Source: Clostridia bacterium (GTDB taxonomy: Bacteria; Bacillota; Clostridia; Christensenellales; Aristaeellaceae). From it: 56,658 nucleotides of DNA. Positions 1-56,658 of the stretch are shown here, piece by piece (the first letter of the stretch is position 1; every line of letters starts with the position of its first letter). A program made the translations under genes and the position numbers. The stretch spans positions 1 through 56,658 of the forward strand of contig JAFUZM010000231.1 in assembly GCA_017476605.1 (NCBI GenBank). The letters are read 5' to 3'. The notes under the pieces are model-generated. The model saw only the letters and a list, made by a program, of their open reading frames with translations. It did no database searches and was not told the origin of the DNA.

Positions 1-2104
1 GCTGGTCATGGCGGCCTATTCGGTGATGATCGTCTACCAGATGAAAAACCTGACTGGCTTGGTGACTGAGACCAACGACGCGCAGAAAGGGGCCATCACC
101 GCCATCTCACAGGAGACCATGGACGCGGTGATCGCCCAGACTCAGAGCAGCCGGACGCAATTCCAGGCCTATATCGCTAACGACCTGTTTTCCGACACGG
201 CGGACACCGTGGGCACGCTGGGGGAATACGCGCGGATGCTCTTTGAAGCGCCCGACAAGTATCCCGCCCGCGAAGTTTCACTGCCGGACGCCGCGCTGGA
301 CGGCGCGGCCAGTGTACAGCTGCTGACGGAGGCGGGGGTCGACCTGAACGACCCTGCCGTAGCTCAAAAGCTGGGCCTGATCGGCAACCTGTCAGAGCTT
401 ATGCTGTCGATGTACGGCAACGCCGAGGTCGATTCCTGCTACGTCGCCCTGCCGGAAGGTGTGATGCTGCTGGTGGACGACCATGCCTCGTCCAAATTTG
501 ACGCGAATGGCGAAATTGTCTCCATACCGATCCATGAGCGGGATTGGTACAGAGGCGCGATTGCCAAGGGCGGGCTGTATTTTTCCGACGTCTCGTCCGA
601 CGTTTTCACGGGGCAGTTTTGCGTTATGTGCGCCATGCCGGTCTATGACGCAAGCGGCAAGGTTGTGGCAGTCGCTGGAGCGGACCTGTTCCTGGACAAC
701 ATGGAGGCCTATGTGAACGCCTCGGACGAAAACGGCCAGTTTACCTGCATCGTCAATCAGCACGGTCATGTGGTGTTCTCGCCCCGAACTGAGGGAATCT
801 TCCAGGTCAAGGGAAATGCCGAGGCGGAGGACCTGCGGAAGTTGGGCAACGCGGAACTGGCATCGTTTATTGACGATGCCCTCGCCGCGAACACGGAGGC
901 GACGCTGGTCGAGGCGGACGGCGCGACCTGGTACATGACCGGCGCGCCCATCCCCACGGTGGGCTGGACGGTGGTCAGCCTGGTGGATAAGACGGTGGCG
1001 GACCAGCCGACGGTCATGCTGGCGGCGCAATATGATGAAATATCGCAGAACGCGGTTTCCGCCTTCCAAGGCGGCATCTCCCGGGCTCGGACGTGGATCA
1101 CGGTGGCGCTGATGATCGTGACGATCCTGGCTCTCGTCGGCGCGCTGACGGTGTCCAAGCGCATCGTCAAGCCGCTGGAGACCATGACAAAGCGGGTGGT
1201 GTCCCTGGGCGGGGGCAACCTGCAGTTCATGATGGAGGACACCTATCGCACGAATGACGAGATCGAGGCGCTGGCGGAGTCTTTTGCCACGCTCTCAGCG
1301 CGGACGCTGCAATATGTGGATGAGGTCAAAAAGGTCACCGCGGAAAAGGAACGCATCGGCGCGGAGCTGTCGCTGGCGACGGACATCCAGGCCTCCATGC
1401 TGCCCCACATCTTCCCGGCCTTCCCGATGCGCAGCGAATTCGACATCTACGCCTCCATGGACCCGGCCAAGGAGGTGGGCGGCGACTTCTACGACTACTT
1501 CCTGATCGACGACGACCACCTGGGGCTCGTCATCGCGGACGTGTCCGGTAAGGGCGTTCCGGCGGCGCTGTTTATGATGGCCAGCAAGATCATTCTGCAA
1601 AGCGTGGCCATGCTGGGCTACTCTCCGGCGGAGGTTCTGCGAAGGACGAACGACTCGATCTGCTCCAACAACGAGGCGCAGATGTTCGTCACGGTGTGGC
1701 TGGGCATCCTTGAGCTGTCCACCGGCTGCCTGACTGCCGCCAACGCGGGCCACGAATTCCCGGCGCTCAGGCAGCCGAACGGGCAGTTCGAGCTCTACAA
1801 GGACAAGCACGGCTTCGTCATCGGCGGCATGGAGGGCGTGCGATACAAGGAATACGAGATTCAGCTGGAGCCGGGCAGCAAGCTGTTCGTGTACACCGAC
1901 GGCGTGGCGGAGGCCACCAGCGCCGAGAAGGAGCTGTACGGCACGGAGCGGATGATCGACGCGCTGAACGCCGATCCGGACGCCGCGCCCCAGCAGATTC
2001 TCAAGAACGTGCGCGCCAGCGTGGATAGTTTCGTGAAGGAAGCGGAGCAGTTTGACGATTTAACCATGCTGTGCGTGGAGTACAAGGGAGGTAAGAAGGC
2101 GTGA
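1..2104 (+). CDS. SpoIIE/RsbU-type PP2C phosphatase with dCACHE sensor and HAMP (5' partial)
   Basis: Membrane-bound serine phosphatase, predicted to dephosphorylate a STAS anti-sigma-factor antagonist in response to an external signal. The frame is open to the window edge and the first visible residues (LVMAAYSVMIVYQM) look like the end of an N-terminal membrane helix, so the true start lies upstream. About 700 residues are visible. In order they are: an extracellular double-CACHE-like sensor (about residues 30-335); a second membrane helix at about 358-378 (ITVALMIVTILALVGAL); a HAMP segment; a short coiled coil; and a SpoIIE-type PP2C domain with the DIQASMLP entry motif, the metal-binding KEVGGDFYDYF and VIADVSGKGVPAALF segments and a DDLTML end. 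The next gene overlaps its stop by four bases (GTGA), so the two are translationally coupled. Family known, signal unknown. Confidence 0.9.
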   Translation, partial: LVMAAYSVMIVYQMKNLTGLVTETNDAQKGAITAISQETMDAVIAQTQSSRTQFQAYIANDLFSDTADTVGTLGEYARMLFEAPDKYPAREVSLPDAALDGAASVQLLTEAGVDLNDPAVAQKLGLIGNLSELMLSMYGNAEVDSCYVALPEGVMLLVDDHASSKFDANGEIVSIPIHERDWYRGAIAKGGLYFSDVSSDVFTGQFCVMCAMPVYDASGKVVAVAGADLFLDNMEAYVNASDENGQFTCIVNQHGHVVFSPRTEGIFQVKGNAEAEDLRKLGNAELASFIDDALAANTEATLVEADGATWYMTGAPIPTVGWTVVSLVDKTVADQPTVMLAAQYDEISQNAVSAFQGGISRARTWITVALMIVTILALVGALTVSKRIVKPLETMTKRVVSLGGGNLQFMMEDTYRTNDEIEALAESFATLSARTLQYVDEVKKVTAEKERIGAELSLATDIQASMLPHIFPAFPMRSEFDIYASMDPAKEVGGDFYDYFLIDDDHLGLVIADVSGKGVPAALFMMASKIILQSVAMLGYSPAEVLRRTNDSICSNNEAQMFVTVWLGILELSTGCLTAANAGHEFPALRQPNGQFELYKDKHGFVIGGMEGVRYKEYEIQLEPGSKLFVYTDGVAEATSAEKELYGTERMIDALNADPDAAPQQILKNVRASVDSFVKEAEQFDDLTMLCVEYKGGKKA

Positions 2105-2508
2105 AGGAACTGACGGTACCGGCAACGCTGGAGAACATCCCCGTTGTCACGGCATTTATCGACGAGCAGCTGGAGGCGGTCGACTGTTCGATGAAGGCGC
2201 AGATGCAGATCGACATCACCATCGACGAGCTGTTCGGCAACATTGCCCACTACGCCTACCCGGACGGTACGGGCGAAGCCATGGTGCGGTTTGACTTCGA
2301 CGAGACCGCCCGCATGGCAAGCATCGCCTTCATTGATGGCGGCGTCCCCTTCAATCCCCTGGAAAAGGCCGACCCGGACGTGACCCTGTCGACGGAGGAG
2401 CGGGGGATCGGGGGCCTGGGGATATTCATGGTCAAGAAGAGCATGGACAAGCTGGAATACCACTATGAAAACGGGTTCAATATTTTGATCATACACAAGC
2501 GGATCTGA
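2101..2508 (+). CDS. Anti-sigma factor serine kinase, RsbW/SpoIIAB-like HATPase
   Basis: Small GHKL ATPase of 135 residues, the kinase arm of a partner switch. By family, it binds and inhibits a sigma factor or other target and phosphorylates the STAS antagonist. The N box (IDITIDELFGNIAHYAY, around residue 40-56) supplies the Glu/Asn pair for Mg-ATP, and the G1/G2-like segments IAFIDGGVPFNPL and GIGGLGIFMVKKSMD follow. It starts at GTG 2101, inside the stop of the phosphatase gene, with GGGAGG just upstream as ribosome site. The STAS gene follows 17 bases later. No sigma factor gene is visible next door, so the target is unknown. Confidence 0.88.
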   Translation: MKELTVPATLENIPVVTAFIDEQLEAVDCSMKAQMQIDITIDELFGNIAHYAYPDGTGEAMVRFDFDETARMASIAFIDGGVPFNPLEKADPDVTLSTEERGIGGLGIFMVKKSMDKLEYHYENGFNILIIHKRI

Positions 2509-2525
2509 CAAGGAGGAATTTGGAC

Positions 2526-2822
2526 ATGAAGATCACCAAGAGCCTGAACGGGACCAATTTGAACGTTGCCCTGGAGGGCCGCCTCGACACCACCACCGCC
2601 CCGGAGCTGGAGCAGGCGTTGAAGGAGAGCATGGATGGCGCGAACGAACTGACGATGGACTTTGCCGCGTTGGATTACATCTCTTCCGCAGGCCTGCGCG
2701 TGCTGCTCTCGGCCCACAAGACCATGATGAAGAAGGGCGGCATGAAGGTCGTGAACGCCAACGAGATGGTCAAAGAGGTGTTCGACGTGACCGGCTTTGC
2801 GGACATTCTGGACATTGCATAG
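2526..2822 (+). CDS. STAS-domain anti-sigma factor antagonist
   Basis: A 98-residue single-domain STAS protein, likely the substrate shared by the kinase and the phosphatase just upstream. The sequence has the typical EGRLDTTTAPELEQAL start and the phospho-acceptor loop DYISSAGLRVLLSA (Ser in D-x-S-S-A-G-L-R). I chose ATG 2526 rather than TTG 2520 because a perfect AGGAGG lies nine bases before it. Together the three genes form a complete partner-switching module of the SpoIIE/RsbW/RsbV type, which in related bacteria controls sigma factors, cyclases or metabolic targets. The following glycogen-related gene may be in the same transcript (67-base gap). Confidence 0.9.
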   Translation: MKITKSLNGTNLNVALEGRLDTTTAPELEQALKESMDGANELTMDFAALDYISSAGLRVLLSAHKTMMKKGGMKVVNANEMVKEVFDVTGFADILDIA

Positions 2823-2889
2823 ATGAATCCATGTAGATGAACAGACTATCCCTGCTTTCTGCCCAAGGTACGCAAGAGGAGGTTCCCCC

Positions 2890-4883
2890 ATGATACACGT
2901 TGACAACGCCCTCTGGCTGCTGATGGAGAAGGACCCGACCCTGAACCCCTATGCGGGGGAGATCAGGATGCATCTCGACTGATTCAACGACCGGCGCTGG
3001 CAGCTGAATGAGTGGCGGAACCTCTCCGACTTCGCCAACGGCCACCGCTACTTTGGCTTTCACCGAACGGAGACCGGCTGGGTCTTCCGGGAATGGCTGC
3101 CCGGCGACTTCAATTACTGGGCCAAGTGGGAATATCCCTTGCAGCACATCGGTGGCGGCGTGTGGGAGATCCATCTCGACGGCTGGGACAAGCTGAAGCA
3201 CGGCCAGTTCATCAAGCTCCTGGTGGGCCGGGAGGGGACGTCCTTCGAGCGCATCCCCGCCTACATGACCCGCTGCGTGATGGACATGTCCACCGAGACC
3301 CTCTGCGGCCAGATCTGGATGCCGGATACGCCCTTTGAGTGGACGGACTGGGATTACTTTGGTAAGTGCCGCCCGGATTCGCCGATGATCTACGAGGCCC
3401 ACGTCGGTATGGCCCAGGAGCACGGCGGCATCGGTTCCTACCGGGAGTTCGCGGACAACACGCTGCCCTGGATCCAGAGCGCGGGCTACAACACCGTGCA
3501 GCTGATGGCGATTCAGGAGCATCCCTACTACGCCTCCTTCGGCTACCAGGTGACCAACTTCTTCGCGCCCAGCCACCGCTATGGCACGCCGGAGGATTTG
3601 AAGTATCTCATCAACAAGGCCCACGGCATGGGCCTCTCGGTGCTGCTGGACGTGGTGCACAGCCACACCTGCCCAAACATCGGCGAGGGGCTCAACCAGC
3701 AGGACGGCACGAACTACCAGTATTTCCACGACGGCGAGCGCGGCTGGCACGCCGGCTGGAAGACCCGCATATTCGACTATTCCAAGCACGAGGTGCTCCA
3801 CTTCCTGCTGTCCAACCTCAAATACTGGATGGAGGAATTCCACTTCGACGGCTTCCGCTTCGACGGCGTGACCAGCATCATGTACGAGGATCACGGACTG
3901 AACGGTTTTTCGGGCTATCCCTCCATGTTCTCGATGAATACCAACGTGGACGGGCGCGTGTACCTGATGCTGGCCAACGAGCTGATCCACGGCTACAATC
4001 CCAAGGCCATGACCATCGCCGAGGATGTCAGCACCTTCCCGGGCATGTGCCTGCCGCTGGAATATGGCGGCGTGGGCTTTGACTACCGCCTCTCCATGGG
4101 CGTTCCCGACACCTGGATCAAGCTGGTGAAGGACATGATGCGGAACGATTGGGACATGCACTATCTGTGGCGGGAGCTGACCTGGAGCCACCCCGGCGAG
4201 ATGAGCATCGGCTACGCGGAGAGCCACAACCAGGCGATGGTGGGGGACCAGTCGCTGATGTTCCGGTTGGCGGGGGCGGAGATGTACGACGGCATGGCAA
4301 AGGACTATCACAGCCCGACGATGGATCGGGCCATCGACATGCACAAGGTCATCCGCTTTCTGACCTGCGCCACGGCGGGCAACGGCTATCTCATCTTCAT
4401 GGGCAACGAGTTCGGGCATCCGGAGTGGATCGACTTTCCCCGGGAGGGCAACAACTGGAGCTATCACTACGCCCGCCGGCAGTGGTCGCTGGCGCAGAAC
4501 TGGGCCCTCAAGTTCGACTGGCTGGCTGCCTTTGACCGGGGAATGACGTATCTGATGAACACCCGCAAGGCGCACTGCAACGGCCCCGCCGAGAGCCTTT
4601 GGATCGACAATGAGCGCAAGCTGCTGGTCTTTGCCCGTGGCGGGCTGCTGTACGCCTTCAACCTGCATCCGACCTGGAGCCAGGAGAGCGTGTTCGTCAA
4701 CTGCCGCGTCACCGGCCCTGCGGGTACAGGGTGGTACTGTCCACCGACGACTGGCCCTTCGGCGGCCAGAGCCGCACCAGCATGGACCAGGTCTATTACA
4801 CAGAGGACACCGTGTTCGGCTGTGGCATCAAGCTCTACCTTCCCTGCCGCTGCGGCGTGGCGCTGCAAAAGGTGGCGTGGTGA
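2890..4883 (+). pseudogene. glgB: 1,4-alpha-glucan branching enzyme, broken by a stop and a frameshift
   Basis: A family GH13 branching enzyme, which makes alpha-1,6 branches in glycogen. From ATG 2890 (ribosome site AAGAGGAGG) the frame reads 30 codons and meets TGA at 2980-2982 in HLD*FNDRRW, then continues in the same frame through a CBM48-like region and a complete catalytic barrel. Visible GH13 segments are LLDVVHSHTC, FRFDGVTSIMY (nucleophile Asp), TIAEDVS (acid Glu) and AESHNQ. Near 4711-4730 the frame shifts by a one-base loss: the true C-terminus (VVLSTDDWPFGGQSR...) is in another frame and ends with TGA at 4881-4883. Intact length would be about 664 residues. The longest uninterrupted piece could only start after codon 31. 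Both lesions need read-level confirmation before calling the gene dead. Confidence 0.85.
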
Positions 4884-4925
4884 ATTGGCACAAATTTGAT
4901 TTATCAGGCGAAAGGAGCATGAATC

Positions 4926-7589
4926 GTGTTTAAAATCGAAGCACTGAACCAGGAGATAGAGGCAAAGGCGCTGAAATTGAGCGACCGGCTGTTTCACGAG
5001 GCACTGAGGGAAGAACCGGAGAGCAAGTCCCGATTCCACGTCTTGAACGACAGGGGCGATGACTTTGACATCGTCTATTGGGACAACGAGGACGACATAG
5101 AGCCGCTTGAGGGTTATCCCAAATATGTGAAGGGGCCGTTCATCGCCAAGTACCCGTTCTATGATGAGACGGACACCCGAACCTTGTACCTGGAATACCT
5201 GCAACAGTTTGACAGGATGATGTTCGAGGAGCTCAACGAGTATACCATCGTGCTGACCAGAGTCATTCTGTCCAACATAGAAATGGATATCTGGTGCCGG
5301 GACGAGCGGATCTTCTGGTTCACCGGGGAGTGCGAACGCATCCATATCGTGGACACATTCCCGGAGAATCGCTTCGCGGATACCACGCTCTATATCCAGG
5401 AGCAGCACCGGTGCGGCCTGGAGGACGGCAATTTTAAACGTATGAGCGCGGTATACGTCTTTCACAATGTCTTTTTCCTGCAATGGATATTGGGCGGACG
5501 CGATTTGAAGAACTATAAGTTCCTGACACTCCCGATCAATGACGCGGGCGGCATCGGCGCGCTGCTCTCCGCTTACACCCGGAACCAGGCGCTGGCGGAA
5601 CGGCTGGGGCTTAAATTCGTGGCGCCCGACAAGGATCACTTCGGCAAATATCCCCGTTCGCTGGTGGAAAGGTATTTCGCCGTGGACATCTGGGATCCCG
5701 AAGCCACGGAGGCGAATACGGTGGTCGTTCCCGGCGTGGTGGTCATCAACAAGACCCAGTATTACACCTATCTGCCCGCCACGCTGGAGGCTTCAGCCAT
5801 CGCTCTCGGCTTCAAGGCGGAAATGGATGAATACTACGACGCGGTGCTGGGCGGCAGAAAGGTGCTGGGCGTGCTGATCCGTGGATCCGACTATCTCGCC
5901 GTCGGCTTCGGAGGCGCCCGAAAGATGGCCACTGTGGAGCAGATGACGCCGAGGATCAGGCAGTGGATGAATGCATACGGCTATGAGAAGGTGTTCCTGG
6001 CCACGGAGGATTCCGACATTCTGGCCCAGATGAAGAAGGAATTCGGCAGGGATATGATTGCGCTGGCGCAGGAGCGGCTCTCCGTCAGGAACCTGCGGCA
6101 GGGTCAGATTATCACGGAATATGAAAAGGAGAAAAACAAGGAGGATTACGAGGCCAAGCTGGAAGACACTACCATCAATTACTTCTACGCGCTCTACATC
6201 CTTTCGCGCTGCGACGCTTTCCTCTGTTCTGGCCAGTGCAACGGCTGGGACAATGTGATCAGTCTGAACGGCGGAAAATATGAGCGCAGCTACAAATTCA
6301 CCGTGGGCATCACCGGCGACCCGGTGACCGAGGACTGGAAGGAGATCAAGCCGATCACGGCGGGCATGTTCTGCCGTGCTGCCTACCCGACAAACAAGGC
6401 TTTCTTCATGACCTACCGCTTTGACCTGGCGGAGGCCGTGGACCCAGCTGCCCTGAAGACGGCCTGGGAAAAGACGCTGACCGTCTATCCTTACATGCGC
6501 TACGCGGTCGTGGCCCGCAACGGTCGGCTGCTGTTGACGGAGAATCCGCTTCCCTTCGTGATCGAGGAAACAGGTGAGATCATCGAACCCTACGAGCGAT
6601 CCGGCAATTTCCACATGGTCACCTTCTGCTACTTTGGGCGAACGCTCTACATTTACATCGACCATGTGCCGGTGGATGGTACGGGCATCAACCATGTGTT
6701 TGAAACCTTCTTCTACCACTACTATTGCCTCGCGGACGGCGTGGAATACCCGGTTCCCGAAGGCGTGTTCACCGAAAAGGACGGTGCGGTTCCAGGCCTG
6801 GACGTGGACGCCTATCGCATGGCGGATGCCGTCGATATCTCCGCGCTCGCGGCTGGCATGGAGAGCGAAAAGACCTTTACACCGCCTGAATTCACGAGTG
6901 GAGAAATGTTTGGCAATCGTCCGGATTGCCGCGGCTACTGCCTGTCCGTGCCCAGCGGCGAAATGATGGGCTATGCCAAGTCGATCGGCGGCAGCCCGGT
7001 CTCCGTGCTCTCGGTTGCGCTGTCAAAGGCCGTCCAGCGGGTGCATCCTGAAAACGCGCTGCCCATCAAGATCATGTACCCTGTGAACATCCGCAAGGTG
7101 ATGGGCAACAGCACCTCCCTGGTGCATCAGGCGGTCTTTGCCCAGTACAAATTTGAACCGTCCGACGTGACCGGCAAGAGCGATCAGGAGCTCAGCGCTG
7201 CCTTCAGGGCTTACCTGCGCCAGTTCACCTCCGAGCCGAGCATCCGTATGAATGCCGGCATATTCCGCGGTATGTGCGAGGGATACACGAAGGCCTATGC
7301 CTTTGGCGCGCTCGACAATATTTGCCTGGAGCAGCGCAAAAGCGCGAATGCCCCGCTTGAGATCAGCTATGTGGGTACGCTGCGCACCGGCAATTACGGC
7401 AAACGAATCCGCATGACTGCCTTCCACGTCATGCCCGAAAACGGCGTCATGGTGCAGGTGACTGAGGTGGGCGACACCTTCTACATCGACTGGTATCAGG
7501 GCATGCATGAAGCGACCTACATCAAGGCCATGCGCGACGTACTGTCCGATATGGGCATGAAGAACATGAGCATAGAACGCGTGGAATAA
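4926..7589 (+). CDS. Fusion of a NodZ/O-fucosyltransferase-like glycosyltransferase and a condensation/acetyltransferase-like domain
   Basis: An 887-residue cytoplasmic protein with two apparent catalytic halves. Residues about 1-470 resemble fucosyltransferases of the NodZ/FUT8 type: the segments LGVLIRGSDYL (around 313), KVFLATEDSDIL and CDAFLCSGQCNGWDNVI match the GDP-sugar-binding pattern (Arg-Gly-x-Asp-Tyr, then a late acidic/Ser segment). Residues about 475-887 resemble the CoA-dependent acyltransferase/NRPS condensation fold: IDHVPVDGTGINHVF at about 577 fits the HHxxxDG active site with Asp in the first position, followed by SVLSVALSKAV and a YVGTLRTGNYG late motif. The start is GTG 4926 behind AAAGGAG; the nearby ATG 4919 stops at once. 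It follows glgB by 42 bases. I infer a role in making an acylated surface glycan; the function is not proven by sequence. Confidence 0.65.
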   Translation: MFKIEALNQEIEAKALKLSDRLFHEALREEPESKSRFHVLNDRGDDFDIVYWDNEDDIEPLEGYPKYVKGPFIAKYPFYDETDTRTLYLEYLQQFDRMMFEELNEYTIVLTRVILSNIEMDIWCRDERIFWFTGECERIHIVDTFPENRFADTTLYIQEQHRCGLEDGNFKRMSAVYVFHNVFFLQWILGGRDLKNYKFLTLPINDAGGIGALLSAYTRNQALAERLGLKFVAPDKDHFGKYPRSLVERYFAVDIWDPEATEANTVVVPGVVVINKTQYYTYLPATLEASAIALGFKAEMDEYYDAVLGGRKVLGVLIRGSDYLAVGFGGARKMATVEQMTPRIRQWMNAYGYEKVFLATEDSDILAQMKKEFGRDMIALAQERLSVRNLRQGQIITEYEKEKNKEDYEAKLEDTTINYFYALYILSRCDAFLCSGQCNGWDNVISLNGGKYERSYKFTVGITGDPVTEDWKEIKPITAGMFCRAAYPTNKAFFMTYRFDLAEAVDPAALKTAWEKTLTVYPYMRYAVVARNGRLLLTENPLPFVIEETGEIIEPYERSGNFHMVTFCYFGRTLYIYIDHVPVDGTGINHVFETFFYHYYCLADGVEYPVPEGVFTEKDGAVPGLDVDAYRMADAVDISALAAGMESEKTFTPPEFTSGEMFGNRPDCRGYCLSVPSGEMMGYAKSIGGSPVSVLSVALSKAVQRVHPENALPIKIMYPVNIRKVMGNSTSLVHQAVFAQYKFEPSDVTGKSDQELSAAFRAYLRQFTSEPSIRMNAGIFRGMCEGYTKAYAFGALDNICLEQRKSANAPLEISYVGTLRTGNYGKRIRMTAFHVMPENGVMVQVTEVGDTFYIDWYQGMHEATYIKAMRDVLSDMGMKNMSIERVE

Positions 7590-7708
7590 TGGTGCCAATG
7601 AGTGTCAGGGATCGGGATCGAGCCATGAGGAGTTTGTCAGGTGACGAGCACTGAAATAAAGTCACTACGCCGAAAGACCAAGCTGCTCGTTGGAGGAGGC
7701 GTGATACG

Positions 7709-8011
7709 ATGGAAAACACATGGTACTGGGATGAGAACGCGATAGACAATACCCTGCTCGAAAAGGTGAATCCGATGTTCCAGACCGCGAAGATGACCCT
7801 CTTCCAGCTGGCGGCGAACGGGGATCAGGACGCGATGGCGCTGGCAAAGAACATGGGCCCGACGCTGGAGGCGACGCAGAACAGCGCCACCACGACGGCT
7901 TCGCCGGAGCAGGTGTTGGGCGGCATGAACATGTTGGAAGCCTGCTACCGCACGATGGCGCGGCTGGCGGAGGAATCCGGCTATACTAATCAATTAATCG
8001 AAGGGATATAA
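7709..8011 (+). CDS. Small hypothetical protein (100 aa)
   Basis: I do not recognise this family. It starts at ATG 7709 after a good site (GGAGGAGG). The protein is soluble, mostly helical in appearance and slightly acidic, with a Thr/Ser-rich central stretch (NSATTTASPEQ) and no signal peptide, membrane segment or metal motif. The next gene starts two bases after its stop, so the two are very likely co-transcribed and perhaps translationally coupled. Confidence 0.6.
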   Translation: MENTWYWDENAIDNTLLEKVNPMFQTAKMTLFQLAANGDQDAMALAKNMGPTLEATQNSATTTASPEQVLGGMNMLEACYRTMARLAEESGYTNQLIEGI

Positions 8012-8013
8012 CC

Positions 8014-8691
8014 ATGAAGATGTACAAGCTGCTGGGCATGCTGTTCTGCGCGGTGCTGGCGATGATGAGTTTGGCCGGCTTTACCGTGCTCGCCGAATCT
8101 GATGCCGGATCAGGATTTACCTATGAGCACGATCCCCGGGATAATCCTAAAGCCATGATGGACATTGTGGAAAATCTTGAGGCAGTGTATGGCTTCTCTC
8201 CCAGCCCTGATTCTACCCGTCTAAAGGAGTACGCTGATGCCATCGATTGGACGGATCCGGAGCAGGTGGCCGAAGCGCGGGCCGTGCGGCAAAGCTATCA
8301 CGACAGTATGTCGGAGCTGTACCGCATGATCGAGGATATGCTTCATGAGGGCAAGGACGTGGAGACCATCGCCCGCGCGGTCAGCCAGCGCCGCAACGAG
8401 CTGCGCCTGGAGGCGGTCGCCGATGATCCGGACCAGCTGGCATTGACGAAGAAGGGCAACCTGGATACCTATGGCGATGAACTGGGCCCCACGGCGGATT
8501 CCCTCTACGAGAAATACGGCTCCTGGCAGACCGTTCTGGAGAAAGCCCTCGGTACTAACGCGGGCATGGATGCCTGCCTGGGCTTCTACGACGAGTACTA
8601 TGATCTGTACGACATTGAGCCCATAACGCAATCCGAAGTCAAAGCCAATGGATCCAGGGTGGATTTAGATAGTGATCAGTTTTCCCAGTAG
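8014..8691 (+). CDS. Secreted N-terminal part of a broken HAD-phosphatase gene
   Basis: A 225-codon frame starting at ATG 8014, two bases after the previous stop. Residues 1-27 are a signal peptide (MKMYKLLGMLFCAVLAMMSL then a VLA-E cleavage site), so the product would be exported. The remainder is charged and helical and I do not recognise it. The frame ends with TAG at 8689-8691, but the same frame continues directly into the HAD protein: reading ...QFSQ*NADAPAL, a Trp codon (TGG) in place of TAG would give the QWNADAPAL that I recall as typical of secreted HAD proteins in Clostridia. I infer this is the front part of one gene spanning 8014-10015, truncated by a nonsense mutation. If the TAG is real, this piece alone may still be made. 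Confidence 0.55.
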   Translation: MKMYKLLGMLFCAVLAMMSLAGFTVLAESDAGSGFTYEHDPRDNPKAMMDIVENLEAVYGFSPSPDSTRLKEYADAIDWTDPEQVAEARAVRQSYHDSMSELYRMIEDMLHEGKDVETIARAVSQRRNELRLEAVADDPDQLALTKKGNLDTYGDELGPTADSLYEKYGSWQTVLEKALGTNAGMDACLGFYDEYYDLYDIEPITQSEVKANGSRVDLDSDQFSQ

Positions 8692-10015
8692 AATGCCGAC
8701 GCCCCGGCGCTGAACGCGCTGATTGACTACGTGGAGGACGTGACCGATCCGGATTCCGAGAACTACATCCCGGAGATGGACCGCATCGCTACCTTCGACA
8801 TGGACGGCACACTGATGGGCGAGCTGTACCCCACCTATCTGGAATACTACATGCTGGCCTGGCGCATTTTGAAGGACCTGGATTACCAGCCCCGACGCTG
8901 AGGCGCTGGAGGTGGGCAGGCTCTTACGCGACTGCGCGCTGGAAAACTCCTTCCCGGAGGACATGGCCATGCGCCACGCGCTGGCGGCAGCCAAGGCCTA
9001 TTCGGGCATGACCCTCAACGAGTTCTCCGACTTCGTGACGAAAATCCTCGTCCGCGAGGTGGACGGCTTCGAGGGCATGACCTACGGCGAGTGCTTCTAC
9101 CTGCCCATGGTGGAGGTCGTGGAATATCTCCAGGACAATGGCTTCACCTGCTACGTCTGCTCCGGCAGCGACCGCTTCATCTACCCCTTGTTCATCGAGG
9201 GCATGCTGGAGATCTCCTACAACAACGTGATCGGCATGGACGTGCGGATGGAGGCCGCCGAGCAGGGCGACGAGGATAGTCTGGACCACACCTTCTCCAT
9301 CGGCGTGGACGTGGTGCGCACCAACGAGCTGCTGATCAAGAGCCTCAAGACCAACAAGGTGCTCCAGATTGCCCAGGAGATCGGCCAGCGGCCGGTGCTG
9401 TCCTTCGGCAACAGTTCCGGCGACACCAGCATGCACAACTATGTGATCGGGGGCAACGCCTACCGAAGCGCGGCTTTCATGCTGGTGGCAGACGACGACG
9501 CGCGGGACTACGGCAACCCCGAAAAGGGCGAGGACCTCAAGGAGAAGTGGACCGCCGCGGGCTACAACGTCATCTCCATGCGGGACGACTGGAAGACCAT
9601 CTACGGCGAGGACGTTCACAAGACCGGCGAATTCCACTGGATGGATGAGCTGGTGGAGGACCGCGTGCCCGTGGAAGGACTGGCCGAGGAAGAAGCTGAG
9701 GACATCCAGTATGTCATGTACCTGGGTACCAACGACAAGGATACCGACAAGCCCGTGTTCACCCAGGCCGAGGCCATGGAAAAGGCGCGGGAGATCCTGA
9801 TGGTCCACTTCGGCGGCTACACCATTCAGGAAGCCCACGGCGGACGACTTGGCGACGATGGCACCGAGTATCAGGAGTACACGCTGGTGATCTATCTCTC
9901 CGACACCACAGAGGACGTGGTTCACGCTGCGGCGGACGAAATGATCGCCACCTTCAATCAGAGCCCCGTGCTGATCCAGGTAAACCCGACTAAGACGGAA
10001 TTCTATGGTGGATAG
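8692..10015 (+). pseudogene. HAD-superfamily phosphatase, broken (stop plus frameshift)
   Basis: Continuation of the frame that begins at 8014. It contains a full HAD phosphatase core: motif I IATFDMDGTL, motif II YVCSGSDRF, a Lys-containing segment NKVLQIAQEIG and motif IV SFGNSSGDTSM, all expected for aspartyl-phosphate hydrolases acting outside the membrane. After codon 66 (YQP) the frame is lost at a run of four C (8890-8893): removing one C joins YQP to DAEALEVGRLL and the open frame then runs to TAG at 10013-10015. The last 110 residues (from about QYVMYLGTNDKDT) form a separate alpha/beta domain resembling DUF3574-like tails. No start codon precedes this half independently. One nonsense codon (8689) plus one +1 slip make it a pseudogene as read; sequencing error is a real alternative. 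Confidence 0.75.
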
Positions 10016-10162
10016 GCTTTCATCTGCATAGAGATTCAGATTGTCAATATGAGACAAATCATCCTCAAAATCGATTGCTAAGCTTGCAGAGATTTGCGTT
10101 TTGTGGTAAGCTATAATTGGATAGTAGATAGAATGTGACGGCGGCTTAAAGGGGGCGAAAAA

Positions 10163-10429
10163 ATGGATGCGATTTTGAACAGCAGGGACGGGTTTACGGT
10201 GTTCCGCTTCGGTAATCATGTCATTCGTTTCAAGGCCCCCTATTCTTTGGAAAGGTATACCAGCGTCAAGGAATGGAACAAAGGTTATCTGGTGGTGGAT
10301 GCCAAATATCGGCACAATGACCAGGATGAAGAAGAGTATATTGATTTGGTTCCGATCCTGAAGGATCTGTATTTTGAACCTTCGACCTTTCTCGCGCCGA
10401 TCAAGGGAGTGAAGATCAGCTATGACTAA
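10163..10429 (+). CDS. Small conserved Clostridia protein, first of a trio (88 aa)
   Basis: Starts at ATG 10163 behind AAAGGGGG. The 88-residue product begins MDAILNSRDGFTVFRFG and contains IRFKAPYSLERYTSVKEW and a highly acidic stretch NDQDEEEYIDL. I remember near-identical small proteins in Clostridia genomes always followed by the same two partners, but I do not know a function. It overlaps the next gene by eight bases. The arrangement (three tiny overlapping genes, the last DUF4160-like) is reminiscent of a toxin-antitoxin or regulatory cassette; that is inference. Confidence 0.7.
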   Translation: MDAILNSRDGFTVFRFGNHVIRFKAPYSLERYTSVKEWNKGYLVVDAKYRHNDQDEEEYIDLVPILKDLYFEPSTFLAPIKGVKISYD

Positions 10430-10658
10430 AGCCACCATTATGAGCGTTGCCGATGCGGCGGATATAATCGTGAACGGCTATGCTTTCACGCGCGATCCAA
10501 AGGGATTCCGCGTCTTGAATCTGAATCAGCCCGATAAGGCGGCGGTGTTCTCCAAAGCCGGAGAAGTTTTGGAAACCAGCATGGACGACATCGAACTGCG
10601 GATTGCTCTGGATTACTACATCGCCAATCGGCAGTTTCTTAAGGAAGAGGATGCCTAA
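10422..10658 (+). CDS. Small conserved Clostridia protein, second of the trio (78 aa)
   Basis: A 78-residue protein starting at ATG 10422, inside the end of the preceding gene. Visible features are the N-terminal MTKATIMSVADAADIIVNGY, a central RVLNLNQPDKAAVFSKAGEV and a helical acidic end. There is no membrane or export signal. The ATG of the third gene (10651) overlaps its last codons, so all three would be translated in a coupled manner. Function unknown. Confidence 0.7.
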   Translation: MTKATIMSVADAADIIVNGYAFTRDPKGFRVLNLNQPDKAAVFSKAGEVLETSMDDIELRIALDYYIANRQFLKEEDA

Positions 10659-10931
10659 GTACTAAGATTTCAAAGTTGCAGGCTATTATCTGTACTTCAC
10701 ATCATTCTGCACGGTGGAGTGTATATGCACGTTCATGCCAGCGATGAACAGCTGTCCGAGGGCGGCTCAGGCAAATTCTTCGTGAAGAGCAATGGGGATA
10801 CGGTTCTCCAACACCGAGGCAAACTGAACGACCGGGAAATCAACAAGATACAAAGCTTCATCAAGCAGAATTACAAGGAAATGTATTTCAAATGGGCTCA
10901 GTATAGTAAGAACGGCTTTTTCGGAGAGTAA
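10651..10931 (+). pseudogene. DUF4160-like third gene of the trio, broken
   Basis: From ATG 10651 the frame gives MPKY, then TAA at 10663-10665, then DFKVAGYYLYFTS and TVE in the same frame. At 10721-10727 (gtatatgcac) the frame jumps: removing one AT of the doubled AT gives VEC-MHVHASD, and the open frame runs to TAA at 10929-10931 (GKFFVKSNGDTVLQHRGKLN, then KWAQYSKNGFFGE). The His-x-His and GDTVLQ segments fit DUF4160-like small proteins. So it carries one nonsense codon and one two-base insertion. A shorter product from GTG 10719 or ATG 10725 is possible but lacks the N-terminal strand region. Confidence 0.65.
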
Positions 10932-11264
10932 AGCACGGACAAGTGGACGCTCTCAGGGCATGGTTTTGACATTCTGGTTTATATTGGAAGAGTCTTGAAG
11001 AACCTTATTAAATTAGTCTGTTTGGCGGCTAAACATGAAAAATGGCCAAATCGGACAGAAAATGCTTGTAAGTGAAAGCCGAGTGTATTATAAAATTGGA
11101 AATGGTTGCCGTGGCGTGAGATTTATAGTATCACGCATGATACTGTTTTGATACTGAAAAAGTCTGAAAATGTGTAGAAGAGAGAGATAATAAACATATA
11201 AAGATAAGAAATAATTATTGATATAATCCAAAACAGATATTAATAGAAATATCTTGTCGAGTGG

Positions 11265-11312
11265 GAATGAAATTGATGACCCGTTGTGCGGGAAATATCA
11301 TCAATTTCATTC
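11265..11312. repeat. Perfect 15-bp inverted repeat with nested stem
   Basis: GAATGAAATTGATGA at 11265-11279 pairs exactly with TCATCAATTTCATTC at 11298-11312. Between them CCCG-TTGTG-CGGG (11280-11292) forms an inner stem stacked on the outer one, leaving a five-base one-sided bulge (aaata). There is no T-run after it, so it is not an ordinary terminator. It could be the end of a small mobile element or a structured RNA. Confidence 0.75.
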
Positions 11313-11670
11313 TCAACCGAAAAGGCGCGATTTCCCCAGTGAGGAGTCGTGACTATTGAGGTTGCGGATAATAGTCAATTCTTTACATCCTGTCCCTGGG
11401 ACTGTTGATTTTCAACAGGTTCCGGGGACTTTTCTTTATCCGCAGGCTCAATTGTCGCAAAGGCGTTACAGCCGCCTTTGCTCTGTTTCAGTTGACCTCA
11501 GAACCGATGAAATTCCCGCCGCTGGCGGTCATCGTTTCTTCGCCCCAGGCAACAAAAAGGCTACAGAAATGTGCAAATTTTGATTTTCCAATTCATGAAC
11601 ATACTCCATCAAACCTATGACGGAAAAAAAGATTAATAATTGGGGCATAAAAAAATCCTTTTTTTACCTA

Positions 11671-11699
11671 TTGCTTTGATAGGCTTTTGGATGTATAAT
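11671..11699 (+). promoter_or_regulatory. Sigma-A-type promoter for the Tp47-like gene
   Basis: TTGCTT at 11671-11676, a 17-base spacer and TATAAT at 11694-11699. Transcription would begin near 11706, giving a leader of about 115 bases that contains the hairpin at 11744-11765. Confidence 0.75.
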
Positions 11700-11743
11700 T
11701 AGATACATCTAACTGCTTTGTAAAAAGCGTTTTTCTTTGTCCG

Positions 11744-11765
11744 GCTGTTAGCCATAGCTAACAGC
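11744..11765 (+). promoter_or_regulatory. Leader hairpin
   Basis: GCTGTTAGC, loop CATA, GCTAACAGC: a perfect 9-bp stem in the leader of the Tp47-like gene, about 55 bases before its start. No T-run follows at once, so it is more likely an mRNA-stabilising or regulatory stem than a terminator. Confidence 0.55.
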
Positions 11766-11820
11766 GAGTTGAAGCGTTGGATAAATAAAAGCGCATACGC
11801 GCAGAAGGAGAACTCATTCC

Positions 11821-13176
11821 ATGAAAAAACTGATTTCCCTGATCCTGGCCCTGGCGCTGACCGCGTCCCTGGCGTCCTTTGCTGCCGCCGAGGATGGCGT
11901 CGTCTACGGCACTGCCACCTTGACCTATGCCGATTTTTACGCGGGTAACGTGAGCAGCACCGATTCCATCGACATGGTCACCTCCGCCACCACCGGCAAA
12001 TCCGGCACCTTTACCAACACCGTTTCCGACTTTGTGGACGAGAAAACCAACCGGGAGGGCTATCATCTGACCGGCATCGCCAATGTGAATGTGGCTGTGC
12101 CTGCTGAACAGGTGGAAGCCTACAAGGCTCTGAACCCCACCTTCGTGGAAACCGCCGAAGTCCCCGCTCAGTATAAGCCCGTTACCGTGGAGGACGGCAA
12201 GGCCGTGTATGGCGCTACAGTGTTCAACGTAGCAGCCACCGTGACCGACGCCGACATCGAAGTGGTCACCGACTCCCATTGGGGCGATTATCAGATCAAC
12301 ATCCTGGAAACCAGCACTTCCTACATCCGCAATACCCGCGAGGACGAGGGCTTTGCCGTGAACAGTAACGTGCAGGGCATCATCCTGGAAACTGAAAGCG
12401 GCCTCAAAGTCGGCATGGAGCATCTGCAGAGCATTTGGGTGCAGCCCTATGAAATTTCCTGGAACGTGTCCGTGGACAATACCCATAACGATGAGCTGAT
12501 CTACGACAACATCCCCGAGCTGGACAAGCTGATGGGCGAAAAGATCGTGAAGGTCACCTTCATCAACGCGAACGACGCTTATGAATTTGTTTTCGACGGC
12601 GCGTACCTGCCCATCAAGTTCCCTAGCAGCCTGGCTGTGGATGACGCCCGCTCCGCCGATGGCAAAACCAGCGTGATCGTTACCGGCCTGGTGGATGATT
12701 ATGTTCCTTCCTACGCCGTGGAGGGCCTGGAGGTTTCCGTGGAAAACAACAGCGAAATGACCTGGACCGCCGATCTGCCTGGCGCTTATACCCTGGTGCT
12801 GACGGATGCCAAGGGCGTGTACGCCAAAATGAGTGCTACCTTCATCCTGTCCTCCGATATCCTGCCCGTGGTCTGGGACGCTGACCTGGGCGAATTGGCA
12901 ACAGCTGAAGGCTTTGATGAAGCCCTGAAAGATGCCTTCATCAAGAATCTTTCTATCGTCACTGTGAACGGCAAGGAATACGCCGCCTCCGGCCGCGGTG
13001 CCGCCGTGATCATCAACAACATCGGCGAATTGGACACCGAGGCCGCCGTCACCAGCGGCAAGGGCAAGGATGCCACTGTGACGCCCATCTTTCCCGAATC
13101 CGGCACATATGAAATCATTGTGACCGCCACGGGCTTTGATATGCCCCTGACCTTCACCACTGACATCCAGAAGTAA
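11821..13176 (+). CDS. Secreted Tp47-like (PBP-Tp47) protein with flavinylation-like motif
   Basis: A 451-residue exported protein; residues 1-23 are a signal peptide (MKKLISLILALALTASLASF, cleavage after AAA). The mature part begins GVVYGTATLTYADFYAG and continues with KVGMEHLQSIWVQPYEISW, matching the architecture of Treponema pallidum Tp47 (PBP-Tp47 domains a and c) with C-terminal beta-sandwich repeats. Near residue 58 it has IDMVTSATTGKS, which fits the D-x-x-[S/T]-[G/S]-A-T pattern at which ApbE attaches FMN to extracytoplasmic proteins. The next gene has the same motif in a true FMN-binding domain. It starts at ATG 11821 after AGAAGGAG. A rho-independent terminator follows its stop by 12 bases. 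No Cys for lipidation is present. A role in extracellular redox or cofactor binding is inference. Confidence 0.75.
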   Translation: MKKLISLILALALTASLASFAAAEDGVVYGTATLTYADFYAGNVSSTDSIDMVTSATTGKSGTFTNTVSDFVDEKTNREGYHLTGIANVNVAVPAEQVEAYKALNPTFVETAEVPAQYKPVTVEDGKAVYGATVFNVAATVTDADIEVVTDSHWGDYQINILETSTSYIRNTREDEGFAVNSNVQGIILETESGLKVGMEHLQSIWVQPYEISWNVSVDNTHNDELIYDNIPELDKLMGEKIVKVTFINANDAYEFVFDGAYLPIKFPSSLAVDDARSADGKTSVIVTGLVDDYVPSYAVEGLEVSVENNSEMTWTADLPGAYTLVLTDAKGVYAKMSATFILSSDILPVVWDADLGELATAEGFDEALKDAFIKNLSIVTVNGKEYAASGRGAAVIINNIGELDTEAAVTSGKGKDATVTPIFPESGTYEIIVTATGFDMPLTFTTDIQK

Positions 13177-13188
13177 CCCATTTTCCTG

Positions 13189-13222
13189 CCACCGCAGGGT
13201 AAAAATGCCCTGCGGTGGTTTT
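13189..13222 (+). terminator. Rho-independent terminator after the Tp47-like gene
   Basis: CCACCGCAGGG (13189-13199), loop of eight bases, CCCTGCGGTGG (13208-13218), then TTTT. The stem covers an upstream in-frame ATG at 13205, which therefore is unlikely to be the start of the following gene. Confidence 0.85.
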
Positions 13223-13240
13223 CTGTATGAAAGAGAAGCT

Positions 13241-14329
13241 ATGGTTTTATTGATTTCTTTGTTCCTGGCGTTTTTGATCGTTCGGCTTGGAAAAACAGTG
13301 CTGAAAAAACGGGCGGGGCTTTGCTATGGGATCGCCTGCGCCATGTCGCTTAGCATCGTCACGTTCGTATACAGCGGGGCGAGCAAGAACCTTTCAGGAG
13401 TTCCTCAAACACTGGCCAACGTGCTATTGCAGGGCGGACTGGCAGGCGCACTGTTCATCCTCGTAATGTACGCGGGTGCGGTACCGGATAAGAGCGTCTT
13501 CCGAAAAACGGTGATGCCCCTGCGCGGTCCCCTGTCCATTCTGGCCTCCATCCTGACTCTGGGGCATAATATTGCTTACGGGAGAACTTATTTTGTGTAC
13601 CTGTTCACCCAGGCGTCATCTCTTCGATTAAACGTACTCCTGGCGGCTATCTGCTCGCTGATTATGATCTTCATCATGCTGCCGCTGTTTGTTACGTCCT
13701 TTCTCTGCATCCGCAAAAAGATGCCGCCAAAACGCTGGAAGCAACTACAAAGGCTGGCGTATGTTTTTTACGCCCTCATGTTCATCCACGTGTTGTTGCT
13801 GAACACCACGGGGGCGCGGGAGGGTAAATGGACGGCCATTTTGAATATCGCTCTGTATGCTCTTTTGTTCCTGGTCTACGCCAGTCTGCGCCTGTGTCGT
13901 TGGGCGCAGAAGAGCGGACGAGAGAGTTGGACAGCGTCGATTCAACTGCTCTGCTCTGCCCTGATGATTGGCGGGCTCACGCTGATTTTCATGCCGATCA
14001 AAGGAGAATCTGTCGCCATTCAGGCAGCAGAAACGATCAAAGAAGTATACGAGGAGCCGGATGCCTGGATAGATGGCAAATACAAGGGCGACGCCATCGG
14101 CTATAATGGACGTCTGACCGTATCCGTGGTAGTAAAGGATGGAAAAATCAGCCGTGCTGTCTGTACCGGGAATGTGGAGGACGAACCCTATATCACCGAC
14201 GCCATCGAAGGCGTGCTGGGGACCATGGTGGATAAGAACACCACCCACGTGGATACCGTCAGTAGCGCCACCACCACCTCCGACGCCCTGATCGAGGCCG
14301 TTCGCAAAGCGCTGGATCAGGCGAAATAA
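13241..14329 (+). CDS. Membrane ferric-reductase-like/FMN-binding fusion protein
   Basis: A polytopic protein of 362 residues from ATG 13241. I reject the in-frame ATG 13205 because it sits in the terminator loop. About six membrane helices (first MVLLISLFLAFLIV; then around IACAMSLSIVTFVYSG, LILTLGHNIAYG-type with a His that could ligate heme, IMIFIMLPLFV, and MFIHVLLL) resemble the YedZ/MsrQ ferric-reductase transmembrane fold. A C-terminal extracytoplasmic FMN-binding domain (about residues 270-362) ends in VDTVSSATTTSDALIEAV, a flavinylation site (FMN would be on the Thr of SAT). The likely job is to carry electrons across the membrane to the covalently bound flavin and on to a partner such as the Tp47-like protein upstream. 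No apbE flavin transferase is present in the window. Confidence 0.78.
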   Translation: MVLLISLFLAFLIVRLGKTVLKKRAGLCYGIACAMSLSIVTFVYSGASKNLSGVPQTLANVLLQGGLAGALFILVMYAGAVPDKSVFRKTVMPLRGPLSILASILTLGHNIAYGRTYFVYLFTQASSLRLNVLLAAICSLIMIFIMLPLFVTSFLCIRKKMPPKRWKQLQRLAYVFYALMFIHVLLLNTTGAREGKWTAILNIALYALLFLVYASLRLCRWAQKSGRESWTASIQLLCSALMIGGLTLIFMPIKGESVAIQAAETIKEVYEEPDAWIDGKYKGDAIGYNGRLTVSVVVKDGKISRAVCTGNVEDEPYITDAIEGVLGTMVDKNTTHVDTVSSATTTSDALIEAVRKALDQAK

Positions 14330-14407
14330 AAATTAGATTCCAGCAATCGCTATTCTGTGGATTTCTGCAAAGAAGCCTTCCACAGCTATTCCAGAATATA
14401 TCTCATC

Positions 14408-14435
14408 TTGACAGTACGATTATATCGTATATAAT
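14408..14435 (+). promoter_or_regulatory. higBA promoter with palindromic operator in the spacer
   Basis: TTGACA at 14408-14413 and TATAAT at 14430-14435 with a 16-base spacer. Inside the spacer ACGAT-TAT-ATCGT (14416-14428) is a perfect palindrome, a natural site for the helix-turn-helix antitoxin encoded downstream, as known for autoregulated HigBA modules. Confidence 0.75.
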
Positions 14436-14469
14436 TATATGTGAAAGATGTTCTGCTTGGAGGCCTGCG

Positions 14470-14799
14470 ATGACACGTGAATTCGTTTATACTGAACCAT
14501 TCCGTAAATGTTGGAAAGCAATGGGGCTCTCAGAAGATGATCTGAAAAAGCTGGAGGAAATTCTTTTGGAGGATCCTCAGTTAGGTGACGTCATTGAAGG
14601 AACCGGCGGTGCACGTAAAATGCGGATTCAGATCGAGAATCGTGGAAACTCCGGCGGTGGTCGTGTAATCTACGTTGACGTGTTTGAGAAAGAAAAACTG
14701 TATTTCCTGCTTGCCTATCCTAAAAATGTCCAGGACAACCTGACCCCGGATCAAAAAAAGCAAGTACGTAAATTGGTTGAAGAAATCAAAAAGGAGTGA
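14470..14799 (+). CDS. higB: RelE/HigB-family toxin
   Basis: A 109-residue protein of the type II toxin family that cleaves mRNA on the ribosome. The basic/aromatic pattern TEPFRKCWKAMGLSEDDL, GTGGARKMRIQIENRG, GRVIYVDVFEKEKLYFLLAY and KNVQDNLTPDQKKQVRKLVEE is the COG4737/HigB-like arrangement, with Arg and Lys residues in the central strands. It starts at ATG 14470 after TTGGAGG. The order is toxin first and antitoxin second, as in other HigBA pairs; the antitoxin start lies just past the toxin stop. Confidence 0.88.
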   Translation: MTREFVYTEPFRKCWKAMGLSEDDLKKLEEILLEDPQLGDVIEGTGGARKMRIQIENRGNSGGGRVIYVDVFEKEKLYFLLAYPKNVQDNLTPDQKKQVRKLVEEIKKE

Positions 14800-14804
14800 G
14801 ATCC

Positions 14805-15161
14805 ATGGAAGATATCAAATTCAGTTCCTCTTTATCTGAGCAGGAGATGAAGGAAAACTTTGCTGGTTTTGACTTCTTTGACGGATTAATGGAAGGATTG
14901 ACCGAAGCATTAGCGCATTCCAAAGGCAAAGCAACCGCTGAGACTTTTTTCCGAAAAAGATCCCTGCCGGATGTGAATGTGGCTGAAATCAGAAGCTCAT
15001 TGAACATGACGCAGCGAAGCTTCGCATCCATGTTGGGAGTTTCCCCCCGCACAGTTGAGTCCTGGGAGGCAGGAAGGACAACTCCGACCCCAACCGCAAA
15101 AAAACTGTTGTTTCTGATCCGGGAAGATCATCGTCTGGCCCAAAGACTTATAGAAGCATAA
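14805..15161 (+). CDS. higA: HigA-type antitoxin with XRE helix-turn-helix
   Basis: A 118-residue antitoxin. Residues about 20-55 (FAGFDFFDGLMEGLTEALAH) should bind the toxin; residues about 63-115 form a Cro/CI-type helix-turn-helix (EIRSSLNMTQRSFASMLGVS, then RTVESWEAGRTTPTPTAKKLL). I prefer ATG 14805 to the GTG 14796 that overlaps the toxin stop, since GGAG at 14791-14794 is better spaced to it. It probably represses its own promoter through the palindrome at 14416-14428. Confidence 0.88.
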   Translation: MEDIKFSSSLSEQEMKENFAGFDFFDGLMEGLTEALAHSKGKATAETFFRKRSLPDVNVAEIRSSLNMTQRSFASMLGVSPRTVESWEAGRTTPTPTAKKLLFLIREDHRLAQRLIEA

Positions 15162-15380
15162 TCATGCCACTGTAACCTTGTTTAAACAATCAGAAAGGAA
15201 ACGCATAAGCAAGAATATTCCCACGCCCACAATGGGAGAAATTCTCACGAAAGAATTCATGCTTTCCAAAAGTTGAGCCTGTGTTATTATACCTTAAGTC
15301 ACTCAATATTGAGTTTTTTTACCATTCGAGATTGCAGTTTGCCAATTCGAAAATACAAGAAAAAGGAGCAGTGCATTGAA

Positions 15381-15902
15381 ATGATCAGTCCAAATGAAGT
15401 AAAGGCACGGGCACAACAAAAGAAAAACGAGAACTATGCATTTCGGACTTTTCTCAAAGTTCAAGCTGATCCGGAGAAACTGGATCGGCAGTTTCTGAAA
15501 CTGCATAAGGAACTTTTTCGTAATTACGATTGTAATGCATGCCGGAACTGCTGCAAACAATTTCGAGGAACTCTCTCCGGGGAAGAAGCTGCACAATGTG
15601 CTGAAAATCTCGATATGTCTCCCGATGAATTCAAAGCAAAGTATCTTCACCTGAATAAGGAAGGAATGTACGATACAAATCATGTGCCCTGTGATTTTCT
15701 GCAAGAAGACGGAAGTTGTCTGCTTGGAGATTGCAAACCTGATGATTGTACAGACTTTCCGTTTACAGCAAGGCCTGATCGTTGGTCAAGCCTTCTTGGA
15801 ATCATGAGTAATGTTGCGGTGTGTCCTGTACTTTTTGAAATGATTGAACGATTAAAGAATGAATATGGTTTTGTCTACCACAGGAACAACAGATGGTATT
15901 GA
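15381..15902 (+). CDS. YkgJ-family cysteine cluster protein
   Basis: A 173-residue protein with the Zn/Fe-chelating cysteine cluster of the YkgJ family: DCNACRNCCKQF near residue 50, then PCDFLQEDGSCLLGDCKPDDC and a late VAVCPVLFE Cys. Proteins of this family are small metal-cluster proteins of uncertain role. It starts at ATG 15381 behind AAAAGGAG; an upstream extension to 15273 has no ribosome site. It stands alone, with a 219-base gap to the antitoxin gene in which I see no other gene. Confidence 0.82.
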   Translation: MISPNEVKARAQQKKNENYAFRTFLKVQADPEKLDRQFLKLHKELFRNYDCNACRNCCKQFRGTLSGEEAAQCAENLDMSPDEFKAKYLHLNKEGMYDTNHVPCDFLQEDGSCLLGDCKPDDCTDFPFTARPDRWSSLLGIMSNVAVCPVLFEMIERLKNEYGFVYHRNNRWY

Positions 15903-16042
15903 GAATGATCGTATTTCATGAAGCGATCTGACTGATTCAGAAGAATAGGCAACATTTTTTTCAGAAGTTTAGGCATGCATTAGAGAAGACCCTCCCGTCA
16001 GCTTGAACGCTTGGTATATGTACAGAAAGGAGCACATCTACT

Positions 16043-16771
16043 ATGAAGAATAAAGTCACACTGATCCTTTCAGCGTTGCTGCTTTTATCCATGCCCTGTG
16101 CTGTTGCGGAAGAATCTGCCAACGCGGAAAGTGCATCGGTATCAGCCTCCACCAACGATTCTTTCTTCATCACAGAAATCACAGATACAATATTCGATCG
16201 TATATACGGGAAGTCCTTCAAGGAGGACTGCACTCTGCCCAGGGAGGACTTGCGTTACCTCCATGTTTTGCATAAGGATTTGGAAGGAAACGTGCATGAG
16301 GGTGAGATGATTGTCAATCGGCACATTGCGGAGGACGTTCTGGACATCCTGAAACAGTTGTATGAGGCAGAGTATCCGATTGAAAAGATCCGTCTGATTG
16401 ATGAATATGATGCTGAGGATGAGGCCTCCATGGAGGACAACAATTCATCCGCCTTCAACTTCCGCTTTATTTCTCACACAACACGTGTGTCCAAGCACGG
16501 GCTGGGACTGGCCGTGGATATCAACACGCTCTACAATCCATATACGAAAGTGGTGGATGGAGAGCGAATCATAGAGCCGATCACTGGCGAGCCATATCTC
16601 GACAGGAATGCAGACTTCCCCTATAAGATTGATGAAAACGATCTCTGCTATCGCCTGTTCATCGAACATGGCTTTGAATGGGGAGGCGCATGGGAGGACA
16701 GAAAGGACTATCAGCATTTCGAAATCCCGAATGCACAGATCGCAGTATGGTATCCTGAGAATCAGCCGTAA
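16043..16771 (+). CDS. Secreted M15-family peptidase (D,D-carboxypeptidase-like)
   Basis: A 242-residue exported zinc peptidase, probably trimming peptidoglycan peptides. Residues 1-22 are a signal peptide (MKNKVTLILSALLLLSMPCA, AVA-E). The Zn site is visible as SKHGLGLAVDINTLYN (His and Asp) and EWGGAWEDRKDYQHFEI (His), matching the VanY/M15_4 type pattern SxHxxGxAxD...HxE. A Ser/Ala-rich linker follows the signal peptide. It starts at ATG 16043 with AGGAG upstream, and a strong terminator at 16831 ends the unit. Confidence 0.85.
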   Translation: MKNKVTLILSALLLLSMPCAVAEESANAESASVSASTNDSFFITEITDTIFDRIYGKSFKEDCTLPREDLRYLHVLHKDLEGNVHEGEMIVNRHIAEDVLDILKQLYEAEYPIEKIRLIDEYDAEDEASMEDNNSSAFNFRFISHTTRVSKHGLGLAVDINTLYNPYTKVVDGERIIEPITGEPYLDRNADFPYKIDENDLCYRLFIEHGFEWGGAWEDRKDYQHFEIPNAQIAVWYPENQP

Positions 16772-16830
16772 ACAGAATAATAGATGCTCCCGGCAGATCA
16801 CTTGCAGATACATGCAGGGAAGCATCTTTC

Positions 16831-16865
16831 CGCACTGAAATAAATGTCTTATTTCAGTGCGTTTT
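16831..16865 (+). terminator. Rho-independent terminator after the M15 peptidase
   Basis: CGCACTGAAATAA (16831-16843), loop ATGTC, TTATTTCAGTGCG (16849-16861), TTTT. Perfect 13-bp stem about 60 bases after the stop. Confidence 0.9.
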
Positions 16866-17059
16866 ACATTTTGGTGAACTTTTCTTCGTGATATGCCAAT
16901 TGTGTTGAGATACCATCCTTTTCGTGTGTTGTGTGTTCTCAAAAATGGGTGTATTCTATGTTCAGAAGTTTAAAAGGCATGAAATCAAACAAAAAAGATA
17001 TACCTGACAGGATGATGAACATAGCACACGGATAAATATCGCTAAAAGGGGGCGTAGAT

Positions 17060-18892
17060 ATGAATTGGATCCTCGTTGTAGATAGCGATGTAATTACCCT
17101 GCGAATCGCCGGGCAGATTCTGTGTCGTCAGCAGCTGCGCGTCACCGGGCTCAATTCCGCTAAGGCGTTACTGGACTTTCTTAAGGATAACCAGCCAGAT
17201 CTGATCCTGCTTGGCGATGTCCTGTGGGAGCTTGGTGGATTTGAGGCTGTATCTGTTTTAAAACAGAACATGAATGGTGATATTCCCGTGCTCCTTATGG
17301 CGGGCAATGATAATCGCGAGCTGGCGAACCGGGTAAAAAGTGCAACGGGTGTAATCAGCAAACCACTGGAACCGGCTGTGCTGTTGGATACCGTAAAAGA
17401 GATTCTCGCAAGGCAGCGCAGTCAGGAAAATCCATCCCCTGCAAACAGCAGTCTTGAGGAGATAGCCTCTTCACTGGAAGAGTACAACGATGCCAGCAAT
17501 GGCATGTGGATGGGCAAGGAGGTCTTCGTTAACGTCTATCGCCACATGCTCAGATATCTGAATCAATATAACGGGGTCGCATTCCAGGTGCTGTTCACAG
17601 TGAAAATGCCAAAGAACACCTCCGAAGATACCAGGGAAGAAATCATGGCACAGTTCAAGTGCCAGCTGCAAAGAAGTCTGCGCTCCAGTGATATGATGCT
17701 GGAATGCGGGACAAACCAGATGTTCCTGCTGCTGCCGGATGTTCAGGATTCCGATATCGGCCACGTGATCTTCAGGATCATTGATGAATGGAAGCGGACC
17801 GAATATGGGGCCGTCACGGACATCGCCTCCGAGGTCCGGCGGGCAAAGCTGGGCAGCGGAGAATCAGACAACGGCATGCGCAATGCATTTGATTGGGTCG
17901 TGATCGTCGATAACAATCTCGCAAACCTGAAAATGGCTGGCTTGATTTTAAGCAGGCAGAACATGCGAGTGACGGCCCTTCAGTCGGGGCAGGATCTGCT
18001 GAATTACATAAAGGACTGTCATCCTGACCTGATCCTCATGGACGTACGCATGCCTGGGATGGACGGCTTTGAGACGATGCGCCGCCTGAAACAGATGTGG
18101 GGCCCGGGGCAGGAAATCCCGGTTGTTTTCCTTACATCGGATGAAAATGCTGAGCTGGAGACGCAGGGGCTGGCCCTCGGCGCCATGGACTTTATCAAGA
18201 AGCCTTTTATTCCGGATGTGTTGATCCTGCGTGTGCGGCACATCATCGAACTGACACGCCTCCAGAAGAATCTGGCGGAAGAGGTTGAACTCAAAACCCA
18301 GGAGAATGAAAATCTTGCTCTTCGAATCGTCCAGGCACTGGCGGAGGCGATTGATGCAAAGGATACCTATACCAACGGCCATTCTGACCGGGTGGCAAAG
18401 TATGCCCGGGAAATTGCAAGACGGTATGGTTACAGCCTTAAACATCAGGATGAAATCTATATGATGGGACTTTTGCACGATGTAGGGAAGATCGGTGTAC
18501 CGGATAGCATCATCAACAAGCCCGGCAGACTGACGGAAGAGGAGTACGCCCAGATCAAATTCCATCCCGTCATGGGCGATCGCATTCTTAAAAACATCCG
18601 GGAGAGGCCAAGATTGGCAATTGGTGCCCGATGGCATCATGAACGCTATGATGGCAAGGGATATCCGGATGGCCTTTCGGGGATCAACATTCCTGAGGAG
18701 GCCCGAATCATCGCCGTGGCAGATGCCTACGATGCCATGACCAGTCAGCGCAGCTATCGGCAGATTCTGTCACAGTCTGTCGTGCGCAGTGAACTTGAAA
18801 AAGGTAAGGGAACACAATTTGATCCGGAATTTGCTGATATCATGCTTAAGATGATGGACGAAGATCCGGAATATCTGCTGTCGGAGAAATAG
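17060..18892 (+). CDS. Double-receiver HD-GYP cyclic-di-GMP phosphodiesterase
   Basis: A 610-residue soluble regulator. REC1 (about 1-115) looks degenerate: its phospho-acceptor segment LILLGDVLWELGG has an extra residue and lacks the usual D-x-x-MP pattern. Residues about 150-270 resemble a decayed GGDEF domain (SDMMLECGTNQMFLLLPD). REC2 (about 275-395) is canonical (VIVDNN, LILMDVRMPGMDGFE, LTSDEN, KKPF). The output is an intact HD-GYP domain (HSDRVAKYA, LLHDVGKIGVPD, HHERYDGKGYPDGLSG, ADAYDAMTS), which by family hydrolyses c-di-GMP. It starts at ATG 17060 after AAAGGGGG. The large EAL/GGDEF protein follows 96 bases later, probably in the same unit. A partner histidine kinase is not next to it. 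Confidence 0.9.
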   Translation: MNWILVVDSDVITLRIAGQILCRQQLRVTGLNSAKALLDFLKDNQPDLILLGDVLWELGGFEAVSVLKQNMNGDIPVLLMAGNDNRELANRVKSATGVISKPLEPAVLLDTVKEILARQRSQENPSPANSSLEEIASSLEEYNDASNGMWMGKEVFVNVYRHMLRYLNQYNGVAFQVLFTVKMPKNTSEDTREEIMAQFKCQLQRSLRSSDMMLECGTNQMFLLLPDVQDSDIGHVIFRIIDEWKRTEYGAVTDIASEVRRAKLGSGESDNGMRNAFDWVVIVDNNLANLKMAGLILSRQNMRVTALQSGQDLLNYIKDCHPDLILMDVRMPGMDGFETMRRLKQMWGPGQEIPVVFLTSDENAELETQGLALGAMDFIKKPFIPDVLILRVRHIIELTRLQKNLAEEVELKTQENENLALRIVQALAEAIDAKDTYTNGHSDRVAKYAREIARRYGYSLKHQDEIYMMGLLHDVGKIGVPDSIINKPGRLTEEEYAQIKFHPVMGDRILKNIRERPRLAIGARWHHERYDGKGYPDGLSGINIPEEARIIAVADAYDAMTSQRSYRQILSQSVVRSELEKGKGTQFDPEFADIMLKMMDEDPEYLLSEK

Positions 18893-18988
18893 AACTGTTT
18901 CTCTGCATTGAACATAAGCAAGACAATTTACCAAACCACGCTCATATGTTTTTATACTCCAGCGCAACAAGAACGGGAAGTGCTACTT

Positions 18989-21900
18989 ATGGAACGATAC
19001 CAGTTCAGTGAAACAGAACTCATGCTTTTGGAGCAGTTGCCCACGCCGATTGCAGTCTATCAGACTGTCGGCAACAAGGTGTATACCCTCGCATTATCGG
19101 ATGGATTCCGGAAGCTGTTTGGATACAATGACAAGGCCGAGGCCTATCGGCTCATGAATCTGGACCCTTGTTACAATACGCATCCGGATGATACAGCGCG
19201 GATTGAAGAAGCCATTCGCAAGTTCTCCACTGAAGGCGGCCAATATGAGGTTATCTTCCGTGCAAAGGACAGCAAAGGGAAGGACTATCGCGTCGTACAC
19301 GGCATCGGAAACCATATCTACAGGGATGGCATGCGCCTGGCCGTTGTGTCGTTTACGGATGAAGGGGCGTATACCTTTGAGGAAGATGCCCGAGCATCAA
19401 CACTCAACAAAGCGTTCAGCCAGGCGCTCCATGAGGAAAGTCTGCTCAAGGCAAACTATTTTGATGACCTGACAGGCCTTCCCAGCATGACCCATTTCTT
19501 CAGTCTGGCTGAGGAGGAGCGGGAAAAGACCCGAAACGAGGGTGGCAATCCTGTAATGCTGTATATGAATTTCAGCGGCATGAAATTCTATAATATGAAA
19601 AATGGATTTGCTGAGGGGAACAATCTTTTGCAAGCCTTTGCAAAAACCCTCTCGGGCATCTTTGGAAGTCACAACTGCTGCCGCATCAGCGCAGATCACT
19701 TTGTTGTGCTGACCGAGGAGCAAGGACTTGTCGAGCGAATTAAACAGCTGATTGAGGAATGCCAGAAGATCAACGGCGGGAATACTCTGCCGGTTCATGT
19801 CGGTGTCTATGTGGCTGAGCCAATGCTGGTACCTGTCAGTGTGGCCTGTGACCGGGCCAAGCTTGCCTGCAGCAAACTCACCGGCCGATATGAGACAGCC
19901 GTGAACTACTACAGTAAGGCGCTCAGCGAGGAGGCATCGAGTAAACAGTATATAATCGAAAACATTGACCGCGCGATCAAAGAGAAGTGGATCAAGGTTT
20001 ATCTCCAGCCGATCATTCGTGCTGTCAACGGGCGAGTGTGCGACGTTGAAGCATTGGCAAGGTGGATTGATCCGGTAAAGGGCATCCTGTCCCCGGCCAG
20101 CTTTATCCCGGTCCTTGAGGAAGCAGGGCTGATTTACAAGCTGGATCTCTATATGGTGGATGAGGTTTTGGAACTGATCAAGGCACAAATGGCCAAGGGC
20201 TTTTTCATAACACCTCATTCCGTCAACCTCTCTCGTTCAGACTTTGATACTTGCGACATTGTCGAGGAAATCCGGCAACGTGTGGATGATGCAGGCATAG
20301 CTCGCGACAGAATCACCATTGAAATCACAGAGAGCATCATCGGCAGCGACTTTGAATTCATGAAAACACAGGTGGAGCGCTTCCAGAAACTCGGTTTTCC
20401 GGTATGGATGGATGACTTCGGCAGTGGGTACTCTTCTCTGGATGTTCTGCAAAGCATTCGGTTTGATCTCTTGAAATTTGACATGAGCTTTATGAACAAG
20501 CTCAATGAAGGCGACAGCGGGAAGATCATTCTGACTGAGCTGATGAAGATGGCCACCTCTCTGGGCATGGATACTGTCTGCGAAGGCGTTGAGACCGAGG
20601 CTCAGGTTCGCTTTCTTCAGGAGATCGGCTGTTCCAAACTCCAGGGGTATTATTACAGCAAACCCTTGTCTTTCGATGCGATTCTGGAAATGTATGAAAA
20701 GGGCATCCTCATTGAAAACGAAAACCCGGAAGAATCTGTATACTACGAGAGTCTCGGCCGGCTTGACCTGTTTGATCTCAGCATGGTTGGCAGTGACGAT
20801 GAAGATGTCTTTGAACATACCTTCAGTTCCATACCCATTGCCGTCCTTGAGGTCAACAACGGGCAGGGACGATATGTACGAAGCAATGGCTCCTATCGGT
20901 ATTTTGCAAAGCGCTTCTTCAATATCGACGTAATGGAACAATGGCTGGATTTTGATGATCCCGAAATCGCTCAATGGGCCACCTTTCTCTCATCGGTTAA
21001 GCAGTGCTGCGTGACAGGTCATCATATTTTCTTTGACGAGAAGGTAACGGACGGCTCGGTTTTCCATTTCTTTGCCAGGCGGGTCAGCATTAATCCTCTC
21101 ACAGGAACCACGGCAGTAGCTATTGCGGTGCTCTCTATCGCTGAGCCGGACGAGGAAAGCATGACTTTCGCGGAAATTGCAAGGTCACTAGCCGCAGACT
21201 ACTACAACATTTACCTGATTGATCTGGATACAAACGACTATATTGAGTATTCCTCACAGGTCGGCAGCGAGGAAATGTTACTGCAGCGTCACGGCGGGGA
21301 TTTCTTTGAATCGGCGAAGCGCGATACGATGGTCCGCATCTATGAGGAGGACAGGGAATCTTTCCTGACACTGTTCACAAAGGAAAATGTCCTTCGGGAC
21401 ATCGATCGTCAGGGCGTCTTCACGACCACGTATCGTCTGGTGGATACAGGAGCGCCGATGTATGTCAATATGAAGATCACACGGATGCACGACGGGAACC
21501 GTCTGATTCTGGGTGTCAGCATCATTGATGCTTATATGAAACAGCAGGAAGAGGAAAAGCGGCTGAAGCAGGAAAAGGTGTCCCTTGGAAGAATTGCCGC
21601 TCTGTCTCCGGATTACATGGTTCTCTACACAGTCGATCCTGTAACCGGCCATTATACACAGTACAATCCATCCAACGAATTTGAAGAATTCGGTCTGGCC
21701 AGTCAGGGAGAAGATTTCTTCGCTGACGTTGTATTAGATGCACCGAAGGCGATTTCCCAAGAGGACATGGAGCGCCATTTGCGCGTCATGACGAAGGAAA
21801 ATATGCTTCGGGACATTCGAAATACCGGTTCCTTCATCCACCACTATCGAATGCTCATTGATGGAAAGACTGTCCCGGCAAGTCTCAGAGCAACGCTGAT

Positions 21901-23311
21901 CCAGGAAAGCGACGGGGAAAAGATCATTCTTGGCGTCACCAATGACGCAGAGGAATACCGGCGTAAGCTGGAGGCAGCCTATAAAGAGGCAAGCAGCAAT
22001 GCGACCATCTACAATCACATTGCACACGCATTGGCCCGGGACTGCACGGATCTGTTCTATGTCAATACAGAAACCAATGAGCTCATCGAATTCAACACCG
22101 ATGATGCAAGCGGTGTTCTAAGCGAAGCGCGGCGGGGCATGGACTTCTTTGAGGGATGCGAACGGGATGCCAGGCTTTTCATCCACCCGGATGACCAGGA
22201 TGCGTTCATCCGGGCGATGAACCGCGATTTCCTCTCGAAAGCGCTGGATCACTCAAAGGTATTCGAAATGACCTATCGCAGAATCAAGGAGGGAAGAACC
22301 TTCTTTGTCGACATGAAGGTGTCCCGAATGGAGGATGATCCTCGCATCATCGTCATTGCTGTATCGGATATTGACGAGCTGATGAAGCAGCGTCGCCTGG
22401 AGGAGAGGATTAAAGAGGAGCGTATCGTCTATGCCCGGCTTCATGCCATCACGGGTAACTTTATCGTCGTCTACGTAGTGGATCCTGTGAGCAATCACTA
22501 CCGGGAATTCAGCGCTACCCTTGGCTATGCGAAATCCTTTGGCACAGCAAAAGAAGGACTGGATTTCTTTGAATCGGTGCGCAGGGATGCCAAGGTTTAC
22601 GCTCATCCGAAAGATCTGGATCGCTTTCTTGCAGCATTCAGCAAGGAGAGCATCCTTGAGGAGATCAGGCGAAGCGGCATATTCACCTGGGGATACCGCA
22701 TCATGATGGGAGATAAACCCATTCATGTCCAGATGAAAGCCACCATGGTGGAGGAGAAGGAAGGCCCACGCCTGATCGTCGGTCTCGATGACATTGACGC
22801 ACAGGTTCGGCAGGAAGAAGAATATTCAAGGCGTCTCGCAAAAGCACAGTCCGAGGCGAACATAGATGGACTGACAGGAATCAAAAACAGGCATGCCTAC
22901 CTGGAGACAGTGGTGCAAATCGACCAGAAGATCGAAGATCATGAGCAGCCGCCATTTGCCGTTGTGATTCTGGATGTGAATGACCTGAAGAAGATCAATG
23001 ATACAAAAGGGCATCAGGCTGGAGATCAATATCTGAGAGATGCCTGCAAGGTCATCTGCTCCATTTTCAAGCACAGTCCTGTTTTCCGCGTGGGCGGAGA
23101 TGAGTTTGCAGTGATTTCGCAGGAAAGAGATTACGAGAATATTGACTCGCTTGTGGAGAAGGTGCGTGCACACAATATGGAAGCGCTCCATTCCGAGGGG
23201 ATCGTCATTGCCTGTGGCATGGCCAGATTCGAAAATGGCGAAAATGTTGCTGCAGTCGTTGCCCGGGCTGACCATAACATGTACGAGAATAAAGCTTTCC
23301 TGAAGCGATAG
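18989..23311 (+). CDS. Large EAL-GGDEF protein with four tandem PAS-like repeats
   Basis: A 1440-residue soluble c-di-GMP protein. Order: N-terminal PAS-like (about 10-120); degenerate GGDEF (DDLTGLPS near 158, SADHF in place of GGDEF near 234); intact EAL (VEALARW near 353, ITIEITESI, WMDDFGSGYSSLDVL near 475, QGYYYSKPL); a divergent PAS-like stretch; four tandem related modules of about 120 residues (about 739-857, 871-990, 1014-1134, 1150-1274), each with a D-F-F-[EA] motif, a TKENxLRDI-like helix and a TYR...M-K strand; and a C-terminal GGDEF with an intact RVGGDEFAVIS. Both activities look possible; no inhibitory RxxD precedes the GGDEF. I chose ATG 18989 (GGGAAG upstream) over the TTG at 18908. 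Confidence 0.9.
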   Translation: MERYQFSETELMLLEQLPTPIAVYQTVGNKVYTLALSDGFRKLFGYNDKAEAYRLMNLDPCYNTHPDDTARIEEAIRKFSTEGGQYEVIFRAKDSKGKDYRVVHGIGNHIYRDGMRLAVVSFTDEGAYTFEEDARASTLNKAFSQALHEESLLKANYFDDLTGLPSMTHFFSLAEEEREKTRNEGGNPVMLYMNFSGMKFYNMKNGFAEGNNLLQAFAKTLSGIFGSHNCCRISADHFVVLTEEQGLVERIKQLIEECQKINGGNTLPVHVGVYVAEPMLVPVSVACDRAKLACSKLTGRYETAVNYYSKALSEEASSKQYIIENIDRAIKEKWIKVYLQPIIRAVNGRVCDVEALARWIDPVKGILSPASFIPVLEEAGLIYKLDLYMVDEVLELIKAQMAKGFFITPHSVNLSRSDFDTCDIVEEIRQRVDDAGIARDRITIEITESIIGSDFEFMKTQVERFQKLGFPVWMDDFGSGYSSLDVLQSIRFDLLKFDMSFMNKLNEGDSGKIILTELMKMATSLGMDTVCEGVETEAQVRFLQEIGCSKLQGYYYSKPLSFDAILEMYEKGILIENENPEESVYYESLGRLDLFDLSMVGSDDEDVFEHTFSSIPIAVLEVNNGQGRYVRSNGSYRYFAKRFFNIDVMEQWLDFDDPEIAQWATFLSSVKQCCVTGHHIFFDEKVTDGSVFHFFARRVSINPLTGTTAVAIAVLSIAEPDEESMTFAEIARSLAADYYNIYLIDLDTNDYIEYSSQVGSEEMLLQRHGGDFFESAKRDTMVRIYEEDRESFLTLFTKENVLRDIDRQGVFTTTYRLVDTGAPMYVNMKITRMHDGNRLILGVSIIDAYMKQQEEEKRLKQEKVSLGRIAALSPDYMVLYTVDPVTGHYTQYNPSNEFEEFGLASQGEDFFADVVLDAPKAISQEDMERHLRVMTKENMLRDIRNTGSFIHHYRMLIDGKTVPASLRATLIQESDGEKIILGVTNDAEEYRRKLEAAYKEASSNATIYNHIAHALARDCTDLFYVNTETNELIEFNTDDASGVLSEARRGMDFFEGCERDARLFIHPDDQDAFIRAMNRDFLSKALDHSKVFEMTYRRIKEGRTFFVDMKVSRMEDDPRIIVIAVSDIDELMKQRRLEERIKEERIVYARLHAITGNFIVVYVVDPVSNHYREFSATLGYAKSFGTAKEGLDFFESVRRDAKVYAHPKDLDRFLAAFSKESILEEIRRSGIFTWGYRIMMGDKPIHVQMKATMVEEKEGPRLIVGLDDIDAQVRQEEEYSRRLAKAQSEANIDGLTGIKNRHAYLETVVQIDQKIEDHEQPPFAVVILDVNDLKKINDTKGHQAGDQYLRDACKVICSIFKHSPVFRVGGDEFAVISQERDYENIDSLVEKVRAHNMEALHSEGIVIACGMARFENGENVAAVVARADHNMYENKAFLKR

Positions 23312-23444
23312 TCAACGCAGTATAAAAAGAGAAAATCCCATTTCACAAGACCTGTATTGAGTCTTCTCCAGGTGAATCAATTTTACCCTTTGCAGTCTGG
23401 CAGAAAAACCATAGCATGAATATGACAAAGGAGACAGCAAGTCT

Positions 23445-23948
23445 ATGAAGACACTGATCGTCTACTACTCATTGGAAGGAAACACAGAATTCGCAGCAAA
23501 AACAATCGCATCCGCTCTTGGGGCGGATATGCTGAAACTTGAGCCGGTCAAAGCCTATCCGACTTCTGGCTTCAGGAAGTTCTTCTGGGGTGGAAAGAGC
23601 GCTGTGATGGAGGAGAAACCCCAATTGGAGCCCTATACGTTTGAGCCGGAGAGGTATGAGCGGATCATCTTCGGATTCCCGGTATGGGCGGGAAACATCA
23701 CGCCACCACTGCGCACCTTTATCCTGGAAAATCAAGCGGCACTGAAGGATAAGCGCTTTGCTGCATTTGCCTGCCAGAGTGGTTCCGGAGCAGAAAAAGC
23801 ATTTGGAAAGCTTATGACATCTCTTGGTAATAAAGCCTTGGATGCTAAGCTGATTCTGATCGACCCGAAGGATAAGCCACATGACGAAAACAAGGTGAAA
23901 ATCAAAGCGTTTTGCAACGCTTTGCTGTCCTCGGAAAAGAAGGCATAA
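23445..23948 (+). CDS. Flavodoxin-family protein
   Basis: A 167-residue FMN protein with a typical start TLIVYYSLEGNTEFAAKTIA, where SLEGNT is the phosphate-binding loop, and the aromatic FMN loops GFPVWAGNITPPL and ACQSGSGAEKAFG. By family it carries electrons or acts as a small quinone/NADPH-linked reductase. It starts at ATG 23445 behind AAAGGAG and stands alone between two large genes. A converging-type hairpin at 24205 lies downstream. Confidence 0.85.
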   Translation: MKTLIVYYSLEGNTEFAAKTIASALGADMLKLEPVKAYPTSGFRKFFWGGKSAVMEEKPQLEPYTFEPERYERIIFGFPVWAGNITPPLRTFILENQAALKDKRFAAFACQSGSGAEKAFGKLMTSLGNKALDAKLILIDPKDKPHDENKVKIKAFCNALLSSEKKA

Positions 23949-24204
23949 ATCCTGCAAGGTTTTTCTGGCACTCTCCGGCAGTGAACATAGACGATGTATG
24001 TCGATGCAGATACGTGCAGTACAAAGGAAGCAAAGCGCCTGCCGGTATATTACATTTCACGGATAATAACGATTCTTCTGAGACATCCAAACGAGTATAT
24101 GGCGTACGATGGGCATTGTCTAGTCTGAGCCCGGCTATCATGGCCATGCGCAGAATGTGCTTCGTGGAAAGCCTTAAAACAGAGAGCATCTCTGAAGAAT
24201 AGCA

Positions 24205-24243
24205 AATAACAAAAACCATCGCGTCACGATGGTTTTTGTTATT
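24205..24243 (+). terminator. Perfect 17-bp hairpin terminator (bidirectional)
   Basis: AATAACAAAAACCATCG (24205-24221), loop of five bases, CGATGGTTTTTGTTATT (24227-24243). A-rich and T-rich flanks make it work in either direction. The 260 bases between the flavodoxin stop and this hairpin hold nothing I recognise. Confidence 0.8.
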
Positions 24244-24333
24244 AAAGCTGGACTGATCAGAATTGCTTGGCAGATGTGCGAACAGAAAAGTTCCTGCAGG
24301 CCCGAATACGGAGTAACGGAAAGGCGTATAAGC

Positions 24334-25233
24334 ATGCGAAAGAAGATAAGGACAAGCACAGGAAAGCAATTTGTTGATGGTACAGGTGATGTCATGCAAT
24401 GGAAAATGCGTCGGAACTTGAACCGACGTTTTGCAAGGCTTTCCGCCCTTATGAAGACTAAAACGGCAGCTGTCATGGCAGGAATCTTCCTGGTGGTATC
24501 CATCTCAGCACTGCTTATCGCTGCCAACTGGTCCTTCCTGTCGAAAGTTCCTCTGCTTGTAGACGTTTTACATTGCATCACGGTACTCGTAGCAATCATT
24601 TTGCCATGCGCACTGGTCCTCATTCCTGTTCGTTTTAGAACCAAAGTTCCTTCATATATCTTCCGCAAGGCAATGCACACCGTGGCCTTTGTCGCTGTCG
24701 TGCTGATGATACTGAGTGCAAAAAGCTGGCAGGCTGCTTCATTGACATCTTTCATGGCAGCCTTAGCGGCATTTGTACTGCTCACCTGTCTGGAAGACGA
24801 AGCCTGGTACGGAAAACTTCTTGTTCAAAAGACCCGCGGGGAGATCAAGCGCAGCCTCTCATCATACTTTCTCATGGTTGCGGCCATGATTGCTCTCTGC
24901 TGGGGTGTATTTGATCGCCCCGAGGTGGCAAGTACAGCAATCCTGATGTGGGGGACAGGCGATGCAGCTGCAGCTCTCATTGGCATTCCCTGCGGGAAAC
25001 ATAAAGTAAGGCATGCGGATGGAAAAAAGTCCTGGGAGGGAAGCGCAGCGATGCTGCTTGTATCCTTCCTTGCCGGACTGTTGATGCTGCTTTTCCATCA
25101 TGTCGATTCCCTAAAATCGCTGCTCTTTGCCGGCCTCGGAGCACTCCTGGGAACATTGACGGAAGTATATTCGCCAAGTGAACTTGATACGTTGACAGTG
25201 CCTGTGGTAATCGCAGCTGTAATGCTGCTGTAA
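24334..25233 (+). CDS. Dolichol-kinase/phosphatidate-cytidylyltransferase-like membrane protein
   Basis: A polytopic membrane protein of about 299 residues. The C-terminal half has the SEC59/COG0170 signature (WGTGDAAAALIGIPCGKHKV, then DGKKSWEGSAAM), the CTP/lipid-handling segment shared by dolichol kinases and CDP-diglyceride synthetases, followed by hydrophobic helices. A basic N-terminus (MRKKIRTSTGK) precedes the first helix (AVMAGIFLVVSISALLIAAN). The frame is open to 24229, but ATG 24334 is the first start with a purine-rich site (GGAAAGG). ATG 24394 is an alternative start. It would phosphorylate or activate a polyprenol or lipid at the membrane; the substrate is unknown. Confidence 0.72.
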   Translation: MRKKIRTSTGKQFVDGTGDVMQWKMRRNLNRRFARLSALMKTKTAAVMAGIFLVVSISALLIAANWSFLSKVPLLVDVLHCITVLVAIILPCALVLIPVRFRTKVPSYIFRKAMHTVAFVAVVLMILSAKSWQAASLTSFMAALAAFVLLTCLEDEAWYGKLLVQKTRGEIKRSLSSYFLMVAAMIALCWGVFDRPEVASTAILMWGTGDAAAALIGIPCGKHKVRHADGKKSWEGSAAMLLVSFLAGLLMLLFHHVDSLKSLLFAGLGALLGTLTEVYSPSELDTLTVPVVIAAVMLL

Positions 25234-25331
25234 AAAGTGAAGGGCCTGGAAACCGTTTAACTACATGCTCAAGCTGCTCAAAAAGTAGATGCCCACGCAT
25301 TTACAGCATCGCAGATACGGAGAAATAAGCA

Positions 25332-27104
25332 ATGAAGCTATGCGTTCATACCCGCGGGGAAAGCAATGCCGGAGGAAAACCAGGAGTTTACCTGGTATGT
25401 CATCCGGAGCAGACTGCCCTGGTCATTCCATTGCTTTCCGAGGACATATTAAGACATGCCAACTGTGCTATCTGGTATGACTCCGAACCGGAGTCGAGTT
25501 ATGACGTTCAGGAGCTTTGGAACGCTCTTAATAAAATACAGCTGTTCGTTGTCGCTGTAACATCGAAGTTCTTATATGCCGACCATAGGGCCAGAAATGT
25601 GGAGCTGAAATACGCCCTTGAACAGCATATTCCTGTTCTTCCGGTTCTCTTCGAATCTGGCCTCGTCCGGGAATTTAACCGAATCACGGATACAATCATC
25701 CGGGGTGTGGATCGCACGGAGAATGATCCAACAGCCACATCATATGAGGATGTGCTGGATTCCTACCTTAAGTCCGTGCTTGTGAGCCATTCACTGGGAT
25801 GGATCGACAAGAAGGAAAATGACGGATCTGCCCGGAACCGCTATTTCATGGGCCTTGCCTATCTTTCGGGAATTGATGCTCAGATCAATCGCTCCAAAGC
25901 GCTTGAACTCCTTGAGAGTGCAGCTGAGGATCCGGAACCTTGCCTTGATGCCACCGAAAAACTGGTGGATATGTATCTTTTTGGCATTGGTGTGTCTCTT
26001 GACATAGAAAAGGCGTTTTTCTGGCAGAAAAAGCTCTGCAAGCAGCTTCAAACGGAATATAAAATAGGGCATTCACCGGATGAGCATCTGGACGTTGGGA
26101 CAAGGTATTTCCATGCGCTGATCAGCCTCTCCGATATTCTGCGGATAGCAGGACAGTTGCCTCAGGCTATTTCTACTGCAAAGCAGGCCCTTCAGGCTGC
26201 TGAGGAGCTTGCATCTGAAGTTGGCAAACAGGAATCTGATCGTAATATCGCGATGGTCTATGACCGTCTGAGCTCCCTTTACTGCGAGATCATGGAATGG
26301 GAGGATGCAAAGAAGTACTCCCGGAATGCCATGGACATCTATGCAAAGCTGGCAGGAGAGCAGGGTACAGTTCGCGCCAGACGGGATCTCTCCGTAAGCC
26401 AGGAGAAGCTGGGGGATATCTATCAAAAATGCAATGAACTTGATCCGGCTGAGGCTCTCTATCGGGATGCACTCTCGATTCGAGAAGCTCTGTCTATGAG
26501 TGACCATAGTCCAAATGTCCGCCGGGACATTTCCGAAATACGGACAAAACTGGGAGACATCCGAAAGGCACAGAATGACTATGATAGCGCAGCGGAGGAA
26601 TACGCGGCAGCACTCCAATTTGATAGTGAACTGGCAAAAGGACTTGGAACCTGGCAGGCCAGAGATGCCTGTGCCGTGAGCCTGGTCAGGCTTGGTGACA
26701 TCCGCAGATACCAGGGAGAATACCATGAGGCAGTGGAGCTTCATCATCGTGCTGCCGTCCTTCTTCAGGAGCTTGTAGACGAAACGGGCTCAATCCAGTA
26801 TCGGAAGAATCTGGCAACAGCACTTGAAAAACTGGCAAAATCCTGGATCGGGTTTTATCAGCCTGAACAGGCTGAACGCTGCTACGAGCGTGCACTTCGT
26901 CTACGTGAGGACCTGGTATACGAACATCCTTCTCACACGTCAAGACACGAACTTGCGACGACCTGTTTTCTGTTTGCAGACCTCAACTGTGACTCGGACA
27001 TGATGAGAAATGCGCTGAGGCTGTGGGAGGAAATGTGTCCATCCCATCCGGAATACCAGATCTATGTCGACAACGCCAGACGGATGCTGGCAAAGTGGCG
27101 TTAA
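25332..27104 (+). CDS. TIR-domain protein with Sel1/TPR repeats
   Basis: A 590-residue soluble protein. The N-terminus (about 15-120) is TIR-like: strand VYLVCHPEQTALVI, AIWYDSEPES, IQLFVVAVTSKFLYA, and NVELKYALEQHIPVLPVL, where the Glu of NVELKYA is placed like the catalytic Glu of NAD-cleaving TIR domains. Residues about 160-225 carry a Sel1-like pair (YLSGIDAQINRSKALELL, MYLFGIGVSLDIEKAFFW). Residues about 250-585 are TPR-type helices (LGDIYQKCNELDPAEALYRDAL and similar every 40-45 residues). It starts at ATG 25332 after CGGAG. The next gene follows after 17 bases. TIR-TPR proteins are known in bacterial conflict and antiphage systems; a defence role here is inferred. Confidence 0.8.
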   Translation: MKLCVHTRGESNAGGKPGVYLVCHPEQTALVIPLLSEDILRHANCAIWYDSEPESSYDVQELWNALNKIQLFVVAVTSKFLYADHRARNVELKYALEQHIPVLPVLFESGLVREFNRITDTIIRGVDRTENDPTATSYEDVLDSYLKSVLVSHSLGWIDKKENDGSARNRYFMGLAYLSGIDAQINRSKALELLESAAEDPEPCLDATEKLVDMYLFGIGVSLDIEKAFFWQKKLCKQLQTEYKIGHSPDEHLDVGTRYFHALISLSDILRIAGQLPQAISTAKQALQAAEELASEVGKQESDRNIAMVYDRLSSLYCEIMEWEDAKKYSRNAMDIYAKLAGEQGTVRARRDLSVSQEKLGDIYQKCNELDPAEALYRDALSIREALSMSDHSPNVRRDISEIRTKLGDIRKAQNDYDSAAEEYAAALQFDSELAKGLGTWQARDACAVSLVRLGDIRRYQGEYHEAVELHHRAAVLLQELVDETGSIQYRKNLATALEKLAKSWIGFYQPEQAERCYERALRLREDLVYEHPSHTSRHELATTCFLFADLNCDSDMMRNALRLWEEMCPSHPEYQIYVDNARRMLAKWR

Positions 27105-27121
27105 AACACCAAGGAGAAAAC

Positions 27122-27853
27122 ATGACAATGGAAAATGCAACATTCTCCTCACATTCTGAGGATCAACTGCGCATGAAGGAAAGGACCATGGACAAATGGC
27201 TGTCCGTGTCGGAACGTGAAGCCTCTGTGTCTGGAATCACAGATGAGCAGCTTCTGTTTGAGCTGGCGATGACTACCGGCCACAATGGCCTTACCGATGC
27301 GCACATTGCGCGTCTTGCTGCAGGTCGGGTTCAATCGCCGGATCACCTGCTAACGATTGCCATGTGTGCCTTTGATTACGAGGCATCTGAGGCTGCTGTT
27401 GCCCGTCTTGACGACGATCATCTGCTGATACGGATTCTAAGCGAATTGGAACTGCATACAGAGAAGTGGGCTTTGGATCGTGAAAATGGGGACAACATCA
27501 CCCGACTTGAGCAGGAGCTTAAGATAGATGTATCCGACAAGATCAGCGACGTTTTCCTGCTTGTGGAGCCTGCGCTGATGGATCCCGGTGATCACCTGCT
27601 GGGCATCAGTGCCAAAGAGAACTACATCCGGCGACTTGCAGAAAATCCTGAAGTACTGCTTACGTATGTGCAAAGGGAAAAAGATGGCCTTTCTCTGGCC
27701 ATGACGGCAGATGTGACAATGGATCGCTGTGTTCTTGAGCACATCGCAAGCTGTGAGGGAGACAGCTGGATCCAGGCTGCCCGAAAACAAGCATTATCCA
27801 AACTGGAAGTGATGGAAACACACCCTGAGGAACACATAGGAGGAACCGAATGA
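27122..27853 (+). CDS. HEAT-like helical repeat protein in the TIR operon
   Basis: A 243-residue soluble acidic protein from ATG 27122 (AAGGAG upstream; ATG 27128 is equally possible). I see helical repeats of the pattern SEAAVARLDDDHLLIRIL and IARLAAGRVQSPDHLLTIAM, like the HEAT-like repeats with the AAVxRLxD-x-x-LLxxIA signature common in Firmicutes. There is no catalytic motif. It lies 17 bases after the TIR-TPR gene and overlaps the following membrane-protein gene (ATGA), so the proteins are probably made together; it may be a scaffold or sensor partner. Confidence 0.6.
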   Translation: MTMENATFSSHSEDQLRMKERTMDKWLSVSEREASVSGITDEQLLFELAMTTGHNGLTDAHIARLAAGRVQSPDHLLTIAMCAFDYEASEAAVARLDDDHLLIRILSELELHTEKWALDRENGDNITRLEQELKIDVSDKISDVFLLVEPALMDPGDHLLGISAKENYIRRLAENPEVLLTYVQREKDGLSLAMTADVTMDRCVLEHIASCEGDSWIQAARKQALSKLEVMETHPEEHIGGTE

Positions 27854-28137
27854 ACTGGATTGAGCACATCATGTCGTTTATTGGCATGTACTATTGGCTT
27901 TTGCTGTATGCAGTACTCATGGGCGTGCTTTGCTATGCCGCCATGCGCAGTCTGCCGGAAAATGGATGCCTCGGATGGATCGCCATGGTGATCCTTGTCC
28001 TCACGGAGTTCTATTCAATTGTCCGGATCGTGGTGAATCCTGAACGCCGGGGCCTGGCCATTGCAATGCTGGTGTTAAGTACGCTGGCAATTCTCACGGT
28101 GATTGCAGAGATCATACTTGAAAGGCGACATAAGTGA
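27850..28137 (+). CDS. Small membrane protein in the TIR operon (95 aa)
   Basis: Starts at ATG 27850 overlapping the previous stop by four bases. It has three hydrophobic stretches (YYWLLLYAVLMGVLCYA, LGWIAMVILVLTEFYSIV, AIAMLVLSTLAILTVIAEII) and a basic C-terminus, so it should be a three-helix inner-membrane protein. The family is not recognised. A membrane partner next to a TIR protein is a common arrangement in effector systems, but no function can be read from this sequence. Confidence 0.65.
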   Translation: MNWIEHIMSFIGMYYWLLLYAVLMGVLCYAAMRSLPENGCLGWIAMVILVLTEFYSIVRIVVNPERRGLAIAMLVLSTLAILTVIAEIILERRHK

Positions 28138-28164
28138 TATAGACATATTCGCGGAGGTGATGAC

Positions 28165-28455
28165 ATGGTCTTTTCAATGAGCAACAGTCTTATCTTTGAA
28201 AAGAAAAGTGAATGCAGACGGGGCATTCATGACTGGAACGTGTGCATCTGCCAAAACTGTGGCATTGAACGTCACGATTTTAAGATCGCCCATGTGGAGC
28301 ACCAGGAGGCGGACTGCTGCTGTTGGTCATCCTCAGATCCCTGTACTGGTCCTGGCTGCGGCACCCCCTGCGACAGCTACTATCCCGGCCGGGAAGGAAA
28401 GACGATCACGACCTTAAGATACTCTCGGTGTGGTTTGGAAAAGACGGAAGAGTAA
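28165..28455 (+). CDS. Cys-rich zinc-ribbon-like protein in the TIR operon (96 aa)
   Basis: Starts at ATG 28165 behind GCGGAGGTGATG, a good site. Twelve Cys in 96 residues: VCICQNCGIERHD forms one knuckle, and DCCCWSSSDPC, GPGCGTPCDSYYPGREG and YSRCG supply others, so it probably binds two or more zinc ions. Unlike the flanking genes it has no membrane or enzyme motif. Last gene of the TIR run; a 380-base gap with a terminator follows. Confidence 0.6.
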   Translation: MVFSMSNSLIFEKKSECRRGIHDWNVCICQNCGIERHDFKIAHVEHQEADCCCWSSSDPCTGPGCGTPCDSYYPGREGKTITTLRYSRCGLEKTEE

Positions 28456-28838
28456 ATCAAGAAAACACACCGATGAGATTGGAACGCAAACAGTCACCTC
28501 TATACAAAAGCATCCTCCTTCACAAGAAGAGCAGTGTTTGGAAGAGAGACCATAGACAAAGAGACCATAGACGGAAAAAAAGCTACACTCATGGAAATGC
28601 AAGTCGTCCTCCGGAATGTGATTCCAGGGGACGACTTGTTTTGCAAAATGGACTGTCATGTGGATTATCCTGCATTGAAACAGACGCCTGTACACTGGAA
28701 GATGAAATCACGTTTGCCCTGTTCCCCAAAAATCAGGTAGCATCTACGGATTCCCTTATTTTCCGATTTCCTGTATAATATGCAGCAGTCAGGAATGAGC
28801 TGGTCTGCATAGCAGGGAAGAGGCAGGTGAGAAGGGCA
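28456..28838 (+). other. Intergenic gap between the TIR operon and the helicase gene
   Basis: About 380 bases with no convincing gene. It holds a short tandem repeat (AGAGACCATAGACAA then AGAGACCATAGACGG, about 28545-28574), the terminator at 28600, and a TATAAT at 28774-28779 that may be the -10 box for the fusion gene (its -35 is poor). Confidence 0.6.
28600..28642 (+). terminator. Terminator ending the TIR operon
   Basis: CAAGTCGTCC (28600-28609) pairs with GGACGACTTG (28629-28638), followed by TTTT. The 19-base loop is long but the stem is perfect. Confidence 0.65.
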
Positions 28839-31800
28839 ATGATCCGTCTTCAGAAGGTGAACGGCAAAAACATCTGGGATATTCTCAAGTTACATGTCAA
28901 AAAAGAACAGCAGACGTTTGTGGCCTCAAATGAGATCAGCATTATCGAGGCGTACATTGCGCAGAATGAGCATGGTCATGCGTTTCCTTTTGGCATATAT
29001 GACGATGAACTCCCTGTCGGCTTTTGTATGATCGGGTACGGCGTGGATGATTCCTGGGCGGATGCACCCGCTGTCGCCGTGGACAACTATAACGTCTGGC
29101 GCCTGATGATTGACGAGCGGTTCCAGGGGAGAGGATTGGGTAAGGAAGCCCTCAAAGAGATTTTGAAATTCATCCGCACCGATCCCTGCGGTAAAGCCCA
29201 AAAATGCTGGCTGTCGTATCACCCGGAAAATTTGGCTGCCAAAGCACTTTACAGCCAGTTTGGCTTTGTGGAAACCGATGAATTGGATGGGGACGAGGTG
29301 ATCGCCATTCTGAATTTGCAGGAGACGGATACAAAGAGCGCAGACACAGATGACATTTCCGCTTCCGATCAAACGGTTCAACCGGTGACAAAGAAAAGCA
29401 GTTTTGAGGAAAAAGCCCGTTTGTTCGCTCAGTTGTTTCATGGCCGGGAAGATGTATATGCCAAGCGTTGGGAAAATGACAAGGGTAAATCCGGATACGA
29501 GCCTGTTTGCCTGAACGAATGGATCCCTGGCGTCTGTCAGAAGCCATGCAAAAAATGTAAGAATGCGTCTTATGCTCCCTTTAACCAGAATGCGATTCTG
29601 AGACATTTATCCAAACATAACGATTCCGTTTTTGGCATCTATGCGCTTCAGCCGGATGAAACCTGTTGGTTCCTTGCCATCGACCTGGATGAGAGCACAT
29701 GGAGAAAGGATGTTGAAGCACTGCGGGCTGTATGTAGGGAGCATGGTGTTCCATGTGCGGTGGAGAAATCCCGAAGTGGAAACGGCGCGCATCTCTGGTT
29801 CTTTTTCAGCGAACCTGTTCCTGCATCAAAAGCAAGGCGAATGGGATCATCTCTTGTGACTGCTGCCATGAAATCAAATGCACGGCTGTCCTTTGCCTCC
29901 TATGACCGCATGTTTCCTAATCAGGATTCGATGCCAAAAGGCGGATTCGGAAACCTGATCGCCCTTCCTCTTCAGCCAAAAGCAGCACGTTCATGCGGAG
30001 GAAGCCTCTTTATTGATGAGCAGGAAATCGCCTATCCGGATCAATGGAAGTTTCTTTCCTCCATCAAACGGATGTCTCTCTCCGAGGTTGAGGTGGTTAT
30101 AAAGGAAATCGGAGAGTATCCTCTTGGGGAACTGACAACAGAAACGGATGAGGACCAGCCGTGGAAAAAGGCCCCACAGGATTCTTTGCCGGAGGGCGAT
30201 TTGACGACATCCCTTTCCTGCGTGATTGCCGATCGAATCTATATCTCCCTCGATGGTGTATCCAACGCCGTTCAAAACAAGCTCAAGAGAACAGCCGCAT
30301 TCACAAATCCTGAGTTTTATCAAAGACAGGCAAGACGAATGTCGACCTATAATGTTCCGCGGATCATTAGCTGTGCGGAATATGTGGGCAAATATCTGTG
30401 CCTTCCTCGTGGCTGCACCGAGGAAATTGATGCGTTTGCCGCGGAGCATCATCTCACGGTACACTGGCAGGACGAACAGTGCAGTGGAAAGCCAATTGAT
30501 GTTTCTTTCCGCGGGACACTTTATCCGGAACAGGAAACCGCCTTTCATGCACTGGCAGAGTATGACAAAGGGGTTCTCTCTGCCACCACAGCCTTTGGCA
30601 AGACGGTGATCGGGGCAGCACTGATCGGGGAAAAGAAGGTCAATACACTGATACTGGTCAATCGAAAGGCGCTCCTGGACCAATGGAAAGAACGACTTCA
30701 GACGTTCCTTGAGATCCGGGAAGTGCTTCCTGAGCCGGCCAAAAAGCGGGGGAGAAAAAAGCCGCTCTCGATCATCGGAACATTTGAAGGCGGCGTGGAT
30801 ACCCGCAGCGGTATCATTGATATTGCTATGATGCAGTCCGTTGATAAAAAGGACAGCATTCCGGATTGGATCGGCGAGTATGGAATGGTCATTGTGGATG
30901 AATGTCATCATGTGCCGGCAATCAGCTTTGAACATGTATTGAAGGGGATTCGGGCTAAATATACCTTTGGTCTCACGGCAACGCCCAAGCGGAAAGACGG
31001 GCATCACCCGATCATTACCATGTACCTGGGTCCCATTCGTTATCGCGTTGATGCAAAAGAGCAGGCAAAGCAACGTCCCTTTACACATGTCATGATTCCA
31101 AGATTTACAGGGATGACCTTCCCGGATTCCGATGAAAAGGAAAATCGGAATATCGCAGAGTATTACAGCCTGCTGGCTGAGGACGATATCCGCAATGCTA
31201 TGATTGTCGATGACGTATTTGCCTGCCTCGAGGAAAAACGAAACTGTCTCATTTTGAGTGAGCGCGTGAGGCATGTGCAAAAGCTTGCGGAACTGATTGA
31301 GCAAAGGGGAAAAGAAGTGTTCATCCTGGTCGGAGGTCAGTCTGGATCGCAGTCGGATGCACAGCTTAAGCAGCTTCGCGCCGCTCCGCATGATTGTCCC
31401 GTCGTCGTATGTGCAACAGGCAAATACATTGGCGAAGGCTTTGATGAATCGAGGCTGGATACGCTGTTTTTGACCATGCCGATTTCCTGGGAGGGAATTC
31501 TTGCCCAGTATGCCGGAAGACTTCACCGACTGTATGACGGAAAAACGGAAGTTCGGGTATACGACTATATTGATGATCAGGCGGCAATGCTGGAGCGGAT
31601 GTACCATAAACGACTTCGGTCCTATGCGTCTCTTGGATATCGGGTATGTGTGGAGCACAATGATGCCTATCTCAATCGGGATGTGATCTATGATCAGCGG
31701 TCTTTTGCTGATCCGTTCCTGCAGGACATTAAGACAGCGCGTCGTTCTGTTGTCATCGTCAGTCCGTTTATCAAGATCAACCGTTGTCGCTGGCTGCAAA

Positions 31801-32129
31801 ACCAGCTGCGTGAGAATCCGCATCCCCTGAAAGTGACCGTGGTCACACGCCCCTCCGATGCGTTCACGGGAAAGAATTCCGAGGATGTAAAAAAAGCAAT
31901 TCAGTGCTTATCAGACAGTGGAATCGAGGTTGCCGGCAGATATGCGATTCACCAGAAGTTTGCCATTATTGATGATAAAATCGTCTGGTATGGAAGCATC
32001 AATCTTCTGGCATTTGGCTCATCCGAGGAAAGTGTCATTCGAATTGTGACTGGAACTGTGGCGAAAACTCTGTTAAAATCCGTGCTTGACAATGCCTCGG
32101 GGAACAGCAAAGAGAATACCAATGTCTGA
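28839..32129 (+). CDS. GNAT acetyltransferase - primase-like (TOTE AEP) - SF2 helicase - PLD nuclease fusion
   Basis: A 1096-residue multidomain protein. Residues 1-165: GNAT acetyltransferase (VWRLMIDERFQGRGLGKEAL is the acetyl-CoA motif A; ENLAAKALYSQFGF is motif B). About 190-420: archaeo-eukaryotic-primase-like domain of the kind called TOTE AEP, with a Cys knot (CQKPCKKCKNASY), catalytic FLAIDLDEST and SRSGNGAHLWFFF. About 550-960: SF2 helicase (Walker A SATTAFGKT near 579, DECHH near 687, FGLTATPKRK, then YAGRLHRLYDGK in the second RecA domain). About 975-1096: phospholipase-D-like nuclease with one HKD motif (HQKFAIIDDKIVWYGSINLL). ATG 28839 has GAGAAGG in front; GTG 28827 is an alternative. 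AEP-helicase-nuclease proteins are described as conflict systems; the fused acetyltransferase is unusual. Confidence 0.85.
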   Translation: MIRLQKVNGKNIWDILKLHVKKEQQTFVASNEISIIEAYIAQNEHGHAFPFGIYDDELPVGFCMIGYGVDDSWADAPAVAVDNYNVWRLMIDERFQGRGLGKEALKEILKFIRTDPCGKAQKCWLSYHPENLAAKALYSQFGFVETDELDGDEVIAILNLQETDTKSADTDDISASDQTVQPVTKKSSFEEKARLFAQLFHGREDVYAKRWENDKGKSGYEPVCLNEWIPGVCQKPCKKCKNASYAPFNQNAILRHLSKHNDSVFGIYALQPDETCWFLAIDLDESTWRKDVEALRAVCREHGVPCAVEKSRSGNGAHLWFFFSEPVPASKARRMGSSLVTAAMKSNARLSFASYDRMFPNQDSMPKGGFGNLIALPLQPKAARSCGGSLFIDEQEIAYPDQWKFLSSIKRMSLSEVEVVIKEIGEYPLGELTTETDEDQPWKKAPQDSLPEGDLTTSLSCVIADRIYISLDGVSNAVQNKLKRTAAFTNPEFYQRQARRMSTYNVPRIISCAEYVGKYLCLPRGCTEEIDAFAAEHHLTVHWQDEQCSGKPIDVSFRGTLYPEQETAFHALAEYDKGVLSATTAFGKTVIGAALIGEKKVNTLILVNRKALLDQWKERLQTFLEIREVLPEPAKKRGRKKPLSIIGTFEGGVDTRSGIIDIAMMQSVDKKDSIPDWIGEYGMVIVDECHHVPAISFEHVLKGIRAKYTFGLTATPKRKDGHHPIITMYLGPIRYRVDAKEQAKQRPFTHVMIPRFTGMTFPDSDEKENRNIAEYYSLLAEDDIRNAMIVDDVFACLEEKRNCLILSERVRHVQKLAELIEQRGKEVFILVGGQSGSQSDAQLKQLRAAPHDCPVVVCATGKYIGEGFDESRLDTLFLTMPISWEGILAQYAGRLHRLYDGKTEVRVYDYIDDQAAMLERMYHKRLRSYASLGYRVCVEHNDAYLNRDVIYDQRSFADPFLQDIKTARRSVVIVSPFIKINRCRWLQNQLRENPHPLKVTVVTRPSDAFTGKNSEDVKKAIQCLSDSGIEVAGRYAIHQKFAIIDDKIVWYGSINLLAFGSSEESVIRIVTGTVAKTLLKSVLDNASGNSKENTNV

Positions 32130-32257
32130 AAAGTCCTGTGCCTTTTAAAATGAAGTCTTGGACTGTTCGATTCCGTTGAATCGGGCATCGCACAATAGAA
32201 AAAGGAAAACATGATCTGAATCAATCGGATCATATTGTAAAACGAATAGGTGGTAAA

Positions 32258-33136
32258 ATGAAAAAAACAGTACTTGTGGCCGTGATCGTCTACATTTTGC
32301 TTTTTGCAGCAGCCTGTGCCATGGGGGAGACCTTTGAGGCATATGGGCTCACGCTGAGCGAGGATCAGAAGACGCTTGACCTTGGGAAAACAAAAATAGA
32401 GGACTTTGAGGAGTTTGTTGAGGTTCTCAAAAAGATGCCCTCTCTTGAATCTGTCTCCATGTTCAATACAAGAATGGAAAAAGAGACGATGGAACTGCTC
32501 CATGAAACCTTTCCGAATATCAGGTTTGGATGGACAATGCGTGCGGCAAAATACCGTATCCGCACAGATGCAGAAGCCTTCTCAACTATAAGGAATCCGG
32601 ATGATAAGCCCCGGTATGGGACATCCACCTATGAAACGATCCGCTACTGCTGGCAGCTTCATGCTCTAGACCTCGGGCATAATTCCATTGAGGACATCTC
32701 CTTTGTTTCCGGGCTGACGGATCTTCACTATCTCATTTTGGCGGATAACCGGATTACGGATATCAGTGCACTGAGCAGTCTTAAGGAGCTTGAATATCTT
32801 GAACTGTTCATGAATGATATTACAGACATCACGCCGCTGCTTGATCTTCCAAATCTCATTGATTTAAACCTCAGCAGAACGAGAATCGAAGACCTTACGC
32901 CGCTGTATGAGATGAAACAACTGAAACGGCTTTGGATTTCGCGAGTAAAAACGGGAATCTCTGAGGAGGAAAAAGAAGCATTGATGGCTGCGCTTCCCAA
33001 TACGGAAATCTGCATCACCGCAAACTGCACCTCCGGCGGATGGCGGCAGCATCCCCGTTTTTACAAGATCAAGAATTCGCTCTATAAATCCGAGCAAAAG
33101 TATATTCCCTTTACCGACGAGGAGCGTGGTCTTTGA
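32258..33136 (+). CDS. Exported leucine-rich repeat protein
   Basis: A 292-residue protein with an N-terminal signal/anchor (MKKTVLVAVIVYILLFAAAC); the Cys at position 20 lies in LFAAACAMG, which could act as a lipobox, so it may be a lipoprotein. From about 125 on it carries short bacterial LRRs with the pattern LxxLxxLxLxxNxIxDIxxL (for example LHYLILADNRITDISALSS, LEYLELFMNDITDITPLLD, LIDLNLSRTRIEDLTPLYE). The C-terminus (GWRQHPRFYKI) is charged. Starts at ATG 32258 behind ATAGGTGG. Such proteins mediate surface binding; the ligand is unknown. Confidence 0.8.
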   Translation: MKKTVLVAVIVYILLFAAACAMGETFEAYGLTLSEDQKTLDLGKTKIEDFEEFVEVLKKMPSLESVSMFNTRMEKETMELLHETFPNIRFGWTMRAAKYRIRTDAEAFSTIRNPDDKPRYGTSTYETIRYCWQLHALDLGHNSIEDISFVSGLTDLHYLILADNRITDISALSSLKELEYLELFMNDITDITPLLDLPNLIDLNLSRTRIEDLTPLYEMKQLKRLWISRVKTGISEEEKEALMAALPNTEICITANCTSGGWRQHPRFYKIKNSLYKSEQKYIPFTDEERGL

Positions 33137-33237
33137 ACGCTCAGAGGGCTAATCTGAGCCCTCCTGAGCCCGTTAAGATGAATTTACACAAAGCCCTCAA
33201 AGTGTGTTAGATTTAGACACCCACCGGCTTTTGTCCA

Positions 33238-33266
33238 TTCACAAGAGTGTGTTTCGTTTCTATAAT
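33238..33266 (+). promoter_or_regulatory. Promoter for the radical SAM gene
   Basis: TTCACA at 33238-33243, 17-base spacer, TATAAT at 33261-33266; transcription would start near 33273, 35 bases before the gene. Confidence 0.7.
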
Positions 33267-33307
33267 GCTACCGTTGATCATAAGACTTTTTTGAAGGAGT
33301 ATGGATA

Positions 33308-34660
33308 ATGGGCTTAACGGATAGCTTAAAGAAAGCGGCACTCAATACAGCTTTTGGTTATTTGGAAAAGGATCCAGAGAAGAATGCCCCGAAGCTGATG
33401 GCTTGGGTAGATCGCCTTGCAGGGACCGGTCCCAATTCTTTTCCTGCACAGCGAGACGCCATTCGCAATGTCATCAACGATCCGGACAACAATATGCATA
33501 AGCTTGTCATGGATCTTATGACAGAAACAGATTCCAGCGTTCTTAAAGCGATTTTTCAAAATTTCTTCCTGAACGGAAATATTCTCGGATGGCAGAAGCA
33601 GGAGGAATACAGGAATAAGTACAACTGCAATATTCCATGGGCAATTCTTCTTGATCCGACAAGCGCCTGCAATCTTCATTGCACGGGATGCTGGGCTGCA
33701 GAATACGGAAATAAGCTGAATCTCAGCTTTGAGGATATTGACTCAATTATCTCTCAGGGCAAGGAAATGGGCATCTTCATGTACATCTATACCGGAGGCG
33801 AACCGCTTGTCCGGAAAAAGGACCTCATTGCCATCTGTGAGAAGCATTCGGATTGTCAGTTCCTGTCTTTCACAAACGGAACACTGATTGATGATGCGTT
33901 CACAGATGAAATGCTGCGGGTAAAGAACTTCATTCCCGCGATCTCTCTTGAGGGAGATGAGCAGGCCACGGATGGCCGCAGAGGAGATGGCGTTTATCAG
34001 AAAGCGACGCATGCCATGCAGCTGCTCAAAGAAAAGCACCTGCCATATGGCATCTCTGCCTGCTATACCAGTGCCAACGTTCATTCGATCGCATCGGATG
34101 AGTATATTGATTATATCTGCGAAATGGGTGCCCGTTTCATCTGGTATTTCCATTATATGCCAGTTGGAAACGATGCCGCTCCTGAGCTTCTGCCGAATCC
34201 AGAGCAGAGGGAATACATGTACCATCGGATTCGTGAGATCCGCGCAACAAAGCCGATTTTTGCAATGGATTTCCAAAATGACGGTGAATATGTTGGCGGA
34301 TGCATTGCAGGAGGACGTCGTTATCTGCATATCAACGCCAGCGGCGATGTGGATCCGTGCGTATTCATTCACTATTCCAATGCAAACATCCATGACATGA
34401 GTCTGCTGGATTGCCTTCGCAGCCCGATCTTCATGGCCTATCATGATGGTCAGCCCTTCAACGACAATCATCTGCGCCCGTGCCCGATGCTGGAAAATCC
34501 GGATATGCTTCGCAGTGTGGTTGAGAAGACCGGGGCACATTCCACGGATCCCCAGTCGCCGGAATCGGTGGATCACCTTTGCTCAAAGTGTGATCAGTAC
34601 GCAGAAAACTGGCGTGCCACAGCTGAGCGTCTTTGGAACGAAAGCCACAAAACTGCCTAA
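33308..34660 (+). CDS. Radical SAM protein with SPASM-like C-terminus
   Basis: A 450-residue iron-sulfur enzyme. After a helical N-terminal region (about 1-115) comes the radical SAM cluster motif SACNLHCTGCWAAEYG (C-x3-C-x2-C) near 122, the GGE segment YTGGEPLVRKKDL and an AISLEGDEQATDGRRG strand. The C-terminus has further Cys (GGCIAGGRRYLHINASGDVD, then DPCVFIHY, RPCPML, LCSKCDQY) that could bind auxiliary Fe-S clusters of the SPASM type. It starts at ATG 33308 (GAAGGAG upstream); the earlier ATG 33301 stops at once. Single-gene unit closed by a terminator. The substrate is unknown: no precursor peptide gene is beside it. Confidence 0.85.
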   Translation: MGLTDSLKKAALNTAFGYLEKDPEKNAPKLMAWVDRLAGTGPNSFPAQRDAIRNVINDPDNNMHKLVMDLMTETDSSVLKAIFQNFFLNGNILGWQKQEEYRNKYNCNIPWAILLDPTSACNLHCTGCWAAEYGNKLNLSFEDIDSIISQGKEMGIFMYIYTGGEPLVRKKDLIAICEKHSDCQFLSFTNGTLIDDAFTDEMLRVKNFIPAISLEGDEQATDGRRGDGVYQKATHAMQLLKEKHLPYGISACYTSANVHSIASDEYIDYICEMGARFIWYFHYMPVGNDAAPELLPNPEQREYMYHRIREIRATKPIFAMDFQNDGEYVGGCIAGGRRYLHINASGDVDPCVFIHYSNANIHDMSLLDCLRSPIFMAYHDGQPFNDNHLRPCPMLENPDMLRSVVEKTGAHSTDPQSPESVDHLCSKCDQYAENWRATAERLWNESHKTA

Positions 34661-34670
34661 GCGATTAGAA

Positions 34671-34699
34671 AGGCCCGATGCTTTGCATCGAGCCTTTTT
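34671..34699 (+). terminator. Terminator after the radical SAM gene
   Basis: AGGCCCGATGC, loop TTT, GCATCGAGCCT, then a T-run; one mismatch in an 11-bp stem. Confidence 0.85.
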
Positions 34700-34851
34700 C
34701 AGTAGTCAGAACCTGCAGTGCAAGTTTTTCCTGAGAATGAATCTTTTCCAAATCCACACTGCTGATTTTTGTTGCATTTGAATGTTTTCCATTCGTTCAG
34801 GCATGAATTGCTATTGACGGAATCCCTTTAAATGTGTAGCATGTCTTATCA

Positions 34852-35676
34852 TTACCAATCAGAGTCCCAATCTGTATCATCAGAATCCCAGCTATTATAA
34901 TCATCAGAATCATCAGAATCATCAGAATCATAATCGTCATCAAAAATTAAACTATAAAGCAGGGAACTTGTACTGGTATCATTCAGTTTTTCCCAAATCG
35001 TAGTTTGCTCAAAATCGCTTCCGTTCCAGGATGATCTGTAATTATCTCCTTCATAGTACTTATCAAGATGATCTACCTTTGGTGCTTTGGTTTTATACCA
35101 GCCACTATCCTCTGCATCATCATAATACCAGGACAAAGCGTAGCGATAATAAAGACCGGCATCATCAAATATATAGTATCCATCATGATCGTGGCTTGGA
35201 AAAATGGTTACCTTCAGCCATAGAGCTAGAATGATGATGAATACCCATCCTATAAGTGACTGTATTCTTCTTTTTGCGTATTCCCTGATAGCTTCTTTCG
35301 CAGCAGCAGGACTTTTATCAGGGAAAATTCCACGGTTGTGACACTCTTCCAACAGTTTCTGGAAGAGCTCATTGACAGCATATGCTTCATCTGGGCCGGA
35401 ATAGCGCACTGCACGACTACCATCAGCCTTGTTTTTATAAACGATAAATTGATCGCCCTCTTGATAGATTCCAAATGCTTGGGCTTCCTCATAGTTTTCG
35501 CCTACAAAGAATCTCATTGTGTTAAGTGGCATTCTATGCCGATAACAGTAGTCCTGAAGTTCCTCGATCGTCTTTGGAGCATCATAAGAGCTATCCTTAC
35601 TTACTCCGCAACGATTACAGTACTCTCCCGTATTCGATAGTTCTCCGCAGACGGGGCATTTCCAGTAATCTTCCAT
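34852..35676 (-). CDS. Zinc-ribbon membrane protein with acidic Asp/Ser tail
   Basis: A 274-residue minus-strand protein. The N-terminus (WKCPVCGELSNTGEYCNRCG) is a classic zinc ribbon (C-x2-C...C-x2-C). One membrane helix lies at about 140-157 (SLIGWVFIIILALWLKVTIF). The outer part is Tyr-rich and ends in a tract of repeated DSDD units (residues about 245-274), encoded by tandem atcatcagaatc repeats at 34895-34935 on the + strand. The family is not recognised; zinc-ribbon/single-helix proteins of this form are common in Firmicutes. A tiny hydrophobic frame lies just upstream of it on the same strand. Confidence 0.7.
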   Translation of the reverse strand: MEDYWKCPVCGELSNTGEYCNRCGVSKDSSYDAPKTIEELQDYCYRHRMPLNTMRFFVGENYEEAQAFGIYQEGDQFIVYKNKADGSRAVRYSGPDEAYAVNELFQKLLEECHNRGIFPDKSPAAAKEAIREYAKRRIQSLIGWVFIIILALWLKVTIFPSHDHDGYYIFDDAGLYYRYALSWYYDDAEDSGWYKTKAPKVDHLDKYYEGDNYRSSWNGSDFEQTTIWEKLNDTSTSSLLYSLIFDDDYDSDDSDDSDDYNSWDSDDTDWDSDW

Positions 35677-35709
35677 ATTCTTTTCTCCAAAAGATGATAG
35701 TAGAAATCA

Positions 35710-35805
35710 TTAGCATCCTCGTGTTGCCTTCCTGGGATTCTCCCGGATGACGATGATCAAAATGAGCATCAAGCCAAGGTACACGGCGATACACCAGGCA
35801 GCCAT
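35710..35805 (-). CDS. Possible small membrane protein (31 aa)
   Basis: On the minus strand, ATG at 35805 opens a 31-residue frame (MAAWCIAVYLGLMLILIIVI, then RENPRKATRGC) that ends at TAA 35712-35710. One strong hydrophobic helix followed by a basic tail is typical of real small membrane proteins. The ribosome site is weak, and TATAAT read on the minus strand around 35821-35816 could be a -10 box for it and for the zinc-ribbon gene. Too short to prove. Confidence 0.3.
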   Translation of the reverse strand: MAAWCIAVYLGLMLILIIVIRENPRKATRGC

Positions 35806-36063
35806 TCATCCGGGAATTATACAGTTGTTGCCATTGAAATTAAAAGAAGTATATCACGTAAACAGTGGATAGTAAAGAAGCTATACCACATACTTTATCA
35901 CCTTGACCAAGTCAATGATCAGGCTGCAGAAGAGCTTGTTAAAAAACAATTCAATCATCGAACCTGAGTTACTCAGTCGTTGCATTGTTATGCCATTAAA
36001 TGACTCTTTTTTCTTTGAGTTCTGCCTCAAGGCAGTACGGAATTGACGAAAGGAGACTCGCAA
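35806..36063. other. Divergent intergenic region
   Basis: Region between the minus-strand zinc-ribbon gene and the plus-strand metallo-hydrolase gene. It contains the minus-strand -10 candidate and AT-rich DNA. A short plus-strand frame (about 35881-35970) with a protein-like stretch (VNDQAAEELVKKQFN) has no start, so I take it as a decayed fragment at most. I see nothing else. Confidence 0.5.
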
Positions 36064-36807
36064 ATGCTTTGGACAGAAAACAGGAAAATGGGAGGAGAAC
36101 CACTGACTTTTCTGGGACGTGGCGCGGCCTTCAATCCTACTGAGGGGAATACTGCCGCTTATATTCGGGAAGAGGATCGGCTGCTTTTGCTCGACTGTGG
36201 AGAAACAGTATTTGAGCGGCTGATCTCAAGAGAAGTGCTGACCGGACTCAAAGAGATACATATAGCGATTTCTCATACGCACAGCGATCATTGCGGATCC
36301 CTTGGATCGCTGGTTTTCTATTGCTTTTTTGCTCTGGAAATCAAGGCACATATTGTCCTGCCTGCGGATGAGCCTGATTACGCAGACAGCGTAAGGCTCC
36401 TGCTAAAACAATTTGGAATCCCGGATGCCTATTATGTCTGTGAGGTTCCATCGGAGGTTACGGGTTTTCGCGCAATCAGCAGTTTTCGGTTTGTTAAAAC
36501 CGTTCACGATCCGCATCTGACATGCTTTTCCTTTGAACTGGAAACACCGGAGGGTGGCGTTTTTTATTCGGCGGACACATGTCGGACAGATGAACTGACT
36601 GCGTTTCTTGAATCCCACGATCAAATTGCCGCCATCTATATGGAAGCCACCGAATTCAGTGCTCCTGGAAACATTCATCTTTCTCTGGATTGTCTTCGCG
36701 CCGCACTTCCGGAGGCAGCGATGGAAAAAACGCACCTGATGCACCTGAGCAGTAAAGGCTGCATGGAAAAGGCGATGAATATCGGATTCATGATTGTGGA
36801 TGTATAA
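36064..36807 (+). CDS. Metallo-beta-lactamase-fold hydrolase
   Basis: A 247-residue protein of the MBL fold: strand LLLLDCGETVFERL, the zinc motif ISHTHSDHCGSLGSL (HxHxDH), then TVHDPHLTCFSFEL and YSADTCRTDEL with the bridging Asp, and a late MHLSSKG His. The family contains phosphodiesterases, RNase Z and hydrolases, so the substrate cannot be read from the motif. It starts at ATG 36064 behind AAAGGAG (the TTG 36043 has no ribosome site). It ends 144 bases before the phosphonate-type transporter, which has its own promoter; a PhnP-like role in phosphonate use is possible but unproven. Confidence 0.8.
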   Translation: MLWTENRKMGGEPLTFLGRGAAFNPTEGNTAAYIREEDRLLLLDCGETVFERLISREVLTGLKEIHIAISHTHSDHCGSLGSLVFYCFFALEIKAHIVLPADEPDYADSVRLLLKQFGIPDAYYVCEVPSEVTGFRAISSFRFVKTVHDPHLTCFSFELETPEGGVFYSADTCRTDELTAFLESHDQIAAIYMEATEFSAPGNIHLSLDCLRAALPEAAMEKTHLMHLSSKGCMEKAMNIGFMIVDV

Positions 36808-36871
36808 ACACGAACGGGTTCTTTCTTTTGAGAGAAAATCAGAAATAATCCGGGTAAATACACGAACTATA

Positions 36872-36900
36872 TTGAACAGACTACGAAAAAAGTTTATAAT
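36872..36900 (+). promoter_or_regulatory. Promoter of the phn transporter operon
   Basis: TTGAAC at 36872-36877, 17-base spacer, TATAAT at 36895-36900, about 50 bases before phnD. Confidence 0.8.
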
Positions 36901-36950
36901 TCTTCCGGAAACCCCAAAGAAATTCAAATACTTGCATGGAGGAATTCAAG

Positions 36951-37862
36951 ATGAAAAAAATCGTTTGTGCTCTCATCATGGCTGTTCTTTTACTGACCAG
37001 TCTTTCTGCAATGGCAGATGGGATTGGCGTCGACGCTTTGCGCATCCAGTTTGTTCCCACCAATACGGAAACTGCGGATGCCACCACAGCTGAGTTTTCC
37101 AGTTACATGAGCAATCTGCTGGGCATTCCGGTGACCGTAACGGTTGCTACCAGCTATAACGGAATTGTGGAAGCGATGGAATCCGGCACAGTTGACGTTG
37201 GCATTATGCCTCCGGCCACCTATGCTCAGGCCCGTGAAATGGGTGTGGCTCAGGCAATCCTGTCCTCCACGCTGACTGACTATGACCAGGAAACCGAACA
37301 GCTGATTGAGGGAACGGTTGTCGGCAACTTCAAGGCAGAAGTGCTGGTTCGTGCAGACAGTGGTATTGATGGATATGAAGGCCTTGCCGGCAAGACCATT
37401 GCTTATCTCGGCGCTTCCTCTGCATCCGGTTACATCTATCCCGTGGCCGAAATGAAGAAACTTGGCATTGATGTCGACAGCTGCAACTGGGTCAATATTA
37501 CCTCTATCCCGAGCGCGATCCTCGCCGTGATCAACGGTCAGGTAGATGCCTGCTTCACCTTCGAGGGCAGCCGCTATGTATTTGCCAAGGCTGTACTTGA
37601 CGACAACGGCAATCCCTATGATCTCTATGAAGTTCTGAAGGTCGCCAAGCTGTCCGACGGCGATATCCCGAATGATGCCGTAGCAGTCAATCCCAAGCTG
37701 TCCGATGAAACCAAGGCTGCGATCTCTGACGCCTTCCTCAAGATGGCCGCAGATGAAGAGGGCCTCGCGATCATGAATACCTGGGGACATAACGGATATG
37801 TGCCTGCCAATGAGGCGGACTACGACACCATCGCTGAGTATATTGCGCTGGCTGCTGACTAA
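36951..37862 (+). CDS. phnD: Phosphonate-type ABC transporter substrate-binding protein
   Basis: A 303-residue exported binding protein of the PhnD/phosphate-phosphite-phosphonate family (SBP_bac type). Signal peptide MKKIVCALIMAVLLLTSLSA, cleaved near AMA-D. Typical segments are RIQFVPTNTETADATTAEFS, VATSYNGIVEAMESGTVDVG and TYAQAREMGV, followed by the late AYLGASSASGYIYP substrate-pocket region. No lipobox Cys, so it is probably held by a different anchor or secreted. Starts at ATG 36951 (GGAGG upstream). First gene of a four-gene importer. No phnGHIJKLM C-P lyase genes are in the window, so the true ligand may be a phosphonate, phosphite or another small anion. Confidence 0.85.
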   Translation: MKKIVCALIMAVLLLTSLSAMADGIGVDALRIQFVPTNTETADATTAEFSSYMSNLLGIPVTVTVATSYNGIVEAMESGTVDVGIMPPATYAQAREMGVAQAILSSTLTDYDQETEQLIEGTVVGNFKAEVLVRADSGIDGYEGLAGKTIAYLGASSASGYIYPVAEMKKLGIDVDSCNWVNITSIPSAILAVINGQVDACFTFEGSRYVFAKAVLDDNGNPYDLYEVLKVAKLSDGDIPNDAVAVNPKLSDETKAAISDAFLKMAADEEGLAIMNTWGHNGYVPANEADYDTIAEYIALAAD

Positions 37863-37871
37863 TAAAAGAAT

Positions 37872-38633
37872 ATGATTATATTTGATCACGTTTCCAAAAC
37901 CTATCCCAATGGGGTAAAGGGCCTGATCGATGTAAACCTCACAATCAATGATGGAGACTTTGTCTCCATCATTGGTTTAAGTGGGGCTGGAAAAAGCACT
38001 CTGCTGCGTTCAATCAACCGACTGAATGACATTACGGAGGGCGAAATCACCATCGACGGGAAATCCATTACCAAGGCCAATAAGCGGGAACTCAAGCACA
38101 TTCGCCGTACCATTGGCCTCATTTCCCAGCAATTCAATCTGGTCAAGCGTTCTACCGTTCAAAAGAATGTCCTCTCAGGCAAACTGGGATACTATTCCAC
38201 ATTTAAAAGCATATTTGGCCTTTTTTCACGGGAGGACTATGCACTGTGCAATGAGGTGCTCAAGAAGGTGGAACTCTCGGATAAGCTGCATGAGCGGTGT
38301 GACAATCTCTCCGGCGGACAGCAGCAGCGTGTCTCCATTGCCAGAACCCTGTTTCAGGAGGCCCGCATTATTCTGGCAGATGAACCCGTCGCATCTCTTG
38401 ATCCTGCCACCAGTCAGGAAATACTTTCCGAGCTAAAAAGCATCAATACCACGATGAAAAAGACGGTGGTGGTCAATATCCATTCCATCGGCCTTGCCCG
38501 GCAGTTTTCAGACCGTATCCTGGCGCTGCAGGATGGGCAACTGGTGTTTGACGGAAAGCCGGAGGAGCTGACCAATGATGTGCTCGAGATGGTCTATAAG
38601 GGCGATTCGTTCCTGAAAGAAAGCGAGCGGTAA
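37872..38633 (+). CDS. phnC: Phosphonate-type ABC transporter ATP-binding protein
   Basis: A 253-residue ATPase. Walker A IIGLSGAGKSTLLRSI, Q-loop LISQQFNL, signature NLSGGQQQRVSIARTLF, Walker B IILADEPVASLDP and H-loop VNIHSIGLARQF are all intact. PhnC family by similarity with the long 80-130 helical region (KRSTVQKNVLSGKLG). Starts nine bases after the phnD stop. Confidence 0.9.
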   Translation: MIIFDHVSKTYPNGVKGLIDVNLTINDGDFVSIIGLSGAGKSTLLRSINRLNDITEGEITIDGKSITKANKRELKHIRRTIGLISQQFNLVKRSTVQKNVLSGKLGYYSTFKSIFGLFSREDYALCNEVLKKVELSDKLHERCDNLSGGQQQRVSIARTLFQEARIILADEPVASLDPATSQEILSELKSINTTMKKTVVVNIHSIGLARQFSDRILALQDGQLVFDGKPEELTNDVLEMVYKGDSFLKESER

Positions 38634-38635
38634 CA

Positions 38636-39415
38636 ATGAAAATCAAAGATACCGTTCACTTTCAATGGTACAAAACGCTGTTTGTCGTGGTCATTCTGGC
38701 CATCTGTCTGATCGGCTCCATCCGTTATACCAATGCGGATTTCAAGCAGCTGGCTGGCAACATCGGACAGGTCAGCGTGTTTCTGCGCAAACTGGCCAAT
38801 CCCGATTTCAAGTATCTGAACCGATTGCTGGATCCCATGGTGAAGACACTCAAGATGTCCGCACTTGGAACCGTCCTTGGAGTGCTCCTGGCCATTCCCT
38901 TTGCCTTCATGGCAACCACCGTCGTCACGGATAATCCCATTGTAACGCATATCTTCCGTTTCTTTCTCAATATCATCCGTACCATTCCAAATCTGCTGCT
39001 GGCAGCACTGCTGGTGGCCATTATCGGCATCGGTGAGGCAACCGGTGTCATTACCATTGCGATTTTTACCTTCGGTGTTACCTCACAGCTGATCTTTGAA
39101 AGCATTGAAACCATTGACCTTGCGCCTCTGGAGGCAGCGATGGCCGTTGGTGCCAACAAGCTTAAGATTGCTGTCTGGGCAGTGTGGCCACAGGTGACCT
39201 CCAGTATCCTCAGTTATACGTTTTATGCCTTTGAACTGAACGTCCGTGCCTCTACGGTCCTCGGGTATGTCGGAGCCGGTGGTATTGGCGTCAAGCTGAA
39301 TGAAGCACTGGGCCTTTTCCGCTATGAACGCGTTTCTATCATTATTCTGTTTATCTTTGTGGTCGTGGTCATTGTGGATGCCGTGTCTGAAGCCATTCGA
39401 AGGAGGCTGAAATAA
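38636..39415 (+). CDS. phnE: Phosphonate-type ABC transporter permease 1
   Basis: A 259-residue membrane permease of the BPD_transp_1 type. Membrane helices include LFVVVILAICLIGSI and LGTVLGVLLAIPFAFMAT, and the EAA-like loop for contact with the ATPase is visible as AAMAVGANKLKIAVWAVWPQ. It starts two bases after the phnC stop and ends one base before the second permease gene, so the four genes form one tight operon. Sequence is similar in design to the second permease; together they make a heteromeric channel. Confidence 0.88.
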   Translation: MKIKDTVHFQWYKTLFVVVILAICLIGSIRYTNADFKQLAGNIGQVSVFLRKLANPDFKYLNRLLDPMVKTLKMSALGTVLGVLLAIPFAFMATTVVTDNPIVTHIFRFFLNIIRTIPNLLLAALLVAIIGIGEATGVITIAIFTFGVTSQLIFESIETIDLAPLEAAMAVGANKLKIAVWAVWPQVTSSILSYTFYAFELNVRASTVLGYVGAGGIGVKLNEALGLFRYERVSIIILFIFVVVVIVDAVSEAIRRRLK

Positions 39416-39416
39416 C

Positions 39417-40193
39417 ATGCATAGTTCAGCCAAATGGAAACATTTCCTTCTGACACTGCTTGTCATTGCGATCCTGATCTGGTGCGCATGGGATATTGAC
39501 TGGAGCACCTTCCGGTATTTCTCATGGGGCAGCTTCCGTGGAACAATGCGCAGCTTCCTTCGCCCGGACTGGAATGCTTTTTATACCGGGGGAACGGAGG
39601 ATATCTTTTCCCTGATGATTATGACCATCGCGATTGGGTTTTTCGGGACCTCGGTCGGAACGGTGCTGGCAATCCCGTTTACGCTGCTTTCCGCCAGGAA
39701 TCTGTGGAAAAATCCCATTGTGCCCCGAATCGGCAAGTTCGTCCTGGATGTTCTTCGTGCCTTTCCTGAACTGGTATATGCCATTATCTTCATCAAGGTC
39801 GTAGGACCCGGACCGTTTGCCGGCGTGCTTGCCATTGGCATCCATCAGATCGGTATGCTTGGGAAACTCTTTACAGAGGAAATGGAGCGCATGGATGAGA
39901 CAGCAGTGGAAGCCTGCCAGGCGGTAGGCGCCAATGGCATTCAGACCATGTTCTTTGCCCGCATTCCACAGCTCATGCCCATATATGCCTCACTGGTCCT
40001 CAATCACTTTGAAATTGCAGTGCGCAGCGCCAGTACGTTAGGTCTTGTCGGTGCCGGTGGCATTGGTGCTACGCTGATTTTTGCCATCCAGGCTGCCCGC
40101 TGGCCACGTGTCAGCATCATTTTGCTCACGGTCATTGTCACCGTTTTCCTTCTTGATTTACTGACAGGATGGATTCGGAAAAAGCTTCGCTGA
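39417..40193 (+). CDS. phnE: Phosphonate-type ABC transporter permease 2
   Basis: A 258-residue polytopic permease, paralogous to the one upstream. Helices include FLLTLLVIAILIWCAW and FGTSVGTVLAIPFTLLSA, and the ATPase contact loop is EACQAVGANGIQTMFFARIPQ. The permeases share the ending SASTLGLVGAGGIGA / ASTVLGYVGAGGIG, a PhnE signature. The operon ends here; a terminator follows about 60 bases downstream. Confidence 0.88.
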   Translation: MHSSAKWKHFLLTLLVIAILIWCAWDIDWSTFRYFSWGSFRGTMRSFLRPDWNAFYTGGTEDIFSLMIMTIAIGFFGTSVGTVLAIPFTLLSARNLWKNPIVPRIGKFVLDVLRAFPELVYAIIFIKVVGPGPFAGVLAIGIHQIGMLGKLFTEEMERMDETAVEACQAVGANGIQTMFFARIPQLMPIYASLVLNHFEIAVRSASTLGLVGAGGIGATLIFAIQAARWPRVSIILLTVIVTVFLLDLLTGWIRKKLR

Positions 40194-40249
40194 GCACGGA
40201 AGGCGTTATGCTTGCGCTACACGTTTCGTTTCTGATGTTGTATACCCAG

Positions 40250-40284
40250 GAGAGACCGCGCTTTTGAGAGGTGCGGTCTCTCTT
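40250..40284 (+). terminator. Terminator of the phn operon
   Basis: GAGAGACCGC, a 12-base loop, GCGGTCTCTC, then TTT (10-bp stem). Confidence 0.8.
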
Positions 40285-40346
40285 TGCACCTCTCGGTATC
40301 CTTCCTTCTTGGGGAATAGGATGCTGCGCTCAATTTCGGCGGGGGC

Positions 40347-40375
40347 TTGTATCAACGCTTCTCTTTTGTTAAAAT
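40347..40375 (+). promoter_or_regulatory. Promoter for the anchored protein gene at 40406
   Basis: TTGTAT at 40347-40352, 17-base spacer, TAAAAT at 40370-40375. Confidence 0.6.
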
Positions 40376-40405
40376 AGCGTGAGACTTTAAGAAAGCTGGA
40401 ATGAT

Positions 40406-41044
40406 ATGGCAGATATAAGTATCACAAAATCAAAGCTTAAAACACATTTCCATTATGGATGGTGGAAATACCTGCTTGCTCTGGTGATCAGTGTTTTTGG
40501 CATTTCTATTGTTTTTGATATGACGGAGTATCGGCCTCCTGAGGAGAAAAAAACAGAATTGTACATTCTGAATGGATACGCAGAGGCTGAAACTCTTGAG
40601 GGAGTGCTTTGGCCGCTTCTTAAAGAGGCGTGTCCGGAGCAGGAACTGCTGACATCAATGAACATCAATCTTCTGAGTGAAGATATTTATGTACGAATGC
40701 AGTACTCGACCTATTTGGCCGCACATCAGGGGGATGTGATGCTCATGCCACTCTCCGAGTTTCACAACCTGCTGCTGGATGAGGGAGCAGAGACCATATT
40801 CGTTGAACTTTCGCCTTATATCGAGAGCGGCGTCATCCAGGTCGATGGCATTGACTTGTCCACCGGGATGGCAAAAGCGACAGATGGAACCGAGGGAATA
40901 TATGGAATTCCAGCAGATTCACTGAAAGGCTTGGAGGCCTATTCCTGCAATCCGGAGGGGGCACTGCTGGTTTCAATGAGTTATGGCGGAAACCTCGATA
41001 CAGCTGCAAAGCTGATCGGCATCATGATGGAAACACTCAAATAG
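40406..41044 (+). CDS. Membrane-anchored protein of unknown function (212 aa)
   Basis: Cytoplasmic N-terminus of about 20 residues (HFHYGWWKY), a single membrane helix (LLALVISVFGISIVF) and an outward domain of about 170 residues. The outer domain (LYILNGYAEAETLEGVLWPL, then DVMLMPLSEFHNLLLDEGAE and a late YGIPADSL) has a layout like a small solute-binding protein, but no transporter gene is near. Not recognised. It is closed by a terminator that begins in its stop codon. Confidence 0.55.
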   Translation: MADISITKSKLKTHFHYGWWKYLLALVISVFGISIVFDMTEYRPPEEKKTELYILNGYAEAETLEGVLWPLLKEACPEQELLTSMNINLLSEDIYVRMQYSTYLAAHQGDVMLMPLSEFHNLLLDEGAETIFVELSPYIESGVIQVDGIDLSTGMAKATDGTEGIYGIPADSLKGLEAYSCNPEGALLVSMSYGGNLDTAAKLIGIMMETLK

Positions 41045-41072
41045 TTTCGCTCTCGCGAAGCTATTTTTTTGC
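41042..41072 (+). terminator. Terminator overlapping the stop codon
   Basis: TAGTTTCGC, loop TCTC, GCGAAGCTA, T-run; the stop TAG itself forms the base of the stem. Confidence 0.85.
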
Positions 41073-41163
41073 GATCTGTAACATTGTGAAATAGTCATAA
41101 ATTATTAGGGAAATTATTATCTGAAAATTAATATCTTTTCCAAGGTTTCAAAGCGGCGAAAAA

Positions 41164-41192
41164 TTGCTTTTTTAAAGGATTTTTGGTATAAT
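41164..41192 (+). promoter_or_regulatory. Promoter of remB-gyrB-gyrA
   Basis: TTGCTT at 41164-41169, 17-base spacer, TATAAT at 41187-41192; transcription would start about 40 bases before remB. Confidence 0.8.
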
Positions 41193-41239
41193 TCATAGGA
41201 TTAACTTTTCCGTTAATAGATTCAGGGAGAGTGGTTCTT

Positions 41240-41548
41240 GTGACGCTGCATCTGGGTGAAAATGTCAGTGTAGACGGAAGAAACATCATTGCAATCATTG
41301 ATCTCAGCAGAGACAGCAATATGGCCTCTGGTGCGATGATGAGAGAGATTCGAAAACAGAATCGGATACTGGCAAAACAGGGAATTGTGGCAAAGAGTGC
41401 CGTCATCTGTGGCGGCGCACGCAAACCAGGCGGTGTCACAGAAAATCCAAGAATCTATTTATCTGCAATTTCCGCTGTGACACTTGCACAAAGGTCACAG
41501 GGACAGGACTATAAAACGATGCTTGATATGCAGCATGATGAGATATGA
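41240..41548 (+). CDS. remB: Extracellular matrix regulator RemB (YaaB/DUF370)
   Basis: A 102-residue protein with the YaaB/RemB-type start TLHLGENVSVDGRNIIAIIDL and late NPRIYLSAISAVTLAQRS. In Bacillus its homologue lies just before gyrB, exactly as here. It starts at GTG 41240 with AGGGAGA nine bases upstream; GTG 41231 is too close to that site. gyrB follows 20 bases after the stop, so it is likely the first gene of the gyrase operon. Confidence 0.82.
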   Translation: MTLHLGENVSVDGRNIIAIIDLSRDSNMASGAMMREIRKQNRILAKQGIVAKSAVICGGARKPGGVTENPRIYLSAISAVTLAQRSQGQDYKTMLDMQHDEI

Positions 41549-41559
41549 GAAGGAAGTGA

Positions 41560-43587
<2,028 letters not shown>

Positions 43588-43604
43588 AGAAAGGAGAGAC
43601 TGGA

Positions 43605-46253
43605 ATGGATTTTAGTGATCACGTTCCTGGGAATACAACGGACCTGGATCGACTGCATCCGATTGATTTGGAACAGGAAATGAAGAAATCCTTTATTTCC
43701 TATGCAATGGCAGTCATCATCACCCGTGCACTTCCAGATGTACGTGATGGTCTCAAGCCTGTCCACCGCCGCATCCTGTTTGCCATGCATGAACTGGGTG
43801 TAACACCGGATAAGCCCTATAGAAAGTGTGCCCGTATTGTCGGCGATGTTCTGGGTAAATACCATCCTCACGGAGATTCCTCCGTATACGGTGCATTAGT
43901 TCGTCTGGCACAGGATTTTGCCACACGGTATCCTCTCGTAGACGGACAGGGAAATTTTGGTTCCATCGATGGCGATGGCGCCGCAGCCATGCGATATACG
44001 GAAGCGCGGATGAGCAAAATCAACCTGGAGCTCCTCGCGGACATCGACAAGGAAACCGTTGATTTTTATCCGAACTTTGATGAAACGCTGATGCAGCCGA
44101 CGGTTTTGCCGTGCCGCTTCCCGAACCTTCTGGTAAACGGTTCAAACGGTATTGCCGTTGGCATGGCCACCAATATTCCGCCACACAATCTGGGTGAGGT
44201 TATTGATGGTGTCGTCATGATGATTGACAACCCCGAGGTAACGAGCCAGGAACTGATGCAGGTCATCAAGGGACCCGACTTCCCTGGCGGCGGCATCATC
44301 CTGGGCAAAAAAGGAATCTTTGACACGTATACCACCGGCCGTGGTAAAATTCTTGTTCGTGCAAAAACGGACATTGAACCGATGAATGCCGGTCGGCAGC
44401 GCATCGTCATCAGCGAGCTGCCGTACATGGTCAACAAAGCGCAGCTGGTGGAAAAGATCGCCGGACTGGTTCACGAAAAGCGAATTGAGGGGATTTCCGA
44501 TATTCGCGATGAATCCGACCGCGAGGGCATGCGTATTGTCATTGAGCTTAAGAAGGATGTCAGTGCGATTGTCGTGCTGAATTATCTCTATAAGCACACA
44601 CAGCTCCAGGATACCTTTGGTGCCATTATGCTGGCCCTGGTGGATGGAGAGCCGAAAATTCTGACGCTTCGGGAGATCATCTATTATTACCTGGAGCATC
44701 AGAAAGACGTCATTGTCCGCAGAACAAAATATGAGCTCGACAAGGCTGAGGCAAGGGCACATATTCTTGAGGGCTTGCTGATTGCCCTCGACAACATCGA
44801 CGAGATTGTCCAGATCATCCGCAACAGTGCGAATACCGCAGTTGCCAAGGCCGAACTCATGGCACGCTTCTCGCTTTCGGATCGTCAGGCGCAGGCAATT
44901 CTTGATATGCGCCTTGCCCGTCTCACCGGTCTGGAACGGGAACGGCTCCAGGAAGAATACCAGGAGCTCGAGAAAACCATCGCGTATCTTAAGGCAGTCC
45001 TTGCCGACGAGAAGATGGTGCTGAGCATCATCCGCAGCGAGATTCTTGAAATCAAAACCAAGTATGCGGATCCGCGCAGGACGACGTTCTCTGCAATGGA
45101 GGGTGAGATTGATCCGGAAGATCTGATTCAGGAGGAAAATATCGTCATTACCTTCACGAATTTCGGATACATCAAACGCATTGCCAGTGATACGTACAGA
45201 AGCCAGAAGCGGGGTGGAAAGGGAATCACCGGTCTCACAGCAAAAGAGGAAGACTTTGCAAGTCAGATGCTTTCCTGCTCGACGCATGACGAGATTCTCT
45301 TCTTTACCAACCGTGGACGGGTGTACAAGCTGAAAGGATATGAGATTCCGGAGGCCGGACGTACAGCCAAGGGAACTGCGATTGTCAATTTGCTGCAACT
45401 TGACGGTGGAGAGAAGGTCACGACGATGATTCCGCTTCCAAGGGATCATACGGGCTACCGGATCGTCATGGTCACTCGTCGCGGCATTGCCAAGCGCTGT
45501 GAGCTTACTGATTTTGACAATCTGCGTAAATCCGGACTCATTGCCATCAATCTTGATGATGAAGATGAGATGGTGGGCGTTGAGCTCACCTCCGGTGAGG
45601 ATCAGCTTATGATTGCCACCCGCGCCGGCATGGTCATCCGCTTTGATGAAAACCTGATCCGTATCCTCAGCCGTCAGGCAAGAGGCGTTCGTGCCATCCG
45701 CCTCAAGGGCGTCGGCACAAAGGCCGAGGAAGCTGCAGAGGAGCCGGAGGAGGAAATCATCGAGGAGGCAACCGAGGATGTGTCCGAGGATTCCTTCACT
45801 GAATCCGTGGATGAAATCGTGGCCCTTGAAAAGGTTCGCAAGAATGCAACCGTGCTTACGATTACGGAAAAGGGATTCGGAAAACGCAGTGAGCTGGATG
45901 CATACCGCGTTCAGGGACGTGGCGGTAAGGGCATTCGTATCATGAAGATTACGGATAAGACCGGCCCGCTCGTTTCCATGATGGTTCTGCCTGATTTCCT
46001 GGATCTCATGGCCATCACAAATGAGGGAATCATCATCAGAACCCCGGTCAGTTCCATTTCCGTTGTGGGACGTATGTCTCAGGGCGTTCGTGTTATGCGC
46101 CTTGATGAGGGAAGCAAGATTGTCTCCGTGACGGCTGCAGAGCCGGAGGAGACGTCGGAGGAGCTCCCCGAGGAAACCGGCACGCAGGATGAGGAAATGG
46201 TGGATGAAGCCCCTGTTCCTGATGAGGAAAATGATTCCGAATCCGATATCTGA
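43605..46253 (+). CDS. gyrA: DNA gyrase subunit A
   Basis: An 882-residue DNA-breaking subunit. The catalytic Tyr is in [11 protein letters not shown] near residue 131. The wrapping C-terminal domain has the GyrA box QKRGGKGI near 531, with further beta-pinwheel blades ([10 protein letters not shown]). Between two blades (about residues 703-745) lies a long acidic insertion ([19 protein letters not shown]), and the tail is again acidic. In the quinolone pocket [17 protein letters not shown] the residue at E. coli 87 is Gly, not Asp/Glu; the position-83 Ser is kept. Starts at ATG 43605 after AAAGGAG. Last gene of the operon. Confidence 0.96.
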
Positions 46254-46278
46254 TGCATGTAAACGATGAAATTACGAA

Positions 46279-46310
46279 AGGCAGAAGCACCTTTCCGGGT
46301 GCTTCTGCCT
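46279..46310 (+). terminator. Strong hairpin after gyrA, no T-run
   Basis: AGGCAGAAGCACC (46279-46291), loop TTTCCG, GGTGCTTCTGCCT (46298-46310), a perfect 13-bp stem right after the gyrA stop. It lacks the T-tract of a classical terminator; it may stabilise the gyrA end or act with a factor. Confidence 0.6.
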
Positions 46311-46354
46311 CAAAACTTGCAGGGTTACTTTTCCCTGAATAAAGATCCATGCCC

Positions 46355-46379
46355 TTGTCAGGAAGCAGGTACCTGACAA
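46355..46379 (+). promoter_or_regulatory. Leader hairpin before asnS
   Basis: TTGTCAGG, loop AAGCAGGTA, CCTGACAA: an 8-bp stem 50 bases upstream of asnS. I looked for a T-box (AGGGTGG-type antiterminator and an AAC specifier) and did not see one. Confidence 0.4.
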
Positions 46380-46429
46380 ATTGGCTTTGCAAATCAACAA
46401 ATCCTAATTTACCTGCAGAGGAGATAGAA

Positions 46430-47791
46430 ATGGACGTACGGGATCTGAGAGAGATTCTGGCTGATTCTGCCAGTGAGGGAAAAAAGGTTGCTGTCCAGGG
46501 ATGGGTTCGCAACCACAGAAAACAGAAAAACATCGGCTTCATGGAGTTTTTTGATGGCACGGTTTTTGCCAACATGCAGATTGTATACGATGAGTCCATC
46601 AATGGCTTTGCTGATGTACAGGCGATTCGAAACGGCTCTGCCATTACAGCCTGCGGGACACTCGTCAAAGGGCGCAATGGCGAGATTGAGATGCAGGCAG
46701 AAAGCATCAAGGTTGAGGGAGATTGCCCGGAGGACTATCCGCTGCAGCCAAAGCGTCATACACTGGAATTCTTAAGGGATATTGCATATCTTCGTCCGCG
46801 GACGCGCCTGTTCCAGGCGGTTTTCCGTGTTCGTTCTGTGGCAGCCCAGGCAGTGCATAATTATTTTCAGAGCCGTGGATATGTATATGTCCATACGCCT
46901 CTGATTACGGCTAATGACGGTGAGGGTGCCGGAAATACCTTTACGGTCACCGCCGCAGCCCCCGGAACCTGTGTAAAGCCCGAGGACGATTTCTTCGGAA
47001 AGCCGACCTCTCTTGCCGTCACCGGCCAGCTGGAAGGCGAGACCTACGCACTGGCCTATAAGCGCATTTACACCTTTGGCCCGACGTTCCGTGCGGAGAA
47101 CTCCAACACCAAGACACATGCCGCTGAGTTCTGGATGATCGAGCCGGAAATCTGCTTCTGTGATCTGCAGCAGCTGATGGATGTGGAGGAACACTTCCTC
47201 AAGAGTGTCGTACGTGAGGTCATGGAAAAGGCCATGCCCGAACTTCAGTTCTTACAGGGCTATGCCAAGAGCAACCTGATCGAAAAGCTCACTGCGCTGC
47301 TTGACAGCCATGTGGCACGCGTCACGCATGCGGAGGCCATCTCCATTCTGCAAAATGCCAAGAAGGAGTTTGAACATCCGGCTGTGGCAGGCGAGGATAT
47401 CTTTAAGGAGCATGAGAAGTATCTGACAGAGGAGCATTTCAAATCTCCGGTATTTGTCTATGACTGGCCAAAGGATATCAAGGCCTTCTATATGTATCAG
47501 AATCCGGACGGGAAAACCGTTGCTGCCGTGGATCTTCTGGTCCCGGGATCCGGTGAACTCATGGGCGGCAGCCAGCGTGAGGATCGCTATGAGCTGCTCT
47601 GTCAGCGGATGGATGAGCTGCATATTTCCAAGGAGCAGATGGACTGGTATGTCAATCTCCGTCGCTTTGGCGGATGCACGCATTCCGGTTTTGGCATGGG
47701 ATTTGAACGTCTGGTGATGTATCTGACGGATATTGAAAACATCCGCGATGTCCTCCCATATCCGCGTACTCCGGGAAACTGCGATTTCTAA
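46430..47791 (+). CDS. asnS: Asparaginyl-tRNA synthetase
   Basis: A 453-residue class II synthetase that joins asparagine to tRNA-Asn. N-terminal OB-fold (KVAVQGWVRNHRKQKNIGFM) binds the anticodon; class II motif 2 is FRAENSNTKTHAAEFWMIEP and motif 3 is GFGMGFERLVMYL. ATG 46430 sits seven bases after AGAGGAG; an upstream in-frame extension to 46349 lacks a site. The tRNA-Asn gene lies 0.9 kb downstream. It ends at a bidirectional terminator shared with the minus-strand gene. Confidence 0.95.
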   Translation: MDVRDLREILADSASEGKKVAVQGWVRNHRKQKNIGFMEFFDGTVFANMQIVYDESINGFADVQAIRNGSAITACGTLVKGRNGEIEMQAESIKVEGDCPEDYPLQPKRHTLEFLRDIAYLRPRTRLFQAVFRVRSVAAQAVHNYFQSRGYVYVHTPLITANDGEGAGNTFTVTAAAPGTCVKPEDDFFGKPTSLAVTGQLEGETYALAYKRIYTFGPTFRAENSNTKTHAAEFWMIEPEICFCDLQQLMDVEEHFLKSVVREVMEKAMPELQFLQGYAKSNLIEKLTALLDSHVARVTHAEAISILQNAKKEFEHPAVAGEDIFKEHEKYLTEEHFKSPVFVYDWPKDIKAFYMYQNPDGKTVAAVDLLVPGSGELMGGSQREDRYELLCQRMDELHISKEQMDWYVNLRRFGGCTHSGFGMGFERLVMYLTDIENIRDVLPYPRTPGNCDF

Positions 47792-47792
47792 T

Positions 47793-47836
47793 AAAAAAAA
47801 GTGGAGCAAAGAGTTTCTTTGCTCCACCGTTTTTTA
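47793..47836 (+). terminator. Bidirectional terminator between asnS and the rhomboid-like gene
   Basis: A-run, GTGGAGCAAAGA (47801-47812), loop GTT, TCTTTGCTCCAC (47816-47827), T-run. Works for asnS and for the gene on the other strand. Confidence 0.9.
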
Positions 47837-48493
47837 GTGCCACATGTTTTTACGGAAGTTCTGGCGGGTTTTGAAATAGCGCACTTCATTTCGGAACGTC
47901 TGAATCAGATCGCCGCCGACGAAGAGGAAGACATTCAGCAGGCACAATACAATAGTTACTTTTACGGAGAGAGAACCGACGATAAACTGATAAATGAAAA
48001 TCAGAGCATCAAACAGTGCAAGATATTTCATTTTGATCGGAAGGATCATGAACAAAAGCACTTCATTGTCCGGCCATATGGATGCAAAGGCAAAAAAGAG
48101 GGAAAGATTGAGATAGGAATTATCCGAGCGGCCGGTAATGAGTGCAGCCAGAATCGCGCCCAGCATTCCGACCCAATAGAACAGATTGAACTTTACGGTT
48201 CCCCATAGTCTCTCAAGGCTTGACCCGATCATGTAATAGAAGTAGAGGGCAAAGATCAGGAAGAGCGGGGAACTGGAGGGCGGTGCAAAGACAAACGTAA
48301 TCAGCCGCCAGATCTGGCCTCTGAACAGCGAAGCACGACTCAAACCGATCTGGGAATAGAGACGATAGCCTAATTTCGGCCAGATATACATTAATGCAAA
48401 TACAATTCCCTGGCCGATGACGATATACTGCATCAGGTTGGGAATCGTGAACCTGCGGATTTTTCGCTCGAACTCAGGATTTAATCGATTCAT
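47834..48493 (-). CDS. Rhomboid-like membrane protein, probably not a protease
   Basis: A 219-residue membrane protein with about six helices (IGQGIVFALMYIWPKLG, WRLITFVFAPPSSSPLFLIF and others). MIGSSLERLWGTVKFNLFYW and WRLITF are the early rhomboid/Derlin-type landmarks. The catalytic Gly-x-Ser-Gly of true rhomboid proteases is missing at the expected place (NLSLFFAFASIWPDNEVLLF instead), so it probably acts as a non-catalytic pseudoprotease. Minus strand, ATG at 48493, GAGGTGATA upstream as ribosome site. Converges with asnS. Confidence 0.75.
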   Translation of the reverse strand: MNRLNPEFERKIRRFTIPNLMQYIVIGQGIVFALMYIWPKLGYRLYSQIGLSRASLFRGQIWRLITFVFAPPSSSPLFLIFALYFYYMIGSSLERLWGTVKFNLFYWVGMLGAILAALITGRSDNSYLNLSLFFAFASIWPDNEVLLFMILPIKMKYLALFDALIFIYQFIVGSLSVKVTIVLCLLNVFLFVGGDLIQTFRNEVRYFKTRQNFRKNMWH

Positions 48494-48622
48494 AGTATCA
48501 CCTCAATGAGAGTATACCACAATTCAGAAAGAGGGAAAAGGCCGACAGCGAAAGAAATCAATCGAGTCAAGAGCACAAACCGGCATTGTTATAAATTTAA
48601 CAATCTTTTTTTGAAAAACAGA

Positions 48623-48651
48623 TTGACACCGGAGAATAAAAAGCATATAAT
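48623..48651 (+). promoter_or_regulatory. Promoter of the tRNA-Asn gene
   Basis: Consensus TTGACA at 48623-48628, 17-base spacer, TATAAT at 48646-48651, 25 bases before the tRNA. Confidence 0.9.
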
Positions 48652-48675
48652 TTCATACGTTCGATGGAACGACAT

Positions 48676-48750
<75 letters not shown>

Positions 48751-48779
48751 AAACCGGATCAGAGATGATCCGGTTTTTT
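48751..48779 (+). terminator. Terminator of the tRNA gene
   Basis: AAACCGGATCA, loop GAGA, TGATCCGGTTT, T-run; the 11-bp stem begins right after CCA. Confidence 0.9.
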
Positions 48780-49072
48780 CTTTTTAATTGTTTTGCAGTT
48801 ATTTGTCTCTCGTTTTGGATGCGTGAGACCATAAAAATGAGCCTGCAGGATCAACAGACATTTGCATTTAATCTCTGACTTGAGAATATCATAAAAGAGC
48901 TTGATTTCTAGAAAGATGCCTGAAAGTCATTAAGCATCAAGAGCGCGAAAAAAGTGGTCTTAATGTAAATAATATGCCAAAAATAGCAAAAATTCATTTT
49001 GAAACTCATATTTCCGCTTGACTTAGAGAATTATATGATATATTCTTTTGCTGTTGAAAGAAGGGGGATTAG
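48780..49072 (+). other. AT-rich gap between the tRNA and the defence pair
   Basis: About 290 bases with no gene. Base composition falls sharply here and stays low to about 51.2 kb. Only the promoter at 49018 is recognised; I see no repeat of the tRNA 3' end that would mark an integrase site. Confidence 0.5.
49018..49046 (+). promoter_or_regulatory. Promoter of the AAA ATPase/RloB-like pair
   Basis: TTGACT at 49018-49023, 17-base spacer, TATTCT at 49041-49046, 27 bases before the first gene. Confidence 0.7.
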
Positions 49073-50395
49073 ATGAAAATAAAACGAATTACTGTTGGAA
49101 ACTATAAGAATATAGCATTAACAACCTTGGACTGTTCAAAAATGATTTCTTTAGTTTCTCCAAATAATTACGGAAAGTCAAATCTGCTGGAAGCAATTCA
49201 GTTTGGATTGGATTTTATATCTGACGCAGCAAAAGTTAGAAAAGCAAAAATGCGATGGAGAAAGGGAATACCACTCACACCTGCGCTTGAAAATAAAAAC
49301 TATATTTTTGGAATCGAATTTGAAGAACCATCTTTGGGTGAGTACCAATATGTCAAATATAGTTTTAGCTTTGTTTGGTATAACGATCAAGGAACAGGGG
49401 CAAGAATCATTGATGAAACGCTGGAGCTTCGTTCTACTGAGAGCGTTAAGTATACAGCATACTTAAAGAGAGATGAAGGAAAGTATCGAGCGAGTAAATC
49501 AACATCTGCCTTTAGAAAACTTGAATTACCAGAAGATGCCCTTGCCATTGATGCAATAAGCTTGATCAAGGATGTTGATATTGCTATGGCAGTTAAGCAA
49601 ATAAAAGAGATTAAGTATAGAGTTTGCGATTCGCTAGAACTGGATGATTCTTTTCGGCCAAATCCGATAGAGATAGAAGTTGGAGATAATTTTTTATTGG
49701 GCAATGAAGATATTCCTCGTACATTGGCCATGTTAAAGGAAAAAAGAGAAGATTTATATAATCTTTTCATTGAAACGATATATGACCTGTTTCCAGAGTT
49801 TAACAATATAGAATTACAGGTTCTTACTGCAAAAGACGATAATGCTCAAGAAAACCTAAATCAAGCAATTGTGTTTTCAGAAACAGAAAATGGATCTGCA
49901 GAAATCAAAATTCCATATCATATTCGGAATGAATTATTTAGGTTAATAATAGAAAGCAAGTACTTAAACCAGCCAATTAGTATGGAATTAATGTCAACAG
50001 GAACAAAACGTATTTTTTGGTTAATTGCAAATGCTGTTGTGGCAGATTTTCGCGGCATTAGTCTAATGGGAGTAGATGAAGTTGAAACGAGCATCCATCC
50101 GAAAATGATTCGCAATCTATTGGAAGCATTATCAGAGATACTTGAAGATACTTCTCTGATTATTACAAGTCATTCTCCTTATTTGATCCGATATTTAAAG
50201 CCAGAATCAATATACGTTGGAGTTCCTAACGCAGATGGCACAGCATGCTTCAGAAGGATTCAAAGTAAAAAAATAAAAGGACTAGTTTGCACTGTTCGAA
50301 AAATGGACATGTCAATAGGAGAATATCTTTTTGAACTTATGTCCGGTGATGAAGATTCATCATATATCCTATCTTCGTATCTGGAGGATATATGA
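49073..50395 (+). CDS. AAA-family ATPase (OLD/RloA/AbiLi-like)
   Basis: A 440-residue ABC/SMC-like ATPase. Walker A is MISLVSPNNYGKSNLLEAIQ near residue 28. Walker B is ISLMGVDEVETSIHPKMIRN near 331, followed by LIITSHSPYLIRYLKPES near 365 with the H-motif Ser-His. A variable insert without known domain lies between. It belongs to the AAA_21/COG1106 group that includes the RloA and AbiLi ATPases of defence pairs. It starts at ATG 49073 behind AAGGGGGA and overlaps the next gene by four bases (ATGA). Codon use and base composition are much more AT-rich than the neighbours, a sign of transfer. Confidence 0.82.
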   Translation: MKIKRITVGNYKNIALTTLDCSKMISLVSPNNYGKSNLLEAIQFGLDFISDAAKVRKAKMRWRKGIPLTPALENKNYIFGIEFEEPSLGEYQYVKYSFSFVWYNDQGTGARIIDETLELRSTESVKYTAYLKRDEGKYRASKSTSAFRKLELPEDALAIDAISLIKDVDIAMAVKQIKEIKYRVCDSLELDDSFRPNPIEIEVGDNFLLGNEDIPRTLAMLKEKREDLYNLFIETIYDLFPEFNNIELQVLTAKDDNAQENLNQAIVFSETENGSAEIKIPYHIRNELFRLIIESKYLNQPISMELMSTGTKRIFWLIANAVVADFRGISLMGVDEVETSIHPKMIRNLLEALSEILEDTSLIITSHSPYLIRYLKPESIYVGVPNADGTACFRRIQSKKIKGLVCTVRKMDMSIGEYLFELMSGDEDSSYILSSYLEDI

Positions 50396-51054
50396 TTGAT
50401 AATACTTCCGATAGGGGGATCGCATTTATTTGCGAAGGGGACACAGAAAAGCAGTTTTACTTATCATTGCTTTATTATTTTACGGATAAACACAACGCAA
50501 CAATCCAGAAAATACTGAATCAGCAAGAAACAGATATCGTTTATGAACTTGCAAAAAAAGATATAAAATATATAATTAAATTTAAAGTTGCTGAGTCAGT
50601 TACCGGCATGCCAAAAACGAGCAAATGGTTTGATGTTGATTGTGTAAAGAAATATGGCTCCAAGCTCTCATGGACTGCGTTTTTATGTTATGATATTGAT
50701 TCATATACCAGAGATATAACGCAGTTTTATGAAGGAGATTGGAAAGATTTAAGAGACAAGCTGAAACATGCACAATCTGTTATTGACTTGGCTGCAAAAG
50801 CCGATATTGAAGATATTATGCTTGTTGACTTAGAGGGCGTTTGTGCTTTTATTGATCACCCACCTATTAAAAGAGAGAATCTTCTTGGCCGAAAAGGAAC
50901 TGCGAAAATGAAAATGTTTTTCAGAGATTGTGGTAAAAGCTACCATAAAGGTGATCGTGCTCGCCCATTGATAGATAGCCTTGATAAGCAAAAGATAATA
51001 GATAGTAAGATTCTAGACTTCGAAAAGGTAGAGGATTTATTTTGCTCTTTTTGA
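50392..51054 (+). CDS. TOPRIM/RloB-like protein, defence partner of the ATPase
   Basis: A 220-residue protein beginning IAFICEGDTEKQFYLSLLYY, which fits the Glu-containing start of TOPRIM/RloB-type nucleases (F-x-CEG-x-x-E), followed by FLCYDIDSY and a late DLEGVCAFIDHPP, then GRKGTAKMKMFFRDCGKSYH and KGDRARPLIDSLD. The pairing of an AAA_21 ATPase with an RloB-like protein is the layout of RloAB and AbiLi/AbiLii abortive-infection systems; I have not matched it exactly. AT-rich like its partner. A long perfect hairpin begins in its stop codon. Confidence 0.65.
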   Translation: MIDNTSDRGIAFICEGDTEKQFYLSLLYYFTDKHNATIQKILNQQETDIVYELAKKDIKYIIKFKVAESVTGMPKTSKWFDVDCVKKYGSKLSWTAFLCYDIDSYTRDITQFYEGDWKDLRDKLKHAQSVIDLAAKADIEDIMLVDLEGVCAFIDHPPIKRENLLGRKGTAKMKMFFRDCGKSYHKGDRARPLIDSLDKQKIIDSKILDFEKVEDLFCSF

Positions 51055-51103
51055 ACTCAAGTTTCACTTTTTGAGGGCAAAAAGTGAAACTTGAGTTCAA
51101 AAA
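51048..51103. repeat. Perfect 25-bp inverted repeat at the end of the RloB-like gene
   Basis: The left arm 51048-51072 (TTTTTGAACTCAAGTTTCAC then TTTTT) pairs exactly with 51079-51103; loop GAGGGC. The gene's stop lies in the left arm. It can act as a terminator for both strands, but its length is unusual. A second, degenerate hairpin with the same core lies 24 bases further on. Confidence 0.9.
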
Positions 51104-51126
51104 TGCTCTGTTTTAGGGCAAAATTA

Positions 51127-51160
51127 AAATCAAGTTTAACTTCAAACTCGGTTTTGATTT
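51127..51160. repeat. Second, related hairpin
   Basis: AAATCAAGTTT (51127-51137), loop AACTTC, AAAC, a five- to six-base bulge, TTGATTT. It shares the CAAGTTTxAC core with the perfect repeat upstream, suggesting a diverged copy. Confidence 0.55.
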
Positions 51161-51213
51161 CAGAATTCAATTGTTGTAATATGTTAGACACATGAACACG
51201 ATTCCCTGTCATT

Positions 51214-51453
51214 GTGCCAAGTGAGCTGTTTAGCCGAGCACAAAAGCGATTGGAGAATTATACAAATGCCAGAAAGGAATTGACTGCCGTGCAGGAAAGA
51301 CTACACTTCACAAGGCTTAATGTTGTACATGGCAACTTTCGGTCTTTTCCTGGTGTGATATCCACGAACATGGCAGATGGGGAAAGTGTGGTCCTGCGCG
51401 TCAAGCGTCCAGGTCAGTCGGAGCCTCTCGATCTAACCTTTACAAATGAATAA
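51214..51453 (+). CDS. Short frame, possible gene remnant (79 aa)
   Basis: A 79-codon frame from GTG 51214 with no ribosome site; a stop lies in frame seven codons upstream. The start (VIVPSELFSRAQKRLENYTN) looks a little like serine-recombinase C-terminal linkers, and the end is strand-like (SVVLRVKRPGQSEPLDLTFT). I cannot assign a family. It may be the cut-off tail of a lost gene from the mobile insert. Confidence 0.3.
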   Translation: MPSELFSRAQKRLENYTNARKELTAVQERLHFTRLNVVHGNFRSFPGVISTNMADGESVVLRVKRPGQSEPLDLTFTNE

Positions 51454-51524
51454 ACCTTCTGCCAAATGAGTGCCGGAGATAAGAGAGCCCACTGCCTACA
51501 GACCGGTGCACATATGAGAAATGA

Positions 51525-51553
51525 GCATCCATGTTTTTGCATGGATGCTTTTC
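51525..51553 (+). terminator. Terminator before the pyrimidine operon
   Basis: AGCATCCATG, loop TTTTTG, CATGGATGCT, then TTT; perfect 10-bp stem upstream of the pyr promoter. Confidence 0.8.
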
Positions 51554-51601
51554 CATTGCCTTTTTTTCTCATCGAACCTTCAAAAAAAGAAAAATTGACG
51601 C

Positions 51602-51630
51602 TTGACAGGAACTTTTTCCTGTGATAGAGT
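51602..51630 (+). promoter_or_regulatory. pyr operon promoter with inverted repeat in the spacer
   Basis: TTGACA at 51602-51607, 17-base spacer, TAGAGT at 51625-51630. The spacer contains the inverted repeat ACAGGAA-CTTT-TTCCTGT (51605-51622), a likely operator. I do not see a PyrR-type attenuator in the 90-base leader. Confidence 0.6.
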
Positions 51631-51724
51631 ATACGCCGGCTTTGAGATTCCGGTTTGTTTTACGCAAGCAGGCAAGAAATGTTCGGGTTTTTAAAGCAAA
51701 TACCAGAGTATTGGAGGGTAATTT

Positions 51725-52933
51725 ATGAGGCTGAGTGAGACAAATCATCCCTTCCAGTTGGAAAAATTGAACAACAATACATCTTCCTTTTCAGGTGAAG
51801 TTTTTCTTTTCCCCGGCTTCTGTGATGTTCACGTACATTTCAGAGAGCCGGGGTTTTCTTATAAGGAAACGATGAAATCGGGAAGTCTTGCAGCAGCGCA
51901 TGGCGGCTATACGGCCGTATGTACGATGCCCAATCTGAATCCCGTTCCGGACAGCTGTCTGCATCTTTCCATTGAAGAGGAAAAGATAAAGGAAGCCGGC
52001 GGCATCATTGATATCTATCCCTACGGCGCACTTACCGTCGGGGAAAAGGGAGAGGTGCCCTCAGAGATTGAGGGGCTTGCACCCAGGGTCATTGCCTTTT
52101 CGGATGACGGACGCGGTGTCCAGAGTGAAAGCATGATGCGCGCCTTAATGGAGCGCTGCAGGAAGGAAGGAAAAATCCTTGCTGCACACTGTGAGGACAA
52201 CTCCCTTCTTCACGGCGGATATATTCATGATGGCATTTATGCAAAGGAACATGGACACAGGGGAATCTGCTCGGAGAGCGAATGGGGACAGATCAGGAGG
52301 GATGTGCGTCTGGCGGCAGAAACCGGATGTGCCTATCATGTCTGTCACATCAGCTGCAAAAAGAGTGTTGACATCATCAGAAAGGCAAAGAGAGATGGCG
52401 TTAACGTCACCTGCGAAACAGCGCCGCATTATCTTTTGCTGGATGAACAGGATCTTCAGGAACACGGCCGCTTTAAGATGAATCCGCCGGTTCGTTCAAG
52501 GGAGGACCGGGAAGCGCTGATTGAAGGTCTTCTGGATGGCACCATTGACATAATCGCAACGGATCATGCGCCTCACAGTGACGAAGAGAAAAGCCGCGGA
52601 CTGGCAGGGAGTGCCTTTGGGGTTGTCGGTCTTGAATGCGCCTTCCCGGTTCTCTATACAGGACTTGTGAAAACGGGAATTCTGGACCTTGGAAGGCTGA
52701 TTTCTCTTTTGGCGGATGCACCCAGGAATCGGTTTGGGACTCCGCTGGATGAAAACGATTATACCATATGGGATCTCTCCGAATCATATGTGATTGATCC
52801 TAAAGCGTTTTTCTCATTGGGAAAAGCAACGCCCTTTGAGGGAACAACGGTCTATGGACGATGCCTTAAGACCGTGCATCAGGGAAGAACGGTATTTGAG
52901 TACGGAAAAAACGTGCTTGAAAGCGAAAAATGA
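51725..52933 (+). CDS. pyrC: Dihydroorotase, class I
   Basis: A 402-residue zinc enzyme that closes carbamoyl-aspartate to dihydroorotate, step three of pyrimidine synthesis. Zinc ligands appear as DVHVHFREPGFSYKET (HxH), AAHCEDNSLL, CHISCKKS and ATDHAPHSDEEK with the catalytic Asp. Length and order fit the class I/PyrC family. The N-terminal strand region (1-30) is shorter than in many homologues. Starts at ATG 51725 after GGAGGG; carB follows 24 bases after its stop. Confidence 0.94.
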   Translation: MRLSETNHPFQLEKLNNNTSSFSGEVFLFPGFCDVHVHFREPGFSYKETMKSGSLAAAHGGYTAVCTMPNLNPVPDSCLHLSIEEEKIKEAGGIIDIYPYGALTVGEKGEVPSEIEGLAPRVIAFSDDGRGVQSESMMRALMERCRKEGKILAAHCEDNSLLHGGYIHDGIYAKEHGHRGICSESEWGQIRRDVRLAAETGCAYHVCHISCKKSVDIIRKAKRDGVNVTCETAPHYLLLDEQDLQEHGRFKMNPPVRSREDREALIEGLLDGTIDIIATDHAPHSDEEKSRGLAGSAFGVVGLECAFPVLYTGLVKTGILDLGRLISLLADAPRNRFGTPLDENDYTIWDLSESYVIDPKAFFSLGKATPFEGTTVYGRCLKTVHQGRTVFEYGKNVLESEK

Positions 52934-52957
52934 GTGGCACATGGGGAGGAAACAACA

Positions 52958-55900
52958 ATGGCAAAGAGAACAGATATTAAGAAAGTACTGATCATCGGCA
53001 GCGGTCCGATCGTCATTGGTCAGGCAGCGGAATTTGATTATGCAGGTACGCAGGCCTGCCTGGCACTCAAGGAAGAGGGATACGAGGTTGTTCTGTGCAA
53101 TTCGAATCCGGCAACGATCATGACGGATACCTCTATTGCCGATAAGGTATACATGGAGCCGCTAACCCTTGAGTACATTGCTAAAATCCTTCGCTATGAA
53201 CGCCCGGATGCCATTGTTCCGGGAATCGGCGGGCAAACCGGCCTCAATCTGGCCATCCAGCTTGAAAAGAAGGGCGTGCTTAAGGAATGCGGGGTAGAGC
53301 TGTTGGGCACACCCAGTAAGAGTATTGAACGCGCCGAGGACCGGGAGCTTTTCAAGGAAATGTGTCAGTCCATCGGAGAACCGGTTATTCCCAGTGAAAT
53401 CACCTACAATCTTGAGGAAGCAAAGCGGGCAGCGATTGAAATCGGTTACCCGGTTGTCCTGCGTCCGGCATTTACCCTTGGCGGTACCGGTGGCGGATTT
53501 GCCAATAACGAGGCTGAACTGGTGGAGATCGGCATCAATGCGTTCCGTCTGAGCCCGGTCCACCAGGTGCTGATCGAAAAGAGCGTACGCGGATATAAGG
53601 AAATCGAATTCGAGGTCATGCGGGACAGCAATGACACCGCCATCACCATCTGTGGAATGGAAAATGTGGATCCCGTAGGCGTCCATACCGGCGACAGTGT
53701 GGTCGTTGCACCGATTCTGAGTCTCAACGATCATGATCTTAAGATGCTCAATGACAGCGCAATCAAGATCATTCGGGAGCTGAAAATCGAAGGCGGCTGC
53801 AATGTTCAGTTTGCCCTTGATCCCAACAGCAGCAAATACTACCTGATTGAGGTCAATCCACGGGTCAGCCGTTCCTCCGCACTTGCAAGCAAAGCCAGCG
53901 GCTATCCCATTGCCCGGGTGACAGCAAAAATCGCCCTCGGAATGGCGCTTGAGGACATTCCGGTTGCCGGTGGTACGGCGGCTATGGAGCCCTCGCTTGA
54001 TTATATCGTTGCAAAATTCCCGCGTTTCCCGTTTGATAAGTTCACCTCGGCCAGCAATCTGCTGGGAACACAGATGAAGGCAACGGGCGAGGTAATGGGC
54101 ATTGGCAGCACACTGGAGGAATGTATCCTCAAGAGTGTGCGCAGCCTTGAAACCGGCGTCTGCCATCTGCAGCAGAAAAAGTTTGATGGTTATGATACCA
54201 ACGCGCTGCTTGACTATGTCTGCGAATTCCGTGCAGATACGCTGTATGCAGTGACCGAATTGCTGCGTCGCGGTGTCGGAATTCAGGAACTGCATGAGCG
54301 GACAATGATTACCGAGCTGTTCCTTGAGAGCCTCAAAAAGATTACGGAGATGGAAGCGCGTCTTGTGAGGGAGGGAAAGAATCCTACCTTGCTTCGTGAG
54401 GCAAAGCAGATGGGCTTCAGTGACGTGGAAATTGCCCGCCTGTGGAATACCACTGAGCTTGACATTTACGCACTTCGCAAGGCAAACGGGATTATCCCCG
54501 TATTCCGCATGGTCGATACCCTGCATACCGGAAAGTACATTGCCTATCTCTATTCCAGCTATCTTGGAAAGAACGATTCGATTCTTACAGGCAAGAAAAA
54601 GATTGTCGTTCTGGGTGCCGGCCCGATTCGAATCGGACAGGGTGTGGAATTTGACTATTCAACGGTGCATGCGGTCCAGACCATTCGCCGCGCGGGGTAT
54701 GAGGCGATTATCATCAACAATAATCCGGAGACGGTGTCGACGGATTATACAACCGCAGATAAGCTCTATTTTGAGCCGCTTACCCCAGAGGATGTCATGG
54801 CGATTATCGACTTTGAACAGCCGGAGGGCGTGATTGCCTCGCTTGGCGGACAGACCGCCATCAATCTGGCGCAGCCCCTCAAAGAGCGCGGCGTCCACCT
54901 GATTGGCACGGATTGTGAGGCCATTGAGCGGGCGGAAAACCGTGACAGCTTTGAAAAGATTCTGCTGGAGCTTGGAATCCCGCAGCCAAAGGGAAAGGCC
55001 GTCACTGATATTGAGGAAGGTGTCCGGGCTGCTGCAGAAATCGGCTATCCGGTGCTTGTTCGTCCGAGCTTTGTGCTGGGCGGCCGGGCCATGCAGATTG
55101 TTGCAGATGAAACACAGCTTCGTCATTATCTCAAAAATGCGGTGGAGATTGATACCGATAAACCGGTACTGGTAGACAAGTACATCCGCGGCAAAGAAGT
55201 CGAGGTAGATGCGATCTGCGACGGTCACGATGTCTTTGTTCCGGGAATCATGGAGCTGGTGGAACGTACCGGCATCCACTCCGGTGATTCCATCTCCGTC
55301 TATCCGACGTTCTCCATCTCCAATCGGGTGAAGGGGATCATCTTGCAGTATGCAAAGAAGCTGGGCCTTGGAATTGGCATTGTCGGCCTTTACAATATCC
55401 AGTTTATAGTAGATGAGCATGAGGATGTCTATATTATCGAGGTCAATCCACGCTCCAGTCGAACAGTGCCGTTTCTCAGCAAGGCGACGGGCTATTCGCT
55501 GGCGGACATCGCGACTGAGGTCATCCTTGGAAAGAGCCTTAAGGAGCAGGGAATCTTTGAGCTGTATCCGGAGGAAAAGAAGCGCTGCTATGTCAAGGTG
55601 CCCGTATTCAGCTTTAATAAGATCAAAGGTCTGGATGCCTATCTGAGCCCTGAAATGAAGAGCACAGGCGAGGCCATCGGCTATGATGATAAGATGAACC
55701 GCGCACTGTATAAGGCACTTCAGGCAGCCGGTGTACATCTTCAGAATTATGGAACGGTTCTGGTAACCGTGGCAGATCGCGACAAGAAAGAAGCCCTTGA
55801 GCTGATTCGCCGTTTCTACAATCTCGGCTTCAATATTGAAGCGACAAAGGGAACCGCGACCTATCTTAAGGAACACGGAATCAGGACACATGTACTTAAG

Positions 55901-56131
55901 AAGATCAGTGAGGGCAGCGATGAAATCCCGGAGAGCATCCGTCAGGGACATGTTGCCTATATCATCAATACAAGTGATGTAGGCGCAACCAATTCCCAGA
56001 GTGACGGACAGAAAATTCGTCTATGTGCCACGGAAAATAATGCGACGATTTTCACCAGTCTTGATACCGTTCGCGTCCTCCTTGACGTTCTGGAGGAGAC
56101 GACACTGACAATTTCCACCATTGATGCATGA
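52958..56131 (+). CDS. carB: Carbamoyl-phosphate synthase large subunit
   Basis: A 1057-residue synthase that makes carbamoyl phosphate from glutamine-derived ammonia, bicarbonate and two ATP. Two ATP-grasp halves start with [20 protein letters not shown] and [20 protein letters not shown]; each has a FTLGGTGGG or FVLGGRAMQ loop and a late EVNPR[VS]SRSS / [10 protein letters not shown] metal motif. The last 130 residues are the MGS regulatory domain. ATG 52958 lies seven bases after GGGGAGGA; the GTG 52934 abutting the pyrC stop is rejected. The small subunit gene (carA) is not next to it in this window. Confidence 0.96.
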   Translation: [1057 protein letters not shown]

Positions 56132-56150
56132 AACAGAGAAGGAAAGCAGA

Positions 56151-56658
56151 ATGCAGAAAAAGATCCTGAGCGTAACAGAGAACCGGCAGATTGCCTCACA
56201 GATGATGCAGATGCGCCTTGAGGGGGACGGCCTTATGTTCTCACCTGGACAGTTTCTCAATCTGAAACTGGATGGGTGTTTTCTAAGGCGCCCCATCTCG
56301 GTTGCAGATGCAACGGAAAATGAGGTCACGATCCTTTATAAAATTGTGGGCCGTGGAACAGGGCAGCTGGCCGAGATCAGGCCCGGTGCAAAGCTGGATG
56401 TGCTCTGTTCCCTTGGAAACGGCTATGATCTCAGTAAAGCCGGGAGCCATCCCCTCCTCGTTGGCGGTGGCGCCGGTGTTCCGCCGCTGTACTTTCTTGC
56501 AAGGAAGCTGATGGAGCAGGGGCTAGAGGTCACCGTAGTCATGGGATTCGGAAGCGCCGCGGATGTCTTTTATGTGTCCGAATTTGAACGTCTTGGATGC
56601 AGGGTGTCGCTTGCAACCGTAGACGGCAGTGCAGGTGTCCGTGGCTTTGTGACCGATA
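56151..56658 (+). CDS. pyrK: Dihydroorotate dehydrogenase electron-transfer subunit (3' partial)
   Basis: The first 169 codons of PyrK; the gene runs off the window edge. PyrK carries FAD and a 2Fe-2S cluster and passes electrons from the PyrD subunit to NAD in 1B enzymes of Gram-positive bacteria. The FAD motif LRRPISVADA, the KIVGRGTGQLAEI segment and the NAD-binding GGGAGVPPLYFLA are in place; the C-terminal cluster Cys would lie beyond the edge. ATG 56151 follows AAGGAAAG, 19 bases after the carB stop. Confidence 0.9.
   Translation, partial: MQKKILSVTENRQIASQMMQMRLEGDGLMFSPGQFLNLKLDGCFLRRPISVADATENEVTILYKIVGRGTGQLAEIRPGAKLDVLCSLGNGYDLSKAGSHPLLVGGGAGVPPLYFLARKLMEQGLEVTVVMGFGSAADVFYVSEFERLGCRVSLATVDGSAGVRGFVTD

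Follow-up and report, generated by a model that had tools for sequence, protein, structure and literature searches.

The window, by which we mean the whole 56,658-nucleotide stretch of DNA analysed here, carries a gene in which a GNAT acetyltransferase is fused in one frame to an AEP primase-like domain, an SF2 helicase and a PLD-type nuclease. The same fusion recurs in diverged relatives, its GNAT occupies a front position at which modules have been replaced, and this GNAT is under purifying selection in one pair of genomes. We tentatively interpret the product, with somewhat less than even confidence, as a one-protein defence effector that targets DNA and whose front module can be exchanged. 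The interest of the gene lies in the linkage, within one chain, of an acetyltransferase to a putatively DNA-cutting, defence-type core, and in the use of the same slot by NUDIX and RNase III-like modules.

Domain layout of the fused gene

The gene and its parts are as follows:

28839..32129, plus strand: whole gene, GNAT, linker, AEP, SF2 helicase and PLD, 1096 aa (open reading frame, Pfam, alignment, same fusion in genomes G003 and G014)
28839..29324, plus strand: GNAT acetyltransferase domain, residues 1-162 (PF00583; match to 2fl4 and 9dsb)
29325..29399, plus strand: linker, residues 163-187, 25 residues, poorly conserved (20% identity to G003)
29409..30092, plus strand: AEP-TOTE primase-like domain, residues 191-418 (PF22548, E 1.8e-90; invariant columns; 7nqd, E 3.9e-11)
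30489..31640, plus strand: SF2 helicase, residues about 551-934 (PF04851, PF00270, and PF00271 just under cut-off)
31719..32069, plus strand: PLD-type nuclease domain with a single HKD motif, residues 961-1077 (PF13091; HQKFAIID at 1038-1045)

The frame can start at GTG 28827 or ATG 28839 and runs on the plus strand to 32129 without an internal stop. Immediately 5' of ATG 28839 lies the Shine-Dalgarno-like GAGAAGGGCA, with GAGAAGG resembling a ribosome site; in the start scan, an in-frame GTG at 29385 in the linker and other starts near the linker had no clear ribosome site upstream. Using the Pfam curated cut-offs, matches were obtained for Acetyltransf_1 (PF00583, residues 40-143, 43.1 bits against a cut-off of 20.7), AEP-TOTE (PF22548, residues 191-418, 303 against 27), ResIII (PF04851, residues 561-718, 75.8 against 22.5) and PLDc_2 (PF13091, residues 961-1077, 36.6 against 27), and Helicase_C (PF00271) fell narrowly under its cut-off (22.2 against 23.5). 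These matches and the uninterrupted frame confirm the domain order given in the initial annotation, namely GNAT followed by primase-like, helicase and PLD domains in one frame.

Sequence motifs were found in each part. The GNAT part contains QGRGLGK, which we take to be the acetyl-CoA loop, and ALYSQFGF, whose Tyr is presumably of the catalytic type; the loop, together with the PF00583 score over cut-off, places the domain in the GNAT superfamily. The AEP part has AIDLD, SGNGAH and SYDR, presumably the hDhD motif and further AEP motifs, and a conserved Cys cluster (C224, C233, C237 and C240). In the helicase part we found AFGKT, DECHH, TATP and QYAGRLHR, which we take to be helicase motifs, and the PLD part carries an HxK(x)4D motif (HQKFAIID, residues 1038-1045). 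In a 13-row alignment, the majority of AEP and helicase motif residues were invariant or almost so, which agrees with the earlier claim that these sites are intact; the PLD motif was less conserved than they were.

Recurrence of the fusion and selection on its parts

GNAT and AEP were joined in one frame in 3 of the 29 genus genomes searched, namely the window genome, G003 (contig C92) and G014 (contig C480). The G003 form has a frame of 1181 aa and 67% identity over residues 1-1085, and the G014 form, whose gene is broken by the contig end, has 64% identity over residues 1-418; over the latter range the fused forms have diverged to 64-69% identity to the window. An assembly artefact in the form of a missing stop was rejected, since the fusion, with a diverged linker, is present in two more genus genomes. 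For the G003-G014 pair, chosen since synonymous sites have reached saturation in most comparisons with the window, dN/dS was 0.15 for the GNAT, 0.18 for the AEP and 0.80 for the linker, the last value coming from 29 codons of unsure alignment. The GNATs of the window and G003 gave 0.13 at a dS of 1.67. Compared with the linker, both halves are thus maintained, the constraint on the GNAT matching that on the AEP, with a drifting tether between them, and the fusion which had been proposed from the window sequence is real, as judged by this selection in the one measurable pair and by its recurrence.

The similar constraint on GNAT and AEP in one chain would also suit a role in self-control, with the GNAT acetylating a host protein or the chain to which it belongs and thereby restraining the nuclease until infection. 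We consider this distinctly unlikely, as relatives without a GNAT manage without such control and the closest lone GNATs are kept in genomes that have no core.

The fusion is rare, with a GNAT in 3 of 95 AEP frames (79 distinct frames with an AEP start in genomes and 16 from viral contigs or plasmids). In searches for GNAT-AEP, none of 339 matching plasmid records contained 80% of the query in one place, and none of 2639 phages gave a case. A first search of viral contigs confirmed none, and no GNAT was present on the 14 viral-contig AEP frames (from 17 loci found) and two plasmid frames inspected. A VanW-like gene, named by eye, precedes the fused gene in G003 and G014, and in the window genome its homologues are all distant; among nine other genus members searched, the fused gene was absent beyond the VanW-like gene from the longest frames at the eight loci holding 1.5 kb. 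Because the VanW-like context differs, the fused gene occupies at least two chromosomal sites.

Relatives of the GNAT at E<=1e-15 occur in 132 of 308 family genomes, and many of them are themselves fused. More than 60 residues follow the GNAT domain in 17 of 49 distinct rows (after removal of rows that had an identical middle or fewer than 130 aligned residues), and the C-terminal partners of the proteins inspected were second GNATs, AadA-like nucleotidyltransferases and AAC-like GNATs. The window genome also encodes a GNAT-GNAT protein (contig C157) with 66% identity over the first domain. Since the subfamily fuses to unrelated enzymes, its fusion to the AEP core may not mean a shared pathway, and this tendency provides the strongest case against a particular tie to that core. 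It is possible, although doubtful in our estimation, that a fusion-prone small-molecule acetyltransferase of polyamine- or aminoglycoside-like type joined the core by chance and that the two halves act independently; the nearest solved structures are labelled as spermine/spermidine acetyltransferases (E 1.7e-10), and in G220, G227 and G315 the closest GNATs of all are found with no core. Several observations oppose such a chance joining. First, the junctions have no coiled-coil-like front of the kind seen in most relatives, so this front was replaced rather than extended. Second, the fusion has persisted in three genomes that have diverged to 64-69% identity over residues 1-418. Third, the same slot holds NUDIX and RNase III-like domains elsewhere.

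The lone GNATs deserve further consideration. A single clade of the GNAT tree (97/97) unites the three fused GNATs with the lone GNATs of G220, G227 and G315, genomes in which the family search gave no core match. Two pairs computed in this lone set had dN/dS values of 0.12 and 0.11; the closest lone GNATs are thus constrained without the core, and the GNAT may serve an independent purpose. On this tree the fused rows require two changes, a single change being sufficient in just 6% of bootstrap trees. The C-terminus of the G227 lone GNAT is AITKNSSPEKNNVI, which resembles VTKKSSFEEK, the sequence at the beginning of the window's AEP part; after it lies an AlbA_2 remnant with 68% identity to the AlbA_2 gene 3' of the NUDIX-fronted form in G204. 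The G220 lone GNAT continues into 48 bases with 83% identity to the end of the G227 remnant, in a partly repetitive stretch. No AEP sequence is left at the G220 and G227 loci, and G315 has no AlbA_2 or AEP-start trace like theirs. We read the G220 and G227 loci as having apparently lost the core; in a second reading, to which the two changes on the tree correspond, lone GNATs would have been the source and the fusion would have arisen twice. A recurring NUDIX-GNAT pair was also considered and dropped, as the NUDIX box pattern occurred near the GNAT at only 3 of 54 GNAT loci.

The front slot and gene neighbourhoods of related genes

AEP-helicase-PLD proteins have a core in common, with about 36-68% identity, and named records come from Bacillota, Thermodesulfobacteriota, Bacteroidota and WOR-1. 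The window gene has a GNAT at its front, whereas in most of the others this place is taken by a small domain or a short coiled-coil-like segment. By eye, most AEP frames start with a short stretch resembling a coiled coil. Coiled coil was the default label for tree rows with no other domain seen by eye, and of the 45 front stretches so labelled 18 had a heptad pattern above shuffles at p<=0.05; the other 27 did not reach this level or were too short to test (3). A NUDIX front was found in one genome (G204, PF00293, E 1.1e-12), with its NUDIX box intact by eye, as are the motifs of the GNAT fronts, and an RNase III-like front in another single genome (G390, PF14622, E 4.6e-13). Compared with 1o0w, the RNase III-like front is missing two conserved acidic residues at positions which we take to be catalytic in that structure, and this fits a domain that may have kept the fold rather than catalysis. 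DUF1653 forms the front at three loci (L124, E 4.6e-26; L132, E 2.6e-5; L162, by eye), and some fronts are small domains with no convincing Pfam match. The NUDIX-fronted gene lies near a stretch of phage-type integrase, as seen by eye.

The placement of these fronts was followed in a quick core tree of 59 rows, from which rows with a core of less than 560 aa were left out and in which L010 was retained with 43% of columns filled. The three GNAT forms group with an SH-aLRT of 94, which is under the starred support level, and stand beside a pair made up of the NUDIX form (G204) and a coiled-coil form (G294). The resulting five-row clade (100*) is nested within coiled-coil-fronted rows, and from this nesting it follows that the coiled-coil-like front was replaced by GNAT and NUDIX within a narrow group. 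The N-terminal position seems to be a slot for interchangeable modules. Should this slot serve co-effectors, the GNAT, NUDIX and coiled-coil forms, natural variants with about 68% core identity, would provide a set for probing front enzymes. We also propose, although as a somewhat unlikely generalization, that AEP-helicase-PLD proteins may constitute a defence family of modular single chains. Their slot would alternate between an oligomerising coiled coil and enzyme modules (GNAT, NUDIX and RNase III-like), and these enzymes, coupled to the DNA-cutting core, would be its co-effectors or control units.

The window gene is flanked by small unknown proteins on one side and by an LRR protein on the other. 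Farther off, gyrB, gyrA, a phosphonate-type ABC binding protein and signalling proteins were found among the 20 window proteins scanned, none of which belongs to a Cas family; the gene thus lies among housekeeping genes (gyrB, gyrA, phosphonate transport), with no recognisable defence island. For related genes, we examined 83 neighbour proteins at 16 loci, selected from 123 called proteins by a minimum length of about 130 aa; among the loci are those of the G003 GNAT form (L118) and of the NUDIX form (L115). Neighbours of defence type, with strong PADLOC matches, were present at no fewer than 7 of the 16 loci, which is a lower bound without a background rate, drawn from 10 proteins picked in view of the first 25 of 108 and the first 25 of 257 matched families:

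Locus L034: type II REase (PADLOC)
Locus L036: type I MTase (PADLOC)
Locus L038: DpdE/ZorD-type SNF2 helicase (PADLOC)
Locus L041: JetC/JetD (PADLOC)
Locus L044: PDC-S01 (PADLOC)
Locus L116, that of the closest coiled-coil relative (G294): DarG (PADLOC)
Locus L117: DpdF (PADLOC)

GNATs are common proteins. The initial annotation had suggested that cases with GNAT and AEP-helicase as separate neighbours would support a functional link; separate GNATs accounted for 3 of the 83 proteins at the 16 loci (best 25 of 108 families; two are at L036:2588-3004 and L124:7820-8278), and this count, which has no background rate, lends no support to that link.

The restriction and other defence-type genes adjoining at least 7 of the 16 related genes, as well as the fusion of the motor to a PLD nuclease, speak against a role as a DNA repair or replication protein of mobile elements instead of a defence effector. 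We regard such a role as unlikely, but it has some points in its favour. The helicase part matches XPB/Rad25-like chains in the PDB and also has a likeness to UvsW, and relatives are found in viral contigs and in plasmids, where the AEP-helicase part is annotated as a DEAD/DEAH box helicase; two plasmid relatives inspected adjoin site-specific recombinases. Furthermore, AEP domains of mobile elements serve in replication, according to the available portion of the source (PMC5862659).

Proposed function and comparison with known systems

Our preferred, tentative reading is that of a DNA-targeting defence effector. Nucleic acid or nucleotides would be engaged by the AEP with its Cys cluster, translocation would be the task of the XPB/restriction-type SF2 motor, and the PLD nuclease would cut invading DNA. 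Single-HKD PLD enzymes such as BfiI require two copies; with one HKD motif per chain, the nuclease would need two chains and would cut as a dimer. The coiled-coil-like front of most relatives is probably an oligomeriser, and the GNAT that replaced it in the GNAT clade may have assumed the pairing role, since GNATs are commonly dimers. This dimer argument, for the PLD and GNAT alike, draws on general properties of the two folds. The GNAT would remain an active acetyltransferase, either as an auxiliary effector or as a control enzyme, acting on an amine or a protein. The initial annotation had suggested control of the nuclease, self-protection or modification of an invader protein as possible roles of acetylation. 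We infer the defence role, the dimerising role and acetylation as a co-effector activity from several lines of evidence: the recurrence of the fusion, the constraint on it, the core tree, the NUDIX and RNase III-like fronts, the coiled-coil heptads, the defence neighbours and the parallel with DndF. Against the effector reading stand the housekeeping setting, the fusion-prone GNAT, the constrained lone GNATs, the coiled-coil stretches without significant heptads, and the restriction of the NUDIX and RNase III-like fronts to one genome each.

The gene had been matched to TOTE-type conflict proteins, and this match holds for the AEP domain (PF22548, 303 against 27 bits) but not for membership of the system. 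TOTE stands for TPR, OB, TBP and Effector in the available text of PMC12458937. A TPR protein is encoded at 25332-27101 of the window; however, TBP (PF00352) had no match in the window genome (92.9% complete), although the control gave matches in 4 of the 14 named genomes, each of the four archaeal, and no OB/cold-shock domain was matched among the 20 window proteins scanned. Because TBP and OB are absent in these searches, membership was rejected under the TPR-OB-TBP definition, and the gene carries an AEP domain of TOTE type with no accompanying TOTE core. It shares the AEP with TOTE systems and differs from them by its GNAT front.

By sequence, the closest solved AEP is the CRISPR-associated primase-polymerase 7nqd (E 3.9e-11), but the window protein scores 102 bits against a cut-off of 200 for that family (NF040561) and, unlike it, has a helicase and a PLD domain after the AEP. 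The closest solved GNATs are 2fl4 and 9dsb (E 1.7e-10), named spermine/spermidine acetyltransferases, and PaiA (1tiq). The window GNAT reaches 22.8 bits against a cut-off of 250 for the PaiA-type equivalog NF053587, and in the alignment it differs by an additional Asp-rich stretch before the acetyl-CoA loop. Among the matches listed in the literature searched, outside of which subscription papers mostly lay, no description of the GNAT fusion or of the AEP-helicase-PLD core was found. The nearest parallel in architecture is DndF, whose variable N-terminal domains include GNAT and are interpreted as co-effectors in the available part of PMC10853773. DndF is another protein, its GNAT is DUF4338-type and it is likened here by description only, but it is likewise a defence motor with an exchanged front in which GNAT is one option (PMC10853773).

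Alternative fronts of the core

Besides GNAT, the position ahead of the AEP-helicase-PLD core can be held by other domains, as found in two related loci:
L115:5680-8994 (G204:C1), NUDIX domain fused ahead of AEP-helicase-PLD
L125:949-4146 (G390:C208), RNase III-like domain fused ahead of AEP-helicase-PLD
The NUDIX-fronted gene is followed by an AlbA_2/HATPase_c_4 gene, and two acidic positions are missing from the RNase III-like front.

Other genes in the window

25332-27101, TPR/Sel1 protein, whose Pfam matches are repeats only and whose N-terminus appears TIR-like by eye
18908-23308, protein of 1467 aa that combines PAS, EAL and GGDEF domains

GNAT subfamily outside the AEP fusion

At L121 and L122 (genomes G220 and G227, where GNAT stands alone), a short repeat around ATGAGCCGATT has copies within and beyond the AlbA_2 remnant.

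In Aristaeellaceae, the GNAT subfamily habitually forms the N-terminal half of bifunctional proteins. The architectures were GNAT-GNAT, GNAT-AadA-like, GNAT-AadA-GNAT and GNAT-AAC-like, with domains assigned by Pfam for L002, L013 and L015 only and by eye for the remaining loci:
L002 (the window's own genome, C157), L013, L015, L016, L020, L069, L076
further loci, L078-L080, L082-L085, L089, L090, L092, L096
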